Of a DNA stretch of 64,000 bases, positions 1 to 64,000 are shown piece by piece. Source of the stretch: Methylothermaceae bacterium. Lineage in GTDB: Bacteria > Pseudomonadota > Gammaproteobacteria > Methylococcales > Methylothermaceae. The stretch covers positions 1 through 64,000 of the forward strand of contig JALSIB010000038.1 of assembly GCA_026981855.1 (NCBI GenBank). Direction: 5' to 3'. Positions within the stretch are counted from its first letter, which is position 1. The number at the start of each line of letters is the position of its first letter. Below the pieces are notes generated by a model that ran no database searches, was not told where the DNA came from, and saw only the letters and a list, made by a program, of their open reading frames with translations. The translations under genes were made by a program, and so were the position numbers.

Positions 1-2
1 AT

Positions 3-59
3 GCTGGCAACCGTCAGCTGGTTCTGATCGACGCTCCGCTGATCCCGGTCTTCATGTAA
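3..59 (+). CDS. C-terminal end of an unidentified protein (partial)
   Basis: The third forward frame is open from the window edge and ends at a TAA at 57-59, giving about 18 residues that finish LIDAPLIPVFM. A strong intrinsic terminator follows 57 bases after the stop, as expected at the 3' end of a gene. Too little is visible to assign a family. The other two forward frames also run off the left edge, so the choice of frame rests on the stop-terminator spacing only. Confidence 0.35.
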   Translation, partial: AGNRQLVLIDAPLIPVFM

Positions 60-115
60 GGCTGGGGCCGCAAGCGCGGTCACAGACAGACAATAACAAC
101 AAAGATCCAAAGCTT

Positions 116-143
116 AAAGCCCCCTCTTAGAGGGGGCTTTTTT
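116..143 (+). terminator. Rho-independent terminator
   Basis: An 11-bp perfect stem (AAAGCCCCCTC at 116-126 and GAGGGGGCTTT at 130-140) has a three-base loop and runs into six T residues at 138-143. This is a textbook intrinsic terminator for the gene that ends near 59. Confidence 0.93.
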
Positions 144-180
144 AATTGCATGAAAAACAAAAAAGAAATGGATACCATCC

Positions 181-320
181 ATCACTTCTGTCGGATGGGT
201 CCGGGAAGGTTCCGTCAACGGCCGGGGAAGGCTCCGCCGGGCCTGAATTCACGGACGAATTTCGGTCCGGCGGAGCCTTCCCAGACCCCGAAAAAGTAAA
301 CCGATAGGTGCTGAGGGAAT
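181..320. repeat. Dispersed palindromic repeat, copy A
   Basis: The outer segments of this non-coding stretch recur at 61277-61358. ATCACTTCTGTCGGA (181-195) is identical to 61277-61291, and GACCCCGAAAAAG (284-296) is identical to 61323-61335. A further diverged match ends in TGAGGG. Between them lies a perfect 15-bp inverted repeat, GGAAGGCTCCGCCGG at 226-240 against 267-281, with extra pairing inside. The core differs from the other copy while the flanks are conserved. This looks like a small non-autonomous palindromic repeat. Together with the terminator it accounts for the gene-free stretch 60-448, where I see no other feature. Confidence 0.7.
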
Positions 321-448
321 CCAAGCGGCAGGTGTCATTTCGAAGAACCCAGGCGAAAAATCAGAAACACCCATACGATTTGGAGGGAGGATAAGGTTCT
401 CTATTTACGGACGAAATGACAACTAACCAGCAATACCTGCGGAAACGA

Positions 449-808
449 TCATGGCGAAATATCGCTTTCTTCTTTATCAAAATCCTGCCAATGATGTGCG
501 ACGACGGCCAGGTAGACCAGCAAAACGACTACCGGGAACCACAAAAGAAGCGTCGAGCGACCGGGTTCGATGGGAAACCACAGGACGCCGGCGATTTTGA
601 CCAGCCATGCTGCAACGAAGAGATAGACTCCCCATTTGCGCATCTGCCAAAGACCATAACAGGATACCAGCACCAGGCTGTTGCTGACGAACCACAAGAG
701 GGCGTAGCTGCCGGGTGTGACGAACAATGCGTAGACGGCATTGATGAACTTAGGCAGAGTCATGACCACAATGGCAAAGCAAAGAAGAAATATGGATCTT
801 GGTCTCAT
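449..808 (-). CDS. Small multi-pass membrane protein, function unknown
   Basis: The 119-residue product is strongly hydrophobic, with about four membrane-spanning stretches (roughly residues 5-30, 35-54, 58-78 and 86-106) and a short acidic C-terminus. An AGGAG ribosome-binding site lies about ten bases upstream of the ATG at 808-806, which supports this strand over the overlapping forward frame. It is divergent from the cNMP/rhodanese gene at 974, with 165 bp between them. I recognise no family. The length and four-helix pattern suggest a small integral membrane protein, and nothing in the neighbourhood points to a role. The surrounding DNA looks somewhat more AT-rich than the rest of the window. 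Confidence 0.65.
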   Translation of the reverse strand: MRPRSIFLLCFAIVVMTLPKFINAVYALFVTPGSYALLWFVSNSLVLVSCYGLWQMRKWGVYLFVAAWLVKIAGVLWFPIEPGRSTLLLWFPVVVLLVYLAVVAHHWQDFDKEESDISP

Positions 809-973
809 AGGCTTGTTTCTCCTGATGTGTTTATTAAAAGATCGGGCCGGTTTTCCGCCCCTGAACTAAAATTATTGCAAGGGCTTGGGAGCCAACGACT
901 GCCCTATCAACTGATATACGGACTTGAATAGCGTACCAATGGGCGGGAGTTTGGAGCGATGGAGAAATGAACT

Positions 974-3046
974 GTGAAATCCATTCCTGTCTCGCAGATA
1001 CGTCGGATGATTCCCCTCCATTTGTTGCCGCAGAAGGATTTTAAACAATTATGTAGGGATTTGGTCATAAAAGAGATCGAGGCCGGGAGATACTTGTTTG
1101 CGCGGGGAGATCAGGACTCGGCCTGGATATATTTATTGGAAGGAACGGTGGTGCTGGAAACCGATGGCATCGTGATGGAGCAAATTGAAGGTGGGACAGA
1201 GGCGGCGAGGTTTCCATTGGCACATCAAGTACCTCGAAAAGTTTCCGGCCGCGCCTTGACGAAGTTGCGTTATATTCGTATTGATCAGCAAACGTTGGAA
1301 CCTATGGAACAACATCAGGAAAAGACCGAAACGATTTTCGAAAAGGAAAAAACAGGCAGGGCGGACGATTGGATGGGGAGGCTTTTCAAGCTGCCGATAT
1401 TCCAGCAACTGCCTGCAAGCAATTTGCAAAGGATTCTGCAGCGTTTCGAAGAAGTCGAAGTGTCTTCGGGGACGCGGATCATTGAGCAGGGAGAGGAGGC
1501 GGACTGCGTTTATGTGCTGTCCGCCGGAAGATGCATGGCCACACGGAGGCCCCGCCCCCATGCCAAAGAATTCAAATTGGGAGAAATTCAGCCAGGGGAT
1601 CTGTTTGGAGAGGACGCACTGATTTCAGGTTTGACCAGGGCGGTGTCGGTGACCATGGAAAGTGATGGGGTCGTCCAACGTTTGAGCAAGGAGGATTTCA
1701 TCGAGCTCGTCGTCAATCCGGTGTTGACAAAAATCAGCCTGGAAACTGCGATGCGTGAAGTGGAGCAAGGATCCCTCTGGCTTGACGTTCGTGATCCCGA
1801 CACATATCAAGCGAGACATTTCGAAGGCAGTCTCAATCTACCCTTTTTTTCCCTGCGTATGCAATTGGGTACCTTGGACCGTAAACGGCGCTATATCGTC
1901 CTATGTGAACGGGGCAACTTGTCTTCGGCTGCGGCTTTCCTATTATTGCGCTATGGCTTTGAAGCTTCTGTGTTGGAGGGCGGATTGGCCCGGGTTCCGG
2001 AAAAATGTTTCCAAGGGGGCGGGGGGCTGGAGCAGGCTCAAAAGCGAGAACGCCACGAGGCGGAAGCGGTCGTTACCTATTCCGAAGAAGATGGGGCGGT
2101 TCAGCTTGAGAATCTATCCCAATCCTCAGGGACTGGGTCCGATCGGGCAGGGGAAGAATCTCCCGCCGTAGTTCAAGAAGTCCCCCAGGCGCCGGCAAGC
2201 GCTTCTGTTCCTATCGGTATGGACGGGCTGAACCAGTTCGAGGCGGAAAATCAGGAACTGGCTGCCCGGATTTGTTCGCTCGAGGCTCGGCTTATGGAAG
2301 TGGGCGAGGTGCGGAGAGTCGAGGGACAATTGAAAAGCCAGCTCGAGTCAGCCAATGCTGAAAAAAAACGATTGGAAGAACAAGTCATTGCTTTGGGGAA
2401 GCGGGTAAGCGAACTGGAGTCGGTGATCGAGCAATATGTCGAGGCGGCTCAATATCATGCGGCCGATGAAGGAGACATTGTGCAGTCGCTCCGTACCGAA
2501 CTGAAAATGGTGAGGGAACAGGCGGAATCGGATGTTGAGGCCATGCGCAGGGAGCTGGCTGGTGCCAAAGAAGAATGCGAGCGTCTCCAGGCGGAGCTGG
2601 TGAGGCAGAAGGATGAACAGCCTCCTCACGGCGTAGGTGCTTTTCTTCCGCCGGAATTGCAGCCTGTGGATCCTCAGCAGTTACCCCTGTTCGACGAGTC
2701 TGGGGAAGGGGGTGATGGTAAGCCGCAGGGAGGGGCGGTGATGCAGGGCGTGCTGTGGTGTCTGGTTGGTGTCCTTGCGAGCTTTTCTCTGCTGGGTATT
2801 GGAATACAGACCGAGGCTGGCAAACGGTGGATGCTGGGGTGGGTGCAGACGGGGGCCGGTCCGGATCGTCAATCCTCCAGCCAGCCTTCAACGCCGGTTG
2901 CTGCTGCGGTCACGGAAATAGAAAATCAGGAGGATATATTCGCCGAGGATCCAGGGGAGGCTGTCTTGGAGGAGGCGCCGGTTACCGGCGATATGCCTGA
3001 AACCTCTTCCGAGGTGGGGCAAGGGGAAGACTTATTCGCTGAATGA
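974..3046 (+). CDS. Cyclic-nucleotide-binding / rhodanese / coiled-coil membrane protein
   Basis: The 690-residue protein starts at GTG 974, preceded by a GGAG site. Domains in order: a degenerate first cNMP-binding fold (about 20-110); a second, better one (about 138-248) with the phosphate-cassette-like segment FGEDALISGLTRAVSV, where R222 sits where the key arginine is expected; and a rhodanese domain (about 252-345) with a candidate catalytic C311 in the CERGNLSS loop. These are followed by a long charged coiled coil (about 418-548), one hydrophobic transmembrane segment (about 592-612) and an acidic tail with two similar EDIFAE/EDLFAE motifs. cNMP-rhodanese fusions are known in gammaproteobacteria. 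The added coiled coil and C-terminal anchor make this version unusual. The role is unknown; ligand sensing coupled to sulfur or redox chemistry at the membrane is inference. Confidence 0.85.
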   Translation: MKSIPVSQIRRMIPLHLLPQKDFKQLCRDLVIKEIEAGRYLFARGDQDSAWIYLLEGTVVLETDGIVMEQIEGGTEAARFPLAHQVPRKVSGRALTKLRYIRIDQQTLEPMEQHQEKTETIFEKEKTGRADDWMGRLFKLPIFQQLPASNLQRILQRFEEVEVSSGTRIIEQGEEADCVYVLSAGRCMATRRPRPHAKEFKLGEIQPGDLFGEDALISGLTRAVSVTMESDGVVQRLSKEDFIELVVNPVLTKISLETAMREVEQGSLWLDVRDPDTYQARHFEGSLNLPFFSLRMQLGTLDRKRRYIVLCERGNLSSAAAFLLLRYGFEASVLEGGLARVPEKCFQGGGGLEQAQKRERHEAEAVVTYSEEDGAVQLENLSQSSGTGSDRAGEESPAVVQEVPQAPASASVPIGMDGLNQFEAENQELAARICSLEARLMEVGEVRRVEGQLKSQLESANAEKKRLEEQVIALGKRVSELESVIEQYVEAAQYHAADEGDIVQSLRTELKMVREQAESDVEAMRRELAGAKEECERLQAELVRQKDEQPPHGVGAFLPPELQPVDPQQLPLFDESGEGGDGKPQGGAVMQGVLWCLVGVLASFSLLGIGIQTEAGKRWMLGWVQTGAGPDRQSSSQPSTPVAAAVTEIENQEDIFAEDPGEAVLEEAPVTGDMPETSSEVGQGEDLFAE

Positions 3047-3051
3047 AAGCT

Positions 3052-3071
3052 CCCGCGGTGAAAACCGCGGG
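3052..3071. terminator. Hairpin between convergent genes (probable bidirectional terminator)
   Basis: CCCGCGGT (3052-3059) pairs perfectly with ACCGCGGG (3064-3071) across a GAAA loop, between the stop codons of the cNMP/rhodanese gene and rpmG. Neither side has a long T run, so termination is inferred from position and stem strength. Confidence 0.6.
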
Positions 3072-3078
3072 AATCTAT

Positions 3079-3234
3079 TCATTTGATTTTGGCTTCCTTG
3101 AAAAGCACGTGCTTGCGCACGACAGGATCGTATTTCTTGAATTCAAGCTTGTCTGGCGTGGTGCGCTTGTTCTTGGTGGTCGTATAGTAGTAACCCGTTC
3201 CGGCACTGGATACCATTTTGATTTTTTCCCGCAT
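3079..3234 (-). CDS. rpmG: 50S ribosomal protein L33
   Basis: The 51-codon reading frame encodes [20 protein letters not shown] at its N-terminus and continues through the typical KNKR...[15 protein letters not shown] core, ending EAKIK. This is a complete bacterial L33 at the usual length of about 50-55 residues. It lies 15 bp downstream of rpmB on the same strand, the standard rpmB-rpmG operon, whose products sit in the large ribosomal subunit. It lacks the CxxC pairs of the zinc-binding L33 form. It ends just before a hairpin shared with the convergent gene. Confidence 0.96.
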
Positions 3235-3249
3235 GGTGGAGTCTCCCTC

Positions 3250-3486
3250 TTAGATCTTGATGCCACGTTGGCGCATATCGGCAAGCACGGCGTCGATGCC
3301 TTTCTTGTCGATGATTCTCATGCCTTTGCTGGAAACGCGCAGCTTGACCCAGCGGTTTTCGCTTTCCACCCAGAACTTGTGATTGTGAAGATTGGGCAAA
3401 AAACGCCGCTTGGTTTTGTTGTTGGCATGGGAAACATTGTTGCCGGTGAGTGGGCGCTTGCCCGTGACTTGACACACTCTGGACAT
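3250..3486 (-). CDS. rpmB: 50S ribosomal protein L28
   Basis: The product is 78 residues, beginning [20 protein letters not shown] and ending MRQRGIKI, which matches bacterial L28 in full at the family's normal length. An in-frame upstream methionine at 3516 would add ten non-family residues. The ATG at 3486 is preferred because it aligns with the family N-terminus and has an AAGGG site upstream. It is the first gene of the rpmB-rpmG pair and encodes a large-subunit protein. Confidence 0.97.
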
Positions 3487-3615
3487 GTTCGTAAACCCTT
3501 GTACCGATAAATCCAAACCGATAATTCTAACCTAAATACAGAGGGTGGGCAAAAAAGGATGGTAGTATTTCCTCTTGGGGATCAATATCCAATGAGAAAT
3601 CGTTAAGGATGTGGA

Positions 3616-4590
3616 ATGGAAATGAAGCCGAAGCAAACCGCTGACATCGAGCTTGGGATCGTGATGGACCCGATAGCATCGATCAATATCAAAAAAGACA
3701 GCAGTTTCGCCATGTTGCTGGAGGCGCAGTCCCGAGGGTGGAAGCTTTGGTACATGGAGCTTGGGGATCTTTATTTAAGGGATGGCCGTACCTTTGCGCG
3801 GATGAAATCCCTGCGGGTGAAAAGGGATGAAAAGGACTGGTACCGTTTTGGGGAAATGGCGCAACGGCCACTGGATGATCTGGCCATCGTCCTGATGCGG
3901 AAAGATCCCCCGTTCGATCAGGAATACATCTATGCCACCTATTTGCTCGAATGCGCCGAACAGCGGGGCGCTCTGGTGATCAACAAGCCCCGCAGCCTTC
4001 GTGACGCCAATGAGAAACTGTTTACCGCATGGTTCCCCCAGTGCTGCGCCCCCACTCTGGTGGCGAGGGCACCAGATCAATTCCGCGATTTTCTCCGTGA
4101 GCAGGGCCGGATCATTCTCAAACCCCTCGATGGAATGGGCGGGGCGTCGATCTTCTATCTGCAGCCAGACGACCCCAATGTCAGTGTCATCCTGGAAACC
4201 ATGACGGCCCATGGCAGCCGTTTCGTCATGGCTCAGAGATATTTGCCGGAGATCCGGGAAGGGGACAAGCGCATCCTGATGATCAACGGAGAACCCATTC
4301 CTTATGCCTTAGCACGGATTCCCGCGCCAGGAGAGTTGCGTGGCAATCTGGCCGCCGGGGGAAGGGCCGAGGGTCGACCGTTGACGGAGCGGGATTTGTG
4401 GCTTTGCCGGCAAGTGGGTGGGGAATTGCGTCGCCGCGGGTTGGTGTTTGCGGGGATCGACGTGATAGGAGACTATCTGACCGAGATCAATGTCACCAGT
4501 CCCACATGCATTCAGGAATTGGATAAACTATTCGGATTGAATATCAGCGCCAGGCTGATGAACGAGATTGAAGGTCTGTTGCAGCGATGA
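3616..4590 (+). CDS. gshB: Glutathione synthetase
   Basis: The 324-residue protein is an ATP-grasp ligase that joins gamma-glutamylcysteine and glycine to make glutathione. The GshB N-terminus (LGIVMDPIASINIKKDSSFA) carries the characteristic MDPI..I..KKD.S pattern. The central KPLDGMGGASIF loop is the ATP-grasp glycine-rich segment, and EINVTSPTC near the C-terminus is the conserved metal/substrate region. The start at 3616 has an AAGGA site six bases upstream. The length is close to the usual 315. It is the first gene of a run of tightly packed forward genes and overlaps the next start by a few bases, so translational coupling is likely. No gshA is in the window. Confidence 0.95.
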   Translation: MEMKPKQTADIELGIVMDPIASINIKKDSSFAMLLEAQSRGWKLWYMELGDLYLRDGRTFARMKSLRVKRDEKDWYRFGEMAQRPLDDLAIVLMRKDPPFDQEYIYATYLLECAEQRGALVINKPRSLRDANEKLFTAWFPQCCAPTLVARAPDQFRDFLREQGRIILKPLDGMGGASIFYLQPDDPNVSVILETMTAHGSRFVMAQRYLPEIREGDKRILMINGEPIPYALARIPAPGELRGNLAAGGRAEGRPLTERDLWLCRQVGGELRRRGLVFAGIDVIGDYLTEINVTSPTCIQELDKLFGLNISARLMNEIEGLLQR

Positions 4591-5438
4591 TGTCGCAAAC
4601 TTTTGGCAATACCTCCGACCGGATGTTGGTGGCGCTGCTGGGGGCGCTGGCCCTGCATGCCGCATTGATCTTCGGGGTGGGGTTCAGTTTGCCGAAACCC
4701 GCCAGGCATTTCTCCCCTCCCATCGACATCGAGCTGATCCAGAGCGACCACAGCAGGCGTCCGGACAAGGCCGACTATCTGGCTCCAAACGACAGTGAAG
4801 GCGGCGTGCCCGAACAGCGGGAAACGAAGCCTGAACCAATACCGGCCGCCGCCAAACGGCCGGCCGTGTCTCCCAGGCACAAACCCACACCGAAGGTCGG
4901 GCGTCGCCCCAAACAACAGGAACACAAACGGATCCTGACTCAGGACAGCGCAAGCGAACAGGTGGAAAATCAGGTGTCAGAACTCAAGCCACAGCCGCGC
5001 CTCGATCCCAGGCTGCTGGCGCGGCAGATCGCCGATCTGGGCGTGATGCCCAGGAAAGACCTGCGCTTCAGCCACGAGCGCGTCACCCATATCCACCGGA
5101 TTCGTGCCCATAAATATGTGGCGGCCGCCTATGAAAGGGCCTGGCAGGAGAAGGTCGAGCGCATAGGCAATTTGAATTATCCCGATGAGGCCCGGAGGAA
5201 AGGGTTGAAGGGACGCTTGCTGATCAGCGTCTATGTGGCCAAGGATGGAACGGTCAGGAAGATCAAACTTCACCGCTCTTCCGGTTACCGCGTGCTCGAC
5301 GATGCGGCGGTCCGGATCGTCAGGCTGGCGGCACCCTTTGCGGCCTTTCCCAAGGAACTGGCGGCGCAAACGGACGTGTTGGTGATCACCCGAACCTGGA
5401 ATTTCTACAATGATGCCGGTTTGGCCATGGGCCGCTAA
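4587..5438 (+). CDS. TonB-family energy transducer
   Basis: The 283-residue protein has an N-terminal membrane anchor (about 12-33), a long proline/basic/acidic periplasmic spacer (about 45-140) and a C-terminal TonB domain (about 190-283). The domain has the NYPDEARRKGLKGRLLISVYV motif and the VRKIKLHRSSGYRVLDDAAV segment typical of TonB C-termini. TonB proteins couple the proton-motive force, via ExbB-ExbD, to outer-membrane receptors. No exbB, exbD or receptor gene is nearby. In gammaproteobacteria a TonB-like gene between gshB and algH is common and is probably not the main iron TonB. Its start (ATG 4587 or 4590) overlaps the gshB stop. Confidence 0.88.
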   Translation: MMSQTFGNTSDRMLVALLGALALHAALIFGVGFSLPKPARHFSPPIDIELIQSDHSRRPDKADYLAPNDSEGGVPEQRETKPEPIPAAAKRPAVSPRHKPTPKVGRRPKQQEHKRILTQDSASEQVENQVSELKPQPRLDPRLLARQIADLGVMPRKDLRFSHERVTHIHRIRAHKYVAAAYERAWQEKVERIGNLNYPDEARRKGLKGRLLISVYVAKDGTVRKIKLHRSSGYRVLDDAAVRIVRLAAPFAAFPKELAAQTDVLVITRTWNFYNDAGLAMGR

Positions 5439-5452
5439 AGGAAACCTGGAAA

Positions 5453-6022
5453 ATGATACAACAGCGAGAAAACCTCCTCACAGGTCAGTTCCTCATCGCG
5501 ATGCCGGCGCTCGAGGATCCCAACTTTGCCCAAACAGTGACCTACCTTTGTCAACACAGCAGCGAAGGCGCGCTCGGTATCATCATCTCCCGGCCTCTGG
5601 AGATGCGCCTGGCGGAGATCCTGGAGTCGATGGAAATCGAGCTGAAAGACGAAAAAGCGGGTGATATCCCGGTTTTCTGGGGTGGGCCGGTACAGCCCGA
5701 ACGTGGATTCGTCATCCACCGCCCGGTGGGAGATTGGCAGGGTACCCTGGCGGTGAGCGACGACATCGGGCTGACCACTTCCCGGGACATTCTGGAGGCG
5801 ATCGCTCAGGGCAGGGGGCCGGAGAAGTTACTGATCTCCCTGGGGTACGCCGGCTGGGGGGCGGGACAGTTGGAGCGTGAGATCCTGGAGAATGCCTGGC
5901 TCAATGGCCCGGCTTCGGAAGAGATCTTGTTCGACCTGCCAGCTCCCAGGCGCTGGAAGGCGGCCGCGGCGCTCATGGGGGTGGATCTCGATCTGATGTC
6001 TTCCCAGGCTGGCCATGGATAA
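5453..6022 (+). CDS. algH: YqgE/AlgH family protein
   Basis: The 189-residue product has the N-terminal GQFLIAMPALEDPNFAQTV segment, then the GALGIIISRPLEM, FWGGPVQPERGFVIH and LGYAGWGAGQLEREI blocks that define the YqgE/AlgH (DUF179) family. The molecular role is not settled. AlgH was named for an effect on alginate gene expression in Pseudomonas, and a redox or nucleotide-related role has been discussed. A GGAAA site precedes ATG 5453. The gene sits between tonB and ruvX, as in many gammaproteobacteria, and overlaps or abuts ruvX. Confidence 0.93.
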   Translation: MIQQRENLLTGQFLIAMPALEDPNFAQTVTYLCQHSSEGALGIIISRPLEMRLAEILESMEIELKDEKAGDIPVFWGGPVQPERGFVIHRPVGDWQGTLAVSDDIGLTTSRDILEAIAQGRGPEKLLISLGYAGWGAGQLEREILENAWLNGPASEEILFDLPAPRRWKAAAALMGVDLDLMSSQAGHG

Positions 6023-6449
6023 CATGGACACCTACCTGGGTTTCGACTTCGGCAGCAAGAAGATCGGCGTGGCCGTGGGACAGCGGATCACCCGCACCGC
6101 CTCCCCGCTGGAAACCATCCGCTCGGAAAAGAAAACCGTCCGCTGGCAAGCCATCGACCGCCTCGTGGCGGCCTGGCGGCCGGCGGCGCTGATCGTGGGA
6201 ATCGCCGTCCAGGAAGACGGCAGTGACAATCCGGTGACACCGTTGATGCGCAAATTCTGCCGCCAGCTTGAAGCCCGCTACCGCTTGCCGGTTCATACCG
6301 TGGACGAACGACTGACCAGCATGGAATCGCGGCGCTTGTTGTTCGACGAGCTGAAGCTGCGGGCGCGGGATGTCCACGCCTATAACGATCAGGTCGCCGC
6401 CAGACTGATTCTGCAAAGCTGGCTCGACGAACAGGAGGGCAGGGGATGA
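6015..6449 (+). CDS. ruvX: Putative Holliday junction resolvase / pre-16S rRNA nuclease
   Basis: The 144-residue RuvX/YqgF protein has the RNase-H-like start YLGFDFGSKKIGVAVG with its catalytic aspartate, the central VDERLTS motif and a C-terminal ND..AA..IL segment. The family is implicated in 5' processing of pre-16S rRNA and was first proposed as a Holliday junction resolvase. The start is ambiguous: ATG 6015 overlaps the algH stop by eight bases, while ATG 6024 (MDTYLGF) avoids most of the overlap. It overlaps pyrR through an ATGA junction, so translation is probably coupled. Confidence 0.94.
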   Translation: MDNMDTYLGFDFGSKKIGVAVGQRITRTASPLETIRSEKKTVRWQAIDRLVAAWRPAALIVGIAVQEDGSDNPVTPLMRKFCRQLEARYRLPVHTVDERLTSMESRRLLFDELKLRARDVHAYNDQVAARLILQSWLDEQEGRG

Positions 6450-6964
6450 AGACAGCGATCGCCGAATTGGATGTGGATGCCTTGTTGGCGTCCCTGGGTG
6501 AGTGCCTGAAACGGCAAATGGTGGCACGAAAGCTGCGAGATCCCTTGCTGGTGGGGATTCATACCGGGGGAGTGTGGATCGCCGAAATCCTCCAGCAACG
6601 TCTCGGGATTGCGGGGCCGATCGGGCAGCTCAACATATCGTTCTATCGGGATGACTTTTCCCGTCTCGGCATGCACCCGGAAGTCCGGCCGAGCCGGCTG
6701 CCAAGCACCGAGGACCGGGATGTGATATTGATCGACGACGTGCTTTATACCGGGCGTACCATTCGTGCCGCCCTCAATGAATTGTTCGATTATGGCCGCC
6801 CCCGGCAAGTCGTCCTCGGGGTGCTGATCGAGCGCAACGGGCGCGAACTGCCCATTCAGGCCGATTGCAGTGGTGCCAGGATCGACCTGGCTTCCGGACA
6901 ACGGATCAAGCTGACCGGCCCCACCCCCTTGAGACTGGAACTGCACACTGTAAAGAACGGATGA
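6446..6964 (+). CDS. pyrR: Bifunctional pyrimidine regulator / uracil phosphoribosyltransferase
   Basis: The 172-residue protein carries the PRPP-binding signature [18 protein letters not shown] and the [11 protein letters not shown] segment of PyrR. The family either attenuates pyr mRNA or converts uracil and PRPP to UMP; in gammaproteobacteria the enzymatic role is better supported. It overlaps pyrB by ATGA, giving a pyrR-pyrB-pyrC' order as in pseudomonads. I see no attenuator within this packed operon, so mRNA-level regulation by PyrR at this site is not supported by the sequence. Confidence 0.93.
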
Positions 6965-7923
6965 TACCTGTCAGGGATCTGCAACTGGACGAGCAAGGCC
7001 GCTTGCGTCATTTTCTCACTATCGATGGCCTGGGGGCGGAGTGGTTGCGGCGGATCATGGATACCGCCGAAACCTTCGCCAGCGTGGGCGAGCGGCAGGT
7101 CAAGAAGGTTCCGCTGCTGCGGGGCAAAACTGTCGTCAACCTGTTCTTCGAAACCAGTACCCGTACCCGCACCACTTTCGAACTGGCCGCCAAAAGACTT
7201 TCGGCCGACGTGCTCAACATCAACGTCGCCGTTTCCGCCACGGCCAAGGGCGAGACCCTGCTCGACACGATACGCAATCTGGAGGCCATGAGCGTCGATA
7301 TGTTCGTGGTGCGCCACGCCGACAGCGGGGCGGCCCATTTCATCGCCCGCCATGTGGCGCCCCATGTCAGCGTGATCAATGCCGGGGATGGACGGCATGC
7401 CCATCCCACCCAGGCGCTTCTGGACGTGTTCACCATCCGCCGCCACAAACCCGAATTCGACCGTTTGCGTGTCGCCATCGTCGGAGACATTCTGCATTCG
7501 CGGGTGGCCCGTTCGCAAATCCAGGCCCTCAAGGCCCTGGGGGTGCCCGATGTCCGGGTGGTCGCGCCCAAAACCTTGCTCCCGGTCGCCGTGGAAACCT
7601 TCGGCGTGAAGGCTTTCCACGACTTGGGCGAGGGTCTGGAGGGCGTGGATGTCGTGATCATGCTGCGGCTGCAGAAGGAAAGGATGGAGGGGGCGTTGTT
7701 GCCGAGCGAGCGCGAGTATTACCGCTGCTTCGGTTTGACCTGCGAGCGCTTGGCCAGGGCGAAACCTGATGTCCTGGTCATGCATCCGGGACCGATCAAT
7801 CGGGGTGTGGAGATTTCCTCCGCCGTGGCGGATGGCGCCCGTTCGGTGATTCTGGAGCAGGTGAGCCACGGCATCGCCATCCGGATGGCGGTCATGGTGC
7901 TGGCGATGAGGTCCGGGCAATGA
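6961..7923 (+). CDS. pyrB: Aspartate carbamoyltransferase catalytic subunit
   Basis: The 320-residue enzyme condenses carbamoyl phosphate and aspartate in de novo pyrimidine synthesis. The carbamoyl-phosphate loop [15 protein letters not shown], the [13 protein letters not shown] segment and the late [13 protein letters not shown] motif are all present. The ATG at 6961 overlaps the pyrR stop (ATGA). A longer in-frame extension upstream would lie inside pyrR and has no family similarity. The length and the coupled pyrC' gene match the class of ATCase that assembles as a PyrB-PyrC' dodecamer rather than with a PyrI regulatory chain; no pyrI is present. Confidence 0.95.
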
Positions 7924-9215
7924 CGAAGCTGGTGTTACGGGATGGATATCTTCTCGATCCTGGGCAAGAAACCCTGGAGCAGGGGGATCTGTTCATCGCA
8001 GATGGCAGAATTGTGGGCCTGGGGCAGCCACCGGATGGATTCGTTCCCGACCGGGTGCTGGAGCTGGGGGGGCGGATCGTGTCGCCCGGCCTGATCGACT
8101 TGAGCGTATCTCTGCGTGAACCCGGATTCGAGCACAAGGCCACCATTGCCGGTGAGACCCGGGCCGCGGTCAAGGGGGGGGTGACCACTTTGTGCTGCAG
8201 TCCCGAGACGGAGCCTCCTTGCGATACGCCGGCCGTGATCGAGTTGATCCGGGAAAAGGCCGAACTGGCGGGCCGTTGCAAAGTGATTCCGGTCGGTGCC
8301 CTGAGCCAGGGGCTGGGCGGGGAGTCGTTGAGTGAAATGCACGCCCTCAAGACCGCCGGTTGCCAGGTGGTGGGAAACGGTACCCGGCCCCTGGCCAACC
8401 CTCTGGTCTGGCGCCGCGCTCTGGAATATGCGGCCACCTACGACCTGTTGGTCGTCGTCCGCCCCATGGATCCCTGGCTGGCGGCCAGGGGTAACGTTCA
8501 CGAGGGACCTGTGGCGAGCCGCCTGGGGTTGCCAGGCATCCCCGCCAGCGCCGAAACGGTGGCGGTGGCGCAGATTCTGGCGTTGGTGGAAGAAACCGGT
8601 ACCCGGGTACATTTCACCTGCCTCTCCACTTTCCGGGCCGCTGCGATGATTGGCGCGGCAAGAAAAAACGGGTTGCCGGTCAGCAGTGACGTGGCGGCCC
8701 ACTCCCTGCACCTGACGGAGCAGGCCATCGCGGGATTCGACCCGGCCGCGCATGTGATCCCCCCCTTGCGCACCCTTGCCGACCGCGATGGCCTGCGCGA
8801 GGCTGTGGCCGATGGGGGGATCCAGGCGATCTGTTCCGATCATCAACCCCACGAAGCCGATGCCAAGGCGGATGTGTTCGCCGCCACCGAACCCGGCATT
8901 TCGGCCCTGGAAACCCTCCTCTCCCTGACCCTGAAGCTGGTCGAGGAGGGGGGAATTTCATTGCCCCGGGCCATCTCCCGGCTGACGGCCGGCCCTGCCG
9001 CCATCCTGGGGATTCGGGCGGGCCGCCTGGCGGCCGGTGAAGCCGCCGATCTGTGTGTGTTCGACCCTCAGGCGTCATGGCGGGTGGAGGAGGCGAATTG
9101 GGTCAGCCAGGGGCGCAACACACCCTTCTGGGGGCAAACGATGCCGGGAAAGGTTCGCTATACTCTGGTGGATGGCGAGGTGGTCTACCCCGATGGGGAT
9201 GAGGCCGCCGGCTGA
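7920..9215 (+). CDS. pyrC': Dihydroorotase-like pseudo-enzyme PyrC'
   Basis: The 431-residue protein has the dihydroorotase/amidohydrolase fold: an [10 protein letters not shown] beta-sandwich start, SPGLIDLS...LREPG, and a late AICSDHQPH segment. The metal-binding HxH of active enzymes is replaced: the expected D-x-H-x-H reads D60-L-S62-V-S64. A second histidine region reads RVHFTCLST rather than the usual H-containing ICHVS form. By analogy with Pseudomonas PyrC', it is probably a catalytically dead partner that stabilises PyrB, so an active dihydroorotase must be encoded elsewhere. It overlaps pyrB by an ATGA junction and is convergent with pilU. Confidence 0.92.
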
Positions 9216-9241
9216 TCTCGGAGACGGAATCGGGGGCACGG

Positions 9242-10366
9242 TCAGTCCCCATCGTCCACCAGATGCATTTGATTTTCAGCGCCCGCGAACCGGTCCATTC
9301 CGCCTTCTCCACCCAGCTTGATCATCAGCCGGACTTCGTTGCGGGAGTCGGCGGCGTTGAGGGCGTCCTCGTAGCTGATCTTGCCCGCCTTGTAGAGGTC
9401 GTACAGGCATTGGTCGAAGGTCTGCATCCCCTGTTCCCGCGAACGCTTCATCAGCTCCTTCAGTTTGTGCACTTCCCCCTTGCGGATCATGTCGGAGGCC
9501 AGCGGTGTGTTGATCAGAATCTCCACCGCCGGGTAACGGCCCTCGCCGTCGGCGCGGCGGATCAGTTGCTGGGCGACGATGGCCTTGAGGTTCAGGGACA
9601 GATCCATGAACAGTTGGCTGTGCATGTCCTCGGGAAAGAAGTGGAGAATACGGTCCAGTGCCTGGTTGGCGTTGTTGGCGTGAAGGGTCGAAAGACACAA
9701 ATGGCCCGTTTCGGCAAAGGTGATGGCGTGCTGCATGGTTTCCCGGGTTCTGATTTCGCCGATGAGGATCACGTCCGGGGCCTGTCGCAGGGTGTTTTTC
9801 AGTGCCACTTCGTAGGATTCGGTGTCGGTGCCCACTTCCCGCTGGGTGACGATGCAGCCGTCGTGCCGATGGCTGTATTCGATCGGATCCTCGATGGTGA
9901 TGATGTGGCCGGAGCTGTTGTGGTTGCGGTATTTGAGCATGGAGGCCAGGGAAGTGGATTTACCCGTTCCGGTGGCCCCGACGAAGATGATCAGCCCGCG
10001 CTTGGTCATGGCCAGTTCCTTGAGGATCGGCGGCAGATGCAACTCCTCCACGTCGGGGATGTGATCCTGGATGCGCCGGATCACCATGGCCGGGTGGTTG
10101 CGTTGGTAATAGGCGCTGACGCGGAAGCGGGCCAGGTTGTCTATGCTGATGGCGAAGTTGCATTCCCGGGCGTTTTCGAAGTCGTGCTGCTGACGGCTGT
10201 CCATGCTGCTGAGAACCAGTTCCGCCGCCATGGCCGGAGACAAGTCCTTGGGGCCCAGGGGCTCAAGTTTGCCGTTGACCTTGATGCAGGGGGGGCGTCC
10301 GGCGGTGATGAAAAGATCCGATGCCTCTTTGTGGACCATCAGGGTGAGGAGCGATTCGATGTTCAT
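9242..10366 (-). CDS. pilU: Type IV pilus retraction accessory ATPase PilU
   Basis: The 374-residue GspE/PilT-type secretion ATPase has a Walker A GATGTGKST, Asp box IITIEDPIEYSH, Walker B VILIGEIRTRETM and His box ETGHLCLSTLHANNANQALDR. The longer C-terminus, the ARFRVSAYYQR motif and the second position after pilT identify it as PilU rather than PilT. It is a cytoplasmic hexamer at the pilus base that assists PilT in pilus retraction. A GGGACGGAAG stretch precedes the ATG, and the start lies 15 bases after the pilT stop. No pilin or assembly genes are in the window. Confidence 0.95.
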   Translation of the reverse strand: MNIESLLTLMVHKEASDLFITAGRPPCIKVNGKLEPLGPKDLSPAMAAELVLSSMDSRQQHDFENARECNFAISIDNLARFRVSAYYQRNHPAMVIRRIQDHIPDVEELHLPPILKELAMTKRGLIIFVGATGTGKSTSLASMLKYRNHNSSGHIITIEDPIEYSHRHDGCIVTQREVGTDTESYEVALKNTLRQAPDVILIGEIRTRETMQHAITFAETGHLCLSTLHANNANQALDRILHFFPEDMHSQLFMDLSLNLKAIVAQQLIRRADGEGRYPAVEILINTPLASDMIRKGEVHKLKELMKRSREQGMQTFDQCLYDLYKAGKISYEDALNAADSRNEVRLMIKLGGEGGMDRFAGAENQMHLVDDGD

Positions 10367-10381
10367 CTTCTTCCGTCCCTT

Positions 10382-11416
10382 TTAGAATGCCGTTTTGTTG
10401 ATCGCTTTGACGCGGGCCGTCTGGCGGGAGATCAGACCCTTTTCCACCAGCTCCTGCAAATGCTGATCGAGGGTCTGCATCCCTTCCTTGCGTCCCGTCT
10501 GGATGGCGGAATACATTTGCGCCACCTTGTCTTCCCGGATGAGATTGCGGATCGCCGGGGTGCCGACCATGATCTCCCAGGCCGCCGTGCGGCCGCCGCC
10601 GATCTTTTTCAGCAAGGTCTGGGCGATGACCGCCTGCAACGATTCCGACAGCATGGAGCGGATCATCGCCTTTTCCGCTGCGGGAAACACATCGATGATA
10701 CGGTCGATGGTTTTTGCGGCCGAGGAGGTGTGCAGGGTGCCGAACACCAGATGGCCGGTTTCGGCGGCGGTCAACGCCAGGCGGATGGTTTCCAGGTCGC
10801 GCATTTCCCCCACCAGGATCACGTCCGGGTCTTCGCGCAGGGCCGATCTCAGGGCTTCGTTGAAACCCAGGGTGTCGCGGTGGACCTCCCGCTGGTTGAT
10901 GAGCGACTTCTTGCTCTGGTGCACGAATTCGATGGGATCCTCGATGGTCAATATATGGGTGTAGTTGTTGGAGTTGATGTAATCGATCATCGCCGCCAGG
11001 GTGGTCGATTTACCGGAGCCGGTGGGGCCTGTCACCAGCACCAGTCCCCGCGGCTTTTGGGTGACGTCGCGGAAAAACGCGGGGCACCCCAGATCCTCCA
11101 GCGTCAACACCTTGGAGGGAATGGTGCGGAACACGGCCGCCGCCCCCCGGTCCTGATTGAAGGCGTTGACACGAAAGCGGGCGACGCCGGGCAGCTCGAA
11201 AGAAAAGTCGGTTTCCAGAAACTCTTCGTAATCACGACGCTGCTTGTCGCTCATGATATCGTAAACCAGAGCGTGGACCTCCTTGTGCTCGAGCGCCGGC
11301 ACGTTGATCCGGCGGATGTCTCCATCGACGCGGATCATCGGCGGCAGGCCGGCGGAGAGGTGAAGGTCGGAGGCGTTGTTCTTGACCGAGAAGGCCAACA
11401 ATTCTGCAATGTCCAT
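10382..11416 (-). CDS. pilT: Type IV pilus retraction ATPase PilT
   Basis: The 344-residue ATPase has an N-terminal PAS-like domain, Walker A GPTGSGKST, Asp box ILTIEDPIEFVHQ, Walker B VILVGEMRDLETI and His box ETGHLVFGTLHTSSAAKTIDR. It also has the C-terminal AIRNLIRE motif (AIRNLIREDKV) that is characteristic of PilT and needed for retraction. The length matches the usual 344-345 residues. An AGGAG site lies five bases before the ATG. It is divergent from yggS with under 50 bp between starts, the same neighbourhood as in Pseudomonas. Confidence 0.97.
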   Translation of the reverse strand: MDIAELLAFSVKNNASDLHLSAGLPPMIRVDGDIRRINVPALEHKEVHALVYDIMSDKQRRDYEEFLETDFSFELPGVARFRVNAFNQDRGAAAVFRTIPSKVLTLEDLGCPAFFRDVTQKPRGLVLVTGPTGSGKSTTLAAMIDYINSNNYTHILTIEDPIEFVHQSKKSLINQREVHRDTLGFNEALRSALREDPDVILVGEMRDLETIRLALTAAETGHLVFGTLHTSSAAKTIDRIIDVFPAAEKAMIRSMLSESLQAVIAQTLLKKIGGGRTAAWEIMVGTPAIRNLIREDKVAQMYSAIQTGRKEGMQTLDQHLQELVEKGLISRQTARVKAINKTAF

Positions 11417-11463
11417 GGGAACTCCTGTGAAGATTGAGACTGAAGATCACGATGCGAACGAGT

Positions 11464-12159
11464 ATGGAAAAGTATAGTGCAGCCAATACGGTTGCGGGCC
11501 GGGTGCTTGCGGTGCGGGAAAGGATCGAACAGGCGCGGCGGCGGGCCGGGCGCCGCGGAAAGGTGACGCTGGTGGCGGTGGGGAAGACCCAGCCGGCATC
11601 GAGGTTGCTGCAGGCCTATCTGGCGGGGGTGCGCCATTTCGGCGAGAGCTATCTTCAGGAAGCCTTGCCCAAACAAGAGGCCCTGGGCCATTGTGACATC
11701 ACCTGGCATTTCATCGGTCCTATTCAATCCAACAAGACCCGGTCCATCGCCGCCGGTTTCCACTGGGTCCATGGCGTCGACCGGGTCAAGATCGCCCGCC
11801 GCCTGAGCGACCAGCGGCCTCCCTGGCTGCCGCCGCTCAATGTGTGTTTGCAGGTCAACGTGAGCGGAGAGGCGAGCAAGGCCGGCGTCGCACCCGAAGC
11901 GTTGGAAGAACTGGTGGAGGCGGTGATCCGGCTGCCCCGTCTGCGGTTGCGCGGCCTGATGACGATTCCCGCCCGGGCCGAAGACGATGAGGCCAGGCGC
12001 GCCCCGTTCCAGCGGTTGCGGCAATTGATGGAAGCGCTGTCCCTGTCCGGCGTGGACACCCTGTCGATGGGCATGTCGGCGGATCTGGAAGCGGCCGTCG
12101 AGGAAGGGGCGACCCTGGTGCGGGTGGGGACAGGGATTTTCGGCCCCAGGGGCGGCTGA
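11464..12159 (+). CDS. yggS: PLP homeostasis protein, YggS family
   Basis: The 231-residue alanine-racemase-fold protein binds pyridoxal phosphate through the lysine in VTLVAVGKTQPA. The HFGESYLQEALPK, WHFIGPIQSNKTRSIA, VCLQVNVSGEASKAG and LSMGMSADLEAAVEEGATLVRVGTGIFG blocks cover the family from end to end. YggS/PLPBP proteins buffer free PLP and affect amino-acid pools. In-frame starts at TTG 11434 and ATG 11452 are possible; 11464 is preferred because the extra residues do not resemble the family, although no clear ribosome site decides it. It lies back-to-back with pilT. Confidence 0.94.
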   Translation: MEKYSAANTVAGRVLAVRERIEQARRRAGRRGKVTLVAVGKTQPASRLLQAYLAGVRHFGESYLQEALPKQEALGHCDITWHFIGPIQSNKTRSIAAGFHWVHGVDRVKIARRLSDQRPPWLPPLNVCLQVNVSGEASKAGVAPEALEELVEAVIRLPRLRLRGLMTIPARAEDDEARRAPFQRLRQLMEALSLSGVDTLSMGMSADLEAAVEEGATLVRVGTGIFGPRGG

Positions 12160-12163
12160 GGCG

Positions 12164-14050
12164 TCACACGGTCCGGTTGCCGGAAGCCACTTTGTGGTCG
12201 TTGGAGGAATCCTCCGTGGGATGATGGAACTCCGGAACCAGGGTGTGCAGCAGGATCTGCAATTGTTCCTCGTCATAGCGTTGGCAGGCCAGCGCCATCT
12301 TGGCGACGATATTGGCGATGATTCTGCGGTCGCAGGCTCGCGGGTGGGCGAGGCGCAGCTTGGCGTAGGGCGTGCGGCTCAATTGTTCTTCCTGGTGGAA
12401 AAGTTCCTCGTGGAGTTTTTCGCCGGGACGCAGGCCGATGTATTCGATCTCGATATCGATTCCCGGCCGCTTGCCGCTGAGGCGGATCATTTGTTCCGCC
12501 AGGTAGCGGATGCGGATCGGCTCGCCCATGTCGAGCACGAAGATCTCGCCGCCCTTGCCCACGGCGGCGGCCAGCATGATCAATTGGCAGGCTTCGGGAA
12601 TGGTCATGAAATAGCGGGTGATCGCCTCGTGGGTGACCGTGACCGGACCGCCAGCCCGGATCTGCTCGCGGAACAGGGGCACCACGCTGCCGGCCGAGTC
12701 CAGCACGTTGCCGAAGCGGACGATGACGAAACGGGTCTTTCCCAGCTCGTTGAGGCTCTGGCAGATCATTTCCGCGGCGCGCTTGGTCGCCCCCATCACA
12801 TTGCCCGGGTTGACCGCCTTGTCGGTCGAGATCAGGACGAATTCATCCACCCCGGCGGCGATGGCGGCCTCCGCCATGGTCTGGGTGCCGAGGATATTGT
12901 TGTGAACGGCCTGGCGGCTCTGGTTTTCCAGCAGAGGGACATGCTTGTAGGCGGCGGCGTGGAAAACGGTATGGGGCCGGTGGGTTTCCAGCGCATGGCG
13001 GACCGTGTCGGGGTCGGTGATGTTTCCGAGCAGGGGGACGATCTGCAGCCGGGGGAATTCCCGCTGCAGCACTTTTTCGATCCGGAAAAGATTGTATTCG
13101 CAGCTGTCGAAGATGATGAGCCTCTGCGGAGCCAGGGAAGCCAATTGCCGGCACAGCTCGGAGCCGATGGAGCCGCCGCCGCCGGTCACCATCAGCGTCT
13201 TGCCGTAGAGGTGGTCGTGAATGGCGGCCCAGTCCAGCTGTCCCGGCTTGCGGCCCAGCAAGTCCTCGATGGAGACCCGGCGCAGATCCTTGCCGGAAAC
13301 CGGGTGGCTGACGATTTCCTTGGGGGAGGGCAGGGTCAGGAATGAAACGCCGGCCCGTTCGCTCAGTTCGATGATACGGCGCATCTGCCGGTCGCTCGCC
13401 GAAGGGATGGCCAGCAGGATGGTGTCGATACGGAATTTTTTGACGATCCGGGGGATTTTGCGGCAACCGCCGGCAACCCGGATGCCGTGAATCTCCCGGC
13501 CCTGCTTGCGGGGATCGTCGTCGGCCAGAACCACCGGATGGTATTTCGAAGTGGTATCCGAAAGCAGATCCCGGATCAGGATTTCGCCGGCTCTTCCGGC
13601 CCCCACCACCAACGCCCGCTTGCGGTTCGAGGGACGCGATGCCCGGTCTTTCCAGTCGCGGTAGAGGAGCCTGGGGCCGCCGATCAGGATCGGCAACAGG
13701 GCCGCGTAGATGAACGGTACCGACCGCGGCAGGGATTCCAGTCGGTCGTAGGCGAAGCAGCCCAGGGTGACGAGGGCGGTGCCGACGATCACCGCCTTGC
13801 CGATTTGCAGGAAGTCCGGCAGGGAAGCGAAGCGCCACACGCCGCGATAAAGGCGGAAGTAGTAGAAGGTGGCGGTTTGCACCAGCATGACCCAAGGCAG
13901 GAGGGTCAAGGCGTGGGAAAGCATCTGCGGGGGAATCGGCCCCAGGTTGAAGCGCATCCAGTAGGCGCCGATCCAGGCCAGGGGGATCATGGAAATATCG
14001 TGAAGCATGACGAGAAAAGGGGTGCGCAGCTTCTGAATGATGTGTTCCAT
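12164..14050 (-). CDS. Nucleoside-diphosphate-sugar 4,6-dehydratase, WbpM/CapD family membrane protein
   Basis: The 628-residue protein starts with four transmembrane helices (to about residue 125), followed by a CoA-binding-like domain (about 135-260) and an extended short-chain dehydrogenase domain from about residue 275. The NAD-binding loop is GGGGSIGSE. The catalytic region STDKAVNPGNVMGATKR has methionine where ordinary SDR enzymes have tyrosine, as in WbpM. Such enzymes convert UDP-GlcNAc to a 4-keto-6-deoxy sugar for O-antigen, capsule or glycoprotein glycans. The ATG at 14050 is chosen because GGGAG lies five bases upstream. No other glycan genes are adjacent. Confidence 0.93.
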   Translation of the reverse strand: MEHIIQKLRTPFLVMLHDISMIPLAWIGAYWMRFNLGPIPPQMLSHALTLLPWVMLVQTATFYYFRLYRGVWRFASLPDFLQIGKAVIVGTALVTLGCFAYDRLESLPRSVPFIYAALLPILIGGPRLLYRDWKDRASRPSNRKRALVVGAGRAGEILIRDLLSDTTSKYHPVVLADDDPRKQGREIHGIRVAGGCRKIPRIVKKFRIDTILLAIPSASDRQMRRIIELSERAGVSFLTLPSPKEIVSHPVSGKDLRRVSIEDLLGRKPGQLDWAAIHDHLYGKTLMVTGGGGSIGSELCRQLASLAPQRLIIFDSCEYNLFRIEKVLQREFPRLQIVPLLGNITDPDTVRHALETHRPHTVFHAAAYKHVPLLENQSRQAVHNNILGTQTMAEAAIAAGVDEFVLISTDKAVNPGNVMGATKRAAEMICQSLNELGKTRFVIVRFGNVLDSAGSVVPLFREQIRAGGPVTVTHEAITRYFMTIPEACQLIMLAAAVGKGGEIFVLDMGEPIRIRYLAEQMIRLSGKRPGIDIEIEYIGLRPGEKLHEELFHQEEQLSRTPYAKLRLAHPRACDRRIIANIVAKMALACQRYDEEQLQILLHTLVPEFHHPTEDSSNDHKVASGNRTV

Positions 14051-14160
14051 GGCTCTCCCGTTGTAATTTCGCGACACCTTGTGTCGGCCGTGGCGGTTCC
14101 CTCACGGGGCCGTTCGCCGTGCTGATAATCGTGAATATGCCATGGATTATTGCAAAATAT

Positions 14161-14189
14161 TTGTTCTCTTGGAAGTTGTTTGCTAGGAT
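14161..14189 (+). promoter_or_regulatory. Candidate sigma-70 promoter for the outer-membrane protein gene
   Basis: TTGTTC (14161-14166) and TAGGAT (14184-14189) are separated by 17 bp in an AT-rich stretch about 100 bp upstream of the start at 14286. The -35 match is weak and the -10 match moderate. Its placement in the only non-coding gap before this gene supports it. Confidence 0.4.
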
Positions 14190-14285
14190 TTAAGCCGCAA
14201 GTGTGTTGTTTTTTGGCAAATATGAGGAAACGAACCAGGCGTTTCCGGCCTGATTAATAACTCCGAAAGGGGGAGGATGGTAACA

Positions 14286-15161
14286 ATGAAAACACTAAGA
14301 CAACTTTCCAAGGTTCTGGTGGGCGGTTCTCTGGCGGCGGCCGCGGCGATGGCGCCTCAGGCCCAGGCGCATGGACACGGTGATGCGGACGCCAGAATCC
14401 AGATGCTGGAACAACAATTGATCGAGCTGAAGAAACAGATCGCCGATCTCAAATCCCACGCCGACATCCACCACGAGAAGATCATCGAACTGGACGAGTG
14501 GAAGGACGGGGCTGGCGAACATCTCGACATGGAAAACATGGTCTTCTTCCGTGGTGGCTATTCTCGGATGATGAGCAGCCGCGCCAATGACGTTTTGCCG
14601 TCTCCGGCAGATAAATCAGGGGGTGGCCAAAACGGATTTTATATTGGTGCTGGCTTTGACTTGGGTCTCAGCAAGGATCTGTTTGGCCTGACTGAAGGTA
14701 CTTTCCTGGAAGGGACTGATTTGCTCGGCGAAATCATGTTTGAATACAAGCGCTTCGCCCGAGGGAAGTCGCTGCTGACTGATGCCGATGCCAGCAATGG
14801 CGGTGCCATTCTTGCTGGAGGAGGTGCTTTGGACCCCAACTACGAAACTTCTACTGTGACCCAGTTTACCCTGACGGCTGCGCCCAAGATCAAGTTCATG
14901 CGCGGCAGCGCCTTCCGTCCTTGGATCATTCCGGTGGGCCTGGGCATTCATGTTATCAGCCCCCCATCTGACGGCGTGACCGTGCTCAATCCGGGGCTGA
15001 TGTTCGGTGCCGGTGCCGATTTCAACATCTGGAAGAATCTCTATGTCGGTGCCGATTTCCGTTATCACGTAACGCCGGGTAATGATAGCAGCCTGAATGG
15101 CGTCGAAGATACGGACACCGACGGCCTGACCGCCGGTGGATACGTCGGCTTCAGCTTCTGA
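14286..15161 (+). CDS. Outer-membrane beta-barrel protein with N-terminal coiled coil
   Basis: The 291-residue protein has a signal peptide ending AMAPQAQA, then a histidine-rich AHGHGD stretch and a short coiled coil (ARIQMLEQQLIELKKQIADL). The rest is a series of alternating hydrophobic beta strands ending GGYVGFSF, the terminal phenylalanine typical of Bam substrates. The strong GGGGGAGG site abuts an upstream ATG at 14277 but sits nine bases before the ATG at 14286, which decides the start. It resembles uncharacterised porin-like or surface proteins with a periplasmic coiled coil; no substrate can be assigned. It stands alone, with its own candidate promoter and a strong terminator, suggesting abundant expression. 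Confidence 0.85.
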   Translation: MKTLRQLSKVLVGGSLAAAAAMAPQAQAHGHGDADARIQMLEQQLIELKKQIADLKSHADIHHEKIIELDEWKDGAGEHLDMENMVFFRGGYSRMMSSRANDVLPSPADKSGGGQNGFYIGAGFDLGLSKDLFGLTEGTFLEGTDLLGEIMFEYKRFARGKSLLTDADASNGGAILAGGGALDPNYETSTVTQFTLTAAPKIKFMRGSAFRPWIIPVGLGIHVISPPSDGVTVLNPGLMFGAGADFNIWKNLYVGADFRYHVTPGNDSSLNGVEDTDTDGLTAGGYVGFSF

Positions 15162-15187
15162 CGAGCTGGTCTGATACCAGTCTGTAT

Positions 15188-15215
15188 GAAAGGGGCCGGC
15201 CGGCCCCTTTCTTTT
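15188..15215 (+). terminator. Rho-independent terminator of the outer-membrane protein gene
   Basis: A perfect 24-bp palindrome, GAAAGGGGCCGG at 15188-15199 against CCGGCCCCTTTC at 15200-15211, is followed by TTTT. It lies 26 bp after the stop codon. Confidence 0.88.
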
Positions 15216-15251
15216 GCCCGCCGGGTCTTGCATCCTCTACAATATCCGGCC

Positions 15252-16193
15252 ATGAAAACCCTCTACCCGCCCATCGAACCCTTCCACACCTTCCATCTTC
15301 AAGCCGGCGATCACCGTATTTATTGCGAGCAATCGGGGAGTCCCGAAGGTCTGCCGGTGATGTTCCTCCACGGTGGACCGGGATCCGGGTGCAAGCCCGA
15401 CCACCGGCGCTTCTTCGATCCCGGCCGTTACCGCATCGTTCTGATGGACCAGCGGGGAGCTGGCCGCTCGGAACCTTTGGGTGAATTGCGCCACAACGAT
15501 ACCTGGAAACTGCTGGGGGATCTGGAGTCCCTCAGAAAGGCCCTCGGAATCAACCGCTGGGTGCTTTTTGGCGGCTCCTGGGGGGCGGCCTTGGCGCTGC
15601 TCTACGCCCAGAAACACCCCGAGCGGGTTCTGGGGATGATCCTGCGCGGCGTGTTTCTGGCCCGGCAGTATGATCTCGACTGGTTCGTCCAGGACGGGGT
15701 GCGGAGAATCTATCCCGACCGCTGGCACGAACTGGTGACCAGTCTGCCGGTCACCGGCTGGAACGATGTGGTCCAGGGCATGTACAAGGCGGTGATCGGT
15801 TCCAACGAGGCCTTGCGGAACCGTGTCGCTTTAGCGTGGAACCGCTGGGGCGGCGCGGTGACCTTGGGGCGGGCGTTCGACCCGGAGGCGGCCCCCGATC
15901 CGGCGGAGATCCTCCCCAAGGCGAGAATCGAATTGCACTATGCCGCTCACCGCTATTTTCTCCGGGAAAACCAGATTCTGCGAAACTGCCCGCTTATCCG
16001 CGCCATACCCTGCACCCTCGTTCACGGCCGCCGGGACTTGGTGTGCCCGGTGGAAAGCGCGTTCACCCTCAAGCGTCATCTGCCCGGCGCCAAATTGAAG
16101 ATTCTGGAAAACGCCGGTCACATCGCGGCGGGCGAGGAAATGATCGACGCGCTGGTGACGAGCGCCGACGAGATGGCGGAGCGGTTGTCATGA
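15252..16193 (+). CDS. pip: Prolyl aminopeptidase (proline iminopeptidase)
   Basis: The 313-residue alpha/beta hydrolase removes N-terminal proline from peptides in the cytoplasm. The HGGPGSGCKPDHRRFFDP block, the nucleophile elbow GGSWGAALALLYA, the catalytic aspartate in HGRRDLVCP and the histidine in NAGHIAAGEE are present in the expected order. Start and length match the bacterial Pip family (MKTLYPPIEPFHTFHL). An in-frame upstream extension to 15186 would run through the preceding terminator and is rejected. A ubiX-like gene follows ten bases later. Confidence 0.94.
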   Translation: MKTLYPPIEPFHTFHLQAGDHRIYCEQSGSPEGLPVMFLHGGPGSGCKPDHRRFFDPGRYRIVLMDQRGAGRSEPLGELRHNDTWKLLGDLESLRKALGINRWVLFGGSWGAALALLYAQKHPERVLGMILRGVFLARQYDLDWFVQDGVRRIYPDRWHELVTSLPVTGWNDVVQGMYKAVIGSNEALRNRVALAWNRWGGAVTLGRAFDPEAAPDPAEILPKARIELHYAAHRYFLRENQILRNCPLIRAIPCTLVHGRRDLVCPVESAFTLKRHLPGAKLKILENAGHIAAGEEMIDALVTSADEMAERLS

Positions 16194-16203
16194 GGGCGGG
16201 GGA

Positions 16204-16779
16204 ATGAGCAAGCGCCTGATCGTCGCCATGACGGGCGCCACCGGCGCCGTCTATGGCGTCCGGATGCTGGAACTGCTGGCCGGCAGGACGGACTGGCAGA
16301 CCCACCTGATCGTTTCCCAGGCCGGATTGGTGAATCTCAAGCACGAACTGGGGATGACGAAGCGCCAGATCCATGCGCTGGCCGACGTGCATCATCACGT
16401 CGACGATATCGCCGCCTCGATCGCCAGCGGCGCCTTTCGTATCGACGGCATGGTGATCGCCCCCTGTTCGATGAAGACCCTGGCGGCGGTGGCCCATGGT
16501 TTCGGCGACAATCTCATCACCCGCGCCGCCGACGTGACCTTGAAAGAGCGCCGCCGCCTGGTGCTGGTGCCGAGGGAGACGCCCCTGAACCTGGCCCATC
16601 TGCGCAACATGGTCGCGGTGACGGAAATGGGGGGGATCGTCTTCCCCCCCCTGCCGGCCTTCTATGGCGGCGACAAAACCCTGACGCGGATGATCGACGA
16701 GAGCGTGGGGCGGATACTGGGCTTTTTCGGAATCGAAATCGACGGCCTGGTGGAAATTTGGCGGGGATTGAAGCGATAA
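16204..16779 (+). CDS. ubiX: UbiX-like flavin prenyltransferase
   Basis: The 191-residue flavoprotein has the N-terminal VAMTGATGAVYGVRMLELL and the central MVIAPCSMKTLAAVAHGFGDNLITRAADV and VLVPRETPLNLAHLRNM blocks of UbiX/Pad1. These enzymes prenylate FMN to make the cofactor of UbiD-type decarboxylases, used in ubiquinone synthesis. The closely related 'subunit B' of hydroxyarylic acid decarboxylases cannot be excluded, and no ubiD is nearby. A GGGCGGGGG stretch precedes the ATG. The gene follows pip closely on the same strand. Confidence 0.88.
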   Translation: MSKRLIVAMTGATGAVYGVRMLELLAGRTDWQTHLIVSQAGLVNLKHELGMTKRQIHALADVHHHVDDIAASIASGAFRIDGMVIAPCSMKTLAAVAHGFGDNLITRAADVTLKERRRLVLVPRETPLNLAHLRNMVAVTEMGGIVFPPLPAFYGGDKTLTRMIDESVGRILGFFGIEIDGLVEIWRGLKR

Positions 16780-16808
16780 TTGAATCCGGGATTTTGGAGA
16801 CATTCCTT

Positions 16809-17366
16809 ATGGATGAGCCGGCAAAGAAACCCGTCAGTTACGAAGATATCCGCCGTCTGCCCGAAAACCTGGTGGGAGAGATCATCGCTGGTGAACTGTA
16901 CACCCATCCCCGCCCGGCGCCGAAACATGCCTGGGCCCATTCGGCCTTGGGAGGCAGCATTGGTGAAGCCTATAGTTGGGGCAGTGGCGGTCCTGGCGGC
17001 TGGTGGATCATCGACGAGCCGGAACTGCATCTCGGTGCCGACGTCCTGGTTCCTGATCTGGCCGGCTGGCGCCGGGAACGGATGCCGGCGTTGCCGGAGA
17101 CCGCCTGGTTCGAGTTGGCACCCGACTGGATCTGTGAGGTGCTGTCGCCCTCCACCGCCCGGGTCGACCGGGCCCTCAAGATGCCCCTCTACGCCCGCCA
17201 GGGCGTCGCCTATCTGTGGCTGGTGGATCCGGCGCTGAAGACCTTGGAAGTTTATGTTCTGGAAAACGGCCACTGGTGTTTTCTTGTCGCTCTGAAGGAT
17301 GACGATCCGGTACGTCAGCCGCCTTTCGAGGCCATCGAGTTTCCCCTGGACCGGCTGTGGGCCTAA
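16809..17366 (+). CDS. Uma2-family (DUF820) PD-(D/E)XK-like protein
   Basis: The 185-residue product has the Uma2 core: an early glutamate in [26 protein letters not shown], then [19 protein letters not shown] and [14 protein letters not shown]. The D...ExL...K spacing suggests a restriction-endonuclease-like fold. Such proteins are very abundant in cyanobacteria and some bacteria, with unknown substrate. The ATG at 16809 is preferred over an upstream in-frame start inside ubiX because GGAG lies upstream and the family begins here. A second member is at 30316. Its stop codon overlaps the bioA stop on the opposite strand. Confidence 0.9.
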
Positions 17367-18643
17367 AGGCCGCCGACCACGCGGCAGATGGTCCGGGTCA
17401 GCGCCTCCAGATCCGTATCGGGGATCACATAGGCCGGCATGGTGTAGACCAGTTTCCCGAACGGCCGCAGCCACACCCCGGCCTCCACGAACATCGGCGT
17501 GAGCCGGGCCAGATCCACCGGTTCTTTCAGCTCCACCACGCCGATCGCCCCCAGCACCCGCACGTCGGCCACCTGTTCCAGCCGCCGGCACGGTTCCAGT
17601 CCTTGCCACAAACCGGCCTCGATGCGGCGGACGTTTTCCCGCCAATCCGATTCCAGCAACAGATCGATGCTGGCTGTGGCCACCGCGCAGGCCAGCGGAT
17701 TGGCCATGAAGGTGGGGCCGTGCATGAAGCACCCCGCTTCTCCCTGACCGATGGTGGTGGCGATCTTGCTGGTGGCGAGGGTGGCGGCCAGGGTCATATA
17801 GCCGCCGGTCAGGGATTTTCCCAGGCAGAGGATGTCGGGGCGGATGGCGGCGTGCTCGCAGGCGAACAGGGTGCCGGTGCGGCCGAAGCCGGTGGCGATC
17901 TCGTCGGCGATGAGCAGGATGTCGTAGCGGTCGCAGAGTTTCCGCGCCGCCCGCAGGTATTGGGGATGATAGAAACGCATCCCGCCCGCCCCCTGGACGA
18001 TGGGTTCCACGATCAAGGCCGCCAGTTCCGAGTGATGGCGCTCCATGAGCGCTTCCAGCGGACGGATCGCATCGGGGTTCCAGTCCTCGTGGAAGCGGCA
18101 GGCGGGGGCGGGGGCGAAGTGGTGCCGGGGAAGGGCGTCGTGGTAGAGACGATGCATTCCGGTCTCGGGGTCGCTGACCGCCATGGCGCCCAGGGTGTCG
18201 CCATGGTAGCCGCGGCGGAGGGCGAGAAACCGCCGCTTTCCCGCCCGCCCCAGCGATTGCCAGTATTGCAGCGCCATCTTCAGGGCGACTTCCACCGCCA
18301 CCGATCCCGAATCGCAGAAGAAGACCTTGTCCAAGGCCTGGGGCGTCAGGGCGACCAGCCGGCGGCCGAGTTCGACCGCGGGTTCGTGGGTCAGCCCGCC
18401 GAACATCACATGCGCCATCCGCGCCAGTTGTTTTCGGGCGGCGGCGTTGAGACGCGGATGATTGTAGCCGTGGATGACGCACCACCACGACGCCATGCCG
18501 TCGATAAGGGTGCGTCCGTCGGCCAGCTCGATGTGTACCCCGCGGGCGGCCTTGACGGGCCAGATGGGGTAATGGGCGGGCAGGGCGCTGTAGGGATGCC
18601 ACAGATGCCGCCGGTCGAAGGCCAGGGCCTGGTGCCAGTCCAC
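17363..18643 (-). CDS. bioA: Adenosylmethionine-8-amino-7-oxononanoate aminotransferase
   Basis: The 426-residue class III aminotransferase makes 7,8-diaminopelargonate in biotin synthesis using S-adenosylmethionine as amino donor. Diagnostic segments include [39 protein letters not shown], the substrate/PLP region [43 protein letters not shown], and the PLP lysine in [17 protein letters not shown]. It starts at GTG 18643, four bases after the ppx stop, so it may be co-transcribed with ppx. Other bio genes are not in the window. Confidence 0.95.
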
Positions 18644-18647
18644 GGGA

Positions 18648-20171
18648 TCAGAAGCCCAGTTCGATTTTGCAACCGAAAGCCTTTTCGGCGATCGGCCGCT
18701 GGCGCATCGCCGCCCACCGCTCCAACAGCAGGTCGCCTTCCCCTTCGCATTCGATCTCCAGGGTCTTGCCGTTGAGCCGGGTCCGTATCCGCTTCACTCC
18801 GCCGCGCCGCTCCTTGTCCAGGGCGATGGCCAGGCGCAGCAGCGCCACCAGCTTCAGCCAGCGCTCGCATTCCTTCTTCGACAGCGGCTGCAGCAGGGCG
18901 TCGCCTTCTTCCGGCAGTTTCTTGCGCTGGCAGCGGACCACCAGCGCCAGCAGCTTCTGTTCCTCCTCGGAAATCCCCAGCATCGGCATGGCGCCCAGCA
19001 GGTAGTGGGCGTGGCGGTGATGGCCGTCGGGACGCACGAAGACGCCGATTTCATGCAACAGGGCGGCCAGTTCCAGCAGGATCCTGTCGCGGGCCGGCAG
19101 TTCGTGGACGGCGGCGAGCTGGTCGAACAATTGCACGGCCAGGTCGCGTACATGGCCGGCGTGGCGGGTATCGACATGGTATTTGCGCGCCACCGCGTTG
19201 GCCCACGTCAAGGCGTCGCGATGGGTGTCGCTGCGGCGGCGTTGCAACAGGTCGAGCAGCGCCCCTTCCGCCAGTCCGACCCCCGGGATCAGCAAGTCCG
19301 GCTTTCCCACCAGTTTCAGAACCTGGCGCAGGGTATGGCTGGCGGGGATGATCACGTCGGCCCGGTCCGGACGCAGTTTGAGCTTTTCGATCCGCTGTTC
19401 CAGATCCAGTTCGTCGAGACGGCGGCACAGGGTTTTGAGTTCTCCGTATTTGAGCCGTTTGGGAGAGGGGGTGTCCAGCAGCTGACGGCCCAGCTGGCCC
19501 AGGGCCTCGATGTTGCCGCCGGTGCCGACGCAGAAATCGATGGGAATGTCGTCGATGAGCTCGCGGATCTTGCCGGCGTTGGCGTCGAAGAATTCGTCCA
19601 GCAGGCGGGTGAAATCCCGGTCGGTCTGACCCGAGAAACGCGACAGCAGGCGGACCGTGCCCATCTTCAGGCTTTCCAAGGCGATCACCTGCCCTTTTTC
19701 GATGACCACGAATTCCACGCTGCCGCCGCCGATGTCGATCAGCAGGGCATTGTTCTGGCCCAGTTTCGGCACCGCGTGGCGCACCGCCAGGGAAACCAGG
19801 CGGGCTTCCTCGGCGCCGGAGATGATTTCGATCCGGATGCCGGTGGTCTCCCGGACCCGGTCGATCAGTTCCTTGCCATTGGCGGCCTCGCGCATGGCGC
19901 TGGTGGCGATGGCCCGCACCTGGGCGACGGGAACCGACTTGCGCTCCAGCAGCCTGCGGAAATCGCCGAAGGTTTCCAGCGCCCGTTCGATGGTGGGGGG
20001 GCGCAGGCGGCCGTGCTGGAAGGCATCCTGTCCCAGGCGGACGGGCGCCCGCACCGCCTCGATGATGTCCAGCCGCCCATCGTGCCCCAGGGCGCCGATA
20101 CGCAGGCGGATGGCGTTGGAACCGATATCGATGACGGCGTTGAGAAGCGTCTGGATACTTTGGTCTGGCAT
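18648..20171 (-). CDS. ppx: Ppx/GppA exopolyphosphatase
   Basis: The 507-residue protein belongs to the Ppx/GppA phosphatases. It has an actin-like ATPase domain with [29 protein letters not shown] and [14 protein letters not shown] (phosphate loops), and a C-terminal HD-type helical domain around [12 protein letters not shown]-like residues. It degrades inorganic polyphosphate and possibly the pentaphosphate pppGpp. The ATG at 20171 ([19 protein letters not shown]) is chosen, because an upstream in-frame extension lacks family similarity. No ppk is adjacent. It is followed by bioA on the same strand. Confidence 0.94.
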
Positions 20172-20251
20172 GGTGTTAGACCGTCTGCTGGCAAAGATGC
20201 CCAAGTATAAAGGGCAATGACGGGAGATTACAAAGGGCCGGTTTTGGGAGC

Positions 20252-20356
20252 AGGGCGATCGCATGAACCGACTCTCCTCTCTCCCAGAGGGAGAGGGGCT
20301 TCAAGGCCGTGCAAAATCGAGTTTGAACGGGAAAAAGACAATCATGCGATTGCCCT
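20252..20356. repeat. MITE-like palindromic element with terminal inverted repeats
   Basis: AGGGCGATCGCATGA (20252-20266) is matched by TCATGCGATTGCCCT (20342-20356) in inverted orientation with one mismatch over 15 bases. Inside is a 10-bp hairpin, CCTCTCTCCC (20276-20285) against GGGAGAGGGG (20289-20298), with a three-base loop. There is no convincing gene in the 105 bp. The arrangement resembles a non-autonomous mobile or REP-like element inserted between ppx and the toxin gene. No target-site duplication could be confirmed by eye. Confidence 0.55.
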
Positions 20357-20381
20357 GGCTTCGGGAGCGGAGTTCTGTTTG

Positions 20382-20804
20382 TTATCTTTCCCTCCAAGGA
20401 TTAAGCACCGGAACGTTCATAGCGCTGAAATCCCTCACGTTGCGGGTGACCAAGGTCATGCCATGAACGATGGCAGTCGCAGCAATCAGGGCATCCCTGT
20501 CTGGTTTGGGATCTGGGACATGCAAATGAGCACAACAGACCGCCACCGCCTCATCGACCGGCAGGATTCGGGCTTCAAATACCAGTTTGACTTGTTCTTC
20601 CAGCCATCTCCGTAAAACGGTGCCCTGCTTCGCATCCTTACGTTCAATGAGGAGAACACCGTGTTCCAGCTCCAGCAGGGTAATGACCGAGATGAAGAAT
20701 TCCGATGCCGGTAACTGACTGGCCCAATGCACCACTTTGGGATCGGCCTTCCCTGACTTTGCCTTGCGTAACTCGGAGATGATATTAGTGTCAATCAGAT
20801 ACAT
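20382..20804 (-). CDS. vapC: VapC/FitB-like PIN-domain toxin
   Basis: The 140-residue PIN domain begins MYLIDTNIISELRK with the first catalytic aspartate (D5). It has the conserved glutamates in LLELEHGV, the third acidic site in DRDALIAATA and the last in RNVRDF. Such toxins are metal-dependent RNases that cut tRNA or rRNA when free of antitoxin. The start at 20804 overlaps the antitoxin gene by 14 bases, the usual coupled order. Longer in-frame starts to 20888 lie inside the antitoxin gene and are not family-like. Confidence 0.93.
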   Translation of the reverse strand: MYLIDTNIISELRKAKSGKADPKVVHWASQLPASEFFISVITLLELEHGVLLIERKDAKQGTVLRRWLEEQVKLVFEARILPVDEAVAVCCAHLHVPDPKPDRDALIAATAIVHGMTLVTRNVRDFSAMNVPVLNPWRER

Positions 20805-21054
20805 CAGTCTCGAAATCCACAGGGACATGAAATCTTCCTTCGTGACGGGGAGGCTCAAATTCAATATCAGCCTCCATTGCCAGAGCATCCAATAGACTTC
20901 GTTGACCCACCAGTTTCCTGTATTCCTGGTAGCTCAACAGCACATGAGTTGGTTTACCCCGATCGGTAATGATGACAGGCCCCTTGGCGGCGGATTTTTT
21001 TGCAATGCCCGGGTGTTGATTGAAATCACGACTTGAAAGCGTTTGTGTGCTCAT
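20791..21054 (-). CDS. Phd/YefM-family antitoxin
   Basis: The 87-residue protein has the Phd/YefM DNA-binding N-terminus (TLSSRDFNQHPGIAKKSA) and the PVIITDRGKPTHVLLSYQEYRKL strand-helix block, followed by an acidic tail likely to wrap the toxin. It would bind and neutralise the downstream PIN toxin and autorepress the operon. The sequence GTAG...CTAC around 21085-21100 is a possible short operator, but is too weak to call. The DNA of this pair looks less GC-rich than its neighbours, consistent with mobility. Confidence 0.92.
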   Translation of the reverse strand: MSTQTLSSRDFNQHPGIAKKSAAKGPVIITDRGKPTHVLLSYQEYRKLVGQRSLLDALAMEADIEFEPPRHEGRFHVPVDFETDVSD

Positions 21055-21203
21055 GGGGGTTGCCAGTCTGAAATGAATGTAGATATGTTACTACCAGTAT
21101 TGAAGGCTATGCAACAAGAGAGGCCCCGGCCGCGATGGCATATCCGGAGAAAAGAGAACCCGACTTCCAACCGGCTGATCCCCAACCCTTGAGAAATCTT
21201 TTT

Positions 21204-21230
21204 TAAAGTTTCCGTCCTCCCGACCGCTAA
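21204..21230 (+). promoter_or_regulatory. Sigma-28 (FliA) promoter of flagellin
   Basis: TAAA (21204-21207), a 15-base spacer and ACCGCTAA (21223-21230) match the flagellar sigma-28 consensus TAAA-N15-GCCGATAA at 10 of 12 positions. It is 51 bp upstream of the flagellin start. Confidence 0.85.
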
Positions 21231-21281
21231 CGCTTGTGAAAGAAATTTCCGTAGAGCACATTCACTCAGGAGGATCAGTCA

Positions 21282-23453
21282 ATGGCAGTCATCAACACCA
21301 ACATCATGGCCCTGACCGCGCAGCGCAATCTCAACAAGACCGAAGGCATGTTGGGTCAGGCGATGGAACGGTTGTCTTCGGGGTTGCGGATCAACAGCGC
21401 CAAGGACGATTCGGCGGGCCTGGCCATCGCCACCCGCTTCGATTCCCAGACCCGCGGCATGACCGTGGCCATGCGCAACGCCGGTGACGGCATCTCCATG
21501 GCCCAGACCGCCGAAGGGGCGCTGGGCAGCATGACCGACAATCTGCAGCGGCTGCGGGAGCTGGCGTTGCAGTCCGCCAATGCCACCAACAGCGACAGCG
21601 ACCGGGCTTCCCTCAACGCCGAGGCCCAACAGCTCATCGACGAGATCCAGCGGGTGGCCGAGCAGACCAACTTCAACGGCACCAAGCTGCTCGACGGCAG
21701 CTTCGGCAAGCAGGTGTTCCAGATCGGCGCCAACAAGGGGGAAACTTTCGAATTCCAGATCGGAAAGATGACCACCGACAAGCTGGGAGCCGGCTCGACG
21801 GTCGGGGTGGCGGCCACCGGCGGTTCCAGCGCAATCGCCAATGGCGATCTGATCATCAACGGCGTGGCCATCGCTGCCTCCAGCGCCCTGGACGACACCG
21901 CCTCCACCGACAACGCCGCAGCCAGCGCCATCGCCAAGGTGGCGGCGATCAACAAGGTTTCGGACCAGACCGGCGTGGTGGCGGAAGTGGCCACCAACGT
22001 GGTGGCGGGTAGCAGCATGAGTGGTGGTACGGCGGGCAGCGGTACGATCACCATCAATGATGTGAACATCAGTGTCTCCGTCGGCGGGGTGGATACCGCG
22101 GCCGACCGGGTGGCGGTGGTCAAGGCCATCAATGCGGTGAGTGAGCAGACCGGCGTGGTGGCCATCGATACCGGCACTGACGAGAACGGCGTACGTTTGG
22201 AAGCTAAGGACGGGCGCAATATCCAGCTGAGTTTTACGGCGAGCAGCGGCACGCTGGATGGTTCCACAACGGGCTTGGCTGCAGCCGGTACCTATGAGGG
22301 CGGTTTCACGCTGCGTGCCACCAATAATCAGCCTATCAAGGTCGAAGCCGGTACCAACGGTGATTCGGGGATTCAAAATGCCGGCTTGATTTCCGGAACT
22401 TATGAAGACGGTGTCGCGACGGTTTCCACTCAGGATGGCAAAACCGTTGCGGGAGGGTCGACAGCGGGTGCGAGTGTAGAACTGGATTCAGGCGATTTGG
22501 TCATCAATGGTGTTCAGATTGGCGCCGCCAATGCAGCCGATGACGTGGCTTCCGATGACACCGCCAATAGCAGCAGCAAGAAGGCCAGCGCCATTTCCAT
22601 TGCCGCGGCGATCAACCGGGCCAGCGATGCGACAGGAGTGACTGCGACAGCCGATGCCAATGTCGTGGAAGGGACGGGAACCACGGCAGGTACCGCCGGG
22701 AAAACCGGTTCGGTCTATATTAACGGGGTGGAGACGGGAACCATCGCGCTGACAGGTGATGGAGACAAGGATCGGGCGCAGGCTATCTCGGCAATCAACG
22801 CGGTTTCCGGACAAACCGGCGTGGTGGCGGAAGATACCGGCAGCGCCATCCGGTTGGTGGCCGAAGATGGCCGGAATATCAGTATTCTGGTCGATACCAA
22901 TGCAAACGCCCAGGGTGGTACCGGAATTACCGCGGCCAGTATTGGTTTGACCGGAATAGCGGAAGGTGATTTCTCGGCTGCAACGCCTGCAACCTTTGCA
23001 GCGGATGCGGAAACCTACTATGCCTCCGTCACCCTGCAATCGGCCAAGGCCATCCAGATCGAGGCCGGTACCAACGGTACCACGGCGCTGGAAAATCTGA
23101 AGTTCAAGGCCGGCACCTACGGCGGCGCCGAGACCGGCCAGTTCCTCAAGGACGTGGATCTGTCCACGGTGGAGGGGGCTACCAAGGCCCTGGCGGCTAT
23201 CGACAACGCTCTGGAAAGCATCAACAGTGTCCGCGGCGATCTGGGGGCGGTGCAGACTCGGCTGGAGTCCACCATCGAGAACATCCAGGTCACCCGCGAC
23301 AACCTGACCGCCTCCAAGTCGCGGATCATGGATGCCGATTTCGCCGCCGAGACCGCCCAATTGGCCAAGGCCCAGGTGCTGCAGCAGGCGGGGATCGCCA
23401 TGCTGGCCCAGGCCAAGCAGGCGCCGCAACAGGTGCTGTCGCTGCTGCGGTAA
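21282..23453 (+). CDS. fliC: Flagellin
   Basis: The 723-residue filament protein has conserved D0/D1 ends: [17 protein letters not shown] with [20 protein letters not shown], and at the C-terminus [20 protein letters not shown] and [11 protein letters not shown]. The surface-exposed middle is long and duplicated. Residues 187-374 and 403-613 both run from a GDL(I/V)ING strand through AGTNG to GTY. Four copies of an (A/S)AIN..S..TGV.A sub-motif occur at 221, 281, 442 and 503. An AGGAGGA site precedes the ATG, with a sigma-28 promoter upstream. Export is by the flagellar type III system; FliS and FliD are encoded next door. Confidence 0.97.
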
Positions 23454-23476
23454 TCCGGTTCACGTCGCAAAGCCCA

Positions 23477-23504
23477 GGGACGGGCCCCTTTTAGGGTCCG
23501 TCCC
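23477..23504 (+). terminator. Hairpin between fliC and fliD (terminator or attenuator)
   Basis: GGGACGGGCCC (23477-23487) pairs with GGGTCCGTCCC (23494-23504) over 11 bp with one G-T wobble and a six-base loop. Only a short T-poor tail follows. It would lower or terminate readthrough from the highly expressed flagellin gene into fliD and protect the fliC 3' end. Confidence 0.65.
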
Positions 23505-23524
23505 CATTTCCGTTCGAGGTCATC

Positions 23525-25573
23525 ATGGCAACCATCACATCCACAGGGCTGGGTTCCGGGCTCGATGTGCAGAACATCGTCTCCAGCCTGGTCGATGCCG
23601 AGCGCAAGCCGGCCGAGGCCCGCCTGCAGCGCCAGGGTGAGAAGATCCAGGCGCAGTTGTCGGCCTTCGGTCAGCTCAAGAGCGACCTGGGCGGCATGCA
23701 GGACGCCCTGGCCAAACTCAAATCGCCCATTTTCTGGCAGCGTCGTCAGTCCAGCTCCAGCGACGAGTCGGTGGTGACGGCGACCGCCAGCACCGTCGCC
23801 AGGGCAGGGCAATATCAGGTGACGGTCAATCGCACCGCCCAGGCCCACGCGGTGGCCACCGGCGCTTTCTCGTCGGTGGACGAGGTGGTGGGCGAGGGCC
23901 AGCTCACCATCCGCTTCGGCTCCTGGAGTTACGATGCGGGCGGCAACCCCACCACTTTCAGCGCCGACAATACGGTCTCCACCCGGAGTCTGACCATCGA
24001 CGCCAGCAACAACACCCTTTCCGGGCTTCGGGACGCCATCAACGACGCCGGCATCGGCGTGCGCGCTTCCATCGTCAACGACGGCAGCGGTTTCCGGCTG
24101 GTGCTGACTTCCGCCGAAACCGGTAAGGCCCGGGCGATGGAGATCAGCGTCAGCGATGGAGACGGCAACGATACCGATGCCGCGGGTCTGTCAAGGCTGG
24201 CTTTCAATGGCGCCGCCTTCAATACCGAGCAGACCCTGGCGGGGAGGGATGCCGAATTGAAGGTCGATGGCCTGACCGTGACTTCGGCCAGCAATCTGGT
24301 CGCCGGTGTCATCGACGGGGTGACCCTGAATCTCAAAAGCGCCGCGCCCGATACCACGGTCAATCTGGAGGTGAAGCTCGACGACGAGGCCATCACCGAC
24401 GCGCTCAAGGGTTTCGTCGAAGCCTACAACCAGTTCCGGGCCGATGTGAGCGAATTCACCGCGTTCGACCAGGATACCGGGGAAGCGGCGGTGCTGCTGG
24501 GGGACTCGACCCTGCGGTCGGTCAACAATCAGCTGCGGCGGATGCTGGGGCAGGTGGTGCCGGGCCTGGAGAATGCCAATATCCGTTCATTGGCGGACGT
24601 GGGATTGAGCACCGACAAGGACAGCGGGCGACTGTCCCTGAATGAGAGCCGGTTCAAGGACATGCTCGCCAATCATCCCGAAGAGATGAAGGCTCTGTTC
24701 GCCACCCGCGGCGACACCACCGACGCCCAGGTCCGCTATTTCGGTGTCACCTCCAAGACCCGGGCCGGCACCTACGCGGTGGAGGTGACGGCGCTGGCGA
24801 CCCGGGGGTATTTCGAAGGGGCCTCGGTGCTGCCGGCGGATTTCGCCGCCACCCCCCTGGTCATCAATGCCGACAACGACGAATTCACCCTGGATGTGGA
24901 CGGCATTCGTTCGGGTACCATCCGCCTGACTCAGGGGAGCTACGCTTCCGGCGCCGATCTGGCCCGGGAGATCCAGAACCAGATCAACGCCGACGACGCT
25001 CTGAAAGCCGCCGCCCGCCATGTGGAAGTGAATTACGACGCCGCCAACGGCCGCTTCGTGCTGACTTCCTCCACCTTCGGCAGCGGTTCCAACGTTTCTT
25101 TTGCCCAGGTGGATACCCATTCCCCGGCGCAATTGGGATTCAGCGTCGCTTCCGGAACGGCCGGCCAGGATGTGGCGGGCAGGATCAATGGCGTCGAGGC
25201 TGAAGGCAAGGGGCAGTTCCTCCTGGGCGCCGAGGGCGATGCCAGCGAGGGGTTGCAGGTCAAGGTGCTCGGTGGCGCCACCGGCGCCCGGGGGGAGGTG
25301 ACTCTGGTGCGCGGGGTGGCCGACCGGCTGGATGATCTGATGCGGAGCCTGACCGGCAGCGGCGGTGCCCTGGCGGACAAGATGGAGGGACTCAACAGCC
25401 GCCTGGGCAAGCTGAACCAGGCGCAACAGAAACTCAACGACCGCATGGACCGGCTGGAGCGCTACTATTTCAACAAGTTCAACGCTATGGACGCGCTGGT
25501 GGCGCGTTTCAAGAGTACCGGCGATTTTCTCACCCAGCAGCTCAAGGCGCTGGAACCAAAAAGTAACAATTGA
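23525..25573 (+). CDS. fliD: Flagellar hook-associated protein 2 (filament cap)
   Basis: The 682-residue FliD has the N-terminal TSTGLGSGLDVQNIVSSLVDAERKPAEARL block, a variable central region and a C-terminal helical section (LADKMEGLNSRLGKLNQAQQKLNDRMDRLERYYFNKFNAMDALVA) typical of the cap protein. Five or six copies form the cap that folds flagellin monomers at the growing tip. It is longer than E. coli FliD (about 470) because of an enlarged exposed middle, paralleling the enlarged flagellin. It follows fliC after a hairpin and precedes fliS. Confidence 0.95.
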   Translation: MATITSTGLGSGLDVQNIVSSLVDAERKPAEARLQRQGEKIQAQLSAFGQLKSDLGGMQDALAKLKSPIFWQRRQSSSSDESVVTATASTVARAGQYQVTVNRTAQAHAVATGAFSSVDEVVGEGQLTIRFGSWSYDAGGNPTTFSADNTVSTRSLTIDASNNTLSGLRDAINDAGIGVRASIVNDGSGFRLVLTSAETGKARAMEISVSDGDGNDTDAAGLSRLAFNGAAFNTEQTLAGRDAELKVDGLTVTSASNLVAGVIDGVTLNLKSAAPDTTVNLEVKLDDEAITDALKGFVEAYNQFRADVSEFTAFDQDTGEAAVLLGDSTLRSVNNQLRRMLGQVVPGLENANIRSLADVGLSTDKDSGRLSLNESRFKDMLANHPEEMKALFATRGDTTDAQVRYFGVTSKTRAGTYAVEVTALATRGYFEGASVLPADFAATPLVINADNDEFTLDVDGIRSGTIRLTQGSYASGADLAREIQNQINADDALKAAARHVEVNYDAANGRFVLTSSTFGSGSNVSFAQVDTHSPAQLGFSVASGTAGQDVAGRINGVEAEGKGQFLLGAEGDASEGLQVKVLGGATGARGEVTLVRGVADRLDDLMRSLTGSGGALADKMEGLNSRLGKLNQAQQKLNDRMDRLERYYFNKFNAMDALVARFKSTGDFLTQQLKALEPKSNN

Positions 25574-25599
25574 TCATTCGCAACCAAGAGGAGAAGACC

Positions 25600-26031
25600 A
25601 TGTATGGAGTCGCAGGCAATACCGCTCTCAAAAGTTACCAGCAGGTGGGCGTCGATGCCCGGGTCGAGGATGCCGATGGTCATCGCCTGGTGGCGTTGTT
25701 GTTCGAGGGGGCGACGGAAAGGATCAACGGCGCCCGGGGCGCCCTGTTGGCCGGTGACATGGCGCGTAAGGGGGAGTTGATCGGCAAAGCGGTGACGATT
25801 CTCGGAGGCCTGCGCGAAACCCTGGACATGGAAGCCGGCGGGGAGTTGGCCGCCAATCTGGATGCCCTGTACGGCTATATGCAGCGGCGGTTGCTGGAGG
25901 CCCATGTCAAGAACGAGGGGGAAGGTCTGGAGGAGGTGGTCGGCCTGTTGCGTCCCCTCGCCGAGGCCTGGGCGGCCGTGCCGGACGAGGTGCGCCGGAA
26001 TTACCGCCAAACCCTGGGGGAGACCCCTTGA
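25600..26031 (+). CDS. fliS: Flagellin export chaperone FliS
   Basis: The 143-residue helical protein begins MYGVAGNTALKSYQQVGVDA and continues with HRLVALLFEGATERINGARGAL and LRETLDMEAGGELAANLDALYGYMQRRLLEA, the FliS pattern throughout. It binds the flagellin C-terminus in the cytoplasm to stop premature polymerisation. A GAGGAG site nine bases before the ATG at 25600 fixes the start over an upstream in-frame codon. It sits between fliD and flaG. Confidence 0.95.
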   Translation: MYGVAGNTALKSYQQVGVDARVEDADGHRLVALLFEGATERINGARGALLAGDMARKGELIGKAVTILGGLRETLDMEAGGELAANLDALYGYMQRRLLEAHVKNEGEGLEEVVGLLRPLAEAWAAVPDEVRRNYRQTLGETP

Positions 26032-26064
26032 GTAGGAACGAAGCAGAACCTTGGAGGACCCGCC

Positions 26065-26424
26065 ATGAAAATCGAAGCCGCGATGAATCTGTATCAGGTG
26101 GCGGCGGCTACCACCAAGCCGGGAATTTCCACCGATGAAAGGAATGGGCTCGAGGGAAAGCCTGTGAAGGGGGAGGACAGGGGAACGAACACCGTTTCCC
26201 CGCCGGCGGGCATCGATCAGGCGGTCAGGGACATCAACAGTTACCTGCAGAAGGTGCAGCGCAATCTTGAATTTTCGGTGGACAAGGAGACGAACCGGGT
26301 CGTCGTCAAGGTGATCGATGCCGAAAGCGGGGAAGTGGTGCGTCAGATACCGGCCGAGTCCGTGCTCGCCATGGCGCGGGATTTGAGGAAGGAAAAAGGG
26401 CTGCTGTTCGCGCAAAGAGCCTGA
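26065..26424 (+). CDS. flaG: FlaG family flagellar protein
   Basis: The 119-residue product has a variable N-terminal half and a conserved C-terminal FlaG domain (VRDINSYLQKVQRNLEFSVDKETNRVVVKVIDAESGEVVRQIPAE). FlaG affects filament length in several polar flagellates, but its exact action is unclear. A GGAGGA site lies upstream of ATG 26065. The order fliD-fliS-flaG differs from the common flaG-fliD-fliS order. Confidence 0.92.
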   Translation: MKIEAAMNLYQVAAATTKPGISTDERNGLEGKPVKGEDRGTNTVSPPAGIDQAVRDINSYLQKVQRNLEFSVDKETNRVVVKVIDAESGEVVRQIPAESVLAMARDLRKEKGLLFAQRA

Positions 26425-26435
26425 TGGAGGAGAGA

Positions 26436-26735
26436 ATGGACGACATGAGCGTTTGTGCGAAGCGGATGCTGGACTTGACGTTGGCGATGCTGGCGGCGGC
26501 GGAAAAAGGGGATTTCTCCCTGCTGACGGAGCTGGAGAGACAGCGCAGCGATCTTTTTTCCACTTTTTCCCGGGAAGGGGCGTCCCCGCTGGGGCTGAAG
26601 GATACCTGGCTCGAGCTGCAACGCCTGGATCAGCGGATCGTGTCGCTGGTCGAGCAGGAGCGGGACATGGCCGAGGCGGAGTTGAAGCGGCTGCGGTCGG
26701 TCAGAAAAGCGGCCAAAGCCTATACCGTATTGTGA
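26436..26735 (+). CDS. FliT-like flagellar chaperone (first of two small helical proteins)
   Basis: The 99-residue, almost wholly helical protein (AKRMLDLTLAMLAAAEKGDF, LTELERQRSDLF, LQRLDQRIVSLVEQERDMAEAELKRLR) has the size, composition and position of FliT, the chaperone of FliD. Sequence similarity to known FliT is weak by eye, so the call rests largely on context. The GGAGGAGA stretch at 26426-26433 favours ATG 26436 (or 26445) over the ATG at 26424 that overlaps the flaG stop. The next gene overlaps its stop through TGATG. Confidence 0.72.
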   Translation: MDDMSVCAKRMLDLTLAMLAAAEKGDFSLLTELERQRSDLFSTFSREGASPLGLKDTWLELQRLDQRIVSLVEQERDMAEAELKRLRSVRKAAKAYTVL

Positions 26736-27049
26736 TGGACGGTGGCGAGTGCTTCGGAGAAGAAATGCGGCGTACCATCGTGGCGTTGAACGAAAGACTG
26801 GTGCGCTGTGCGACCTTGGGATCGTGGGAGGCGGTCGCCCGGCTGGAGGCGGAGCGGCGGACTTTGCTGCGGGCGTGGATGGAGGCGGAGGGCTGGACCG
26901 CCAACACCCTGATAGTGAGCTGCGTGCAGCATTCGGTGGAAGTGGACAGGAAGGTGGTGCGGCTCAAATACGCCTGTGGCCGCTCCCGGCCAGGGCGCAA
27001 TCGCCTCCCGGTGCCCCGCAACCCCGCTCTCAGACACGTCGCAAAATGA
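26735..27049 (+). CDS. Second small helical flagellar-operon protein, FliT-like
   Basis: The 104-residue frame starts at the ATG overlapping the previous stop (TGATG at 26733-26737). Its product has the same pattern as its neighbour: TIVALNERLVRCATLGSWEAVARLEAERRTLL, then a basic C-terminus with RSRPGRNR. The frame extends further upstream, but there it is a shadow of the preceding gene. It probably encodes another small flagellar chaperone or regulator and could be a diverged duplicate of the first. Its 3' end overlaps the convergent CcsA-like gene by 20 bp. No specific function can be assigned. Confidence 0.65.
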   Translation: MDGGECFGEEMRRTIVALNERLVRCATLGSWEAVARLEAERRTLLRAWMEAEGWTANTLIVSCVQHSVEVDRKVVRLKYACGRSRPGRNRLPVPRNPALRHVAK

Positions 27050-27842
27050 TCTCCAGCACCAGTTTGCTGCCGAAATAGGCCAGCAGCAGCGCCGCGAACC
27101 CCCCCAGGGTCCAGCGAATAGCCGTTCTCCCCCGCCAGCCGTAACACCAGCGCCCCCCCAGCAACATCCCGAACACCCCCCACGACAGGATCGACAGCAC
27201 CGTCTTGTGAACCAGGTGCTGGGCGAACAGGTCTTCGATGAACAGAAAGCCGCTGAGCAGGGATATGCTCAGAAACAGGAAACCCGCCCCGATCATCTGG
27301 AACAGCAGGGTTTCCATGGTTTGCAGCGGTGGCAGGGAGCGGACGAACCAGTTGCTTTTCTTGTGGTGCAGTTGCCAGTCCTGAATCGCCAGCAAAATCG
27401 CCTGGAGCGCGGCGATGTTGAGCAGGCTGAAGGCGATGATGGAAACCAGGATGTGGATTTCCATCGGCATCGAAAGATTCCGCTGCAAGTGCACCTCTGA
27501 CGGAAACGACAGTCTAAGCCACAAGGTCGTGGCGGCCAGGGGAAATACCGCGACGCCCAGTTTGTCCACCGGCCTCCCGAGGGTGGCGAGCAGAAACAGC
27601 ACCCCGATGGTCAGACTGACGAGGGCGGCGGTACTGAGGAAACTCAGGTCGATGCCCTGGGGCGTGAACATGAAGCCCGCCAGCCCGGTGGCATGCCCCA
27701 ATATCCCCAGCCAGGCGATTGCCAGGATGAGGGGCCTGCGCCGTGAAACCCGGGCCGGCGCCGGTTTCCGCAACAAAAGGATCGTCGCCGCCAGGTATGA
27801 AACGATCGCCGCGATGGTGGACAAGTGACTGAGATTCGACAA
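27030..27842 (-). CDS. CcsA/YpjD-like cytochrome c assembly membrane protein
   Basis: The 270-residue inner-membrane protein has about eight hydrophobic helices. It belongs to the cytochrome c assembly superfamily often found divergent from ffh in gammaproteobacteria (YpjD/CorE type). The HILVSIIAFSLLNIAALQAILLA and LISGFLF...HKTVLSILSWGVFG-like segments carry histidines where heme-handling members have them. A TTG at 27842 is preferred as start because AAGGAGG lies seven bases upstream and the protein then begins SNLSHLSTIAAIVSYL; an earlier in-frame TTG at 27884 lacks such a site. The substrate is unproven: family members act in heme delivery or in a magnesium/cobalt transport context. Confidence 0.85.
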   Translation of the reverse strand: MSNLSHLSTIAAIVSYLAATILLLRKPAPARVSRRRPLILAIAWLGILGHATGLAGFMFTPQGIDLSFLSTAALVSLTIGVLFLLATLGRPVDKLGVAVFPLAATTLWLRLSFPSEVHLQRNLSMPMEIHILVSIIAFSLLNIAALQAILLAIQDWQLHHKKSNWFVRSLPPLQTMETLLFQMIGAGFLFLSISLLSGFLFIEDLFAQHLVHKTVLSILSWGVFGMLLGGRWCYGWRGRTAIRWTLGGFAALLLAYFGSKLVLEIILRRV

Positions 27843-27953
27843 AACTTCCCTCCTTGCTTTAGTCTGGCATAATGTAGGGCTCAACTGAAGCGGCCGGCTC
27901 CATGAGGATTCATTTTTTCATATTGTATTTTGTATGACGGGTGACAGCGCGAG

Positions 27954-29318
27954 ATGTTTGACAATCTTTCCGAACGACTGACCAAGACACTGAAGACCAT
28001 TCGCGGCCAGGGCCGGCTGACCGAGGACAACATCAAGGAAACCCTGCGGGAAGTGCGGATGGCCCTGCTGGAGGCCGATGTCGCCCTGCCGGTGGTCAAG
28101 GCCTTCATCGACCGGGTCCGGCGGCGTGCCCTGGGGCAGGAGGTGCGAAGCAGCCTGACGCCGGGGCAGGCGTTCATCAAGATCGTCCAGCAGGAATTGA
28201 TCGATGTCATGGGGGGCGCCAGCGAGGGGCTCGATCTGGCCACCCAGCCGCCGGCGGTGATCCTGATGGCCGGTCTCCAGGGGGCGGGCAAGACCACCAC
28301 CGTGGCCAAGCTGGCGCGCTGGTTGAAGGAGCGGCAAAAGAAGAAGGTCGCGGTGGTCAGCGCCGACGTCTATCGCCCGGCCGCCATTGAGCAGTTGAAG
28401 ACACTGGCCCATGACGTGGGGGTGGAATTCATTCCCTCCAGCCCCGACGAACGGGCGGTGGACATCGCCACCAGGGCGGTGGCGTATGCGAGAAAGCACC
28501 TTCTGGACGCGCTGATCATCGATACCGCCGGCCGGCTGCATATCGACGAGTCGATGATGGACGAGATCCGCGCGGTCCATCAGGCGGTCGATCCGGTCGA
28601 AACCCTCTTCGTCGTGGACAGCATGACCGGTCAGGACGCGGCCAATACGGCCAAGGCGTTCCACGACGCCCTGCCCCTGACCGGGGTGGTGCTGACCAAG
28701 GCCGACGGGGACGCCCGGGGCGGGGCGGCGCTGTCGATCCGTCATGTCACCGGCAAGCCGATCAAGTTCATCGGCATGGGGGAGAAGACCGAAGCCCTGG
28801 AGCTGTTTCATCCCGACAGAATCGCTTCCCGCATCCTCGGCATGGGCGACGTGCTCAGCCTGATCGAGGAAGTCGAGCGCAAGGTGGACAAGAAAAAGGC
28901 GGAGAAATTCGTCAAGAAGCTGCAGAAGGGCAAGGGCTTCGATCTGGAAGACATGCGCGAGCAGCTGATGCAGCTCAACCAGATGGGCGGCATCTCGAAA
29001 TTGCTGGACAAGCTGCCGGGCATGGGTGAGATGCCCAAGAACGTGAAGGAGAACATCGACGACCGCGACATCGACCGTCAGATCGCCATCATCAACTCCA
29101 TGACCTTGCAGGAACGCCGCTTCCCGGCGGTGATCAACAATTCGCGCAAGAAGCGGATCGCCAACGGCTCCGGGGTCAAGGTCCAGGATGTTAACCGGCT
29201 GCTGAAGCAATTCGGCCAGATGCAGAAGATGATGAAACGGATGAAGAAAATGAAAGGTTTCGGCAGGGGCGGATTCCCCGGAATGCCCGGTGGCGGAATG
29301 CCGAAACTGCCGTTCTGA
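27954..29318 (+). CDS. ffh: Signal recognition particle protein Ffh
   Basis: The 454-residue GTPase has the N domain (FDNLSERLTKTLKTIRGQGRL), a G domain with P-loop GLQGAGKTTTVAKLA, DTAGR, TKADGDARGGAALS and GMGEKTEALELFHP, and a methionine-rich M domain (MMKRMKKMKGFGRGGFPGMP) that binds 4.5S RNA and signal sequences. It delivers nascent inner-membrane proteins to FtsY and SecYEG. It is divergent from the CcsA-like gene. moaA begins nine bases downstream. Confidence 0.98.
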   Translation: MFDNLSERLTKTLKTIRGQGRLTEDNIKETLREVRMALLEADVALPVVKAFIDRVRRRALGQEVRSSLTPGQAFIKIVQQELIDVMGGASEGLDLATQPPAVILMAGLQGAGKTTTVAKLARWLKERQKKKVAVVSADVYRPAAIEQLKTLAHDVGVEFIPSSPDERAVDIATRAVAYARKHLLDALIIDTAGRLHIDESMMDEIRAVHQAVDPVETLFVVDSMTGQDAANTAKAFHDALPLTGVVLTKADGDARGGAALSIRHVTGKPIKFIGMGEKTEALELFHPDRIASRILGMGDVLSLIEEVERKVDKKKAEKFVKKLQKGKGFDLEDMREQLMQLNQMGGISKLLDKLPGMGEMPKNVKENIDDRDIDRQIAIINSMTLQERRFPAVINNSRKKRIANGSGVKVQDVNRLLKQFGQMQKMMKRMKKMKGFGRGGFPGMPGGGMPKLPF

Positions 29319-29327
29319 GGCCGTTCG

Positions 29328-30314
29328 ATGGCTGAATTGATCGACCGTTTCGGCCGCAAGGTCACTTATCTGCGCATTTCGATCACCGACCGCTGCGATC
29401 TGCGTTGCCAGTATTGCATGGCCGAGGAGATGACCTTTCTCCCGCGGGCGCAGATCCTCACCCTGGAGGAGATTCATACCCTGGCCCGGGTGTTCGTCGA
29501 TCTGGGGGTGCGCAAGATCCGGGTGACGGGCGGCGAGCCCTTGGTTCGCCGGGGCGCCGTGGAGCTGGTCGAGAATCTGGGCGGGTTGCCGTTGGACGAG
29601 CTGGTGATGACGACCAACGGCACCCGCCTGCGCGATCATGCGGCGCGGCTGGCGGCCGCCGGGGTCCGGCGGATCAATATCAGCCTGGACAGTCTGAAGC
29701 CGGAGCGGTTTCGCCGCCTGACGCGGGTCGGCGTCTTGCAACCGGTGCTGGCGGGTATCGATGCGGCTGTGAAAGCCGGTTTCGAGCGGATCAAGCTCAA
29801 CACCGTGGTGATGAAAGGTTTCAATCACGACGAAGTGGTCGATCTGGCCCGTTTCGCGGTGGACAAGGGGCTCGACATCAGCTTCATCGAGGAAATGCCC
29901 CTGGGGGAGATCGGCGGCCACGACCGCCTGGAGTCCTTTTATTCTTCCGACCGGGTGCGCGAGGATCTGGATCGGGTATTCGATTTGCGCGCCGTTTCCC
30001 ACCGTACCGGCGGGCCTTCCCGTTACTGGCAGGTGGCGGGAACCTGTACCCGGATCGGCTTCATTTCGCCCCACAGCCACAATTTCTGCGCCGATTGCAA
30101 CCGGGTACGGCTGACCGTGGAGGGCCGGCTGCTGCTGTGCCTGGGGAACGAGCATTCGGTGGACCTGAAACGGGTGCTGCGGCGCTGGCCCGGGGATGAG
30201 GACAGGCTCAGAAAGACGATCGTCGAGGCGATGGCGATCAAACCGGAAAGGCATCATTTCGATCTGCGGGAACAGCCCGTGATTTTGCGGCACATGAGCG
30301 TGACGGGAGGTTGA
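29328..30314 (+). CDS. moaA: GTP 3',8-cyclase (molybdopterin synthesis)
   Basis: The 328-residue radical-SAM enzyme carries out the first step of molybdopterin synthesis. It has the N-terminal 4Fe-4S motif CDLRCQYC (CxxxCxxC), the SAM-binding [11 protein letters not shown], and a C-terminal second cluster motif [19 protein letters not shown]. It ends in the catalytic GG pair needed for activity. The length is normal for the family. No other moa/moe genes are nearby; it is wedged between ffh and a Uma2 gene, with two bases to the next start. Confidence 0.96.
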
Positions 30315-30315
30315 C

Positions 30316-30897
30316 ATGCCCTTGGCCCAAGCAGAGCATCGCTACACTTACGCCGATTATCTGACCTGGCCCGAGGAGGAACGCTGGGAGCTGATCGACG
30401 GGATTCCTTATAACATGTCCCCGGCGCCGACCCGCCGGCACCAGGAGGTGGTTGGCGAAATTTTCAGGCAATTCGCCAATCAGCTCGAGGATCGCCGTTG
30501 CCGGGTGTATGTGGCGCCTTTCGACGTCCGGATGGGGGATCCGGGTGCTTCCGATGCCGAGATCACCACCGTGGTGCAGCCGGATGTGAGCGTTTTTTGT
30601 GATCCTGCCAAACTGGACGAGCGGGGGGCGAAAGCGGCGCCGGATCTGGTGGTGGAGGTGCTGTCGCCTTCCACCGCCCCCAAGGATTTGACCGTCAAAC
30701 GGGAACTCTATGCCCGTTACGGCGTGCGGGAATATTGGGTATTGGAGCCTCTGGACCGGGTGTTGATGATCTGGCGGTACGAAAAAGCGGGGTTTGGCGC
30801 GCCGGAAATCATGGCGCTGGAAGGGGTGGCGTCCAGTAAAATTGCGGCTTTGCATTTGGATTTGGATCAATTGGCAAGACTTTTGGAGGATGTGTGA
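30316..30897 (+). CDS. Second Uma2-family (DUF820) protein
   Basis: The 193-residue product has the standard Uma2 layout: TYADYLTWPEEERWELIDG, the metal-site aspartate in TTVVQPDVSVFCDP, then [38 protein letters not shown]. The D...ExL...K set of a PD-(D/E)XK nuclease-like fold is intact. It is only moderately similar to the copy at 16809, so this is not a recent tandem duplication. Its stop overlaps the aceE GTG start (GTGTGA), so it is translationally coupled to pyruvate dehydrogenase E1, an unexplained pairing. Confidence 0.92.
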   Translation: MPLAQAEHRYTYADYLTWPEEERWELIDGIPYNMSPAPTRRHQEVVGEIFRQFANQLEDRRCRVYVAPFDVRMGDPGASDAEITTVVQPDVSVFCDPAKLDERGAKAAPDLVVEVLSPSTAPKDLTVKRELYARYGVREYWVLEPLDRVLMIWRYEKAGFGAPEIMALEGVASSKIAALHLDLDQLARLLEDV

Positions 30898-33587
30898 CAG
30901 AGAATCTCGTTTCCCGCGGACTGCCCGGATCGCGGCTGTTTCAGGACACCGACCCTGAGGAAACCCGGGAGTGGATCGAAGCCCTGCAGTCGGTATTGCA
31001 GGTCCAGGGAGCGCCGCGGGCGCATTATCTGATCGAACGGTTGATCGACGAGGCCAGGCGCTCGGGCATCACCATTCCCTATTCCGCCTCCACGGCCTAT
31101 ATCAACACCATTCCGCCCCATCTGGAGAAACCCTGCCCCGGCGACATGGCGCTGGAACGCAAGATCCGCTCCTACGTGCGCTGGAACGCCATGGCGATGG
31201 TGGTTCAGGCCAACCGCAAATCCACAGAATATGGCGGTCATATCGCCAGTTACGCTTCGGCGGCGACGCTTTATGAAGTGGGATTCAATCATTTCTTCCG
31301 CGCCCCCAGCGATGAGTTCGGGGGGGATCTGGTATTCTTCCAGGGCCATGCCTCTCCCGGCATCTATGCCCGGGCGTTCCTGGAAGGGCGGCTGAGCGAA
31401 GAGCATTTGCAGAACTTCCGCCGTGAGGTGTGCGGCAAGGGGCTTTCTTCCTATCCGCATCCCTGGCTGATGCCGGAGTTCTGGCAGTTTCCCACCGTCT
31501 CGATGGGGCTGGGGCCCCTGATGGCGATCTATCAGGCCCGCTTCATGCGTTATCTGCACGACCGGGGGCTGGCGGACACCGAGGGGCGCAAGGTCTGGTG
31601 TTTCTGCGGCGACGGGGAGATGGACGAGCCCGAATCGGTGGGGGCGCTGTCTTTGGCCGGGCGGGAACGGCTCGACAACCTGATCTTTGTGATCAACTGC
31701 AATCTCCAGCGCCTGGACGGGCCGGTGCGGGGGGACGGCAAGATCATCCAGGAGCTGGAGGGGTTGTTCCGCGGCGCCGGCTGGAACGTGATCAAGGTGA
31801 TCTGGGGATCCCGCTGGGATCCGCTGCTGGCCCAGGATACCCATGGGCTGCTGAAAAAACGCATGGAAGAGGTGGTGGACGGGGAATATCAAACCTACAA
31901 GGCCAAGGACGGGGCCTATGTGCGCAAGCATTTCTTCGGCAAATACCCCGAGTTGCTGGAGATGGTCGCCAACCTGTCGGACGACGAGATTTTCCGTCTC
32001 GACCGGGGCGGTCACGATCCCCGGAAGGTCTATGCCGCCTATGCCGCCGCCATGGAGCATACCGGCCAGCCCACCGTCATCCTGGCCAAGACCATCAAGG
32101 GCTATGGAATGGGCGAGGCGGGCGAGGGGCGCATGGGAGCCCACCAGCAGAAGAAACTGGAAGAGAAGATTCTGCGCCAGTTCCGCGACCGTTTCGACAT
32201 CCCCATTCCCGACGACAAACTGGCCCAGGCGCCTTTCTACAAGCCTTCCGCCGACAGCCCGGAGCTGGAATATCTCCACCAGCGCCGCAAGGCTTTGGGG
32301 GGGTATCTGCCCCAGCGGCGCCGGCAATCGAAGGTCACCTTGTCCGTGCCGGGGGAGAAGCCATTCGATTTCGCCCTCAAGGGAACCGGAGAGCGGGAGA
32401 TGTCCACCACCATGGTGTTCGTGCGGATCCTGGCCGGCCTGATGCGCGACAAGGGGTTGGGCAAGCACGTGGTGCCCATCGTCCCGGACGAGGCCCGGAC
32501 TTTCGGCATGGAGGGGCTGTTCCGCCAGTATGGCATCTATTCCCATGTGGGGCAGTTGTACGAACCCGAGGATGCCGGTCAGATCAACTATTACCGGGAG
32601 GACACCAAGGGCCAGATTCTGGAAGAAGGGATCAACGAGGCGGGCGCGATGAGCGACTGGATCGCCGCCGCGACCTCCTACAGCAACCACGACCTGCCCA
32701 TGGTGCCTTTCTATATCTATTATTCCATGTTCGGCTACCAGCGGGTCGGCGACCTGTGCTGGGCGGCGGGCGACATGCAGTCGCGGGGATTCCTGATGGG
32801 CGGCACCGCCGGCAGGACCACCCTGGCCGGGGAAGGGCTGCAGCACCAGGATGGTCATAACCTGCTGTTTTTCTCTGCGGTTCCCAACTGTGTGGCTTAC
32901 GATCCGTGTTTTGGTTACGAGCTGGCGGTGATCATCCGCCACGGCCTGCGGCGCATGATCGAGGAAGGGGAGAATGTTTATTTCTATCTCACGGTGATGA
33001 ACGAGAACTATGCCCATCCCCCGCTGCCCGAAGGGGCCGAGGAAGGAATCCTCAAGGGGATGTACCGTTTTTCCAGCGCCGGCGACAAGGCTCAGATACA
33101 GCTCATGGGGAGTGGCACCATTCTCAGGGAGGTGATTGCGGCCGCCGAATTGTTGCAGCAGGATTTCGGCGTCGCCGCCGATGTCTGGAGCGTGACCAGT
33201 TTCTCCGAACTCCACCGCGAGGGGGTTCAGGCGCAGAGGTGGAACCTGCGTCATCCGGGAAGCCGGTCGCAGAAAAAGGCCTATGTCACCCAATGCCTGG
33301 AAAACAGCCGGGGGCCGGTGTTGGTCGCGACCGATTATATCCGCACCCACGCAGAGCAGATACGGGCGTTTGTGCCTGCTCCCTATTACGTGCTGGGGAC
33401 CGATGGTTACGGCCGCAGTGATGTCCGCAAGGAGCTGCGGGCGTTCTTCGAGGTGGACCGTCATACTGTGGTGGTGAGCGCCCTCAAGGCCTTGGCGGAC
33501 GAACAGGTCGTTCCCGCCAAGCTGGCCAGGGAGGCTATGGCAAAATACGCCATCGATCCGGACAAGCCGTTTCCACCCACGGTTTAG
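30894..33587 (+). CDS. aceE: Pyruvate dehydrogenase E1 component (homodimeric)
   Basis: The 897-residue enzyme decarboxylates pyruvate with thiamine diphosphate and transfers acetyl to the lipoyl group of E2. The TPP motif GDGEMDEPESVGALSLAGRE, the early YSASTAYINTIPP and GGHIASYASAATLYEVGFNHFF blocks and the C-terminal VWSVTSFSELHREG fit the AceE family; E. coli AceE is 887 residues. It starts at GTG 30894 with GGAGG six bases upstream, overlapping the Uma2 stop. A hairpin separates it from aceF. No pdhR regulator is in the window. Confidence 0.97.
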   Translation: MTENLVSRGLPGSRLFQDTDPEETREWIEALQSVLQVQGAPRAHYLIERLIDEARRSGITIPYSASTAYINTIPPHLEKPCPGDMALERKIRSYVRWNAMAMVVQANRKSTEYGGHIASYASAATLYEVGFNHFFRAPSDEFGGDLVFFQGHASPGIYARAFLEGRLSEEHLQNFRREVCGKGLSSYPHPWLMPEFWQFPTVSMGLGPLMAIYQARFMRYLHDRGLADTEGRKVWCFCGDGEMDEPESVGALSLAGRERLDNLIFVINCNLQRLDGPVRGDGKIIQELEGLFRGAGWNVIKVIWGSRWDPLLAQDTHGLLKKRMEEVVDGEYQTYKAKDGAYVRKHFFGKYPELLEMVANLSDDEIFRLDRGGHDPRKVYAAYAAAMEHTGQPTVILAKTIKGYGMGEAGEGRMGAHQQKKLEEKILRQFRDRFDIPIPDDKLAQAPFYKPSADSPELEYLHQRRKALGGYLPQRRRQSKVTLSVPGEKPFDFALKGTGEREMSTTMVFVRILAGLMRDKGLGKHVVPIVPDEARTFGMEGLFRQYGIYSHVGQLYEPEDAGQINYYREDTKGQILEEGINEAGAMSDWIAAATSYSNHDLPMVPFYIYYSMFGYQRVGDLCWAAGDMQSRGFLMGGTAGRTTLAGEGLQHQDGHNLLFFSAVPNCVAYDPCFGYELAVIIRHGLRRMIEEGENVYFYLTVMNENYAHPPLPEGAEEGILKGMYRFSSAGDKAQIQLMGSGTILREVIAAAELLQQDFGVAADVWSVTSFSELHREGVQAQRWNLRHPGSRSQKKAYVTQCLENSRGPVLVATDYIRTHAEQIRAFVPAPYYVLGTDGYGRSDVRKELRAFFEVDRHTVVVSALKALADEQVVPAKLAREAMAKYAIDPDKPFPPTV

Positions 33588-33607
33588 GAAGCACCGGGAA
33601 ACAGTTC

Positions 33608-33645
33608 ATGCCGAAGATCCTGAAAGCGGGATCTTCGGCATTTTG
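33608..33645 (+). terminator. Intercistronic hairpin between aceE and aceF
   Basis: ATGCCGAAGATCC (33608-33620) pairs perfectly with GGATCTTCGGCAT (33629-33641) over 13 bp, followed by TTTTG. It has terminator form yet lies inside the aceE-aceF-lpd operon, so it may act as an attenuator or mark the end of aceE, with a separate promoter for aceF. Confidence 0.78.
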
Positions 33646-33689
33646 TTAAACTCGCGCCAATTACAAGCAAAAATTCATGGGGTAACAGG

Positions 33690-34982
33690 GTGAGTCAGGA
33701 AATGGAAATTTGCGTCCCGCCTCTGGGGGACGTGGATGCAGTCGATGTCATCGAGGTATTGGTCCAGCCGGGAGATCAGGTCGAACAGGATACGCCGCTG
33801 ATCACGCTGGAAAGCGACAAGGCGACCATGGAGGTGCCGTCGCCCCAGGCGGGTACCGTCAAGGAAGTCCTGGTTAAAGTGGGTGACAAGGTCAAGGAAG
33901 GGGCCCCGATTGTCCGTCTGGAGGCGCAGGCAGCGGCCGAATCGGCAGCGGCTCCGCCTGAGGAGGAAACACAAGAACCGGCCGAAGCGCCGCAGCCCGC
34001 CGCCGAGGGGGGGACGGCGGAAGAGGAAAAGAAAGCGGAAGCCGCTCCGCCTCCCTCCTCTCCCCCGGCCGAATCCGCCGCCGACTTGCCTTACGCCAGT
34101 CCGTCGGTGCGGAAATTCGCCCGCAAACTGGGGGTGGACCTTGGTCAGGTGTGCGGCTCGGGCCCCAAGGGCAGGATTCTCAAAGAAGACGTGGAAGCCT
34201 TCGTCAAGGACCGGTTGCAGGGAGGGGTGGCCACAGCCGCCGGAGCGGGCATTCCGGCGGTGCCGGAAGTCGATTTCTCCAAATATGGTCCGGTCGAGAC
34301 CCAGCCCCTGTCCCGCATCAAACGCCGCAGCGGGCCTCACCTGCAGCGGGCCTGGCTCAATGCGCCCCAGGTCACCCAGCATCATGAAGTGGACATCACC
34401 GGGCTGGAGGAATTCCGCAAGGCCTTGAAGCCGGAGGCGGACCAGCTGGGCGTCAAGCTGACACCGCTGGCTTTCATTCTCAAGGCGCTGCCGGCGGTGA
34501 TGAAGGAATTTCCCCTGTTCAACGCTTCGCTGGCCCCCGACGGGCAAAACCTGATCCTCAAACGTTATTTTCACATAGGCGTTGCGGTCGCCACCCCCGA
34601 GGGTCTGGTGGTGCCAGTGATCCGCGACGTGGACCGGAAAGGGGTATGGGAGCTGGGCCGGGAACTGGCGGAAGTCAGCGCCAGGGCCAGGGCGGGCAAA
34701 CTGATGCCGGACGATCTGCAAGGCGGCTGCTTTTCCGTCTCCAGCCTGGGGGGGATCGGGGGAACCTTTTTCACCCCGATCGTCAATGTGCCGGAAGTGG
34801 CGATTCTCGGGCTTTCGCGGGCGCGGATGCAGCCGGTCTGGAATGGAACGGAATTCACGCCACGGCTGATGTTGCCGATTTCGCTTTCCTACGACCACCG
34901 GGTCATCGATGGCGCCGAGGGGGCGCGGTTCGTGGTTCGCTTCGGAGAGCTTCTCAGTGACATGCGGCGCTTGGTTTTATAA
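33690..34982 (+). CDS. aceF: Dihydrolipoamide acetyltransferase (E2 of pyruvate dehydrogenase)
   Basis: The 430-residue core protein has a single N-terminal lipoyl domain (about 1-78; the lipoylated lysine is in LESDKATMEVPSP). An Ala/Pro/Glu linker (about 80-130) leads to an E3/E1-binding domain (YASPSVRKFARKLGVDLGQV, about 132-170) and the acyltransferase domain, with the catalytic YDHRVIDGAEGARF near the C-terminus. The single lipoyl domain makes it shorter than the multi-lipoyl AceF of enterics. It starts at GTG 33690 after a GGGG-containing site. lpd follows 14 bases downstream. Confidence 0.95.
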   Translation: MSQEMEICVPPLGDVDAVDVIEVLVQPGDQVEQDTPLITLESDKATMEVPSPQAGTVKEVLVKVGDKVKEGAPIVRLEAQAAAESAAAPPEEETQEPAEAPQPAAEGGTAEEEKKAEAAPPPSSPPAESAADLPYASPSVRKFARKLGVDLGQVCGSGPKGRILKEDVEAFVKDRLQGGVATAAGAGIPAVPEVDFSKYGPVETQPLSRIKRRSGPHLQRAWLNAPQVTQHHEVDITGLEEFRKALKPEADQLGVKLTPLAFILKALPAVMKEFPLFNASLAPDGQNLILKRYFHIGVAVATPEGLVVPVIRDVDRKGVWELGRELAEVSARARAGKLMPDDLQGGCFSVSSLGGIGGTFFTPIVNVPEVAILGLSRARMQPVWNGTEFTPRLMLPISLSYDHRVIDGAEGARFVVRFGELLSDMRRLVL

Positions 34983-34996
34983 AGGAGAACGCGATC

Positions 34997-36409
34997 ATGA
35001 CGACGGAAACCGAGGTTTTGGTGTTGGGTGCGGGGCCGGGTGGATACACCGCCGCCTTCAGGGCGGCGGACCTGGGCAAGCAGGTCACTTTGGTGGAACG
35101 TTATCCGGTGTTGGGTGGCGTGTGTCTGAATGTGGGGTGCATCCCTTCCAAGGCACTTTTGCACATGGCCGAATTGATCTACGAGGCCGAATCCTGCGCC
35201 GGCAAGGGAATCGATTTCGGGCGGCCGAAGATCGATCTGGAAAAGATCCGCGCCTGGAAAATGCGGGTGGTCAAGACGCTCACCACCGGTCTTGCCGGTC
35301 TGGCCAGGCAGCGTCAGGTTCAGGTGGTGCAGGGAACGGCACGTTTCGTCTCGGCCAATGAGATCGCGGTGGAAGGCCCCGACGGTGAGCAGGCCATTCG
35401 TTTTCAACATGCCATCATCGCCGCCGGATCCCGGCCGGTGCGTCTGCCGGGTTGGCCGGATGACCCCCGTATCATGGATTCGACCGGTGCGTTGGCGCTG
35501 GAAGAGATTCCCGGCTCCTTGCTGGTCGTGGGGGGCGGGGTGATCGGACTGGAGATGGCCTGTGTCTATCATGCCCTGGGGGCGAAAGTCTCGGTGGTGG
35601 AACTGGCGGACCAGATTCTTCCGGGGGTGGACAAGGACTTGATCCGTCCCCTGCAGCAGACCATCGGCAAACGCTACGAAGACATCTGGGTCGGTACCCG
35701 GGTCACCTCGGTGGAGGCTGGCCGGGACGGCCTGGAAGTACGCTTCGAGGGTGGAGAGGCGCCGGAGACGCGGACGTTCGACAGAATTCTGCTGTCGGTG
35801 GGGCGGCGACCCAACAGCGATCTGCTGAATCTCGAGGCCGCCGGAATCGGGGTCGATGAAAGAGGGTTCATCGCGGTTGATGACAGAATGCGTACCAGCG
35901 TGCCCCATATCCATGCCATCGGCGATATCGTCGGCAACCCGATGCTGGCCCACAAGGCCGTGCATGAAGGCAAGGTGGCGGCCGAGGTGATCTGTGGCGA
36001 ACCTTCGGCTTTTCAGGCGCTCACGATTCCTGCGGTGGCCTATACCGATCCGGAAGTGGCCTGGATGGGGAAAAGCGAATCGGAACTCAAGGAAGAAGGC
36101 GTGGAATACGACAAGGCGGTTTTCCCCTGGGCAGCCAGTGGCAGGGCGCTGTCCATGGGAAGAAGGGAGGGGCTGACCAAGTTGCTCAGCGACAAGAAGA
36201 CGGGGCGTATCCTTGGCGCCGGAATCGTGGGCCCCCACGCCGGGGAATTGATCGCCGAGGCCGTGTTGGCGCTGGAAATGGGTGCCGATGTGGAAGATCT
36301 GGCGTTGACGATTCATCCCCATCCGACCTTGTCCGAGACGTTGATGTTCGCAGCCGAAATGATTGACGGTTCCATCACCGACTTATATCTTGGCAAGAAA
36401 ACCTCTTGA
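34997..36409 (+). CDS. lpdA: Dihydrolipoyl dehydrogenase (E3)
   Basis: The 470-residue FAD/NAD disulfide oxidoreductase has the FAD loop VLGAGPGGYTAAFRA, the redox pair GGVCLNVGCIPSKALLH, the NAD-binding GGGVIGLEMACVYHALG, and the C-terminal HPHPTLSET with its catalytic histidine and glutamate. It reoxidises the lipoyl groups of E2 and can serve other 2-oxoacid dehydrogenases. A GGAGAA site precedes the ATG. The position after aceF is that of a dedicated pyruvate dehydrogenase E3 without its own lipoyl domain. Confidence 0.97.
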   Translation: MTTETEVLVLGAGPGGYTAAFRAADLGKQVTLVERYPVLGGVCLNVGCIPSKALLHMAELIYEAESCAGKGIDFGRPKIDLEKIRAWKMRVVKTLTTGLAGLARQRQVQVVQGTARFVSANEIAVEGPDGEQAIRFQHAIIAAGSRPVRLPGWPDDPRIMDSTGALALEEIPGSLLVVGGGVIGLEMACVYHALGAKVSVVELADQILPGVDKDLIRPLQQTIGKRYEDIWVGTRVTSVEAGRDGLEVRFEGGEAPETRTFDRILLSVGRRPNSDLLNLEAAGIGVDERGFIAVDDRMRTSVPHIHAIGDIVGNPMLAHKAVHEGKVAAEVICGEPSAFQALTIPAVAYTDPEVAWMGKSESELKEEGVEYDKAVFPWAASGRALSMGRREGLTKLLSDKKTGRILGAGIVGPHAGELIAEAVLALEMGADVEDLALTIHPHPTLSETLMFAAEMIDGSITDLYLGKKTS

Positions 36410-36420
36410 GGGCGGCAGGT

Positions 36421-37230
36421 GTGGAAACGGTCGAACTGAACTGTAAACGCTTCGGGAGCGAAGGGCCGCCCGTGGTGATCCTGCACGGCTTGTTCGGGGC
36501 CGGCCGTAATTGGTATTCGCTGGCCCGGCGGCTGGCCGATGAGTTTCAGGTTTTGGTGCCCGATCTCAGGGGGCATGGGGATTCGCCCGCCGTGCCGCCT
36601 CTGGATTATCCCCACATGGCCGCCGACTTGATCGCGCTGTTGGACCGGGAGGGGATGGAGGCGGCTCATTTCTTGGGTCACAGTATGGGGGGCAAGGCGG
36701 CCATGACCGTGGCGTTGAACTATCCGGGGAGGATCGGCAAGCTGGTGGTGGTGGATATCGCGCCGGTGCATTATTCCCATGGTTTCGACCATGTGATCGA
36801 GGCGCTCAGGTCGTTGCCGCTCGAGCGGATACAGAATCGCCGCGAGGCCGGGGAATGGTTGGGAAAACGGATCGAAAATCCGGTCATCACCCAGTTCCTG
36901 TTGCAGAATCTGGTGGCGGAAAACGGCCGCTATCAGTGGCGTATCGACCTCGATTTGCTGGCCCGGGCGTTGCCCGGTATCGTCAGTTTTCCCCTGGATG
37001 AAAACCTCCAGCCATTCGAAGGGCCCGCTTTGTTCATCGCCGGGGGCTTGTCCGAATATATCAAACCGCAATATCATCCGGCCATTCGCGCCTTGTTCCC
37101 CCGGGCCTGCATCCAGACCATCGAGCATGCGGGGCATTGGGTGCATATCGATCAACCCGAGGCTTTCGAGTCCGTGGTTCGGTGTTTTCTGCGCCCCAAC
37201 TGCGAGCTGGAGAATCAGCAGGCACTGTGA
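36421..37230 (+). CDS. Alpha/beta hydrolase, YbfF-like esterase
   Basis: The 269-residue protein has an oxyanion region LHGLFGAGRNWYSLARRL, LVPDLRGHGDSP, the nucleophile elbow FLGHSMGGKAAMTVAL and a catalytic histidine in HAGHWVHIDQPEAF. This is the pattern of the YbfF acyl-CoA/ester hydrolases. A TTG at 36406 overlaps the lpd stop; GTG 36421 is chosen because GAGGG lies eight bases upstream, but the start is uncertain. The substrate is unknown. It closes the pyruvate dehydrogenase gene run. Confidence 0.88.
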   Translation: METVELNCKRFGSEGPPVVILHGLFGAGRNWYSLARRLADEFQVLVPDLRGHGDSPAVPPLDYPHMAADLIALLDREGMEAAHFLGHSMGGKAAMTVALNYPGRIGKLVVVDIAPVHYSHGFDHVIEALRSLPLERIQNRREAGEWLGKRIENPVITQFLLQNLVAENGRYQWRIDLDLLARALPGIVSFPLDENLQPFEGPALFIAGGLSEYIKPQYHPAIRALFPRACIQTIEHAGHWVHIDQPEAFESVVRCFLRPNCELENQQAL

Positions 37231-37329
37231 AGCTTTTTCCCGCCCTGTTTGTCAATCTCGAAAGCCGCGCCGCAGTCTGTTCTTTCGCTGGATGCATTCT
37301 GTGAATCCGTAAACTACCACAGTCTCCCC

Positions 37330-37356
37330 TAAAGCCGCCGGGGATTCGACCGATAC
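37330..37356 (+). promoter_or_regulatory. Sigma-28 (FliA) promoter upstream of motY
   Basis: TAAA (37330-37333), a 15-base spacer and ACCGATAC (37349-37356) match TAAA-N15-GCCGATAA at 10 of 12 positions. It lies 35 bp before the motY start, in the only gap before it, and mirrors the flagellin promoter. Confidence 0.82.
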
Positions 37357-37390
37357 CCTTGGAGTGGGATGAAATCCGCTCGGTGGTGGT

Positions 37391-38569
37391 ATGCGAATCT
37401 TTTCTCTCTTTTTGATGTTGATCGCCGCCTCGGCGGGGGCGCAATTCTATCAACCTCCGTTGCTGAACGCCCGGTGGCATCTGCATACCGCCGCCCTGGA
37501 GTGCCGTCTGATCCAGGAGATACCGCATCTGGGCCGGGTGGGGCTGGTGCAGGAAGCGGGGCAGCCTCTGCGCTTCGTGTTGCATCTGGCTCCCCGGGTG
37601 GAGATCGCCGATGCGAGCCTGCGGGTCGAACCGGCCCCTTGGCAACATCGGTTTCTGTCGGGCAACGCTTATCCGGTTTCCCGCCGGGGGGGAGAGAAGG
37701 GAGGGCGCCGGTTGGAGGTTCGAGGCGAGGTTGCAGACAGAATGTTGGCGGCGTTGTATGCCGGCCACTTTCCCGTATTCACCTTGCGCAAGCCCTGGCA
37801 GGGTGGTCTGAGTGAAGACCGGGTGGGGGTGTCGCCTGTCAGGTTGTGGGAGAACTACGACCGCTTCCAGAGTTGCCGCATGAATCTTCCCGATTTCGGC
37901 CCCCGGGATTTCGAGAATTTGCGTTTTTATTTCTTGCCGCATCAAGCCGGATTGCCAGGGAAACTGGAGGGCCTGCTGCCCAGAATGGTCCGGTATCTGG
38001 AGTTGTCGGGAAAGGGCGGGGTCGTGGTGACCAATGCGACGGCGGGGGTGGCCGGGCGGGAAGGGCGGTTATGGTTTCAGAAGCGTTTTGCCGCCATCAA
38101 GTCGACGCTCCGCCGGTTGGGGTTGAGTGGATCGAAGGTCACCAGTCGTTCGATACCCGGCAAACCGATGATCGATTTGACCCTTTTTGGCCCGGAAGGA
38201 TTGCTGTTATATCACTATGGGCGGCAACAAAAGTCCTTGCGCGGCGAACAGAAGCGCCGGTTATCGTTGTTGGCGCGCTATGTCCGGGACTATTTTCCGG
38301 GGAAAGTGGTGATTCATGGCCATAGTGATGGTGCGCGGTGGCGGAGCGAGAAGACCAACCGGGCCCTGGCGGCGAGATGGGCGGGGCGGGTCCACGATTT
38401 TTTGGTGACGGCCGGGGTCGGCCTGGACCGCATTGAAATCAGAGTATGGGGCTCGCGCAAACGGGTGGCCAGCAACCACAGCCGCGCCGGCCAGGCGAAG
38501 AACCGCCGGGTGCGTATCGAGTTGGTGGGTGAACCCGTGTTGACGGCGGAACTGGATCAATCGGGATGA
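37391..38569 (+). CDS. motY: MotY-like flagellar motor protein (T-ring)
   Basis: The 392-residue protein has a signal peptide (about 1-17), a MotY-type N-terminal domain (LLNARWHLHTAALECRLIQE then IPHLGRVGLVQEAGQPLRF) and a C-terminal OmpA-like peptidoglycan-binding domain (HGHSDGARW...NRALAARWAGRV...KNRRVRIEL). In Vibrio and Pseudomonas, MotY forms the T-ring that anchors stators to the polar motor. The FliA promoter supports a flagellar role. It is longer than Vibrio MotY (about 290) owing to inserted segments in the middle. It stands apart from the fliC block. Its 3' end overlaps the convergent NTP-transferase gene by 13 bp. Confidence 0.88.
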   Translation: MRIFSLFLMLIAASAGAQFYQPPLLNARWHLHTAALECRLIQEIPHLGRVGLVQEAGQPLRFVLHLAPRVEIADASLRVEPAPWQHRFLSGNAYPVSRRGGEKGGRRLEVRGEVADRMLAALYAGHFPVFTLRKPWQGGLSEDRVGVSPVRLWENYDRFQSCRMNLPDFGPRDFENLRFYFLPHQAGLPGKLEGLLPRMVRYLELSGKGGVVVTNATAGVAGREGRLWFQKRFAAIKSTLRRLGLSGSKVTSRSIPGKPMIDLTLFGPEGLLLYHYGRQQKSLRGEQKRRLSLLARYVRDYFPGKVVIHGHSDGARWRSEKTNRALAARWAGRVHDFLVTAGVGLDRIEIRVWGSRKRVASNHSRAGQAKNRRVRIELVGEPVLTAELDQSG

Positions 38570-39324
38570 TTCAGTAGTCGTCGGACGAATGAGAGGTCTT
38601 GTTCGGTGTCGATGTCGATGGCGGCTTCGGGGTAGGGGAGGACGATGAAAGCGGCCTTGATTCCCAGTTTTCTTTCCACCCGCCGGGCGGCCTCTTCTGT
38701 GGTCAGCCGGCCGGTCAGGTAAAGCAGCAAGGGCGCCAGGCCGAGCGCCTGGATCAGGCGCCAGGGGCGTTTTCTGTCCTGTTCCAGCTTTTTCCACAAG
38801 CGAATCAGTTCACGGCCCTTTGGTGTCAGGAAGGCGAACAGGTTACAGGTGCAGAAGGGGCCGTCGGAAAATTTCAAGGGTGTTCGTCTCACGCCCGGAA
38901 AGCGTGCCGCGACCTTCGCGTAAGGAACCAGCCCTACCGCCACGTCGGCGCCGCTTTCGACCGCCCGGCGGCAGAAGTCGTCGAAAACCCGGGGCTGCGG
39001 GAAGGCGATGTCGGCGGCGGTCAGCAGTACCGGCTGGTGATCATCGATCTGTTCCATGCAGCGCCAGGCACTCCGGCTGGGGGAGGCGTCCGGTGGAATC
39101 CATTCGGCCGGTTCGTCGAGGGTGATGTTTTTCCAGATGCCTTCTCCAGGGCCGCAAATGAGAATCCCGGCTATTTCCCGGGATTGCGCCAGCGCTTTCA
39201 GAATCCGCTCCAACATGGGCTTTCCGGCCAGGGGGACCAGGGCCTTGCAAGGTGCGTTGGCGGCCCTGGCGACGGGGTTTTCGTGTTCGCGGTCGGCGGC
39301 CAGGACGATTGCGGTGAATTTCAT
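38557..39324 (-). CDS. MobA-like nucleotidyltransferase in sphingolipid cluster
   Basis: The 255-residue protein has the N-terminal NTP-transferase signature FTAIVLAADRE...CKALVPLAGKPMLERILKAL, an ILLTAADIAF-like metal site (VLLTAADIAFPQP) and a PFCTCNLFAF core strand. The family transfers nucleotidyl groups to sugar phosphates, polyol phosphates or molybdopterin. Its start overlaps the stop of the acyltransferase gene (ATGA), so the two are coupled. Within this lipid cluster it could activate a polar head group as a CDP- or related derivative; that is inference. The frame is open further upstream, but there it is a shadow of the acyltransferase gene. Confidence 0.85.
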   Translation of the reverse strand: MKFTAIVLAADREHENPVARAANAPCKALVPLAGKPMLERILKALAQSREIAGILICGPGEGIWKNITLDEPAEWIPPDASPSRSAWRCMEQIDDHQPVLLTAADIAFPQPRVFDDFCRRAVESGADVAVGLVPYAKVAARFPGVRRTPLKFSDGPFCTCNLFAFLTPKGRELIRLWKKLEQDRKRPWRLIQALGLAPLLLYLTGRLTTEEAARRVERKLGIKAAFIVLPYPEAAIDIDTEQDLSFVRRLLNHPD

Positions 39325-40454
39325 GACAGTGATTTCTGGTAGATACGGTAGCGCTTGTAACAGCGGGCGCCCAGGTTTTCGATGATGTTTCGCATTCTCA
39401 GATTGTCTTCCAGGATCCAGGACAGTTCCAGCCGTCGCAACCCCCGTTCGCGTATCGGTTGTCGGAGCGCCTCGATCAGAAGGTAGGCGATCGCCGCGCC
39501 CACCAGGCTGTTTTGATGGCGCCGGCGCACCCCCATCAGAATGACCCTGCCGCTGTCGGGATAACGGGTTTTCCAGCGCCACAACAGTTTGACCCAGTTG
39601 AAGGGGAGAAGCCGTCCGTCCAGATTGCCGAGTAGTTGGTTGAGATCCGGTATCACGACGATCATTCCCGCCGCTTCGCCATCGAACTCGGCGATCTGCA
39701 CGAAATCGTCCCGGATGATGTGGCTGAGCGTCCTGGCTATTTCGGAAAATTCTTTCTCGGTGAACGGTACGAATCCCCAGTTCCCGGACCAGGCGTCGTT
39801 GAAAATCTGCCGCAACAGTTCGAATTCCCGCAGCAGGTTTTTTCTCTCCAGCGGGCGCACATGGACTTCCCGCGCCGCCTTGGCGGCGAGGTTTCGCACC
39901 GGCCGGGGCAGTTCTGTTTCGGTATCGAGAAGGTATGCCAACAAGTCCTTTGCCGGACTGTATCCCCGTTTTTCGATGTGCGCCACATAGTAAGGGGGGT
40001 TGTAGGGCATCATGACCGCCGGGGGCAAATCGTAGCCCGCCACCAGTAAGCCGCATTCCTGATTGATGGACAGGTTGAAGGGGCCTTTCACGGTTTCCAT
40101 TCCTTCCCGTCGCAGCCAGCTTTCCGCCTGCTCGAACAGGGCGGCGAACACTTCCTCGTCGTCGACCGCCTCCAGCAAGCCGAAAAAGCCGGCATTGTCC
40201 GAATGCTGCTGCCGGTACAGCTCATCGATCTGGGCGCTGATGCGCCCCACCGGCCGGCCGTTTCGCCAGGCGATCCAGCCTTGCCATTTCGCGTGTTCGA
40301 AATAAGGATTGGCGGAAGACAGGTGGAGTTTTCTTTCCAGCCGCAGTGGCGGTATCCAGTTGGGATCGTCGCCCTGGATGGACCAGGGGACATGGATGAA
40401 ATCGGCCAGATCCCGGGGTGTTTGAACAGGCGTGAGTTTCAGATTCGTGTGCAC
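39321..40454 (-). CDS. GNAT-like acyltransferase, candidate bacterial ceramide synthase
   Basis: The 377-residue protein resembles the YghO/GNAT-like family: DFIHVPWSIQGDDPNWIPPLRLERK at the N-terminus, then GPFNLSINQECGLLVAGYD, PPYYVAHIEKRGY, FNDAWSGNWGFVPFTEKEF and a late ILMGVRRRHQNSLVGAAIA. Members beside serine palmitoyltransferase genes act as bacterial ceramide synthases in Caulobacter, N-acylating the long-chain base. Here it is divergent from an operon carrying all the other ceramide genes. It starts at GTG 40454, but no good ribosome site is visible, so the start is uncertain. An uncharacterised N-acyltransferase role is the alternative. Confidence 0.85.
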   Translation of the reverse strand: MHTNLKLTPVQTPRDLADFIHVPWSIQGDDPNWIPPLRLERKLHLSSANPYFEHAKWQGWIAWRNGRPVGRISAQIDELYRQQHSDNAGFFGLLEAVDDEEVFAALFEQAESWLRREGMETVKGPFNLSINQECGLLVAGYDLPPAVMMPYNPPYYVAHIEKRGYSPAKDLLAYLLDTETELPRPVRNLAAKAAREVHVRPLERKNLLREFELLRQIFNDAWSGNWGFVPFTEKEFSEIARTLSHIIRDDFVQIAEFDGEAAGMIVVIPDLNQLLGNLDGRLLPFNWVKLLWRWKTRYPDSGRVILMGVRRRHQNSLVGAAIAYLLIEALRQPIRERGLRRLELSWILEDNLRMRNIIENLGARCYKRYRIYQKSLS

Positions 40455-40542
40455 GGGTGGGGGTCGCTAAATTGGGTTCGTTGTTGCATCGTTGCCTTAA
40501 AGATACGGTTGATTGTGAATTAACAACACGCTATCCTTATGC

Positions 40543-40570
40543 ATAAGGAATAAGGAATAAGGAATAAGGA
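40543..40570. repeat. Tandem heptanucleotide repeat, 4 x ATAAGGA
   Basis: Four perfect head-to-tail ATAAGGA units occupy exactly 28 bp, 37 bp upstream of the candidate -35 element. The first unit overlaps the palindrome CCTTATGCATAAGG. Such repeats can change length by slippage. Confidence 0.85.
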
Positions 40571-40606
40571 GTCAGGAAGCGGGGTTGGTTTGTTTTTGTC
40601 ACAACC

Positions 40607-40636
40607 TTGTACCTGAAAAGGCGGAAATGCTATGAT
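40607..40636 (+). promoter_or_regulatory. Candidate sigma-70 promoter of the acyl-AMP ligase/Spt operon
   Basis: TTGTAC (40607-40612), an 18-base spacer and TATGAT (40631-40636) form the best promoter-like match in the control region. The -10 element differs from TATAAT at one position; the -35 match is only partial. It would give a leader of roughly 160 bases. Confidence 0.5.
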
Positions 40637-40799
40637 ATTTTTCGCTCATAGATTACCTTGCTTTCGCGTGAAAGCAACTAAAACAACAAGGATGAGGGCC
40701 TTCGGCAAGTTCAGGGCGGGGAGTCGTCTCCCGTTGCCGGGGGTTTCGTTGTTCGATGCTATGCCTACCAGTTTTGTGGATTTATAAGGGGAGAGGCTC

Positions 40800-42551
40800 T
40801 TGGGTGCTCAAGCTACGCCAACCGAGAATACGATACCTTTGCGGCGCGCCGATTTCGCCACATTGGCAGAAGCGCTGGATTACGCCGCATTGGGCCAGAC
40901 CGGCTGCAACTTCTACAATGGTAGAGGAGAATTATACGAGGTTCTGACCTACGCGGACCTGCGTGATCAGGCCATCGTTCTGGCGCATCGCCTGGCCGGA
41001 CTCGATCTTCCCAGAGAGTCCCGGGTGGCCTTGATCGCCGAGACGACTCCGGATTTCATCCGCTTCTTTTTCGCCTGCCAATATGCCGGATTGGTGCCGG
41101 TTCCGCTGCCCATCCCCTTCAGCCTCGGCAGCCATCAGGCCTATGTGCGGCAACTCAGGACCATGCTGCAAAGCTGCCGTCCCAGCATCGCCATGGCGCC
41201 GGAGAATTTCGTCAGTTTCCTGACCGAGGCGGCCGAGGGTTTGGATATCGACTATTTCGGCGCTCCGGAGGACTTCGAGCGCTTGGCGCCTGCGGAAACG
41301 GCGCTTCGGCCCCTCCAATCGGATGAGTTGGCCTATCTCCAATATACCTCGGGCAGTACCCGTTTCCCCCGGGGGGTCATGATCAGGCAGGCGACGGTCA
41401 TGGACAATCTGGCGGGGATTGCCCAATACGGCGTCTGTTTGCGGCCCGGTGACCGTGCCGTCTCCTGGCTGCCTTTCTATCACGACATGGGACTGGTGGG
41501 GCTGATGTTGACCCCGGTCGCCTCCCAGGTTTCCGCCGATTATCTGGGAACCCGTGAATTCGCCATGCGCCCGCGGCAATGGTTGGCCTTGATGTCCAAA
41601 AACAAGGCCACCATATCCTTTGGCCCTCCTTTCGGCTATGAATTGTGCATGCGCAGGCTCAGGCCGGGCGAGGCCGCCAAGTTCGATCTGAGCGCCTGGC
41701 GGGTCGCGGGTGTCGGGGCCGAGATGATCCGTACCGAATCCCTGCGGGGGTTTGCCAGGGCGTTGGCGCCCGCGGGATTCAGGGAAGAAGCTTTCCTTCC
41801 TTGTTACGGGATGGCGGAATGCTCGCTTGCCGTCACCTTCGCCCCGCTTGAGCAGGGGCTTAAGGTGGACCGGGTGGACCGGGAAGTGTTGGCCGTGAAA
41901 GGGGAGGCTGCGCCGGTCGAGGATCCGGATCAGCCCTTCAACGAATTCGTGGATTGTGGGCGCCTGCTGCCGGGCTTCGAACTCAAGGTGCTCGACGGCG
42001 AAGGCAACGAGGTTTCCGAACGCACCATCGGCACCATCCATTTGCGTGGGCCCAGCGTGATGTCGGGGTATTTCGAGGATGCCGAAATGACTTCCCAGGT
42101 TCTTTCTTCCGATGGCTGGCTCAATACCGGAGATCTGGGTTATTTCGTGGGGGACAGGCTCTTTTTGACCGGGCGGCAGAAGGATCTCATCATCGTCAAC
42201 GGCCGCAATATCTGGCCCCAGGATCTCGAATATCTGGCCCATCAGCAACCTGAGGTCCGTCCAGGCGACGCCTTGGCCTTTGGTGTTCCAGGTTCCGATG
42301 GCAGCGATCTGACCGTTCTCGTGGTCCAGTGCCGGGAGACCGACGAGGCGAAAAGGGCCGATCTCAAAAAGAGGATTCGATCCCGGGTGCAGTCGGAAAT
42401 CGGGGTTGATTGCATCGTCGAATTGGTTCCGCTTCATACCTTGCCGCGGACTTCCTCCGGCAAGCTGTCGCGTTCCAAGGCCCAGCAGAATTATATCGCC
42501 AGTCACGACTTCACGCATCGCGAATCCCGGGGAAGGCGCGCCGCGGTATGA
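40800..42551 (+). CDS. Fatty acyl-AMP ligase / acyl-ACP synthetase
   Basis: The 583-residue adenylating enzyme has the A3 motif YLQYTSGSTRFPRGV (about residues 178-192), FYHDMGLVGLM, PCYGMAECSLAVTFA, and TGRQKDLIIVNGRNIWPQDLE. These are the FadD32/FAAL-type signatures rather than those of ordinary acyl-CoA synthetases. It would activate a fatty acid and load it onto the carrier protein encoded two genes downstream, like the acyl-ACP synthetase of the Caulobacter ceramide pathway. It begins at TTG 40800, just after AAGGGGAGAGG. It is the first gene of the rightward operon; the next gene starts six bases after its stop. Confidence 0.92.
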   Translation: MGAQATPTENTIPLRRADFATLAEALDYAALGQTGCNFYNGRGELYEVLTYADLRDQAIVLAHRLAGLDLPRESRVALIAETTPDFIRFFFACQYAGLVPVPLPIPFSLGSHQAYVRQLRTMLQSCRPSIAMAPENFVSFLTEAAEGLDIDYFGAPEDFERLAPAETALRPLQSDELAYLQYTSGSTRFPRGVMIRQATVMDNLAGIAQYGVCLRPGDRAVSWLPFYHDMGLVGLMLTPVASQVSADYLGTREFAMRPRQWLALMSKNKATISFGPPFGYELCMRRLRPGEAAKFDLSAWRVAGVGAEMIRTESLRGFARALAPAGFREEAFLPCYGMAECSLAVTFAPLEQGLKVDRVDREVLAVKGEAAPVEDPDQPFNEFVDCGRLLPGFELKVLDGEGNEVSERTIGTIHLRGPSVMSGYFEDAEMTSQVLSSDGWLNTGDLGYFVGDRLFLTGRQKDLIIVNGRNIWPQDLEYLAHQQPEVRPGDALAFGVPGSDGSDLTVLVVQCRETDEAKRADLKKRIRSRVQSEIGVDCIVELVPLHTLPRTSSGKLSRSKAQQNYIASHDFTHRESRGRRAAV

Positions 42552-42557
42552 GGCGCA

Positions 42558-43502
42558 GTGGCTGAGCCTCCCCCTCTCGTTGCCCTGACGGGTGCGACAG
42601 GTTTTATTGGCCGTTGGATCGCCCGCCATCTGGTTGCCACTGGATGGCGGGTTCGCGTTTTGGTCCGGCCGGGATCCGAAAAACGCCTGCCGGATTTGCC
42701 CCTCGATATCTGTTTTGGCAGCCTGGAGGATGTCTCGAGCCTGCAGTCCCTGCTGACAGACGTTCAGGGGGTGGTTCATTGCGCCGGTGTCGTCCGCGGA
42801 ATTTCCCAACGGGATTTCGATGCGGTGAATGCCGCCGGTACCCAAAGGCTGGCGCAGGTCGCCGCCGATGTGGGGGTGGACAGGTGGGTCATGATTTCTT
42901 CCCTGGCTGCGCGTGAGCCACAATTGTCGCCCTATGCCCTGAGCAAGCGGCGGGGAGAACAAGCCCTTCAGGCGCTTGGAGACCGCCTGCCCTGGATCAT
43001 TTTCAGGCCCCCGGCGGTGTATGGGCCGGGCGACCGGGAAATGTTGCCGCTGCTCAAAGCGATGGCGCGAGGGATCGTGCCGTTGATAGGCGACCGGGAC
43101 GCCCGTTTTTCCCTGATCTATGTGGAGGATCTGGCCAGGGCGGTCGGGGCCGCCCTGAATGCCTCCCGTGTGTCGGAGGCGTTGTTCGAAATCGATGATG
43201 GCCATAGCGGCGGTTACAGCTGGCAAGAGGTGATCGACATCGCCGCTGAATATCGCAACAAACCGGTTCGCGCCGTGCCGGTGCCGGAGGGGCTGTTGCG
43301 GGCCATGGCGAGGCTGTCCCTCGCCGCTTCGCGGCTGCGTGGCAAGATGCCAATGTTGACGCCGGCGAAGGTGAACGAACTTCGGCATCCCGACTGGGTA
43401 TGCGACAATACCGCTGTCTGTGAGACGCTCGAATGGCAGCCGCAAATACCTTTTTCCATCGGCCTGGCCAAAACCCTGGCCCCTGATCAATCTGTTTCCT
43501 AG
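42558..43502 (+). CDS. NAD-dependent epimerase/dehydratase-type reductase, candidate ceramide reductase
   Basis: The 314-residue extended SDR protein has the Rossmann loop GATGFIG (residues 12-18) and the catalytic SPYALSKRRGE (Y126 and K130). In the ceramide pathway of Caulobacter an SDR of this type reduces the 3-keto group of the long-chain base or oxidised ceramide, and this gene has the matching neighbourhood. A sugar-nucleotide or other lipid ketoreductase role is the alternative. It starts at GTG 42558; the start has no strong ribosome site and may depend on translation of the upstream gene. Confidence 0.87.
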   Translation: MAEPPPLVALTGATGFIGRWIARHLVATGWRVRVLVRPGSEKRLPDLPLDICFGSLEDVSSLQSLLTDVQGVVHCAGVVRGISQRDFDAVNAAGTQRLAQVAADVGVDRWVMISSLAAREPQLSPYALSKRRGEQALQALGDRLPWIIFRPPAVYGPGDREMLPLLKAMARGIVPLIGDRDARFSLIYVEDLARAVGAALNASRVSEALFEIDDGHSGGYSWQEVIDIAAEYRNKPVRAVPVPEGLLRAMARLSLAASRLRGKMPMLTPAKVNELRHPDWVCDNTAVCETLEWQPQIPFSIGLAKTLAPDQSVS

Positions 43503-43509
43503 AGGTGTC

Positions 43510-43758
43510 ATGAAAACTTATCAAGATATCCTGAATGAATTGCTGGAAACCATCCGGCCATTGGCCCCCAATGCGGACTCATTGACCGAAGACACCGAAT
43601 TGATGGGAAATCTCGGTCTCGATTCCATGAAGGTGATGAATCTGCTTCAGGAGGTGGAGGATCATTTTGATGTTTCCATCCCCATCAATGTCTTGCCGGA
43701 TGTCCGGACGGTGGGGGATCTGGCCCGGAAAATACACGAGATTCTGGGCGAACGATGA
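43510..43758 (+). CDS. Dedicated acyl carrier protein
   Basis: The 82-residue acidic helical protein has the phosphopantetheine site GNLGLDSMKVMNLL with S39 as the modified serine. It starts at ATG 43510 after an AGAGGTG site, shortly after the reductase stop, and overlaps the Spt start (ATGA). It is not the housekeeping AcpP, which lies with fab genes. A special carrier protein that supplies acyl groups to serine palmitoyltransferase is a known part of bacterial sphingolipid clusters. The IPINVLPDVRTVGDLARKI tail is typical of secondary carrier proteins. Confidence 0.94.
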   Translation: MKTYQDILNELLETIRPLAPNADSLTEDTELMGNLGLDSMKVMNLLQEVEDHFDVSIPINVLPDVRTVGDLARKIHEILGER

Positions 43759-44954
43759 AGCTTCTGGAGAAATTCCAGGCGCTCGGGCAAGCCCGTGACC
43801 AGCTCAAGAATCTGGGCGTGGATCCCTTCAACGTGGTGGTCGAGAAGATCCTTTCGCCCACCGAGGCGATCGTCAACGGCCATCGGGTGATTCTGGCCGG
43901 AACCAACAATTATCTGGGCCTGACTTTCCATCCCGAATGCATCGCCGCCGCGGAAAAGGCATTGCGCGAAGAAGGGTGCGGCACCACCGGATCCCGCATG
44001 GCCAATGGCAATTATGCAGATCACCTGGCCCTGGAAAGGGAATTCGCCGAATTTTACCGAAAGCCCTACAGCGTGGTCTTTTCCACCGGCTATCTCGCCA
44101 ATCTGGCTCTTCTTTCCACTCTGCCCGGCGCAGACGACGTCATTCTTCTGGACGCCGACTGCCATGCCAGTATCTATGACGGTTGCAAGATGAGCCCCGC
44201 CGAAGTGATCCGGTTTCGCCACAACGATGTCGACGATCTGGCCAAAAGGTTGCGGCGGTTGAAAGACCGGGCGCAAAGGACGCTGGTAGTGGTGGAAGGT
44301 CTTTACAGTATGCTCGGTGATACGGCTCCCTTGAAGGCCATTGCCGAAATAAAGGATGAATACGGCGCCTGCCTGATGGTGGACGAGGCGCATTCCCTGG
44401 GTGTGCTGGGGGAATCCGGGCGTGGTTTGGCCGAAGCGGAAGGCGTCGAGGCGTTGGTGGATTTCACCGTCGGAACCTTCAGCAAGAGCCTGGGCGCCAT
44501 TGGAGGCTATTGTGTCAGCCCCCATCGGGAATTGGACATCCTGCGCTACACCGCCCGCCCTTATATCTTCACCGCTTCCTCCTCTCCGGCGCAGATTGCT
44601 TCGACCCGCGTGGCTTTGCGGTTGCTGCGCGATGGGGGCGAACTGAGACGGCGGTTGTGGTCCAATGCCGAGCGTTTCCATCAAGGTCTTTCGTCGCTCG
44701 GGTGCCAGCTGGGGCCGCAAATGAGCCCGGTGATCCCCATCCTGCTCAGTGAATCGCGGGAAGACTCGCTTCTGGTTTGGCATGAATTGTTGCAGAACGG
44801 CGTTTACGTCAATCTCGTCATGCCGCCGGCGACCCCGGATCACCGCTGTCTGCTTCGTTGCAGCATGAGCGCCGCCCATACGCCGGAGCAAATCGATCAG
44901 CTGTTGGAAACCTGCGCCAAAGTGTTTGCCGCCCACGGCCTCGTGTCCCACTGA
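43755..44954 (+). CDS. spt: Serine palmitoyltransferase-type alpha-oxoamine synthase
   Basis: The 399-residue PLP enzyme has ILAGTNNYLGLTFHP, GTTGSRMANGNYADH, the stacking histidine in DADCHASIYDG, DEAHSLGVLG (210-219) and the PLP lysine K244 in VGTFSKSLGAIGGYC. The GTFSKS form around the lysine is typical of serine palmitoyltransferases, unlike the AON synthase or KBL versions. It would condense serine with an acyl thioester to 3-ketosphinganine. ATGA overlap with the carrier-protein gene and TGATG overlap with the ABC gene place it in one operon. An autoinducer-synthase-like (CqsA) role is less likely given the carrier protein and acyl ligase. Confidence 0.92.
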   Translation: MKLLEKFQALGQARDQLKNLGVDPFNVVVEKILSPTEAIVNGHRVILAGTNNYLGLTFHPECIAAAEKALREEGCGTTGSRMANGNYADHLALEREFAEFYRKPYSVVFSTGYLANLALLSTLPGADDVILLDADCHASIYDGCKMSPAEVIRFRHNDVDDLAKRLRRLKDRAQRTLVVVEGLYSMLGDTAPLKAIAEIKDEYGACLMVDEAHSLGVLGESGRGLAEAEGVEALVDFTVGTFSKSLGAIGGYCVSPHRELDILRYTARPYIFTASSSPAQIASTRVALRLLRDGGELRRRLWSNAERFHQGLSSLGCQLGPQMSPVIPILLSESREDSLLVWHELLQNGVYVNLVMPPATPDHRCLLRCSMSAAHTPEQIDQLLETCAKVFAAHGLVSH

Positions 44955-46681
44955 TGAGATTGCTTTTCCGCTTCGTCTGCAAATATCCCTGGCAGAGCGC
45001 CGTCGTCATGATGGCTCTGGTGCTGGCGGGATTGGTGGAAGGGGCGAGTATGACGGCGCTGCTTCCGATTCTGAGTACGGCGGTTGAACACGGCGGGGAA
45101 TTGGATCCCGGCGGCGATGGCAAGAGTGCCTTCTTGCTGCGGGGATTGAGATGGCTGGGTTTGACGCCGACCATGGGGATTCTGATCGCCGTGGTGGTGG
45201 CGGGGACGATCGTGCGCAGTGCCCTGACCCTGTTGGCCAACAAGTATGTGGGGTATACCATCGCCAGGGTGGCCACCGATCTACGTCTCACCTTGTTGAA
45301 GGCCTTGCTGGCCGCCCGCTGGCCGTTTTATCTGCGCCAACCGGTCGGAGCGTTGGCCAACGCCATGTCGAGCGAACCGGATCGGGCCTCCAAGGCCTAC
45401 TTCTTCGGTATTTCGATGATCGCCGGGTCGATCCAGATGCTGGCCTACATCGTCGTCGCGGCGACGATTTCCTGGCGTGCGACTTTTGCCTATTTGTTGG
45501 GCGCCTCGCTGGTATTGCTGTGTTTGTTTTCCCTGGTGCGGATGGCCCGCAGGGCCGGCAAACGGCAGACCAAGATCCGCAAGGCCTTGCTGCGTCAGCT
45601 GACCGACTGCCTCCAGTCGGTTAAGCCTTTGAAGGCCATGGGGCGGGAAGATCTGGTGGACCGGGTCATCGCCAGTGAGACGCATCGCCTGAACCGGGCG
45701 TTGGAACGGGAAGTGTTGAGCAAGGAAGCGTTGAAAGCGGTCCAGGGGCCTGCCTTTCTGGCATTGGTGGCGACCGGTTTTTATGTGGGCCTGATGCGCT
45801 GGCACATGCCGCCGGCGGAAGTCATGGTGCTGCTCATGCTGCTCAGCAGGGTGATGGCGGGAATGGGTAAGATCCAGCGCATGTATCAGAGCATGGCGGT
45901 ATGTGAAAGCGCCTACTGGTCGTTGAACAAGACCATCCAACAAGCGGAAACCCAGGTCGAGCAACTGGGAGGGGAAATCCGGCCCACCTTGGAAAAGGGC
46001 ATCGAACTGGATCGGGTGGCGTTTTCTTATGATGGACGTGCCGTGGTCGACAATCTCTCATTGGCCATTCCCGCTTCCAGCCTGACCGCCTTGATCGGTT
46101 TTTCAGGCGCCGGGAAGACCACGGTGGTGGATTTGATCATCGGCCTGTTACGGCCCCAAAGTGGGCGGATTCTGATCGATGGGGTCGATATCGGAAAGCT
46201 CGATTTGCGTGCTTGGCGGCAAATGATCGGCTATGTTCCCCAGGAGAACCTGCTGCTTCACGATTCCATCTTCACCAACGTGACTTTCGGCGATACCCGG
46301 TTGGCGGAAGGCGATGTCGAATGGGCTTTGAAGGCGGCGGGTGCTTGGGAATTCGTTCGCGCCTTGCCGGAAGGAATGAATACGATGGTGGGTGAAAGAG
46401 GGGCCAGGCTTTCCGGCGGGCAGCGGCAACGCATCATGATCGCGCGGGCACTGGTGCATCGTCCGAAGTTGTTGATTTTGGACGAGGCCACCAGCGCGCT
46501 GGATCCGGAGAGCCAGCGTGCCATCTGCCGCTCGTTGCAACGACTGAAACAGGAGATCACCATTTTGGCGATTTCCCATCAGCCCATGATCGTCGAGATC
46601 GCCGATCGTATCTATCAGCTCGAAGCAGGCACCGCGCGCCGGGTCGAAACGACCGACGTTGCGGTGGCGGCGCTCAGCTGA
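44954..46681 (+). CDS. MsbA-like ABC lipid exporter, fused permease-ATPase
   Basis: The 575-residue half-transporter has six transmembrane helices in roughly the first 310 residues and a C-terminal ATPase with Walker A GFSGAGKTT, Q-loop YVPQENLLLHDSIF, signature LSGGQRQR and Walker B LLILDEATSALD. It is a type IV exporter resembling MsbA and other lipid or glycolipid flippases. The ATG overlaps the spt stop (TGATG), so it is the last gene of the operon. Export of the sphingolipid product across the inner membrane is the obvious inference. Its 3' end overlaps the convergent Hsp70 gene by eight bases. Confidence 0.93.
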   Translation: MRLLFRFVCKYPWQSAVVMMALVLAGLVEGASMTALLPILSTAVEHGGELDPGGDGKSAFLLRGLRWLGLTPTMGILIAVVVAGTIVRSALTLLANKYVGYTIARVATDLRLTLLKALLAARWPFYLRQPVGALANAMSSEPDRASKAYFFGISMIAGSIQMLAYIVVAATISWRATFAYLLGASLVLLCLFSLVRMARRAGKRQTKIRKALLRQLTDCLQSVKPLKAMGREDLVDRVIASETHRLNRALEREVLSKEALKAVQGPAFLALVATGFYVGLMRWHMPPAEVMVLLMLLSRVMAGMGKIQRMYQSMAVCESAYWSLNKTIQQAETQVEQLGGEIRPTLEKGIELDRVAFSYDGRAVVDNLSLAIPASSLTALIGFSGAGKTTVVDLIIGLLRPQSGRILIDGVDIGKLDLRAWRQMIGYVPQENLLLHDSIFTNVTFGDTRLAEGDVEWALKAAGAWEFVRALPEGMNTMVGERGARLSGGQRQRIMIARALVHRPKLLILDEATSALDPESQRAICRSLQRLKQEITILAISHQPMIVEIADRIYQLEAGTARRVETTDVAVAALS

Positions 46682-49439
46682 TCAGTTTCAAGCCGGGGGG
46701 CAAGGCTTCGCCGACCAGGCGTTGTTCGTCTTCTTCCGAGAGGGTTGAAATTTCATTCACCATGGCGAGCCAGGAGGCTGGCGCCTTGCTTTGGCGGAGC
46801 TTGGAGACGACCTTCTGACGCAGTTGGGGGTCGATGTCCCGGCTTCTGTCTCCGCTCATTCTCGCCAGCAGGGCCGCTGCGAATCCGAGCAGGGGACGCT
46901 TTTTGAAATCCATTTCCAGCAGCTGCTTCAGCCAGCCGCTGACTTCATCACGCGGCACCGTGTTGTGGCTGCTGCCATAGAAAGGGATGCGAGCGCCGAT
47001 TCTGCCCAGTGCCCAGGCGGTCTGTTCAGGTTCCCTCGGGTTGTCCGCGAGACGTTTGAGCAGCCATCGCCCAAGGAGGGTTTTATCATCGGCCGGCAGA
47101 TGTTCCAGTACCGCGGCCAAGCGCACGATGTTGTCGTAGCTGCGTTGTTTCGCCAGGGTCGCCAGCTTTCCCTTGCGGCTCTTGACAGGGTCCAGGTAGT
47201 CCCGGATATCGGAGAAAATGATTTCCTGGGCCGGTCTTTCCAGGCCTCCGGCAATCCGGCGCCAAAAGGTCCACCATTCGGCCCAGTTCTGGATCACATT
47301 GACGAATTGCAGTCCTTGGGAATAGAGGTGCCAGACTTGCTCGATCCGCCATTCGTCCAGCGGGTAACCGAAACCCGGCCGCAGGCAGAATCCGCTGAGG
47401 CTGAGCCAGCCGCGTTCGTGGTCGGCGCTGCGGCGGCGGAATCGGCTCCCTTGCAGGAGGACGTCGGCCAGCTCGCGCAGGAGAGGAATGTCCCAGCGTT
47501 GGCGCGGCCCCAGAAGGGATTCCAATTCGCTGCGCAAGGTCTTGACGAGCTTGGGGGAAACTTCTCTGGATTTCTTGCCGAATACCTTGGCGATCAGCGC
47601 CTGCGCTTCTTCCAGGTGGGGATGGGAAGCGTCCTGGAGGCTGATCCGGGGCGTGTTCCGGCGTAGTTCGAATGCCAGGCGCCAGCGCTTTCGGGGATCG
47701 TCGCAGGCGACACAAACCAGCTCCAGCGTGCCGATTTCCGTCAGCCGGGTCGCGAGCCTTACCTCGATTTCCTGGGTTTGGCCGGTTTCCAGGGCCACCG
47801 CCAGGGGGGGCAGAGGAGTAAAGTGTTCCGCCGTGATATCGACCGTTTCCCCTGGCCGATGGCGCGCATCCTCGATGGAGGAAACCAAGTGAAAGCGTAC
47901 CGGTCGCCCCAGCCTGAGGGCGAAGATCCGGTCTTCGAGCAGGATCTCCCGTTCCTCTTCGGTACCCTTGGGAAGCAGGCAAATGCCTTCCGTCTGGCCC
48001 TTGCGGCCTTCGACGACCAGAAAATAACTGCGTGCGGAACCGCCACCGATTCTGGGTTGATGGCCCAGCCTCGCCAGGATCGAGCCGACAGCGCCCGAAG
48101 CCACGGCAAAATCCGGGTGCGGGTTTTCCAGCTGGTTGAGGGGCCGGGTACCCCAGCCGGAAACGACTTCCAGCAGCCTTTCGGTGATCATCCGGCTTTG
48201 AAAGACACCGCCGTTGAGCAGAATCGCATCGGGTACCGGAGGGGTCTGCGGGTCGTTCAGGGCTTCTGCGGCCGCCCGGGCATGGAGTTTGAGGAAGGCG
48301 GCGATATGCCGGGTGACGGCGGGGTCGCCCACATAGGGAAGACCGAATTCCACCAGGCCGCTTCGGATTCCCTGGGGGTGGTCGTCCAGGGAAACCCGGG
48401 GAAAGAATCCGTCCAATACGATCTTTCGTACCTCTTCCCGGCCCAGGGTGATGGAGCGGGCGCCACCGACCAACCGGCTGCCGCCACCGAGCAGGGTCAC
48501 CGGGGTGTGTTCCGGCGCGTCTTCGGAGAGCAGAAGTTCCTTGGCGGCGCGGCATTGTTCGACCAGCATGGAGAAATCGGCGGCGGACAATTTTCGATCC
48601 GGAGCGCTTAGGCGTTCTTCCGCCAGATGGGCCAACATCAGATCGATATTGTCCCCCCCAAGCAGGAGATGATCTCCCACCCCGATCCGGGTCAATTTGG
48701 GTCGCCCGGTACCGTGATCGATGCGGATCAAGGTAAGATCCATGGTGCCGCCACCCAGATCGACCACCAGCATCAGCCTGCTCGGGGTCAAGGGTGAAAG
48801 GTCCTGGCGATGCCGGTACAACCAGTCGTAACAGACAGCCTGCGGCTCTTCCAGCAAGCGCGGGTTGCCCAGGCCCGCCCTGGCGGCGGCCTCCAGAGTC
48901 AGTGCGCGGGCGGATTCATCGAAGGAGGCGGGAACCGTGATCACCAGTTCCTGCCGCTCCAGGGGGGCGGAAGGGAAGCGAAGGTTCCAGGCATTGCGCA
49001 CATGGGCCAGATAGCTTGCGGTGGCAATCAGGGGGGAGACTTTTCCGACTTCCCGTGGGGCGCCCCAGGGCAGGATGTCGGCCGTTCGATCCACACCGGC
49101 ATGGCAGAGCCAGCTTTTGGCGCTAACGACCAGCCGGCCGGGGCTCTTGGCTCCGAGACGGCGCGCCAGCTCGCCGACGACGGCGTTGGGCACCGGGTCT
49201 CCGATCGAGGGAAGGGGCCAGGGCAGTTGCAACGCCTCGGGAGCCAGTTCGTCCGCAGCCGGATGATAACGAAGCGAGGGAAGCAGTGGGCACGAAGCGA
49301 TTTCACCGGGGGCGATCAATTGGGGGATCGGGAAACGTTCGATCGCCGTTTCCCGATCCCTGGAAAGATCGGCATAGGCAACCACCGTATGGGTGGTTCC
49401 CAGGTCGATGCCGACAAGATACTTTGCGCCTGTTGCCAC
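46674..49439 (-). CDS. Divergent Hsp70 family protein with long C-terminal domain (DUF3731-like)
   Basis: The 921-residue protein starts with an Hsp70 ATPase domain: VGIDLGTTHTVVAYAD, AVCYDWL-adjacent LLEEPQ, LVVDLGGGTMDLTLI and ILLNGGVFQSRM. It replaces the canonical peptide-binding domain with a beta-rich section (about 480-620) and a long helical C-terminal region (about 630-921) of the DUF3731 type seen in some Hsp70-like proteins. Its start (GTG 49439) lies three bases after the stop of a second Hsp70 gene. Hsp70s couple ATP hydrolysis to client binding; the client here is unknown. No DnaJ or GrpE is in the window, so it is not the housekeeping DnaK. Confidence 0.9.
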   Translation of the reverse strand: MATGAKYLVGIDLGTTHTVVAYADLSRDRETAIERFPIPQLIAPGEIASCPLLPSLRYHPAADELAPEALQLPWPLPSIGDPVPNAVVGELARRLGAKSPGRLVVSAKSWLCHAGVDRTADILPWGAPREVGKVSPLIATASYLAHVRNAWNLRFPSAPLERQELVITVPASFDESARALTLEAAARAGLGNPRLLEEPQAVCYDWLYRHRQDLSPLTPSRLMLVVDLGGGTMDLTLIRIDHGTGRPKLTRIGVGDHLLLGGDNIDLMLAHLAEERLSAPDRKLSAADFSMLVEQCRAAKELLLSEDAPEHTPVTLLGGGSRLVGGARSITLGREEVRKIVLDGFFPRVSLDDHPQGIRSGLVEFGLPYVGDPAVTRHIAAFLKLHARAAAEALNDPQTPPVPDAILLNGGVFQSRMITERLLEVVSGWGTRPLNQLENPHPDFAVASGAVGSILARLGHQPRIGGGSARSYFLVVEGRKGQTEGICLLPKGTEEEREILLEDRIFALRLGRPVRFHLVSSIEDARHRPGETVDITAEHFTPLPPLAVALETGQTQEIEVRLATRLTEIGTLELVCVACDDPRKRWRLAFELRRNTPRISLQDASHPHLEEAQALIAKVFGKKSREVSPKLVKTLRSELESLLGPRQRWDIPLLRELADVLLQGSRFRRRSADHERGWLSLSGFCLRPGFGYPLDEWRIEQVWHLYSQGLQFVNVIQNWAEWWTFWRRIAGGLERPAQEIIFSDIRDYLDPVKSRKGKLATLAKQRSYDNIVRLAAVLEHLPADDKTLLGRWLLKRLADNPREPEQTAWALGRIGARIPFYGSSHNTVPRDEVSGWLKQLLEMDFKKRPLLGFAAALLARMSGDRSRDIDPQLRQKVVSKLRQSKAPASWLAMVNEISTLSEEDEQRLVGEALPPGLKLIS

Positions 49440-49442
49440 CGG

Positions 49443-51464
49443 TTATTTTTTGAAGGGCCAGAATGCGGGTTTTTGCTCCCGCTCATTCTCTTGCGGTTGC
49501 TCGCCAGAGGTATCGGAGGCGTCTTCTTCGACCTGAGGCGTTTCAGTTTCGGGAGGAACTTCTTCAGGTTCTGCCTCCGACGTGTCAGGCGTGACCGGCT
49601 TTTCGCCACCCCCCGTCTGCGGCTGGGCTTCCTGTCCCCTGACCTCGAATTCGATTTTCCAGCGTTCTCCGGTATCTTTGGCGACCGCTTCCAGGCGCAG
49701 TGTGCCGACCTCGGTATAAGTGGCCGCCAATTGGACCGGCACCACATCGCCGGGATTGTGATGTTCCGGAGACAGCGTCACCTCGATTTCGGTCAATTCC
49801 TCGATCTCGTCGCTGTACCACTGGTCGAGCAGCGCGCCCACCGGGTCATCCCGGCGGACCGTCGAGGTGAAGAAGCGGAAGCGTACCGGTTCCCCCACCA
49901 CCAGTCCGAATTCGTATGGGGGCAGGGGGGCCTCGGTGCCTTCTTCCATCCCGAAGGGGGCGACGCACAGCAGGCGGATTGGAGGGGGGAAGCCGGGAAC
50001 CGCCGGCATGGCGCTTTCCACCCCGATATAGTAAGCGGCGGCGGTGCCGCCACGGATTCTGACGCCTCCCCCCTGGCGGACGTAACTGTAATAGGACGCC
50101 CCCCGAGCCACGGCCAGGTCGAGGTCGGCGCCTTCGAGCAGGCGGGCGGAGGGGGCGCCGTCGGAGTCGAGCCAGTGGTTGACCACCTCCAGAATCCTTT
50201 CCGACAGAACCTCCGCCTTGAATACGCCGCCGTTGAGCAAAATGGCGGAAGGGTGAATAAAACGGGCGGCAGGTGGTAACGAGACGCCTTCCAGTTCGTC
50301 CACGGCCCCCACCTGGCGGCTGAGGAAATGGGCGAGATGGGCGGTGATACGGGCATCCTGGGCATAGGGAAGCCCCAGCGTGGTTAAACCGGTGCGGGGT
50401 CTCGACGCGGGTTTTTCCCCGATCTCGACCTGAGGGAAGAAACCCTCGATGAGGGTGCGGCTGACTTCTTCCCGGGTCAGATCGGCGCGCAAGGTTCCCC
50501 CGATCAACTTGGATCCGCGGCTCGGTACGGTCACCGCCGATTGCGGCAGATCCGGGTCGGCCAGCAGCCGTTCCTTGGCTTCGCGGCAGCTGTGGGTCAG
50601 GGCCTGAAGCTGCCAAGGATCGAGCATCTTTCCTTCCTGTTCCAGCTTCATCTTGACCACGTAGGCCAAGGCGAGGTCCATGTTGTCGCCACCGAGGAGG
50701 ATATGTTCACCCACCGCCACACGGTTGAGTTCGAGATTTCCATCCTGTTCAGTCACCGCGATCAGCGACAGGTCGGTCGTGCCGCCTCCCACGTCCACCA
50801 CCAGGATGATGTCTCCCACCTTGACCTGTTCGCGCCATTTTCCTTCGGTCCGCTGAATCCAGCTGTACAGCGCCGCCTGGGGTTCTTCCAGCAGGATCGC
50901 CTGCTCCAGCCCCGCTTCGCGGGCGGCTTCGGCGGTCAGTTCCCGGGCTGCGGGATCGAAGGAGGCGGGCACGGTGATGACCAGATCCTGCTGTTCGATC
51001 GGCATTTCCGGATGATGGTGGTTCCAGGCGTCCCGAAGGTGCAGCAGGTATTCCAGCGAGGTTTGGTAGGGGGAGATACGCGGAACTTCCTCGGGCGCCT
51101 CGATGGGCAGAAAGGCGTCTTTGGGATTGACTCCGGCATGGCAAAGCCAGCTTTTGGCGCTCGAGACCAGGCGGATCGGGGTTTTGCTTCCGAGTTCCCT
51201 GGCCAGCTGGCCAACAATGTGGTCCACGTTTTCACGCCATGGAAGCACCTTGTCCTCGGGTCGGAGTTCATCCGGATGGGGAAGATAGAGAAAGGAAGGC
51301 AGCTGGGTCCGCCCTTCCACTTCTCCCGGCGCGATCAGTTGGGGGATCTCCATGATTTCGACCGGTGCCGTGTCGCGGTCACACAGATTCAGATCGACCC
51401 ATGCCACGACGCTGTTGGTGGTACCGAGATCGATCCCGATGGCGTAACGTTTGTCTTCGCTCAT
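49443..51464 (-). CDS. Divergent Hsp70 family protein with acidic tail
   Basis: The 673-residue protein has an intact Hsp70 ATPase core: IGIDLGTTNSVVAWVD, ILLEEPQAALYSW, ILVVDVGGGTTDLSLI and ILLNGGVFKAEVL. A short beta-sandwich-like region follows (about 520-610), then an acidic Pro/Glu-rich tail ending KPAFWPFKK. It shares the unusual SSAKSWLCHAGV segment with the neighbouring Hsp70, so the two are ancient paralogues. Its ATG overlaps the DUF2760 stop (ATGA). The tail differs from DnaK's EEVD-like ends. The function is unknown; a chaperone pair recruited to a membrane partner is inference. Confidence 0.92.
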   Translation of the reverse strand: MSEDKRYAIGIDLGTTNSVVAWVDLNLCDRDTAPVEIMEIPQLIAPGEVEGRTQLPSFLYLPHPDELRPEDKVLPWRENVDHIVGQLARELGSKTPIRLVSSAKSWLCHAGVNPKDAFLPIEAPEEVPRISPYQTSLEYLLHLRDAWNHHHPEMPIEQQDLVITVPASFDPAARELTAEAAREAGLEQAILLEEPQAALYSWIQRTEGKWREQVKVGDIILVVDVGGGTTDLSLIAVTEQDGNLELNRVAVGEHILLGGDNMDLALAYVVKMKLEQEGKMLDPWQLQALTHSCREAKERLLADPDLPQSAVTVPSRGSKLIGGTLRADLTREEVSRTLIEGFFPQVEIGEKPASRPRTGLTTLGLPYAQDARITAHLAHFLSRQVGAVDELEGVSLPPAARFIHPSAILLNGGVFKAEVLSERILEVVNHWLDSDGAPSARLLEGADLDLAVARGASYYSYVRQGGGVRIRGGTAAAYYIGVESAMPAVPGFPPPIRLLCVAPFGMEEGTEAPLPPYEFGLVVGEPVRFRFFTSTVRRDDPVGALLDQWYSDEIEELTEIEVTLSPEHHNPGDVVPVQLAATYTEVGTLRLEAVAKDTGERWKIEFEVRGQEAQPQTGGGEKPVTPDTSEAEPEEVPPETETPQVEEDASDTSGEQPQENEREQKPAFWPFKK

Positions 51465-52111
51465 AGTTCCACCTCGGCAGGGGCCAGGATGTCCGCGCGG
51501 TGACCTTCCGACAGTTGTGGCAGCTTCACCTTGCTGGCGCGCCAGCCGCGATGTACCAGCACACCCTGGAATGGTGGTTCGCCGACGATGTTGCCGGTCA
51601 GGCGTATTTCGGCCGGGTCGAAGCCTTTGGGCAGGGTGATTCGGGTGCCTTCCGATTCATCGCGCACGGGCTCGATGTCGAAGTGTTGATGTAACACCTT
51701 GCGGCAGCCTTCATGGACGATTCTCGCCGCAGCACCGATGTCGGCGTCGGAATAGGAAGCGATGTCCTCTTCCAGAAAGTCGATCAGGCGTGCTTCATTT
51801 TGAAACAACCCCAGAAGCTGCAGTGCGGCGTCCGGAGTGGGCTCCCGCAGGATAATGGGTTTTGGCGCAGGCGCGGTGGGGGCGGGTTTTTTTTCTTCGA
51901 TCCTGCGGGGGGCTTTCGGTGCTTCCACCACCTCTTCTTTCACTTCTTTTGTTTGCGCCACGGGGGCGGGTGTGACGCTTCTGCGCAGGAGAACGATGAC
52001 GGCGAAGGTCAGCACCAACACCAAGAGGAACAATAAGACAAATACGGATATTGCCAGTACCAGATGCAGGACATCCAGGGTCTGTGGCAACTGGGACAGA
52101 TCGATATTCAT
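51461..52111 (-). CDS. Membrane-anchored DUF2760 protein
   Basis: The 216-residue protein has one N-terminal transmembrane helix (about 15-43, LVLAISVFVLLFLLVLVLTF), an Ala/Pro/Lys/Glu linker (about 45-85) and a C-terminal DUF2760 domain with ALQLLGLFQNEARLIDFLEED, ARIVHEGCRKVLHQHF and PPFQGVLVHRGWRASKVKLP. The family is uncharacterised and is recurrently encoded beside Hsp70-like genes. Its stop overlaps the start of the first Hsp70 gene. It probably presents a cytoplasmic domain tethered to the inner membrane and may recruit or regulate the Hsp70 pair. Confidence 0.9.
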   Translation of the reverse strand: MNIDLSQLPQTLDVLHLVLAISVFVLLFLLVLVLTFAVIVLLRRSVTPAPVAQTKEVKEEVVEAPKAPRRIEEKKPAPTAPAPKPIILREPTPDAALQLLGLFQNEARLIDFLEEDIASYSDADIGAAARIVHEGCRKVLHQHFDIEPVRDESEGTRITLPKGFDPAEIRLTGNIVGEPPFQGVLVHRGWRASKVKLPQLSEGHRADILAPAEVEL

Positions 52112-52175
52112 GATGCCTCTTCGAAAAGTAGTGGGAATGTTATCGTTATCATTATTCAGTCGCGACGAGATTGTA

Positions 52176-52601
52176 TCATTCTACCGCCATGGCCGCTTTA
52201 TGTTGCGCTTCTATCGATTGAAGGATTTGCAATACCTTCCGTGCCGCCTGAATACGTTTTCGCTTCATGTAGCGGTTGGTGATTTTTTCCGGGACGCCTT
52301 CCGAGGCGAAGGCGGGGCGGATGGGTTCGAGTTTTTTTTCACAGCGCCGCAAAAGTGCTTGGGTCTCATAGCGTGAGTCACCGCCCTGATAGTGGTACCT
52401 TCCCAATTCCTGATCGATACAGTGGAAATAATCACGGCTCGCGGCCATCGCCGTATCTTTTGTCTTGGCGGACAGGGTGCTTGGCCGCCAAGCTTGTTGC
52501 CGCGGCGTCATGGATTCTGTTTCCGTGCTGGATGGGCCTTGCAAAGCGCCACATCCGGAAAGGAACAACGAACCTATCAACAACGCAGTGTGGGATCTCA
52601 T
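52176..52601 (-). CDS. Small predicted lipoprotein, function unknown
   Basis: The 141-residue product begins MRSHTALLIGSLFLSGCGAL, a signal peptide with lipobox LSGC, so the mature protein would start at the lipidated cysteine. The rest is polar and mostly helical (SRDYFHCIDQELGRYHYQGG, QALLRRCEKKLEPIRPAFA, IQAARKVLQILQSIEAQ). Longer in-frame starts to 52688 add no signal-like sequence. It lies 64 bp upstream of the DUF2760 gene on the same strand and could belong to that transcription unit. No family recognised. Confidence 0.75.
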   Translation of the reverse strand: MRSHTALLIGSLFLSGCGALQGPSSTETESMTPRQQAWRPSTLSAKTKDTAMAASRDYFHCIDQELGRYHYQGGDSRYETQALLRRCEKKLEPIRPAFASEGVPEKITNRYMKRKRIQAARKVLQILQSIEAQHKAAMAVE

Positions 52602-52817
52602 CTCGCTTTTTGCCTCGTGATCAGCTGTGACATATGGGATTTCTTTCCGGGCTGCTAAGTATGGGGAAATCGAGAAAAAAATCAACAAGCTATCGGGGGC
52701 TGTAGAGCGCGGTGAAGGGGAGAGAGGGGCGGGCGAGTGAGCCGAGGGATAGGGTGCCGGTTCGGCAAGGACGACAGTGGGGGCGTTGAATGATCCCTTG
52801 TCGGGCCGGAAGGGGGG

Positions 52818-55664
52818 TCAACTGGTTTTCATTGTGACAGTCGGAATGGTTTTTTCCGGCTTTCCGATATAGTAGCCTTGCGCGTAGTGGACGCCGAATT
52901 CATGCAAAATCTCCAGGATCTCGTGGCTTTCGACGAATTCAGCGATCGTTTTCTTTCCCAGCCCCTGGGCGATTTCCGCCAGGGCGCGTACGAGCACTTG
53001 GTCTTCTTTGCTGGAATCCAAGGATTTGATGAATGATCCATCGATCTTGACGTAATCGACAGGAAGATGCATCAGGTAATAAAAGGAAGAGAAGCCTACG
53101 CCAAAATCGTCTATGGCGAAACTGCAGCCCAATGATTTGATTTCGTTCATCAGCCTTTGGGCGGATGAAAAGTTGGACACCGCAGTCGTTTCCGTGATTT
53201 CGAAAATGATCTTTTCCGCATCGATTTCCGAACCGCTCAAAAGATCGTGGATATCACGTTGCAGTTCCAGGTCGTTCAGCGCCTGGCCGGAGAGGTTGAT
53301 ACTCAAGGTGATGTCCATTCCCAACCGCTTGTGTAATTTGTGTTGTTCCAGCGCTTTCTTGACCACCATCCTGTCGATGAGGTTGATGATCCCCAGTTGT
53401 TCGGCGATGGGTATGAACTGACCCGGGACAATGAATTTGCCGTTGGAGTCGGTCATGCGCAACAGGCATTCATAGTGAGAGATGGATTGATTCCTGATAT
53501 CGAGGATTGGCTGGTAATACAAAAAGAATCTGTCGTCCTGCAATGCCTGTTCGATCTGATCCTTCCAATACACCTGGGTCTTGATCTTGTGTTGGAATTC
53601 CGTGCCGGGTGAATAGAATTGGATTCTTCCCCGGCCGGACTCTTTCGCCTGGTACATGGCCAGGTCGGCGTTCGCCAGCAAGTCCTGAAGATTCTGTCCG
53701 TGCTGGGGGAACATGGCGACACCGATGCTCACGGTGATTTTGAAGGGTTGGCCGTCCACCTTGAAATCTATCGATTGCAGGGATGAAAAAATCTTTTCGG
53801 CCAATTGTCTTGCTTTGTCTTGACTGATATTGGGAATGGCCAGTGCGAATTCATCGCCTCCAAGACGGGCCAGGATGTCTGTCTGCCTGGTGATCTGCCT
53901 GAGTTTGTCGGCGATCAGTTGCAATAGTGAATCGCCTACTTTATGGCCACAGGTATCGTTGACGTATTTGAACTGATCCAAATCAAAATACAGCAACGCG
54001 CCACACGAACCGCTTCTCAATGTGGCGCGGAGGATGTTCTCGAACTCCTGCTGGAATCTTCTGCGGTTATGCAAATGGGTGAGAGGATCGTGGTCGGCCA
54101 GCCACACCAGCCTTTCCTCGGCGATTTTTCTGTCTGTGATGTCCAAGCCTATGGAAAGGATCACGGGGGATTTTGGGTGTATCCCTTCAAGTCTGGTGTG
54201 GTGCCAGGCGATGTGCCTCGAGTGGGGTTCGATTCCTTCCAGTGTGGTGTCAAATTCGGCTTTCTGGCTTTTCCCCAGTCTCAGATTCATCAATTGTTTT
54301 TTTGAATCGATATCCTTTTCCGAATCGGCCAAAAACATGGCGTCATAGCTGAACTTGGCGCTGATGAAGATATTCTTGGATATGGGGAGAAATTTTTTTC
54401 CAAAACGGTTTATGGTGATGATGTTTCCTGATTTGTCCTGGGTCAATATGATTAACGGCGCAGTGTCCAGCAGCTCTTGGATGAAATTTCTCTCCTTCTC
54501 CAGCATTTCTCTTTGCTGGACCAGTATCTTCGTCCTGGTGTTTAATTCGCCGAGCAATTCTTCTAGTTTGTTTGTAACGTGCAGGATCGTCTGCTCCAGA
54601 ATATCTATTTCATCGCTCAATGTTCGGTATTTAAGAGGCCTGGATAGCTGGTTCCTGACATATTTATAATTTCCTTCAGCCAGGAAAGGAAGAACTCGGG
54701 CGATATTGGCCAGTCTTTCCATCGGTATTCGAAGCAACAAAAGCAGAAGCACCATACCGAACAGCAATGTGATGACGCCGCTTATAACATAATTGAGAAG
54801 GTTGTTTTGTTTGCTTCTCAGAACTTCGGTGACATCGTCTATTATCAAGAACGCCAGCCGGTCGTTGCCGGTGTCCTCCAGGCTGACAAGGCGCAACTCA
54901 TAATGATTGCCTTTTATCGTGGTCGTGATTCCATTTTGATAATCCTCGATGGAGGAGGTTTTCTGAGAGGTGAGAATGTCTTTGCTAAAGCGAGGGTTGC
55001 TGATTCCCGCCAGGCGATACGAGGAAAGTAGGTCCTTATGTTCTTCCACTCCATTCTTTCTGACCAATAACCCAATTTGGGCATGGGTTATCATGTTGAA
55101 ATCCAGAATTATGTCTGCCAGGGTCTTCCCTATTACCAGGGTACGGCTTTCCAGGTTGGGACCCATGACGGGGATGCCAACGTATTGTAAGCATGTGGGT
55201 TTGCAAACGACGAAAGAATCTGGTTCCTCCGTGACGATGATTCCTTTCAGCCTGTCAGCGTCCAGGGTTTGCTCTTTCCCCCATGCCTTTAGTATATTGA
55301 AATCATGGGAATAGTATTGTATAGTCTCCAGTCCCCAGGTAAGCTGGAAAGTGCCCCAGTAGTTATCCAGGGTGGTTATAATTTTATCCCGTTCACTTGA
55401 ATTCAGTTCTTCGGAAAACAGGGGGATGGTTTCCCCGATTTGCTGCATCAACCTGGACGATTGTCTTAGTAACAGGCTTATGGTTTTTTCATATCTCTCA
55501 TGTGCTTCCTTTCTTTGCGTGTCATATTGTTTCTGTAACGTATAGATCGCCAACCATGACAATGTCCCATGGATAAGGAAAAACACACTCCCGAATATAA
55601 TGGCCACTTTCCATTTCAGGCTTATCTTGTATTTACCCCTTTTTGGGGAGTCGCTTCTTGGCAT
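52818..55664 (-). CDS. GGDEF/EAL membrane sensor protein
   Basis: The 948-residue c-di-GMP protein has two transmembrane helices (about 18-41 and 290-313) around a periplasmic sensor (about 42-288) holding a C154-x3-C158 pair. A HAMP-like linker, a PAS-like domain (about 393-515), a GGDEF domain with intact RLGGDEF (602-606) and an EAL domain (about 700-940) follow. The EAL motif reads ECL (732-734), but its glutamate and the other catalytic positions (NLS, FEITET, DDFG, VKIDG, Q929) are kept, so cleavage activity is plausible. The gene is visibly more AT-rich than its neighbours, suggesting transfer. It is divergent from tgt. The 216 bp downstream of its stop hold nothing I recognise. Confidence 0.93.
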   Translation of the reverse strand: MPRSDSPKRGKYKISLKWKVAIIFGSVFFLIHGTLSWLAIYTLQKQYDTQRKEAHERYEKTISLLLRQSSRLMQQIGETIPLFSEELNSSERDKIITTLDNYWGTFQLTWGLETIQYYSHDFNILKAWGKEQTLDADRLKGIIVTEEPDSFVVCKPTCLQYVGIPVMGPNLESRTLVIGKTLADIILDFNMITHAQIGLLVRKNGVEEHKDLLSSYRLAGISNPRFSKDILTSQKTSSIEDYQNGITTTIKGNHYELRLVSLEDTGNDRLAFLIIDDVTEVLRSKQNNLLNYVISGVITLLFGMVLLLLLLRIPMERLANIARVLPFLAEGNYKYVRNQLSRPLKYRTLSDEIDILEQTILHVTNKLEELLGELNTRTKILVQQREMLEKERNFIQELLDTAPLIILTQDKSGNIITINRFGKKFLPISKNIFISAKFSYDAMFLADSEKDIDSKKQLMNLRLGKSQKAEFDTTLEGIEPHSRHIAWHHTRLEGIHPKSPVILSIGLDITDRKIAEERLVWLADHDPLTHLHNRRRFQQEFENILRATLRSGSCGALLYFDLDQFKYVNDTCGHKVGDSLLQLIADKLRQITRQTDILARLGGDEFALAIPNISQDKARQLAEKIFSSLQSIDFKVDGQPFKITVSIGVAMFPQHGQNLQDLLANADLAMYQAKESGRGRIQFYSPGTEFQHKIKTQVYWKDQIEQALQDDRFFLYYQPILDIRNQSISHYECLLRMTDSNGKFIVPGQFIPIAEQLGIINLIDRMVVKKALEQHKLHKRLGMDITLSINLSGQALNDLELQRDIHDLLSGSEIDAEKIIFEITETTAVSNFSSAQRLMNEIKSLGCSFAIDDFGVGFSSFYYLMHLPVDYVKIDGSFIKSLDSSKEDQVLVRALAEIAQGLGKKTIAEFVESHEILEILHEFGVHYAQGYYIGKPEKTIPTVTMKTS

Positions 55665-55753
55665 GTTTGGCGTCTATTTGTTGATCGTCACATTCACGTC
55701 GTGTGATGGGGTGTTGAACGATGTGCGAGATGTCTGCCATCCGCTGTTGATAA

Positions 55754-56890
<1,137 letters not shown>

Positions 56891-57091
56891 ATTGTGGCAT
56901 AATTGAAGCTTTATTTTACGCTGTTTGACGCTGGCTGACCCTTTGCCTGGGTTGGGTGCCGAATAGGGGAGAGGGCATCGAACCTGACATGGGATGTCGG
57001 CCGTTCGACTTCTGTTTTGAAAAGGTTGGCGCGTTCTGTTCGTCGCGGAGTCGGCGGTGGGGGTTGCGTGAAACAGTCAAACAACAGAAAG

Positions 57092-57119
57092 TCAGCCCCC
57101 GATGTGCATCTCGGGCTGA
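57092..57119 (+). other. Hairpin in the yajC leader
   Basis: TCAG plus CCCGA on the left and TCGGG plus CTGA on the right pair over nine base pairs with a two-C bulge and an eight-base loop (57092-57119). It ends 25 bases before the favoured yajC start and could be the end of the tgt transcript or a regulatory leader element. There is no T run. The rest of the 56891-57143 gap shows no gene I trust. Confidence 0.4.
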
Positions 57120-57143
57120 ATGGAAATTATGGGGATTTTGATG

Positions 57144-57500
57144 ATGGGATTTTTCATTTCTGATGCTTTTGCCGAGGCCGCTCCTCAGGCCCAGCAACCC
57201 GGTTGGGCAGGGTTGGTTTTGCCCTTGGCGATTTTCGTGTTTTTCTATTTCCTTTTCATTTGGCCGCAGCAACGGCGCACCAAGGAACACAAGAAGCTGG
57301 TCGAATCCATAGGCAAGGGGGCCGAAGTCGTCACCAATGGCGGCCTTCTGGGCCGGGTGGTCGATCTGGGCGAAAACTTCGTGCTGCTTGAAGTCGCCGA
57401 TGGCGTGCATATTCAGATCCAGCGCAATGCCATAGCGAGCGTTCTTCCCAAGGGAACCTTCAAGGCGGTCAAGAAAAAGATCGCCAAGGCAGACAAGTAA
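57144..57500 (+). CDS. yajC: Sec translocon accessory protein YajC
   Basis: The 118-residue protein has one N-terminal transmembrane helix (WAGLVLPLAIFVFFYFLFIW) followed by PQQRRTKEHKKLVESIGKGAEVVTNGGLLGRV, the YajC signature. It associates with SecDF-YidC in the inner membrane. Several in-frame ATGs exist (57120, 57129, 57141, 57144). The one at 57144 is preferred because the protein then begins MGFFISDAFA, aligning with E. coli MSFFISDAVA, and GGGGAT lies upstream. secD follows 27 bases later. Confidence 0.95.
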   Translation: MGFFISDAFAEAAPQAQQPGWAGLVLPLAIFVFFYFLFIWPQQRRTKEHKKLVESIGKGAEVVTNGGLLGRVVDLGENFVLLEVADGVHIQIQRNAIASVLPKGTFKAVKKKIAKADK

Positions 57501-57527
57501 AACAAAAAATTGATCTAAGGGACAGAT

Positions 57528-59378
57528 ATGCAAAACCGCTTTCCTTTATGGAAGAACCTGCTGATCGTATTGGTGTTGTTGGTGGGGCTCTTGTACGCCA
57601 TACCCAATTTGTTCGGTGAGGATCCGGCCGTCCAGGTGTCTCCTCTTCGTGGTGCGGAAGGCGGGGAGAGCTTGCTCGTTTCCGGCAAGAAAATTCTTCA
57701 AGATGCGGGGGTGGCGCCTATCGGAATGGAAGTGGTGGAAGGCAAGCCATTGTTCCGCTTCGAAACGACCGAGGATCAACTGAAGGCCGCGGATTTGCTG
57801 CGCGAAGCCTTGGGTGAGGCGTATGTGGTGGCCCTCAATCTGGCCCCCTCGACGCCAAAATGGCTACAGGCGATTGGCGCCAAGCCCATGTATCTGGGTC
57901 TGGATCTGCGCGGTGGTGTGCATTTTTTGCTTCAGGTGGATATGGAAGCTGCGGTCGATCAGGCGATGGAGCGTTATCAAAGCGACGTGCGCACTGTGTT
58001 GAGGGAGGCGAAGGTGCGGTATCTCGCGGTCAGCCGGGAGGGGGAAGTGATCCAGGTGAAGTTCAAAACCGCCGAAGACCTGGACAGGGCAACCTCCATT
58101 CTGGGCAAAGAGCTGCGTCGATTGCAGGTGTTGGCGGATGCGGACAACCTGATTGCGGAGGTCACCTTGCCGGAACAGGAGAAGACCGAAATCAAACGGT
58201 TCGCCCTGAAGCAGAATCTCACCACCTTGCGTAATCGGGTCAATGAACTGGGGGTGGCCGAACCGGTCATCCAGCAGCAGGGGGAAGACAGGATCGTGGT
58301 CCAGCTTCCCGGTGTCCAGGATACCGCCAGAGCCAAGGAGATTCTGGGGGCGACCGCGACACTGGAATTTCGGCTGGTGGACACTGAACACGATGTGCAG
58401 GCGGCGCTGCAAGGACACATTCCCATTGGCTCCAGGATGTATCGGGACCGCTCCGGCAGGCCGGTTTTGCTGAAACGACGGGTCATCGTGACCGGTGACC
58501 AGATCGTCGACGCCTCTTCGGGTTTCGATCAGCAATCCGGAACGCCGGCCGTGTTCGTCACCCTGGACAGCGTGGGCGCGAAGAAAATGTCGAAGGTGAC
58601 CCGGGAAAACATCGGTAAGCCGATGGCCGTCGTTTTCATAGAAAACCGGATGGAAACGAAAGTCGTTGACGGCAAGCCCGTCAAGGTACGCAAGCGCCTG
58701 GAAGAGGTGATCAATATCGCCACCATCCGGGGGCGGTTCGGCAAACGCTTCCAGATCACCGGGCTGGACAGCACCGAAGAGGCCAGGAACCTGGCGTTGT
58801 TACTGCGGGCCGGCGCCCTGGCCGCCCCCGTGGATATCATCGAGGAGCGAACCGTGGGCCCCAGCCTCGGGCGGGACAATATCGAACGGGGGTTCCTGTC
58901 GGTGGTTGTCGGTTTTGTTCTGGTTCTGCTGTTCACGGCCTGGTACTACAAACTGTTCGGCCTGGTCGCCGATGTGGCGCTTTTCTTCAATCTGGTATTG
59001 CTGATCGCGCTGTTGTCGATGTTGCAGGCAACCCTGACATTGCCCGGGATCGCCGGGATCGTGCTGACGGTCGGGATGGCGGTGGATGCCAATGTGCTGA
59101 TCTTCGAGCGCATCAAAGAGGAACTGCGGAACGGGAACAGCCCGCAGGCGAGTATCTACGTCGGGTACGAAAAGGCTTTCGGAACCATCTTCGATGCCAA
59201 CATCACAACATTGATCGCCGCGCTGGTCTTGTTCAGTTTCGGAACCGGTCCCATCAAGGGATTCGCCGTGACCCTCTCGATCGGTATCATGACTTCCATG
59301 TTCACGGCAATCATGGTGACCCGCATGCTCATCAACTGGATTTATGGAAATCGCCGCGTTGCGCGGTTGGCCATTTAA
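57528..59378 (+). CDS. secD: Protein translocase subunit SecD
   Basis: The 616-residue membrane protein has an N-terminal helix, a large periplasmic region with GLDLRGGVHFLLQVDM and LTTLRNRVNELGVAEPVIQQQGEDRIVVQLPGV, and a C-terminal six-helix RND-like domain with RTVGPSLGRDNIERG and GMAVDANVLIFERIKEEL. It uses the proton-motive force with SecF to complete export of proteins across the inner membrane. An AAGGGA site precedes the ATG. It is the middle gene of yajC-secD-secF and is of standard length. Confidence 0.97.
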   Translation: MQNRFPLWKNLLIVLVLLVGLLYAIPNLFGEDPAVQVSPLRGAEGGESLLVSGKKILQDAGVAPIGMEVVEGKPLFRFETTEDQLKAADLLREALGEAYVVALNLAPSTPKWLQAIGAKPMYLGLDLRGGVHFLLQVDMEAAVDQAMERYQSDVRTVLREAKVRYLAVSREGEVIQVKFKTAEDLDRATSILGKELRRLQVLADADNLIAEVTLPEQEKTEIKRFALKQNLTTLRNRVNELGVAEPVIQQQGEDRIVVQLPGVQDTARAKEILGATATLEFRLVDTEHDVQAALQGHIPIGSRMYRDRSGRPVLLKRRVIVTGDQIVDASSGFDQQSGTPAVFVTLDSVGAKKMSKVTRENIGKPMAVVFIENRMETKVVDGKPVKVRKRLEEVINIATIRGRFGKRFQITGLDSTEEARNLALLLRAGALAAPVDIIEERTVGPSLGRDNIERGFLSVVVGFVLVLLFTAWYYKLFGLVADVALFFNLVLLIALLSMLQATLTLPGIAGIVLTVGMAVDANVLIFERIKEELRNGNSPQASIYVGYEKAFGTIFDANITTLIAALVLFSFGTGPIKGFAVTLSIGIMTSMFTAIMVTRMLINWIYGNRRVARLAI

Positions 59379-59387
59379 GGAGGGAAC

Positions 59388-60323
59388 ATGGCGCAACATA
59401 TCTCCCAACGCAATATCGACTTCATGGGAAAACGCCATGTGGCGTTGGCCGTTTCGGCGATCCTGATCGTTCTGTCCTTGGGGTCGCTGATATTCCAGGG
59501 ACTGAAGTTGGGGCTGGATTTCACCGGAGGAACCCTGGTCGAGGTGGGTTACACGGAGGCGGTGGACCTGCCGGAAGTCCGAAAGTTACTGGCCGGCCAC
59601 GGTTTTGAAGAAGCGGCGGTTCAGCATTTCGGGACCGCCCGGGAAGTTCTGATTCGCCTGCCGTCCGACCCCCGACTGAATTCGGCGGAGCTGAGCAACA
59701 GAATCCTCGAGGTGTTGCGCTCCGATCCCGGGGCGCGGCCGCAATTGAGGCGGGTCGAATTCGTGGGGCCGCAGGTGGGGGAGGAGCTGACGGAGAAAGG
59801 CGGGCTGGCGATGCTGTTCGCCTTGTTCGGTATTCTCATCTATGTCGCGTGGCGGTTCGAATACCGGTTTGCCCTGGGTTCCATTGCCGCCCTGGTTCAT
59901 GACGTGATCATTACCCTGGGTTTCTTTTCCTTGTCCCGGCTGGAATTCGATCTGACCGTCCTGGCGGCGGTGCTGGCCGTGGTGGGTTACTCGCTCAACG
60001 ATACCATCGTGGTGTTCGACCGCATCAGGGAGAATTTCAGGCGCATGCGACGGGGAGGTCCGGTGGAAATCGTCAACAGCTCGATCAACCAGACGCTCAG
60101 CCGGACTTTGATCACTTCCTTCACCACCTTGTTGGTGTTGTTGGCTCTGGCTTTCCTCGGTGGGGAGATCATCCGCAACTTCGCCATCGCCTTGATTCTT
60201 GGGGTGGTCGTGGGGACTTATTCCTCGATCTATATCGCCAGTGCTTTTCTGCTTTTGCTCAAGGTCAGGCGGGAGGATCTGCTGTTGCCGGAAAAACCGG
60301 AAGCGGATACGGATTTGCTTTGA
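59388..60323 (+). CDS. secF: Protein translocase subunit SecF
   Basis: The 311-residue partner of SecD has an N-terminal helix, GLKLGLDFTGGTLVEVGY, a short periplasmic domain and a C-terminal six-helix bundle with ALGSIAALVHDVIITLGFFSL, VVGYSLNDTIVVFDRIREN and SRTLITSFTTLLVLLAL. The start has a strong AAGGAGG site nine bases after the secD stop. Its 3' end faces suhB across a hairpin. Confidence 0.97.
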   Translation: MAQHISQRNIDFMGKRHVALAVSAILIVLSLGSLIFQGLKLGLDFTGGTLVEVGYTEAVDLPEVRKLLAGHGFEEAAVQHFGTAREVLIRLPSDPRLNSAELSNRILEVLRSDPGARPQLRRVEFVGPQVGEELTEKGGLAMLFALFGILIYVAWRFEYRFALGSIAALVHDVIITLGFFSLSRLEFDLTVLAAVLAVVGYSLNDTIVVFDRIRENFRRMRRGGPVEIVNSSINQTLSRTLITSFTTLLVLLALAFLGGEIIRNFAIALILGVVVGTYSSIYIASAFLLLLKVRREDLLLPEKPEADTDLL

Positions 60324-60336
60324 CCGCCGTCTGGTT

Positions 60337-60365
60337 CAGGCGCCTTGAGCTTCCAGGCGCCTGAT
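60337..60365. terminator. Hairpin between convergent secF and suhB
   Basis: TCAGGCGCCT (60337-60346) and AGGCGCCTGA (60356-60365) form a perfect 10-bp stem with a nine-base loop in the 58-bp gap between the two stop codons. It lacks a T run, so it may act as a shared mRNA end or a Rho-assisted stop. Confidence 0.6.
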
Positions 60366-60381
60366 TGACGTTCCTAATCGC

Positions 60382-61185
60382 TCAGCGCAGCGATTCGGTG
60401 ACGAAAGGTTCTATGGCCTGGCAGATCGCCCGTTGCAGTTTTGGACCGCCGGCAATGATGTTGCCGGTTTCCATGAACCGGTCCCCCCCGTCAAAATCGC
60501 TCGCGATTCCACCGGCTTCCTGAATCAGCAGCACGCCGGCTGCCATATCCCAAGGCTGCAGGCCGATTTCCCAGAATCCATCCAGTCGTCCACATGCCAC
60601 ATAGGCAAGGTCGAGGGAAGCGGCGCCCGCCCTGCGGATGCCCGCGCTATCCTTGAACAGAACCCGGAACATCTGGAGGTAGGCATCCAGGTATTCCTGT
60701 TGCTTGAAAGGAAAACCCGTTCCCAGGAGCGAACCCAACAATGCGTTTTGCCCGGATACCCGGATCCGCCGATTGTTGAGCATGGCGCCGCGTCCCCGGG
60801 AGGCGGTAAACAATTCCTGCCGCAAGGGGTCGTAGACGACCGCCTGTTCCAGTTGTCCTTTGTGTTGCAGAGCGATCGAGACGGCGAATTGGGGAAATCC
60901 ATGCAGGAAATTGGTGGTGCCATCCAGAGGATCGATGATCCACAGATATTCTTCTTCTTGTGATTTTCCCTGATGCCCGCCTTCTTCACCCAGAAAATCG
61001 TGATTCGGGTAGGCCTTGCGCAAAATCTGGATGATTTCGCGCTCCGCGGCACGGTCGACTTCACTGACAAAATCATTTCGCCCCTTGTTGTCTATCGTCA
61101 GGTAATCGATGTTGTCAAGGGCGCGGACGATAAGATCACCCGCACGTCTGGCGGCGCGGGTGGCGATGTTTAGCATGGGATGCAT
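60382..61185 (-). CDS. suhB: Inositol-1-monophosphatase / Nus factor SuhB
   Basis: The 267-residue phosphatase begins MHPMLNIATRAARRAGDLI, very close to E. coli SuhB. It has metal motifs FLGEEGG and IIDPLDGTTNFLHGFPQFAVSIAL, then a late LQPWDMAAGVLLIQEAGG with the third aspartate site. It hydrolyses inositol phosphates in vitro and in E. coli also joins the rRNA antitermination complex. It is convergent with secF and divergent from trmJ, the usual neighbourhood. Confidence 0.96.
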   Translation of the reverse strand: MHPMLNIATRAARRAGDLIVRALDNIDYLTIDNKGRNDFVSEVDRAAEREIIQILRKAYPNHDFLGEEGGHQGKSQEEEYLWIIDPLDGTTNFLHGFPQFAVSIALQHKGQLEQAVVYDPLRQELFTASRGRGAMLNNRRIRVSGQNALLGSLLGTGFPFKQQEYLDAYLQMFRVLFKDSAGIRRAGAASLDLAYVACGRLDGFWEIGLQPWDMAAGVLLIQEAGGIASDFDGGDRFMETGNIIAGGPKLQRAICQAIEPFVTESLR

Positions 61186-61276
61186 AGAATAGGTAATATG
61201 AGCTGATGAAACGAACTAGTATACCGGTTTTCTGCTAAAATCCGCTAACTTCGATGGATCGTTCTCTTATCCCCTA

Positions 61277-61358
61277 ATCACTTCTGTCGGAGGGGGGCGG
61301 GGAGGGTCCGTCAGGGGGCACGGACCCCGAAAAAGCAAATCGATTAGGTGTTGAGGGG
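61277..61358. repeat. Dispersed palindromic repeat, copy B
   Basis: Both conserved flanks of the element at 181-320 recur here (15 of 15 and 13 of 13 identical bases, plus a diverged third block). The core differs: here GGGTCCGT (61304-61311) pairs with ACGGACCC (61320-61327). Outside the core, CTAATC (61274-61279) and GATTAG (61342-61347) form an extra outer inverted match. The element lies in the gap between the divergent suhB and trmJ genes, upstream of the trmJ start. Confidence 0.7.
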
Positions 61359-61411
61359 TCGCCCTATCCGTTTCGCAGCCCGGAACACGCTTTGAGGGAG
61401 GAAACCCTGCC

Positions 61412-62137
61412 TTGCCGCAAATTCGAATCGTTTTGGTCGAAACCAGCCATCCCGGCAATATCGGCGCCACCGCCCGCGCCATGAAAAACATGGGTTTCCA
61501 CGAACTGGTATTGGTGGCGCCCAGGCAATTTCCCCATGCCGAGGCGACTGCCAGGGCCGCCGGTGCCGATGATGTCCTGGCGCGCGCGCGGGTGGTGAAT
61601 ACCCTGTCCGAGGCCGTTTCCGACTGTCATCTGGTGATCGGTTCCACCGCCCGCCGGCGCGCGATCCAATGGCCTTTATGGACACCCAGGGAATGCGCCC
61701 GACAACTTTTGCGGGAGCCCCCGTCCCACAGGCTTGCCGTGGTGTTTGGCAGGGAGCGGTCCGGCCTGTCCAATGAGGAAATGGATCTGTGCCAGGTGGG
61801 AATGCATATTCCTTGTAACCCGGACTACAGCTCGCTCAACGTGGCGGCTGCGGTTCAGATCGTTGTTTATGAACTGCGTCAGGCGGGGCTGAAAGAATTC
61901 GAATCCGCTGTGGGAGAGGAAACCCTGGCCAATCATATTCAGCTTGAATCGTTCTACCGGCATTTGGAGCAGACGCTGCATGCCATCGGTTTTCTCCATT
62001 CGACGAAACAGGCGCCGTCGATCATGCGCCGGTTGCGGCGGCTGTTCGGCAGGGTCAGGCTGGAAAAGAGGGAGGTGGATATCTTGAGAGGCATCCTGAG
62101 TTGTGCCCAGCGGCAGGCGGGGGACGAAAAGCGATGA
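61412..62137 (+). CDS. trmJ: tRNA (cytidine/uridine-2'-O-)-methyltransferase TrmJ
   Basis: The 241-residue SPOUT methyltransferase has the N-terminal [23 protein letters not shown] and the knot motifs [19 protein letters not shown] and [24 protein letters not shown]. It methylates ribose 32 of tRNAs. The start is TTG 61412, with GGGAGG about nine bases upstream; no ATG gives a better N-terminus. It overlaps or abuts cysE (TGATG) and begins the trmJ-cysE-iscR run typical of gammaproteobacteria. Confidence 0.95.
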
Positions 62138-62916
62138 TGCGTTGTTTGCGAGGCTTCTGGTCGAGAATGCGCGAAGACGTGACTTGCGTGTTCGAGCGGG
62201 ATCCTGCGGCCCGTAATTGGGTGGAAGTCGTTACAAGCTACCCCGGCGTCCACGCGGTGTGGTTTCACCGCCTCAGTCATTGTCTGTGGCGGCACGGTTT
62301 CTATTGGCCGGCCCGCTTCTTGTCCCACCTTGTCCGCTGGCTCACGGGAATCGAGATCCATCCGGGCGCCCGGCTTGGGCGGAGAATCTTCATCGATCAT
62401 GGACTGGGGGTCGTCATCGGGGAAACCGCGACCATCGGCGATGATTGCACTTTGTATCACGGCGTGACGCTGGGTGGAACCAGCTGGAAGAAGGGCAAAC
62501 GTCATCCCACTTTGGGCAATGGCGTGGTGGTGGGGGCGGGGGCCAAGATTCTGGGGCCGATCAGGGTGGGGGACAATGCCAGAATCGGTTCCAATTCGGT
62601 GGTTCTCAAAGATGTTCCGGCGGGCGCCACGGTGGTAGGCATTCCCGGTCATGTCATCAACAAGGCGGGAGCGGCTCAAAAAGCCGCCATCGCCAAACAA
62701 CTGGGATTCGACGCCTACGGCCTGGCGCCTGACATGCCCGACCCGGTGGCCTATGCCATCAACCACATGTTGAAGCATATTGAGGCGTTGGACCGGCAGG
62801 TGGAAGCACTCAGGCAGGCGCTCGGGAAAGCGGGGGTGGCGCTTCCCGAGGTGCCCCTGCCTCCCCTGGATGCCTGTGAATTGCGCGATAGTGATGAAGA
62901 AGAAGACGGAGGTTGA
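62137..62916 (+). CDS. cysE: Serine O-acetyltransferase
   Basis: The 259-residue enzyme acetylates serine for cysteine synthesis. The N-terminal part ([21 protein letters not shown] then [17 protein letters not shown]) is the short helical type, and the left-handed beta-helix carries [42 protein letters not shown] and [14 protein letters not shown]. It lacks the extra N-terminal helices of E. coli CysE, like the EpsC/NifP class, and has its own C-terminal extension. Two adjacent ATGs (62134, 62137) are possible. Its place before iscR links cysteine supply to Fe-S assembly. Confidence 0.95.
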
Positions 62917-62946
62917 ATCCGGCCGCAAAGGGAGCTTGAGACTAAG

Positions 62947-62975
62947 TTGACTGTTTTTGTGGGAATTAGTAAAGT
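62947..62975 (+). promoter_or_regulatory. Candidate sigma-70 promoter of iscR
   Basis: TTGACT (62947-62952), a 17-base spacer and TAAAGT (62970-62975) lie 43 bp before the iscR GTG. The -35 matches five of six consensus positions and the -10 four of six. I do not see a clear IscR operator palindrome overlapping it. Confidence 0.6.
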
Positions 62976-63017
62976 GTTTTGTACTCCAAACCAAAGGGTG
63001 CAAGACCGGAAAATGCC

Positions 63018-63488
63018 GTGCGATTGACAACCAAGGGCCGCTACGCGGTCACAGCGATGCTGGACCTAGCTTATCATAGTGGACAAAGACCCGTGGCCTT
63101 GACCGATATCGCCAAGCGCCAGGACATTTCCTTGTCTTATCTCGAGCAACTGTTCGCGAAACTGCGCCGGGCGGGCATGGTTATCGGAATACGGGGGCCG
63201 GGGGGTGGCTATCAACTGAGCCGGCCCGCGGGCGAGATCAATATTGCCGATATCATTACCGCTGTGGATGAAAGCGTGGACTCCACCCGTTGTGGCGGGA
63301 AGGGGAATTGTCAAAACAATCAGCCATGCCTCACCCATGCTCTGTGGATGGGTCTGAGTGAGCAGATACACAACTATCTTTCCGGAATTACCCTGGGGGA
63401 TCTGCTGGCGCAAAGCGAAATTCGCGAGGTCGCCTGTCGTCAGGATCAGGCATTGCAAAGGGGAATGGAGGAAACCCCTTTCAATTGA
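63018..63488 (+). CDS. iscR: Fe-S cluster regulator IscR
   Basis: The 156-residue Rrf2-family repressor starts at GTG 63018, giving (M)RLTTKGRYAVTAMLDLAYHS as in E. coli IscR. An upstream in-frame codon at 62979 would lie in the promoter. The winged-helix segment ISLSYLEQLFAKLRRAG and the three cluster-binding cysteines in RCGGKGNCQNNQPCLTHALW are intact. It senses 2Fe-2S status and represses isc genes in known systems. The desulfurase gene starts one base after its stop. Confidence 0.96.
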   Translation: MRLTTKGRYAVTAMLDLAYHSGQRPVALTDIAKRQDISLSYLEQLFAKLRRAGMVIGIRGPGGGYQLSRPAGEINIADIITAVDESVDSTRCGGKGNCQNNQPCLTHALWMGLSEQIHNYLSGITLGDLLAQSEIREVACRQDQALQRGMEETPFN

Positions 63489-63489
63489 A

Positions 63490-64000
63490 ATGATCTATCT
63501 GGATCACAACGCCACCACGCCTTTGGACGAACGGGTCGTAGAGGCGATGCAACCCTTCCTGTCACGGTTTTATGGCAATCCTTCGGCCCTGCACCGCTGG
63601 GGGCGTGTGTGCCGGGATGCGATCGAGCAGGCGAGAGCGCAGCTGGCCGCTTTGGTCAAGGTGCAACCGCAACAAATCATTTTCACCAGCGGAGGGACGG
63701 AAGCCAACAATCTCGCTATCCAAGGATGGTGTCTGGCAAATCCGAAGAGCTCCCTCGCCGTCAGCCCGATCGAGCATCCTTCCGTGCGGGATACCGTCAA
63801 AGCCATGGAGAAGCGTGGCCACGCGCTCCATTGGCTGCAGGTGGATGCGCAAGGGCGTGTTCAGGGCGACGGTTTGGTGAAATGGTGTTCGGGCGTTGAG
63901 AATGGATTCGTCAGCTGCATGCTGGCCAACAACGAGACGGGGGTAGTGCAGCCGGTGAAAGCGTTGGTCCGTCTGCTCGCCGGCGGAAGCAATATCGTAT
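63490..64000 (+). CDS. iscS: Cysteine desulfurase, NifS/IscS family (partial, runs off window)
   Basis: From ATG 63490 the frame is open to the window end, giving 170 residues. It begins MIYLDHNATTPLDERVVEAM, followed by FYGNPSALHRWGR, IIFTSGGTEANNLAI (PLP phosphate site), the stacking histidine in VSPIEHPSVRD and MLANNETGVVQPV. The MIYLDHNATTP and YGNPSALHRWG forms are closer to NifS-type desulfurases than to E. coli IscS (YLDYSATTP, FGNPASRSHRFG). It would supply sulfur for Fe-S clusters. The PLP lysine and active cysteine are beyond the window. It directly follows iscR. Confidence 0.94.
   Translation, partial: MIYLDHNATTPLDERVVEAMQPFLSRFYGNPSALHRWGRVCRDAIEQARAQLAALVKVQPQQIIFTSGGTEANNLAIQGWCLANPKSSLAVSPIEHPSVRDTVKAMEKRGHALHWLQVDAQGRVQGDGLVKWCSGVENGFVSCMLANNETGVVQPVKALVRLLAGGSNIV

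Follow-up and report, generated by a model that had tools for sequence, protein, structure and literature searches.

The literature describes clusters built around serine palmitoyltransferase (spt) in E. coli B, Azotobacter, and Pseudomonas luteola, and biochemical work on the homologues from E. coli B and from Caulobacter supports a role in ceramide synthesis (PMC9386255, PMC11324152). In Caulobacter crescentus, the genes for ceramide and CPG2 lie in the region CC_1168-CC_1152, and this organism survives without lipid A if an anionic sphingolipid is made (PMC10964400, PMC12275187). Sphingomonas, an alphaproteobacterium, has glycosphingolipids instead of LPS (PMC10964400). A further cluster is found on the Pseudomonas plasmid pPNP1.

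Here, we compare with these systems a locus from a member of the Methylothermaceae, a family of methanotrophs, located in a window of 64,000 nucleotides (contig JALSIB010000038.1 of assembly GCA_026981855.1, positions 1 to 64,000). The ceramide cluster by itself belongs to a type familiar from Caulobacter and from most E. coli. In the host and its close relatives, every lipid A gene tested has been lost, and for this reason sphingolipids probably now make up the outer cell surface.

The ceramide locus and its relatives

The cluster spans positions 38557-46681 and consists of two divergent, close-packed units, in which every gene is an open reading frame. The reverse strand encodes a MobA-like nucleotidyltransferase orthologous to CC_1153 (38557-39324; ATG at 39324, stop at 38557; PF12804), whose start overlaps by 4 bases the stop of cerS (39321-40454; PF00583), the gene for a GNAT-type ceramide synthase (bCerS) orthologous to CC_1154 and to E. 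coli YghO. Across a divergent intergenic region of 345 bp (40455-40799), the forward strand opens with aasR (40800-42551; NF006624), a fatty acyl-AMP ligase or specialised acyl-ACP synthetase gene that starts with TTG, preceded by AAGGGGAGAGG. It is followed by cerR (42558-43502; PF01370), predicted to encode an SDR-type oxidised-ceramide/3-ketosphinganine reductase, and by acpR (about 43510-43758; PF00550), for a dedicated acyl carrier protein with its serine in a GLDSM motif. The latter lies directly 5' of spt (43755-44954), with a 4-base overlap, and the stop of spt is in turn overlapped by the start of a gene for an MsbA-type ABC half-transporter, a candidate sphingolipid flippase (44954-46681; PF00664 and PF00005). 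Scans of the window for Rfam families and tRNA genes returned no matches, and a sigma-70 scan gave fewer sites than expected by chance.

The initial annotation had placed all five ceramide functions in these two units, and the open reading frames, profile matches, and gene order confirm this; it left uninterpreted two further likely pathway genes of the same region, those for the CC_1153-like nucleotidyltransferase and the ABC transporter.

The spt cluster of E. coli B and BL21(DE3) (yghO, fatty acyl-AMP ligase, epimerase, ACP, and spt) has the same five genes in the same order, with cerS likewise in its own transcription unit, divergent from aasR-cerR-acpR-spt. E. coli differs in that lptG/lptF and a gene for a MOP-type flippase, but no ABC gene, lie downstream, and in that it makes LPS. 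The order FAAL-SDR-ACP-Spt-ABC transporter recurs on pPNP1, which like the host has lptG/lptF and a nucleotidyltransferase gene nearby, but is plasmid-borne, has a kinase gene, and carries an IS element beside cerS. The Caulobacter cluster has in common with the host the five ceramide orthologues and CC_1153 beside cerS; orthologues of CC_1161, CC_1159, CC_1158, and CC_1152 also occur in the host genome (the comparison used Caulobacter sp. AP07 and its relatives). Unlike in Caulobacter, the host genes are distributed over three places, an ABC transporter stands in place of CC_1166, and no homologue of the CC_1160 kinase was found.

Within the host genus, spt is present in all ten genomes and the gene order is conserved. 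Because this order is kept both in the genus and in E. coli BL21, the cluster is far beyond chance, and since its flanks are also conserved in the genus, a recent transfer into the host genome alone can be rejected. The expectation in the initial annotation that sphingolipids would be unusual in gammaproteobacteria is not borne out: apart from the published clusters, spt occurs in 4042 of 5426 complete E. coli genomes and, in a sample of 369 genomes from the class, in 21.

The five ceramide genes are 43-53% identical to their E. coli BL21 orthologues and 40-57% to those of Caulobacter sp. AP07. AasR scores 814 bits against NF006624 (cut-off 600) and is 48% identical to its counterparts in E. 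coli BL21 and Caulobacter; the corresponding values are 44.9% and 39.7% for CerR, 42-43% to both for AcpR, and 46.6% (to YghO) and 44.9% for CerS. A PDB sequence search with CerS found no match; its AlphaFold model (pLDDT 93) has a tandem-GNAT fold according to a fold search.

Regarding Spt, its score against NF047599, the curated serine palmitoyltransferase (SPT) model, is 610 bits (cut-off 500). The GTFSKS lysine motif noted at the outset is present as G240-T-F-S-K244-S, and K244, the PLP lysine, aligns to K265 of Sphingomonas SPT (2jg2), whose residues H159, D231, H234, and R390 correspond to H137, D210, H213, and R368. In the tree, Spt and the E. coli B enzyme, which has been characterised, fall in a single clade of alpha-, beta-, and gammaproteobacterial SPTs (support 100/100), apart from BioF and Kbl. 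Spt belongs to the same superfamily as AON synthase, KBL, and CqsA and reaches 337 bits on the BioF profile, which would be the ground for regarding it as an enzyme of one of these types and the cluster as unrelated to sphingolipids. However, it falls under the cut-offs for BioF (426), Kbl (460-493), and CqsA-type enzymes (210 bits against 428) while exceeding that for SPT, and a separate BioF (485 bits) is encoded in the host genome. These scores and the tree, which covered BioF and Kbl and left CqsA to be excluded by profile score, lead us to reject the three assignments, which retain practically no probability. The phylogenetic comparison that the initial annotation had called for thus came out in favour of SPT, with the CqsA part answered by profile.

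A related but different product, such as 1-deoxyceramide from alanine, a sulfonolipid, or another N-acyl amino ketone, deserves more thought, as the amino acid substrate varies among alpha-oxoamine synthases and R378 of the Sphingomonas enzyme is replaced by Met in Spt. Yet the active E. coli B enzyme, which shares its clade and makes 3-oxosphinganine, has Leu at this position (PMC9386255), the NF047599 score is well over the cut-off, and in a PDB search the nearest solved chains were Sphingomonas SPTs, with cysteate acyltransferase more distant. We therefore regard such a product as very unlikely.

The assignment of all five functions to ceramide synthesis is thus supported, at the level of sequence and predicted fold, by the orthologues, the Spt clade, and the tandem-GNAT model of CerS. 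From gene identity, order, and conservation, we infer the enzyme activities and the lipid structure as follows: AasR would load a fatty acid onto AcpR, Spt would condense the acyl group on AcpR with serine to give 3-ketosphinganine, CerS would add the second acyl chain, and CerR would reduce the ketone.

Lipid A genes in the host genus

Lipid A genes were searched, with positive controls, using an eight-protein E. coli query (FtsZ, FabZ, LpxC, LpxD, LpxA, LpxB, LpxK, and WaaA). In seven of the ten genus genomes, only FtsZ and FabZ were found by this query, and lpxA, lpxB, lpxC, lpxD, lpxK, and waaA are absent: G000, G001, G003 (one contig), G004, G006 (five contigs), G008, and G009 (two contigs). 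All eight proteins were found in the sister genomes G002 and G007, with identities to the E. coli query of 51-53% for LpxC and 30-48% for the other five enzymes, and nine genomes from other families yielded most or all of the eight; an LpxC profile search agrees, and another spt-positive genome without LpxC is G381. The fragmentary genome G005 yielded only FtsZ, with FabZ, LptD, and LptF/G also missing; it counts little, and no claim on lipid A rests on it. A binning artefact is an unlikely cause of the absence, because the genomes in one, two, and five contigs also lack these genes.

The sister genomes have the order bamA-fabZ-lpxA-rnhB-dnaE, and G000, G001, G003, G006, and G009 have bamA-skp-fabZ-rnhB-dnaE, so that lpxA is gone from an otherwise preserved fabZ-rnhB neighbourhood. 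In the tree, the six LPS-less genomes included form one side of a branch with 100% support, and one loss of the lipid A genes suffices. The initial annotation, in proposing that sphingolipids would alter the envelope, had the direction right and understated the change, since lipid A genes are missing from the host genome. In the part of the literature that was covered, we found nothing linking Methylothermaceae to LPS loss.

3-OH fatty acids are a hallmark of lipid A. None are listed in the published table for five Methylothermaceae strains, although the chemotaxonomy behind it was not designed for amide-linked acids or long-chain bases. In the same source, 2-OH C16:0 amounts to 4.8% and 8.4% in two strains, the table gives no 2-OH fatty acids for Methylohalobius crimeensis or Methylomarinovum tepidoasis IN45, and Methylomarinovum caldicuralii contains major phospholipids of unknown type (PMC10950024). 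An OlsC/LpxO-like acyl 2-hydroxylase gene lies near the CC_1161 locus. The missing 3-OH acids are supportive of a lack of lipid A in the cells, and no more than that.

Could lipid A still be made by enzymes too divergent for the query, or unrelated to it, with sphingolipids as accessory components, as presumably in E. coli B? The retention of kdsB in G000 suggests that Kdo is still made for something, LptD, LptF, and LptG are kept, and LpxC is present in 19 of 20 other spt-positive Gammaproteobacteria genomes; an spt cluster alone does not imply LPS loss, since LpxC persists in E. coli and in almost every other spt-bearing genome examined. Against this, six separate enzymes are jointly missing from near-complete genomes while the same query finds all of them in the sisters, lpxA has been cut out of a conserved neighbourhood, and the published profiles lack 3-OH fatty acids. 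We consider hidden lipid A synthesis improbable and prefer its replacement by sphingolipids.

Such a loss would be natural and fixed in the host lineage, as opposed to conditional in Caulobacter. It resembles Sphingomonas in that a free-living, sphingolipid-bearing proteobacterium naturally lacks lipid A (for the host, as judged from genes), and differs in the class, in the independence of the loss, and in the presence of genes for a phosphoglycerate-type headgroup, as against glycosphingolipids, which have been shown in Sphingomonas.

Headgroup genes and proposed transport

In Caulobacter, CC_1153 is needed for ceramide diphosphoglycerate. The nucleotidyltransferase of the host is 34.6% identical to the product of the gene that immediately follows cerS in Caulobacter sp. 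AP07, and its gene adjoins cerS in 41 of 51 loci (those of at least 17 kb having cerS). Orthologues of CC_1161, CC_1159, CC_1158, and CC_1152 are found at C8 and C9 of genome G000, with 34-48% identity to alphaproteobacterial homologues; those of CC_1159 and CC_1152 adjoin, and the series lptF-lptG-phosphoesterase-CC_1161 is linked across the genus. Together with the nucleotidyltransferase, these four gene products may build an anionic phosphoglycerate-type headgroup. A search of seven genus genomes for the ceramide kinase CC_1160, made with one query, the Pseudomonas kinase homologue, gave no match, so that a divergent kinase is possible, and the headgroup route has either a gap or a different kinase.

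As for transport, the ABC gene immediately follows spt on the same strand in all genus loci that were read at length, and in 70 loci it never co-occurs with the MOP flippase gene. LptD, LptF, and LptG are retained in the LPS-less genomes, and lptF/lptG adjoin the sphingolipid headgroup genes. The ABC transporter may flip the sphingolipid across the inner membrane, with LptF/G and LptD carrying it to the outer leaflet, where it would stand in for LPS. We tentatively propose, giving it slightly less than an even chance, that this free-living gammaproteobacterial lineage naturally has no LPS, that it keeps the Lpt bridge (LptF/G and LptD) solely for carrying a sphingolipid, and that the bridge is fed by a dedicated MsbA-type flippase whose gene lies directly behind spt.

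As a whole, we judge it likely that the cluster works as a ceramide pathway of the Caulobacter/E. coli B type and supplies the ceramide for an anionic sphingolipid that has taken the place of LPS, with a single loss and the Lpt and headgroup parts included in this account. A single replacement of LPS appears to have taken place in this gammaproteobacterial lineage, which has near relatives on both sides of the loss. The ABC and MOP genes, which exclude each other, form a pair of concrete candidates for the sphingolipid flippase that has been missing, and if Lpt carries a sphingolipid in these bacteria, the view of Lpt as an LPS-only machine would fall.

Gene families of the ceramide cluster

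The ceramide region of the window is made up of two divergent transcription units. On the minus strand, a gene for a MobA-like nucleotidyltransferase resembling Caulobacter crescentus CC_1153 (38557-39324) overlaps by 4 bases that for a GNAT-type protein, the putative ceramide synthase CerS (39321-40454). On the plus strand lie genes for a fatty acyl-AMP ligase, AasR (40800-42551; NF006624 score 814, cut-off 600), an SDR, CerR (42558-43502), an acyl carrier protein, AcpR (about 43510-43758), the serine palmitoyltransferase (SPT) Spt (43755-44954; NF047599 610 bits, cut-off 500), and an MsbA-type ABC half-transporter (44954-46681), with overlaps of a few bases linking the last three, one with the next. 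Pfam and NCBIfam return the same families that the initial annotation had given, and we regard the assignment to ceramide synthesis as nearly certain. The divergent intergenic region contains AAGGAAT short tandem repeats (40540-40570), which could be a length-variable element, and directly after the cluster (46674-51464) there are two neighbouring Hsp70-family genes, the first of which is kept there in most of the genus.

Sphingomonas SPTs are the best solved relatives of Spt, and alignment with one of them (2jg2) places its catalytic residues H159, D231, H234, K265, and R390 at H137, D210, H213, K244, and R368. The position of 2jg2 R378 is occupied by Met in Spt and by Leu in the SPT of E. 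coli B, an active enzyme (PMC9386255). In a maximum-likelihood tree, Spt groups with the SPTs of E. coli BL21, Caulobacter sp. AP07, and others (support 100/100); the separation from related enzymes at issue in the initial annotation is thereby borne out for BioF and Kbl, the tree holding no CqsA. Spt was also rejected as a BioF, Kbl, ALAS, or CqsA-type enzyme because it scores below all their cut-offs and above that of NF047599; a separate BioF is encoded in the genome. CerS shows 47% identity to E. coli YghO and 45% to its orthologue from Caulobacter, and its model (pLDDT 93, built on 52 homologues) is matched by tandem-GNAT structures such as 2wpw, which supports an N-acyltransferase fold, the substrate being outside what a fold shows.

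The five ceramide-synthesis genes of Caulobacter, also present in E. coli B, have already been published, together with an assay of the E. coli B SPT with acyl-AcpR (PMC9386255), and clusters from Azotobacter and Pseudomonas luteola are in print (PMC11324152). E. coli BL21 has a divergent five-gene layout identical to that of the window. Among complete E. coli genomes, 4042 of 5426 carry spt, and a sample of 369 genomes of the host's class contains 21 that have it with a score above the curated cut-off. The cluster is therefore not a novelty among gammaproteobacteria, nor is it a rarity, contrary to the earlier statement that sphingolipids are unusual there. Another family of the order (G010 and G017, loci L015-L016) has a distinct SPT-like enzyme nearest to the Bacteroidetes-type model; that of L016 scores 504 bits with NF047600, under the cut-off of 640.

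Lipid A genes in the host genus

The window belongs to contig C38 of a genome of 2.75 Mb. Complete genomes have been published for Methylomarinovum tepidoasis IN45, with 2.42 Mb and a 20.5 kb plasmid, and for M. caldicuralii IT-9, with 2.69 Mb (PMC10950024). All ten genomes of the genus have spt, and the seven of them besides the window's own that were read at length keep the whole cluster in order, with the same flanking genes except at contig or stretch ends or where a flanking gene is absent.

LpxC had no match in the window's genome. With a joined query of E. coli FtsZ, LpxC, LpxD, FabZ, LpxA, LpxB, LpxK, and WaaA, seven of the ten genomes, including G003 (one contig), G009 (two), and G006 (five), gave matches to FtsZ and FabZ alone, and the fragmentary G005 to FtsZ alone. 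All eight proteins were matched in the sister genomes G002 and G007, and most or all in nine genomes from other families of the order. The surroundings of fabZ read bamA-skp-fabZ-rnhB-dnaE in the LPS-less genomes, whereas G002 and G007 have bamA-fabZ-lpxA-rnhB-dnaE. A tree built from five proteins of the cluster sets the LPS-less genomes apart on a branch supported at 100%, with G002, G007, and the outgroups on the other side; a smaller flanking-gene tree, without outgroup, puts G001 beside G002 and G007 with support of only 50%, too low to speak for or against a single loss. The lipid A pathway has very probably been lost in the host lineage.

LpxC is kept in 19 of 20 other spt-positive genomes of the class that were tested; therefore, spt alone does not go with LPS loss. 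A second spt-positive genome of the class with no LpxC match is G381 (complete, one contig; spt locus L072), possibly an independent loss. In the window's genome, kdsB is retained (contig C37, L190:9465-10190, about 50% identity) despite the missing lipid A and waaA genes, and Kdo may be used there in capsule or another glycan.

Headgroup, flipping, and transport of a predicted sphingolipid

LptD is found in nine of the ten genomes, sharing its locus with surA and pdxA in G003 and the window's genome as in E. coli, and LptF and LptG likewise in nine. Across the genus, lptF/lptG adjoin genes for a CC_1158-like phosphoesterase and a CC_1161-like Tam41-family protein, and a separate locus pairs a CC_1159-like CDP-alcohol phosphotransferase with a CC_1152/CpgD-like nucleotidyltransferase. 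One ceramide kinase query gave no match; counting the CC_1153-like gene, the known phosphoglycerate headgroup set, as predicted from homology, is otherwise complete.

No bacterial sphingolipid flippase had been identified (PMC11087976), Caulobacter CC_1166 being a candidate only (PMC11324152). In 70 spt loci spanning at least 17 kb, the ABC gene occurs 34 times and the gene of a MOP-type flippase 12 times, the two never at one locus (Fisher p = 0.0002, shared descent ignored). Plausibly, the two genes serve the same function in different clusters, and the window's genus has the ABC gene rather than the MOP-type one.

Lipid A typically contains 3-hydroxy fatty acids, and bacterial sphingolipids 2-hydroxy ones. 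Five published Methylothermaceae entries list no 3-hydroxy acids; 2-hydroxy C16:0 is given as 4.8% for M. caldicuralii, where unknown phospholipids predominate, and as 8.4% for Methylothermus thermalis, with no 2-hydroxy acid listed for M. tepidoasis IN45 (PMC10950024). The 2-hydroxy C16:0 has a candidate origin in an OlsC/LpxO-like lipid acyl 2-hydroxylase encoded near the lptFG and CC_1161 locus (contig C8, L171:8085-8870), a gene present in LPS-less genomes, G009 among them, and also in LPS-bearing G007. Fatty acids and gene fit a sphingolipid in place of LPS, short of proof.

In the most likely pathway, AasR would load a fatty acid onto AcpR, Spt would condense the bound acyl chain with serine, CerS would N-acylate the product, and CerR would then reduce it, these steps being proposed from homology to assayed enzymes. 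A headgroup would then be added via nucleotide-activated intermediates, and the ABC transporter would flip the sphingolipid. We give even chances to Lpt as the carrier that would bring it to the LPS-free outer leaflet, where the sphingolipid is likely to be a functional replacement of LPS.
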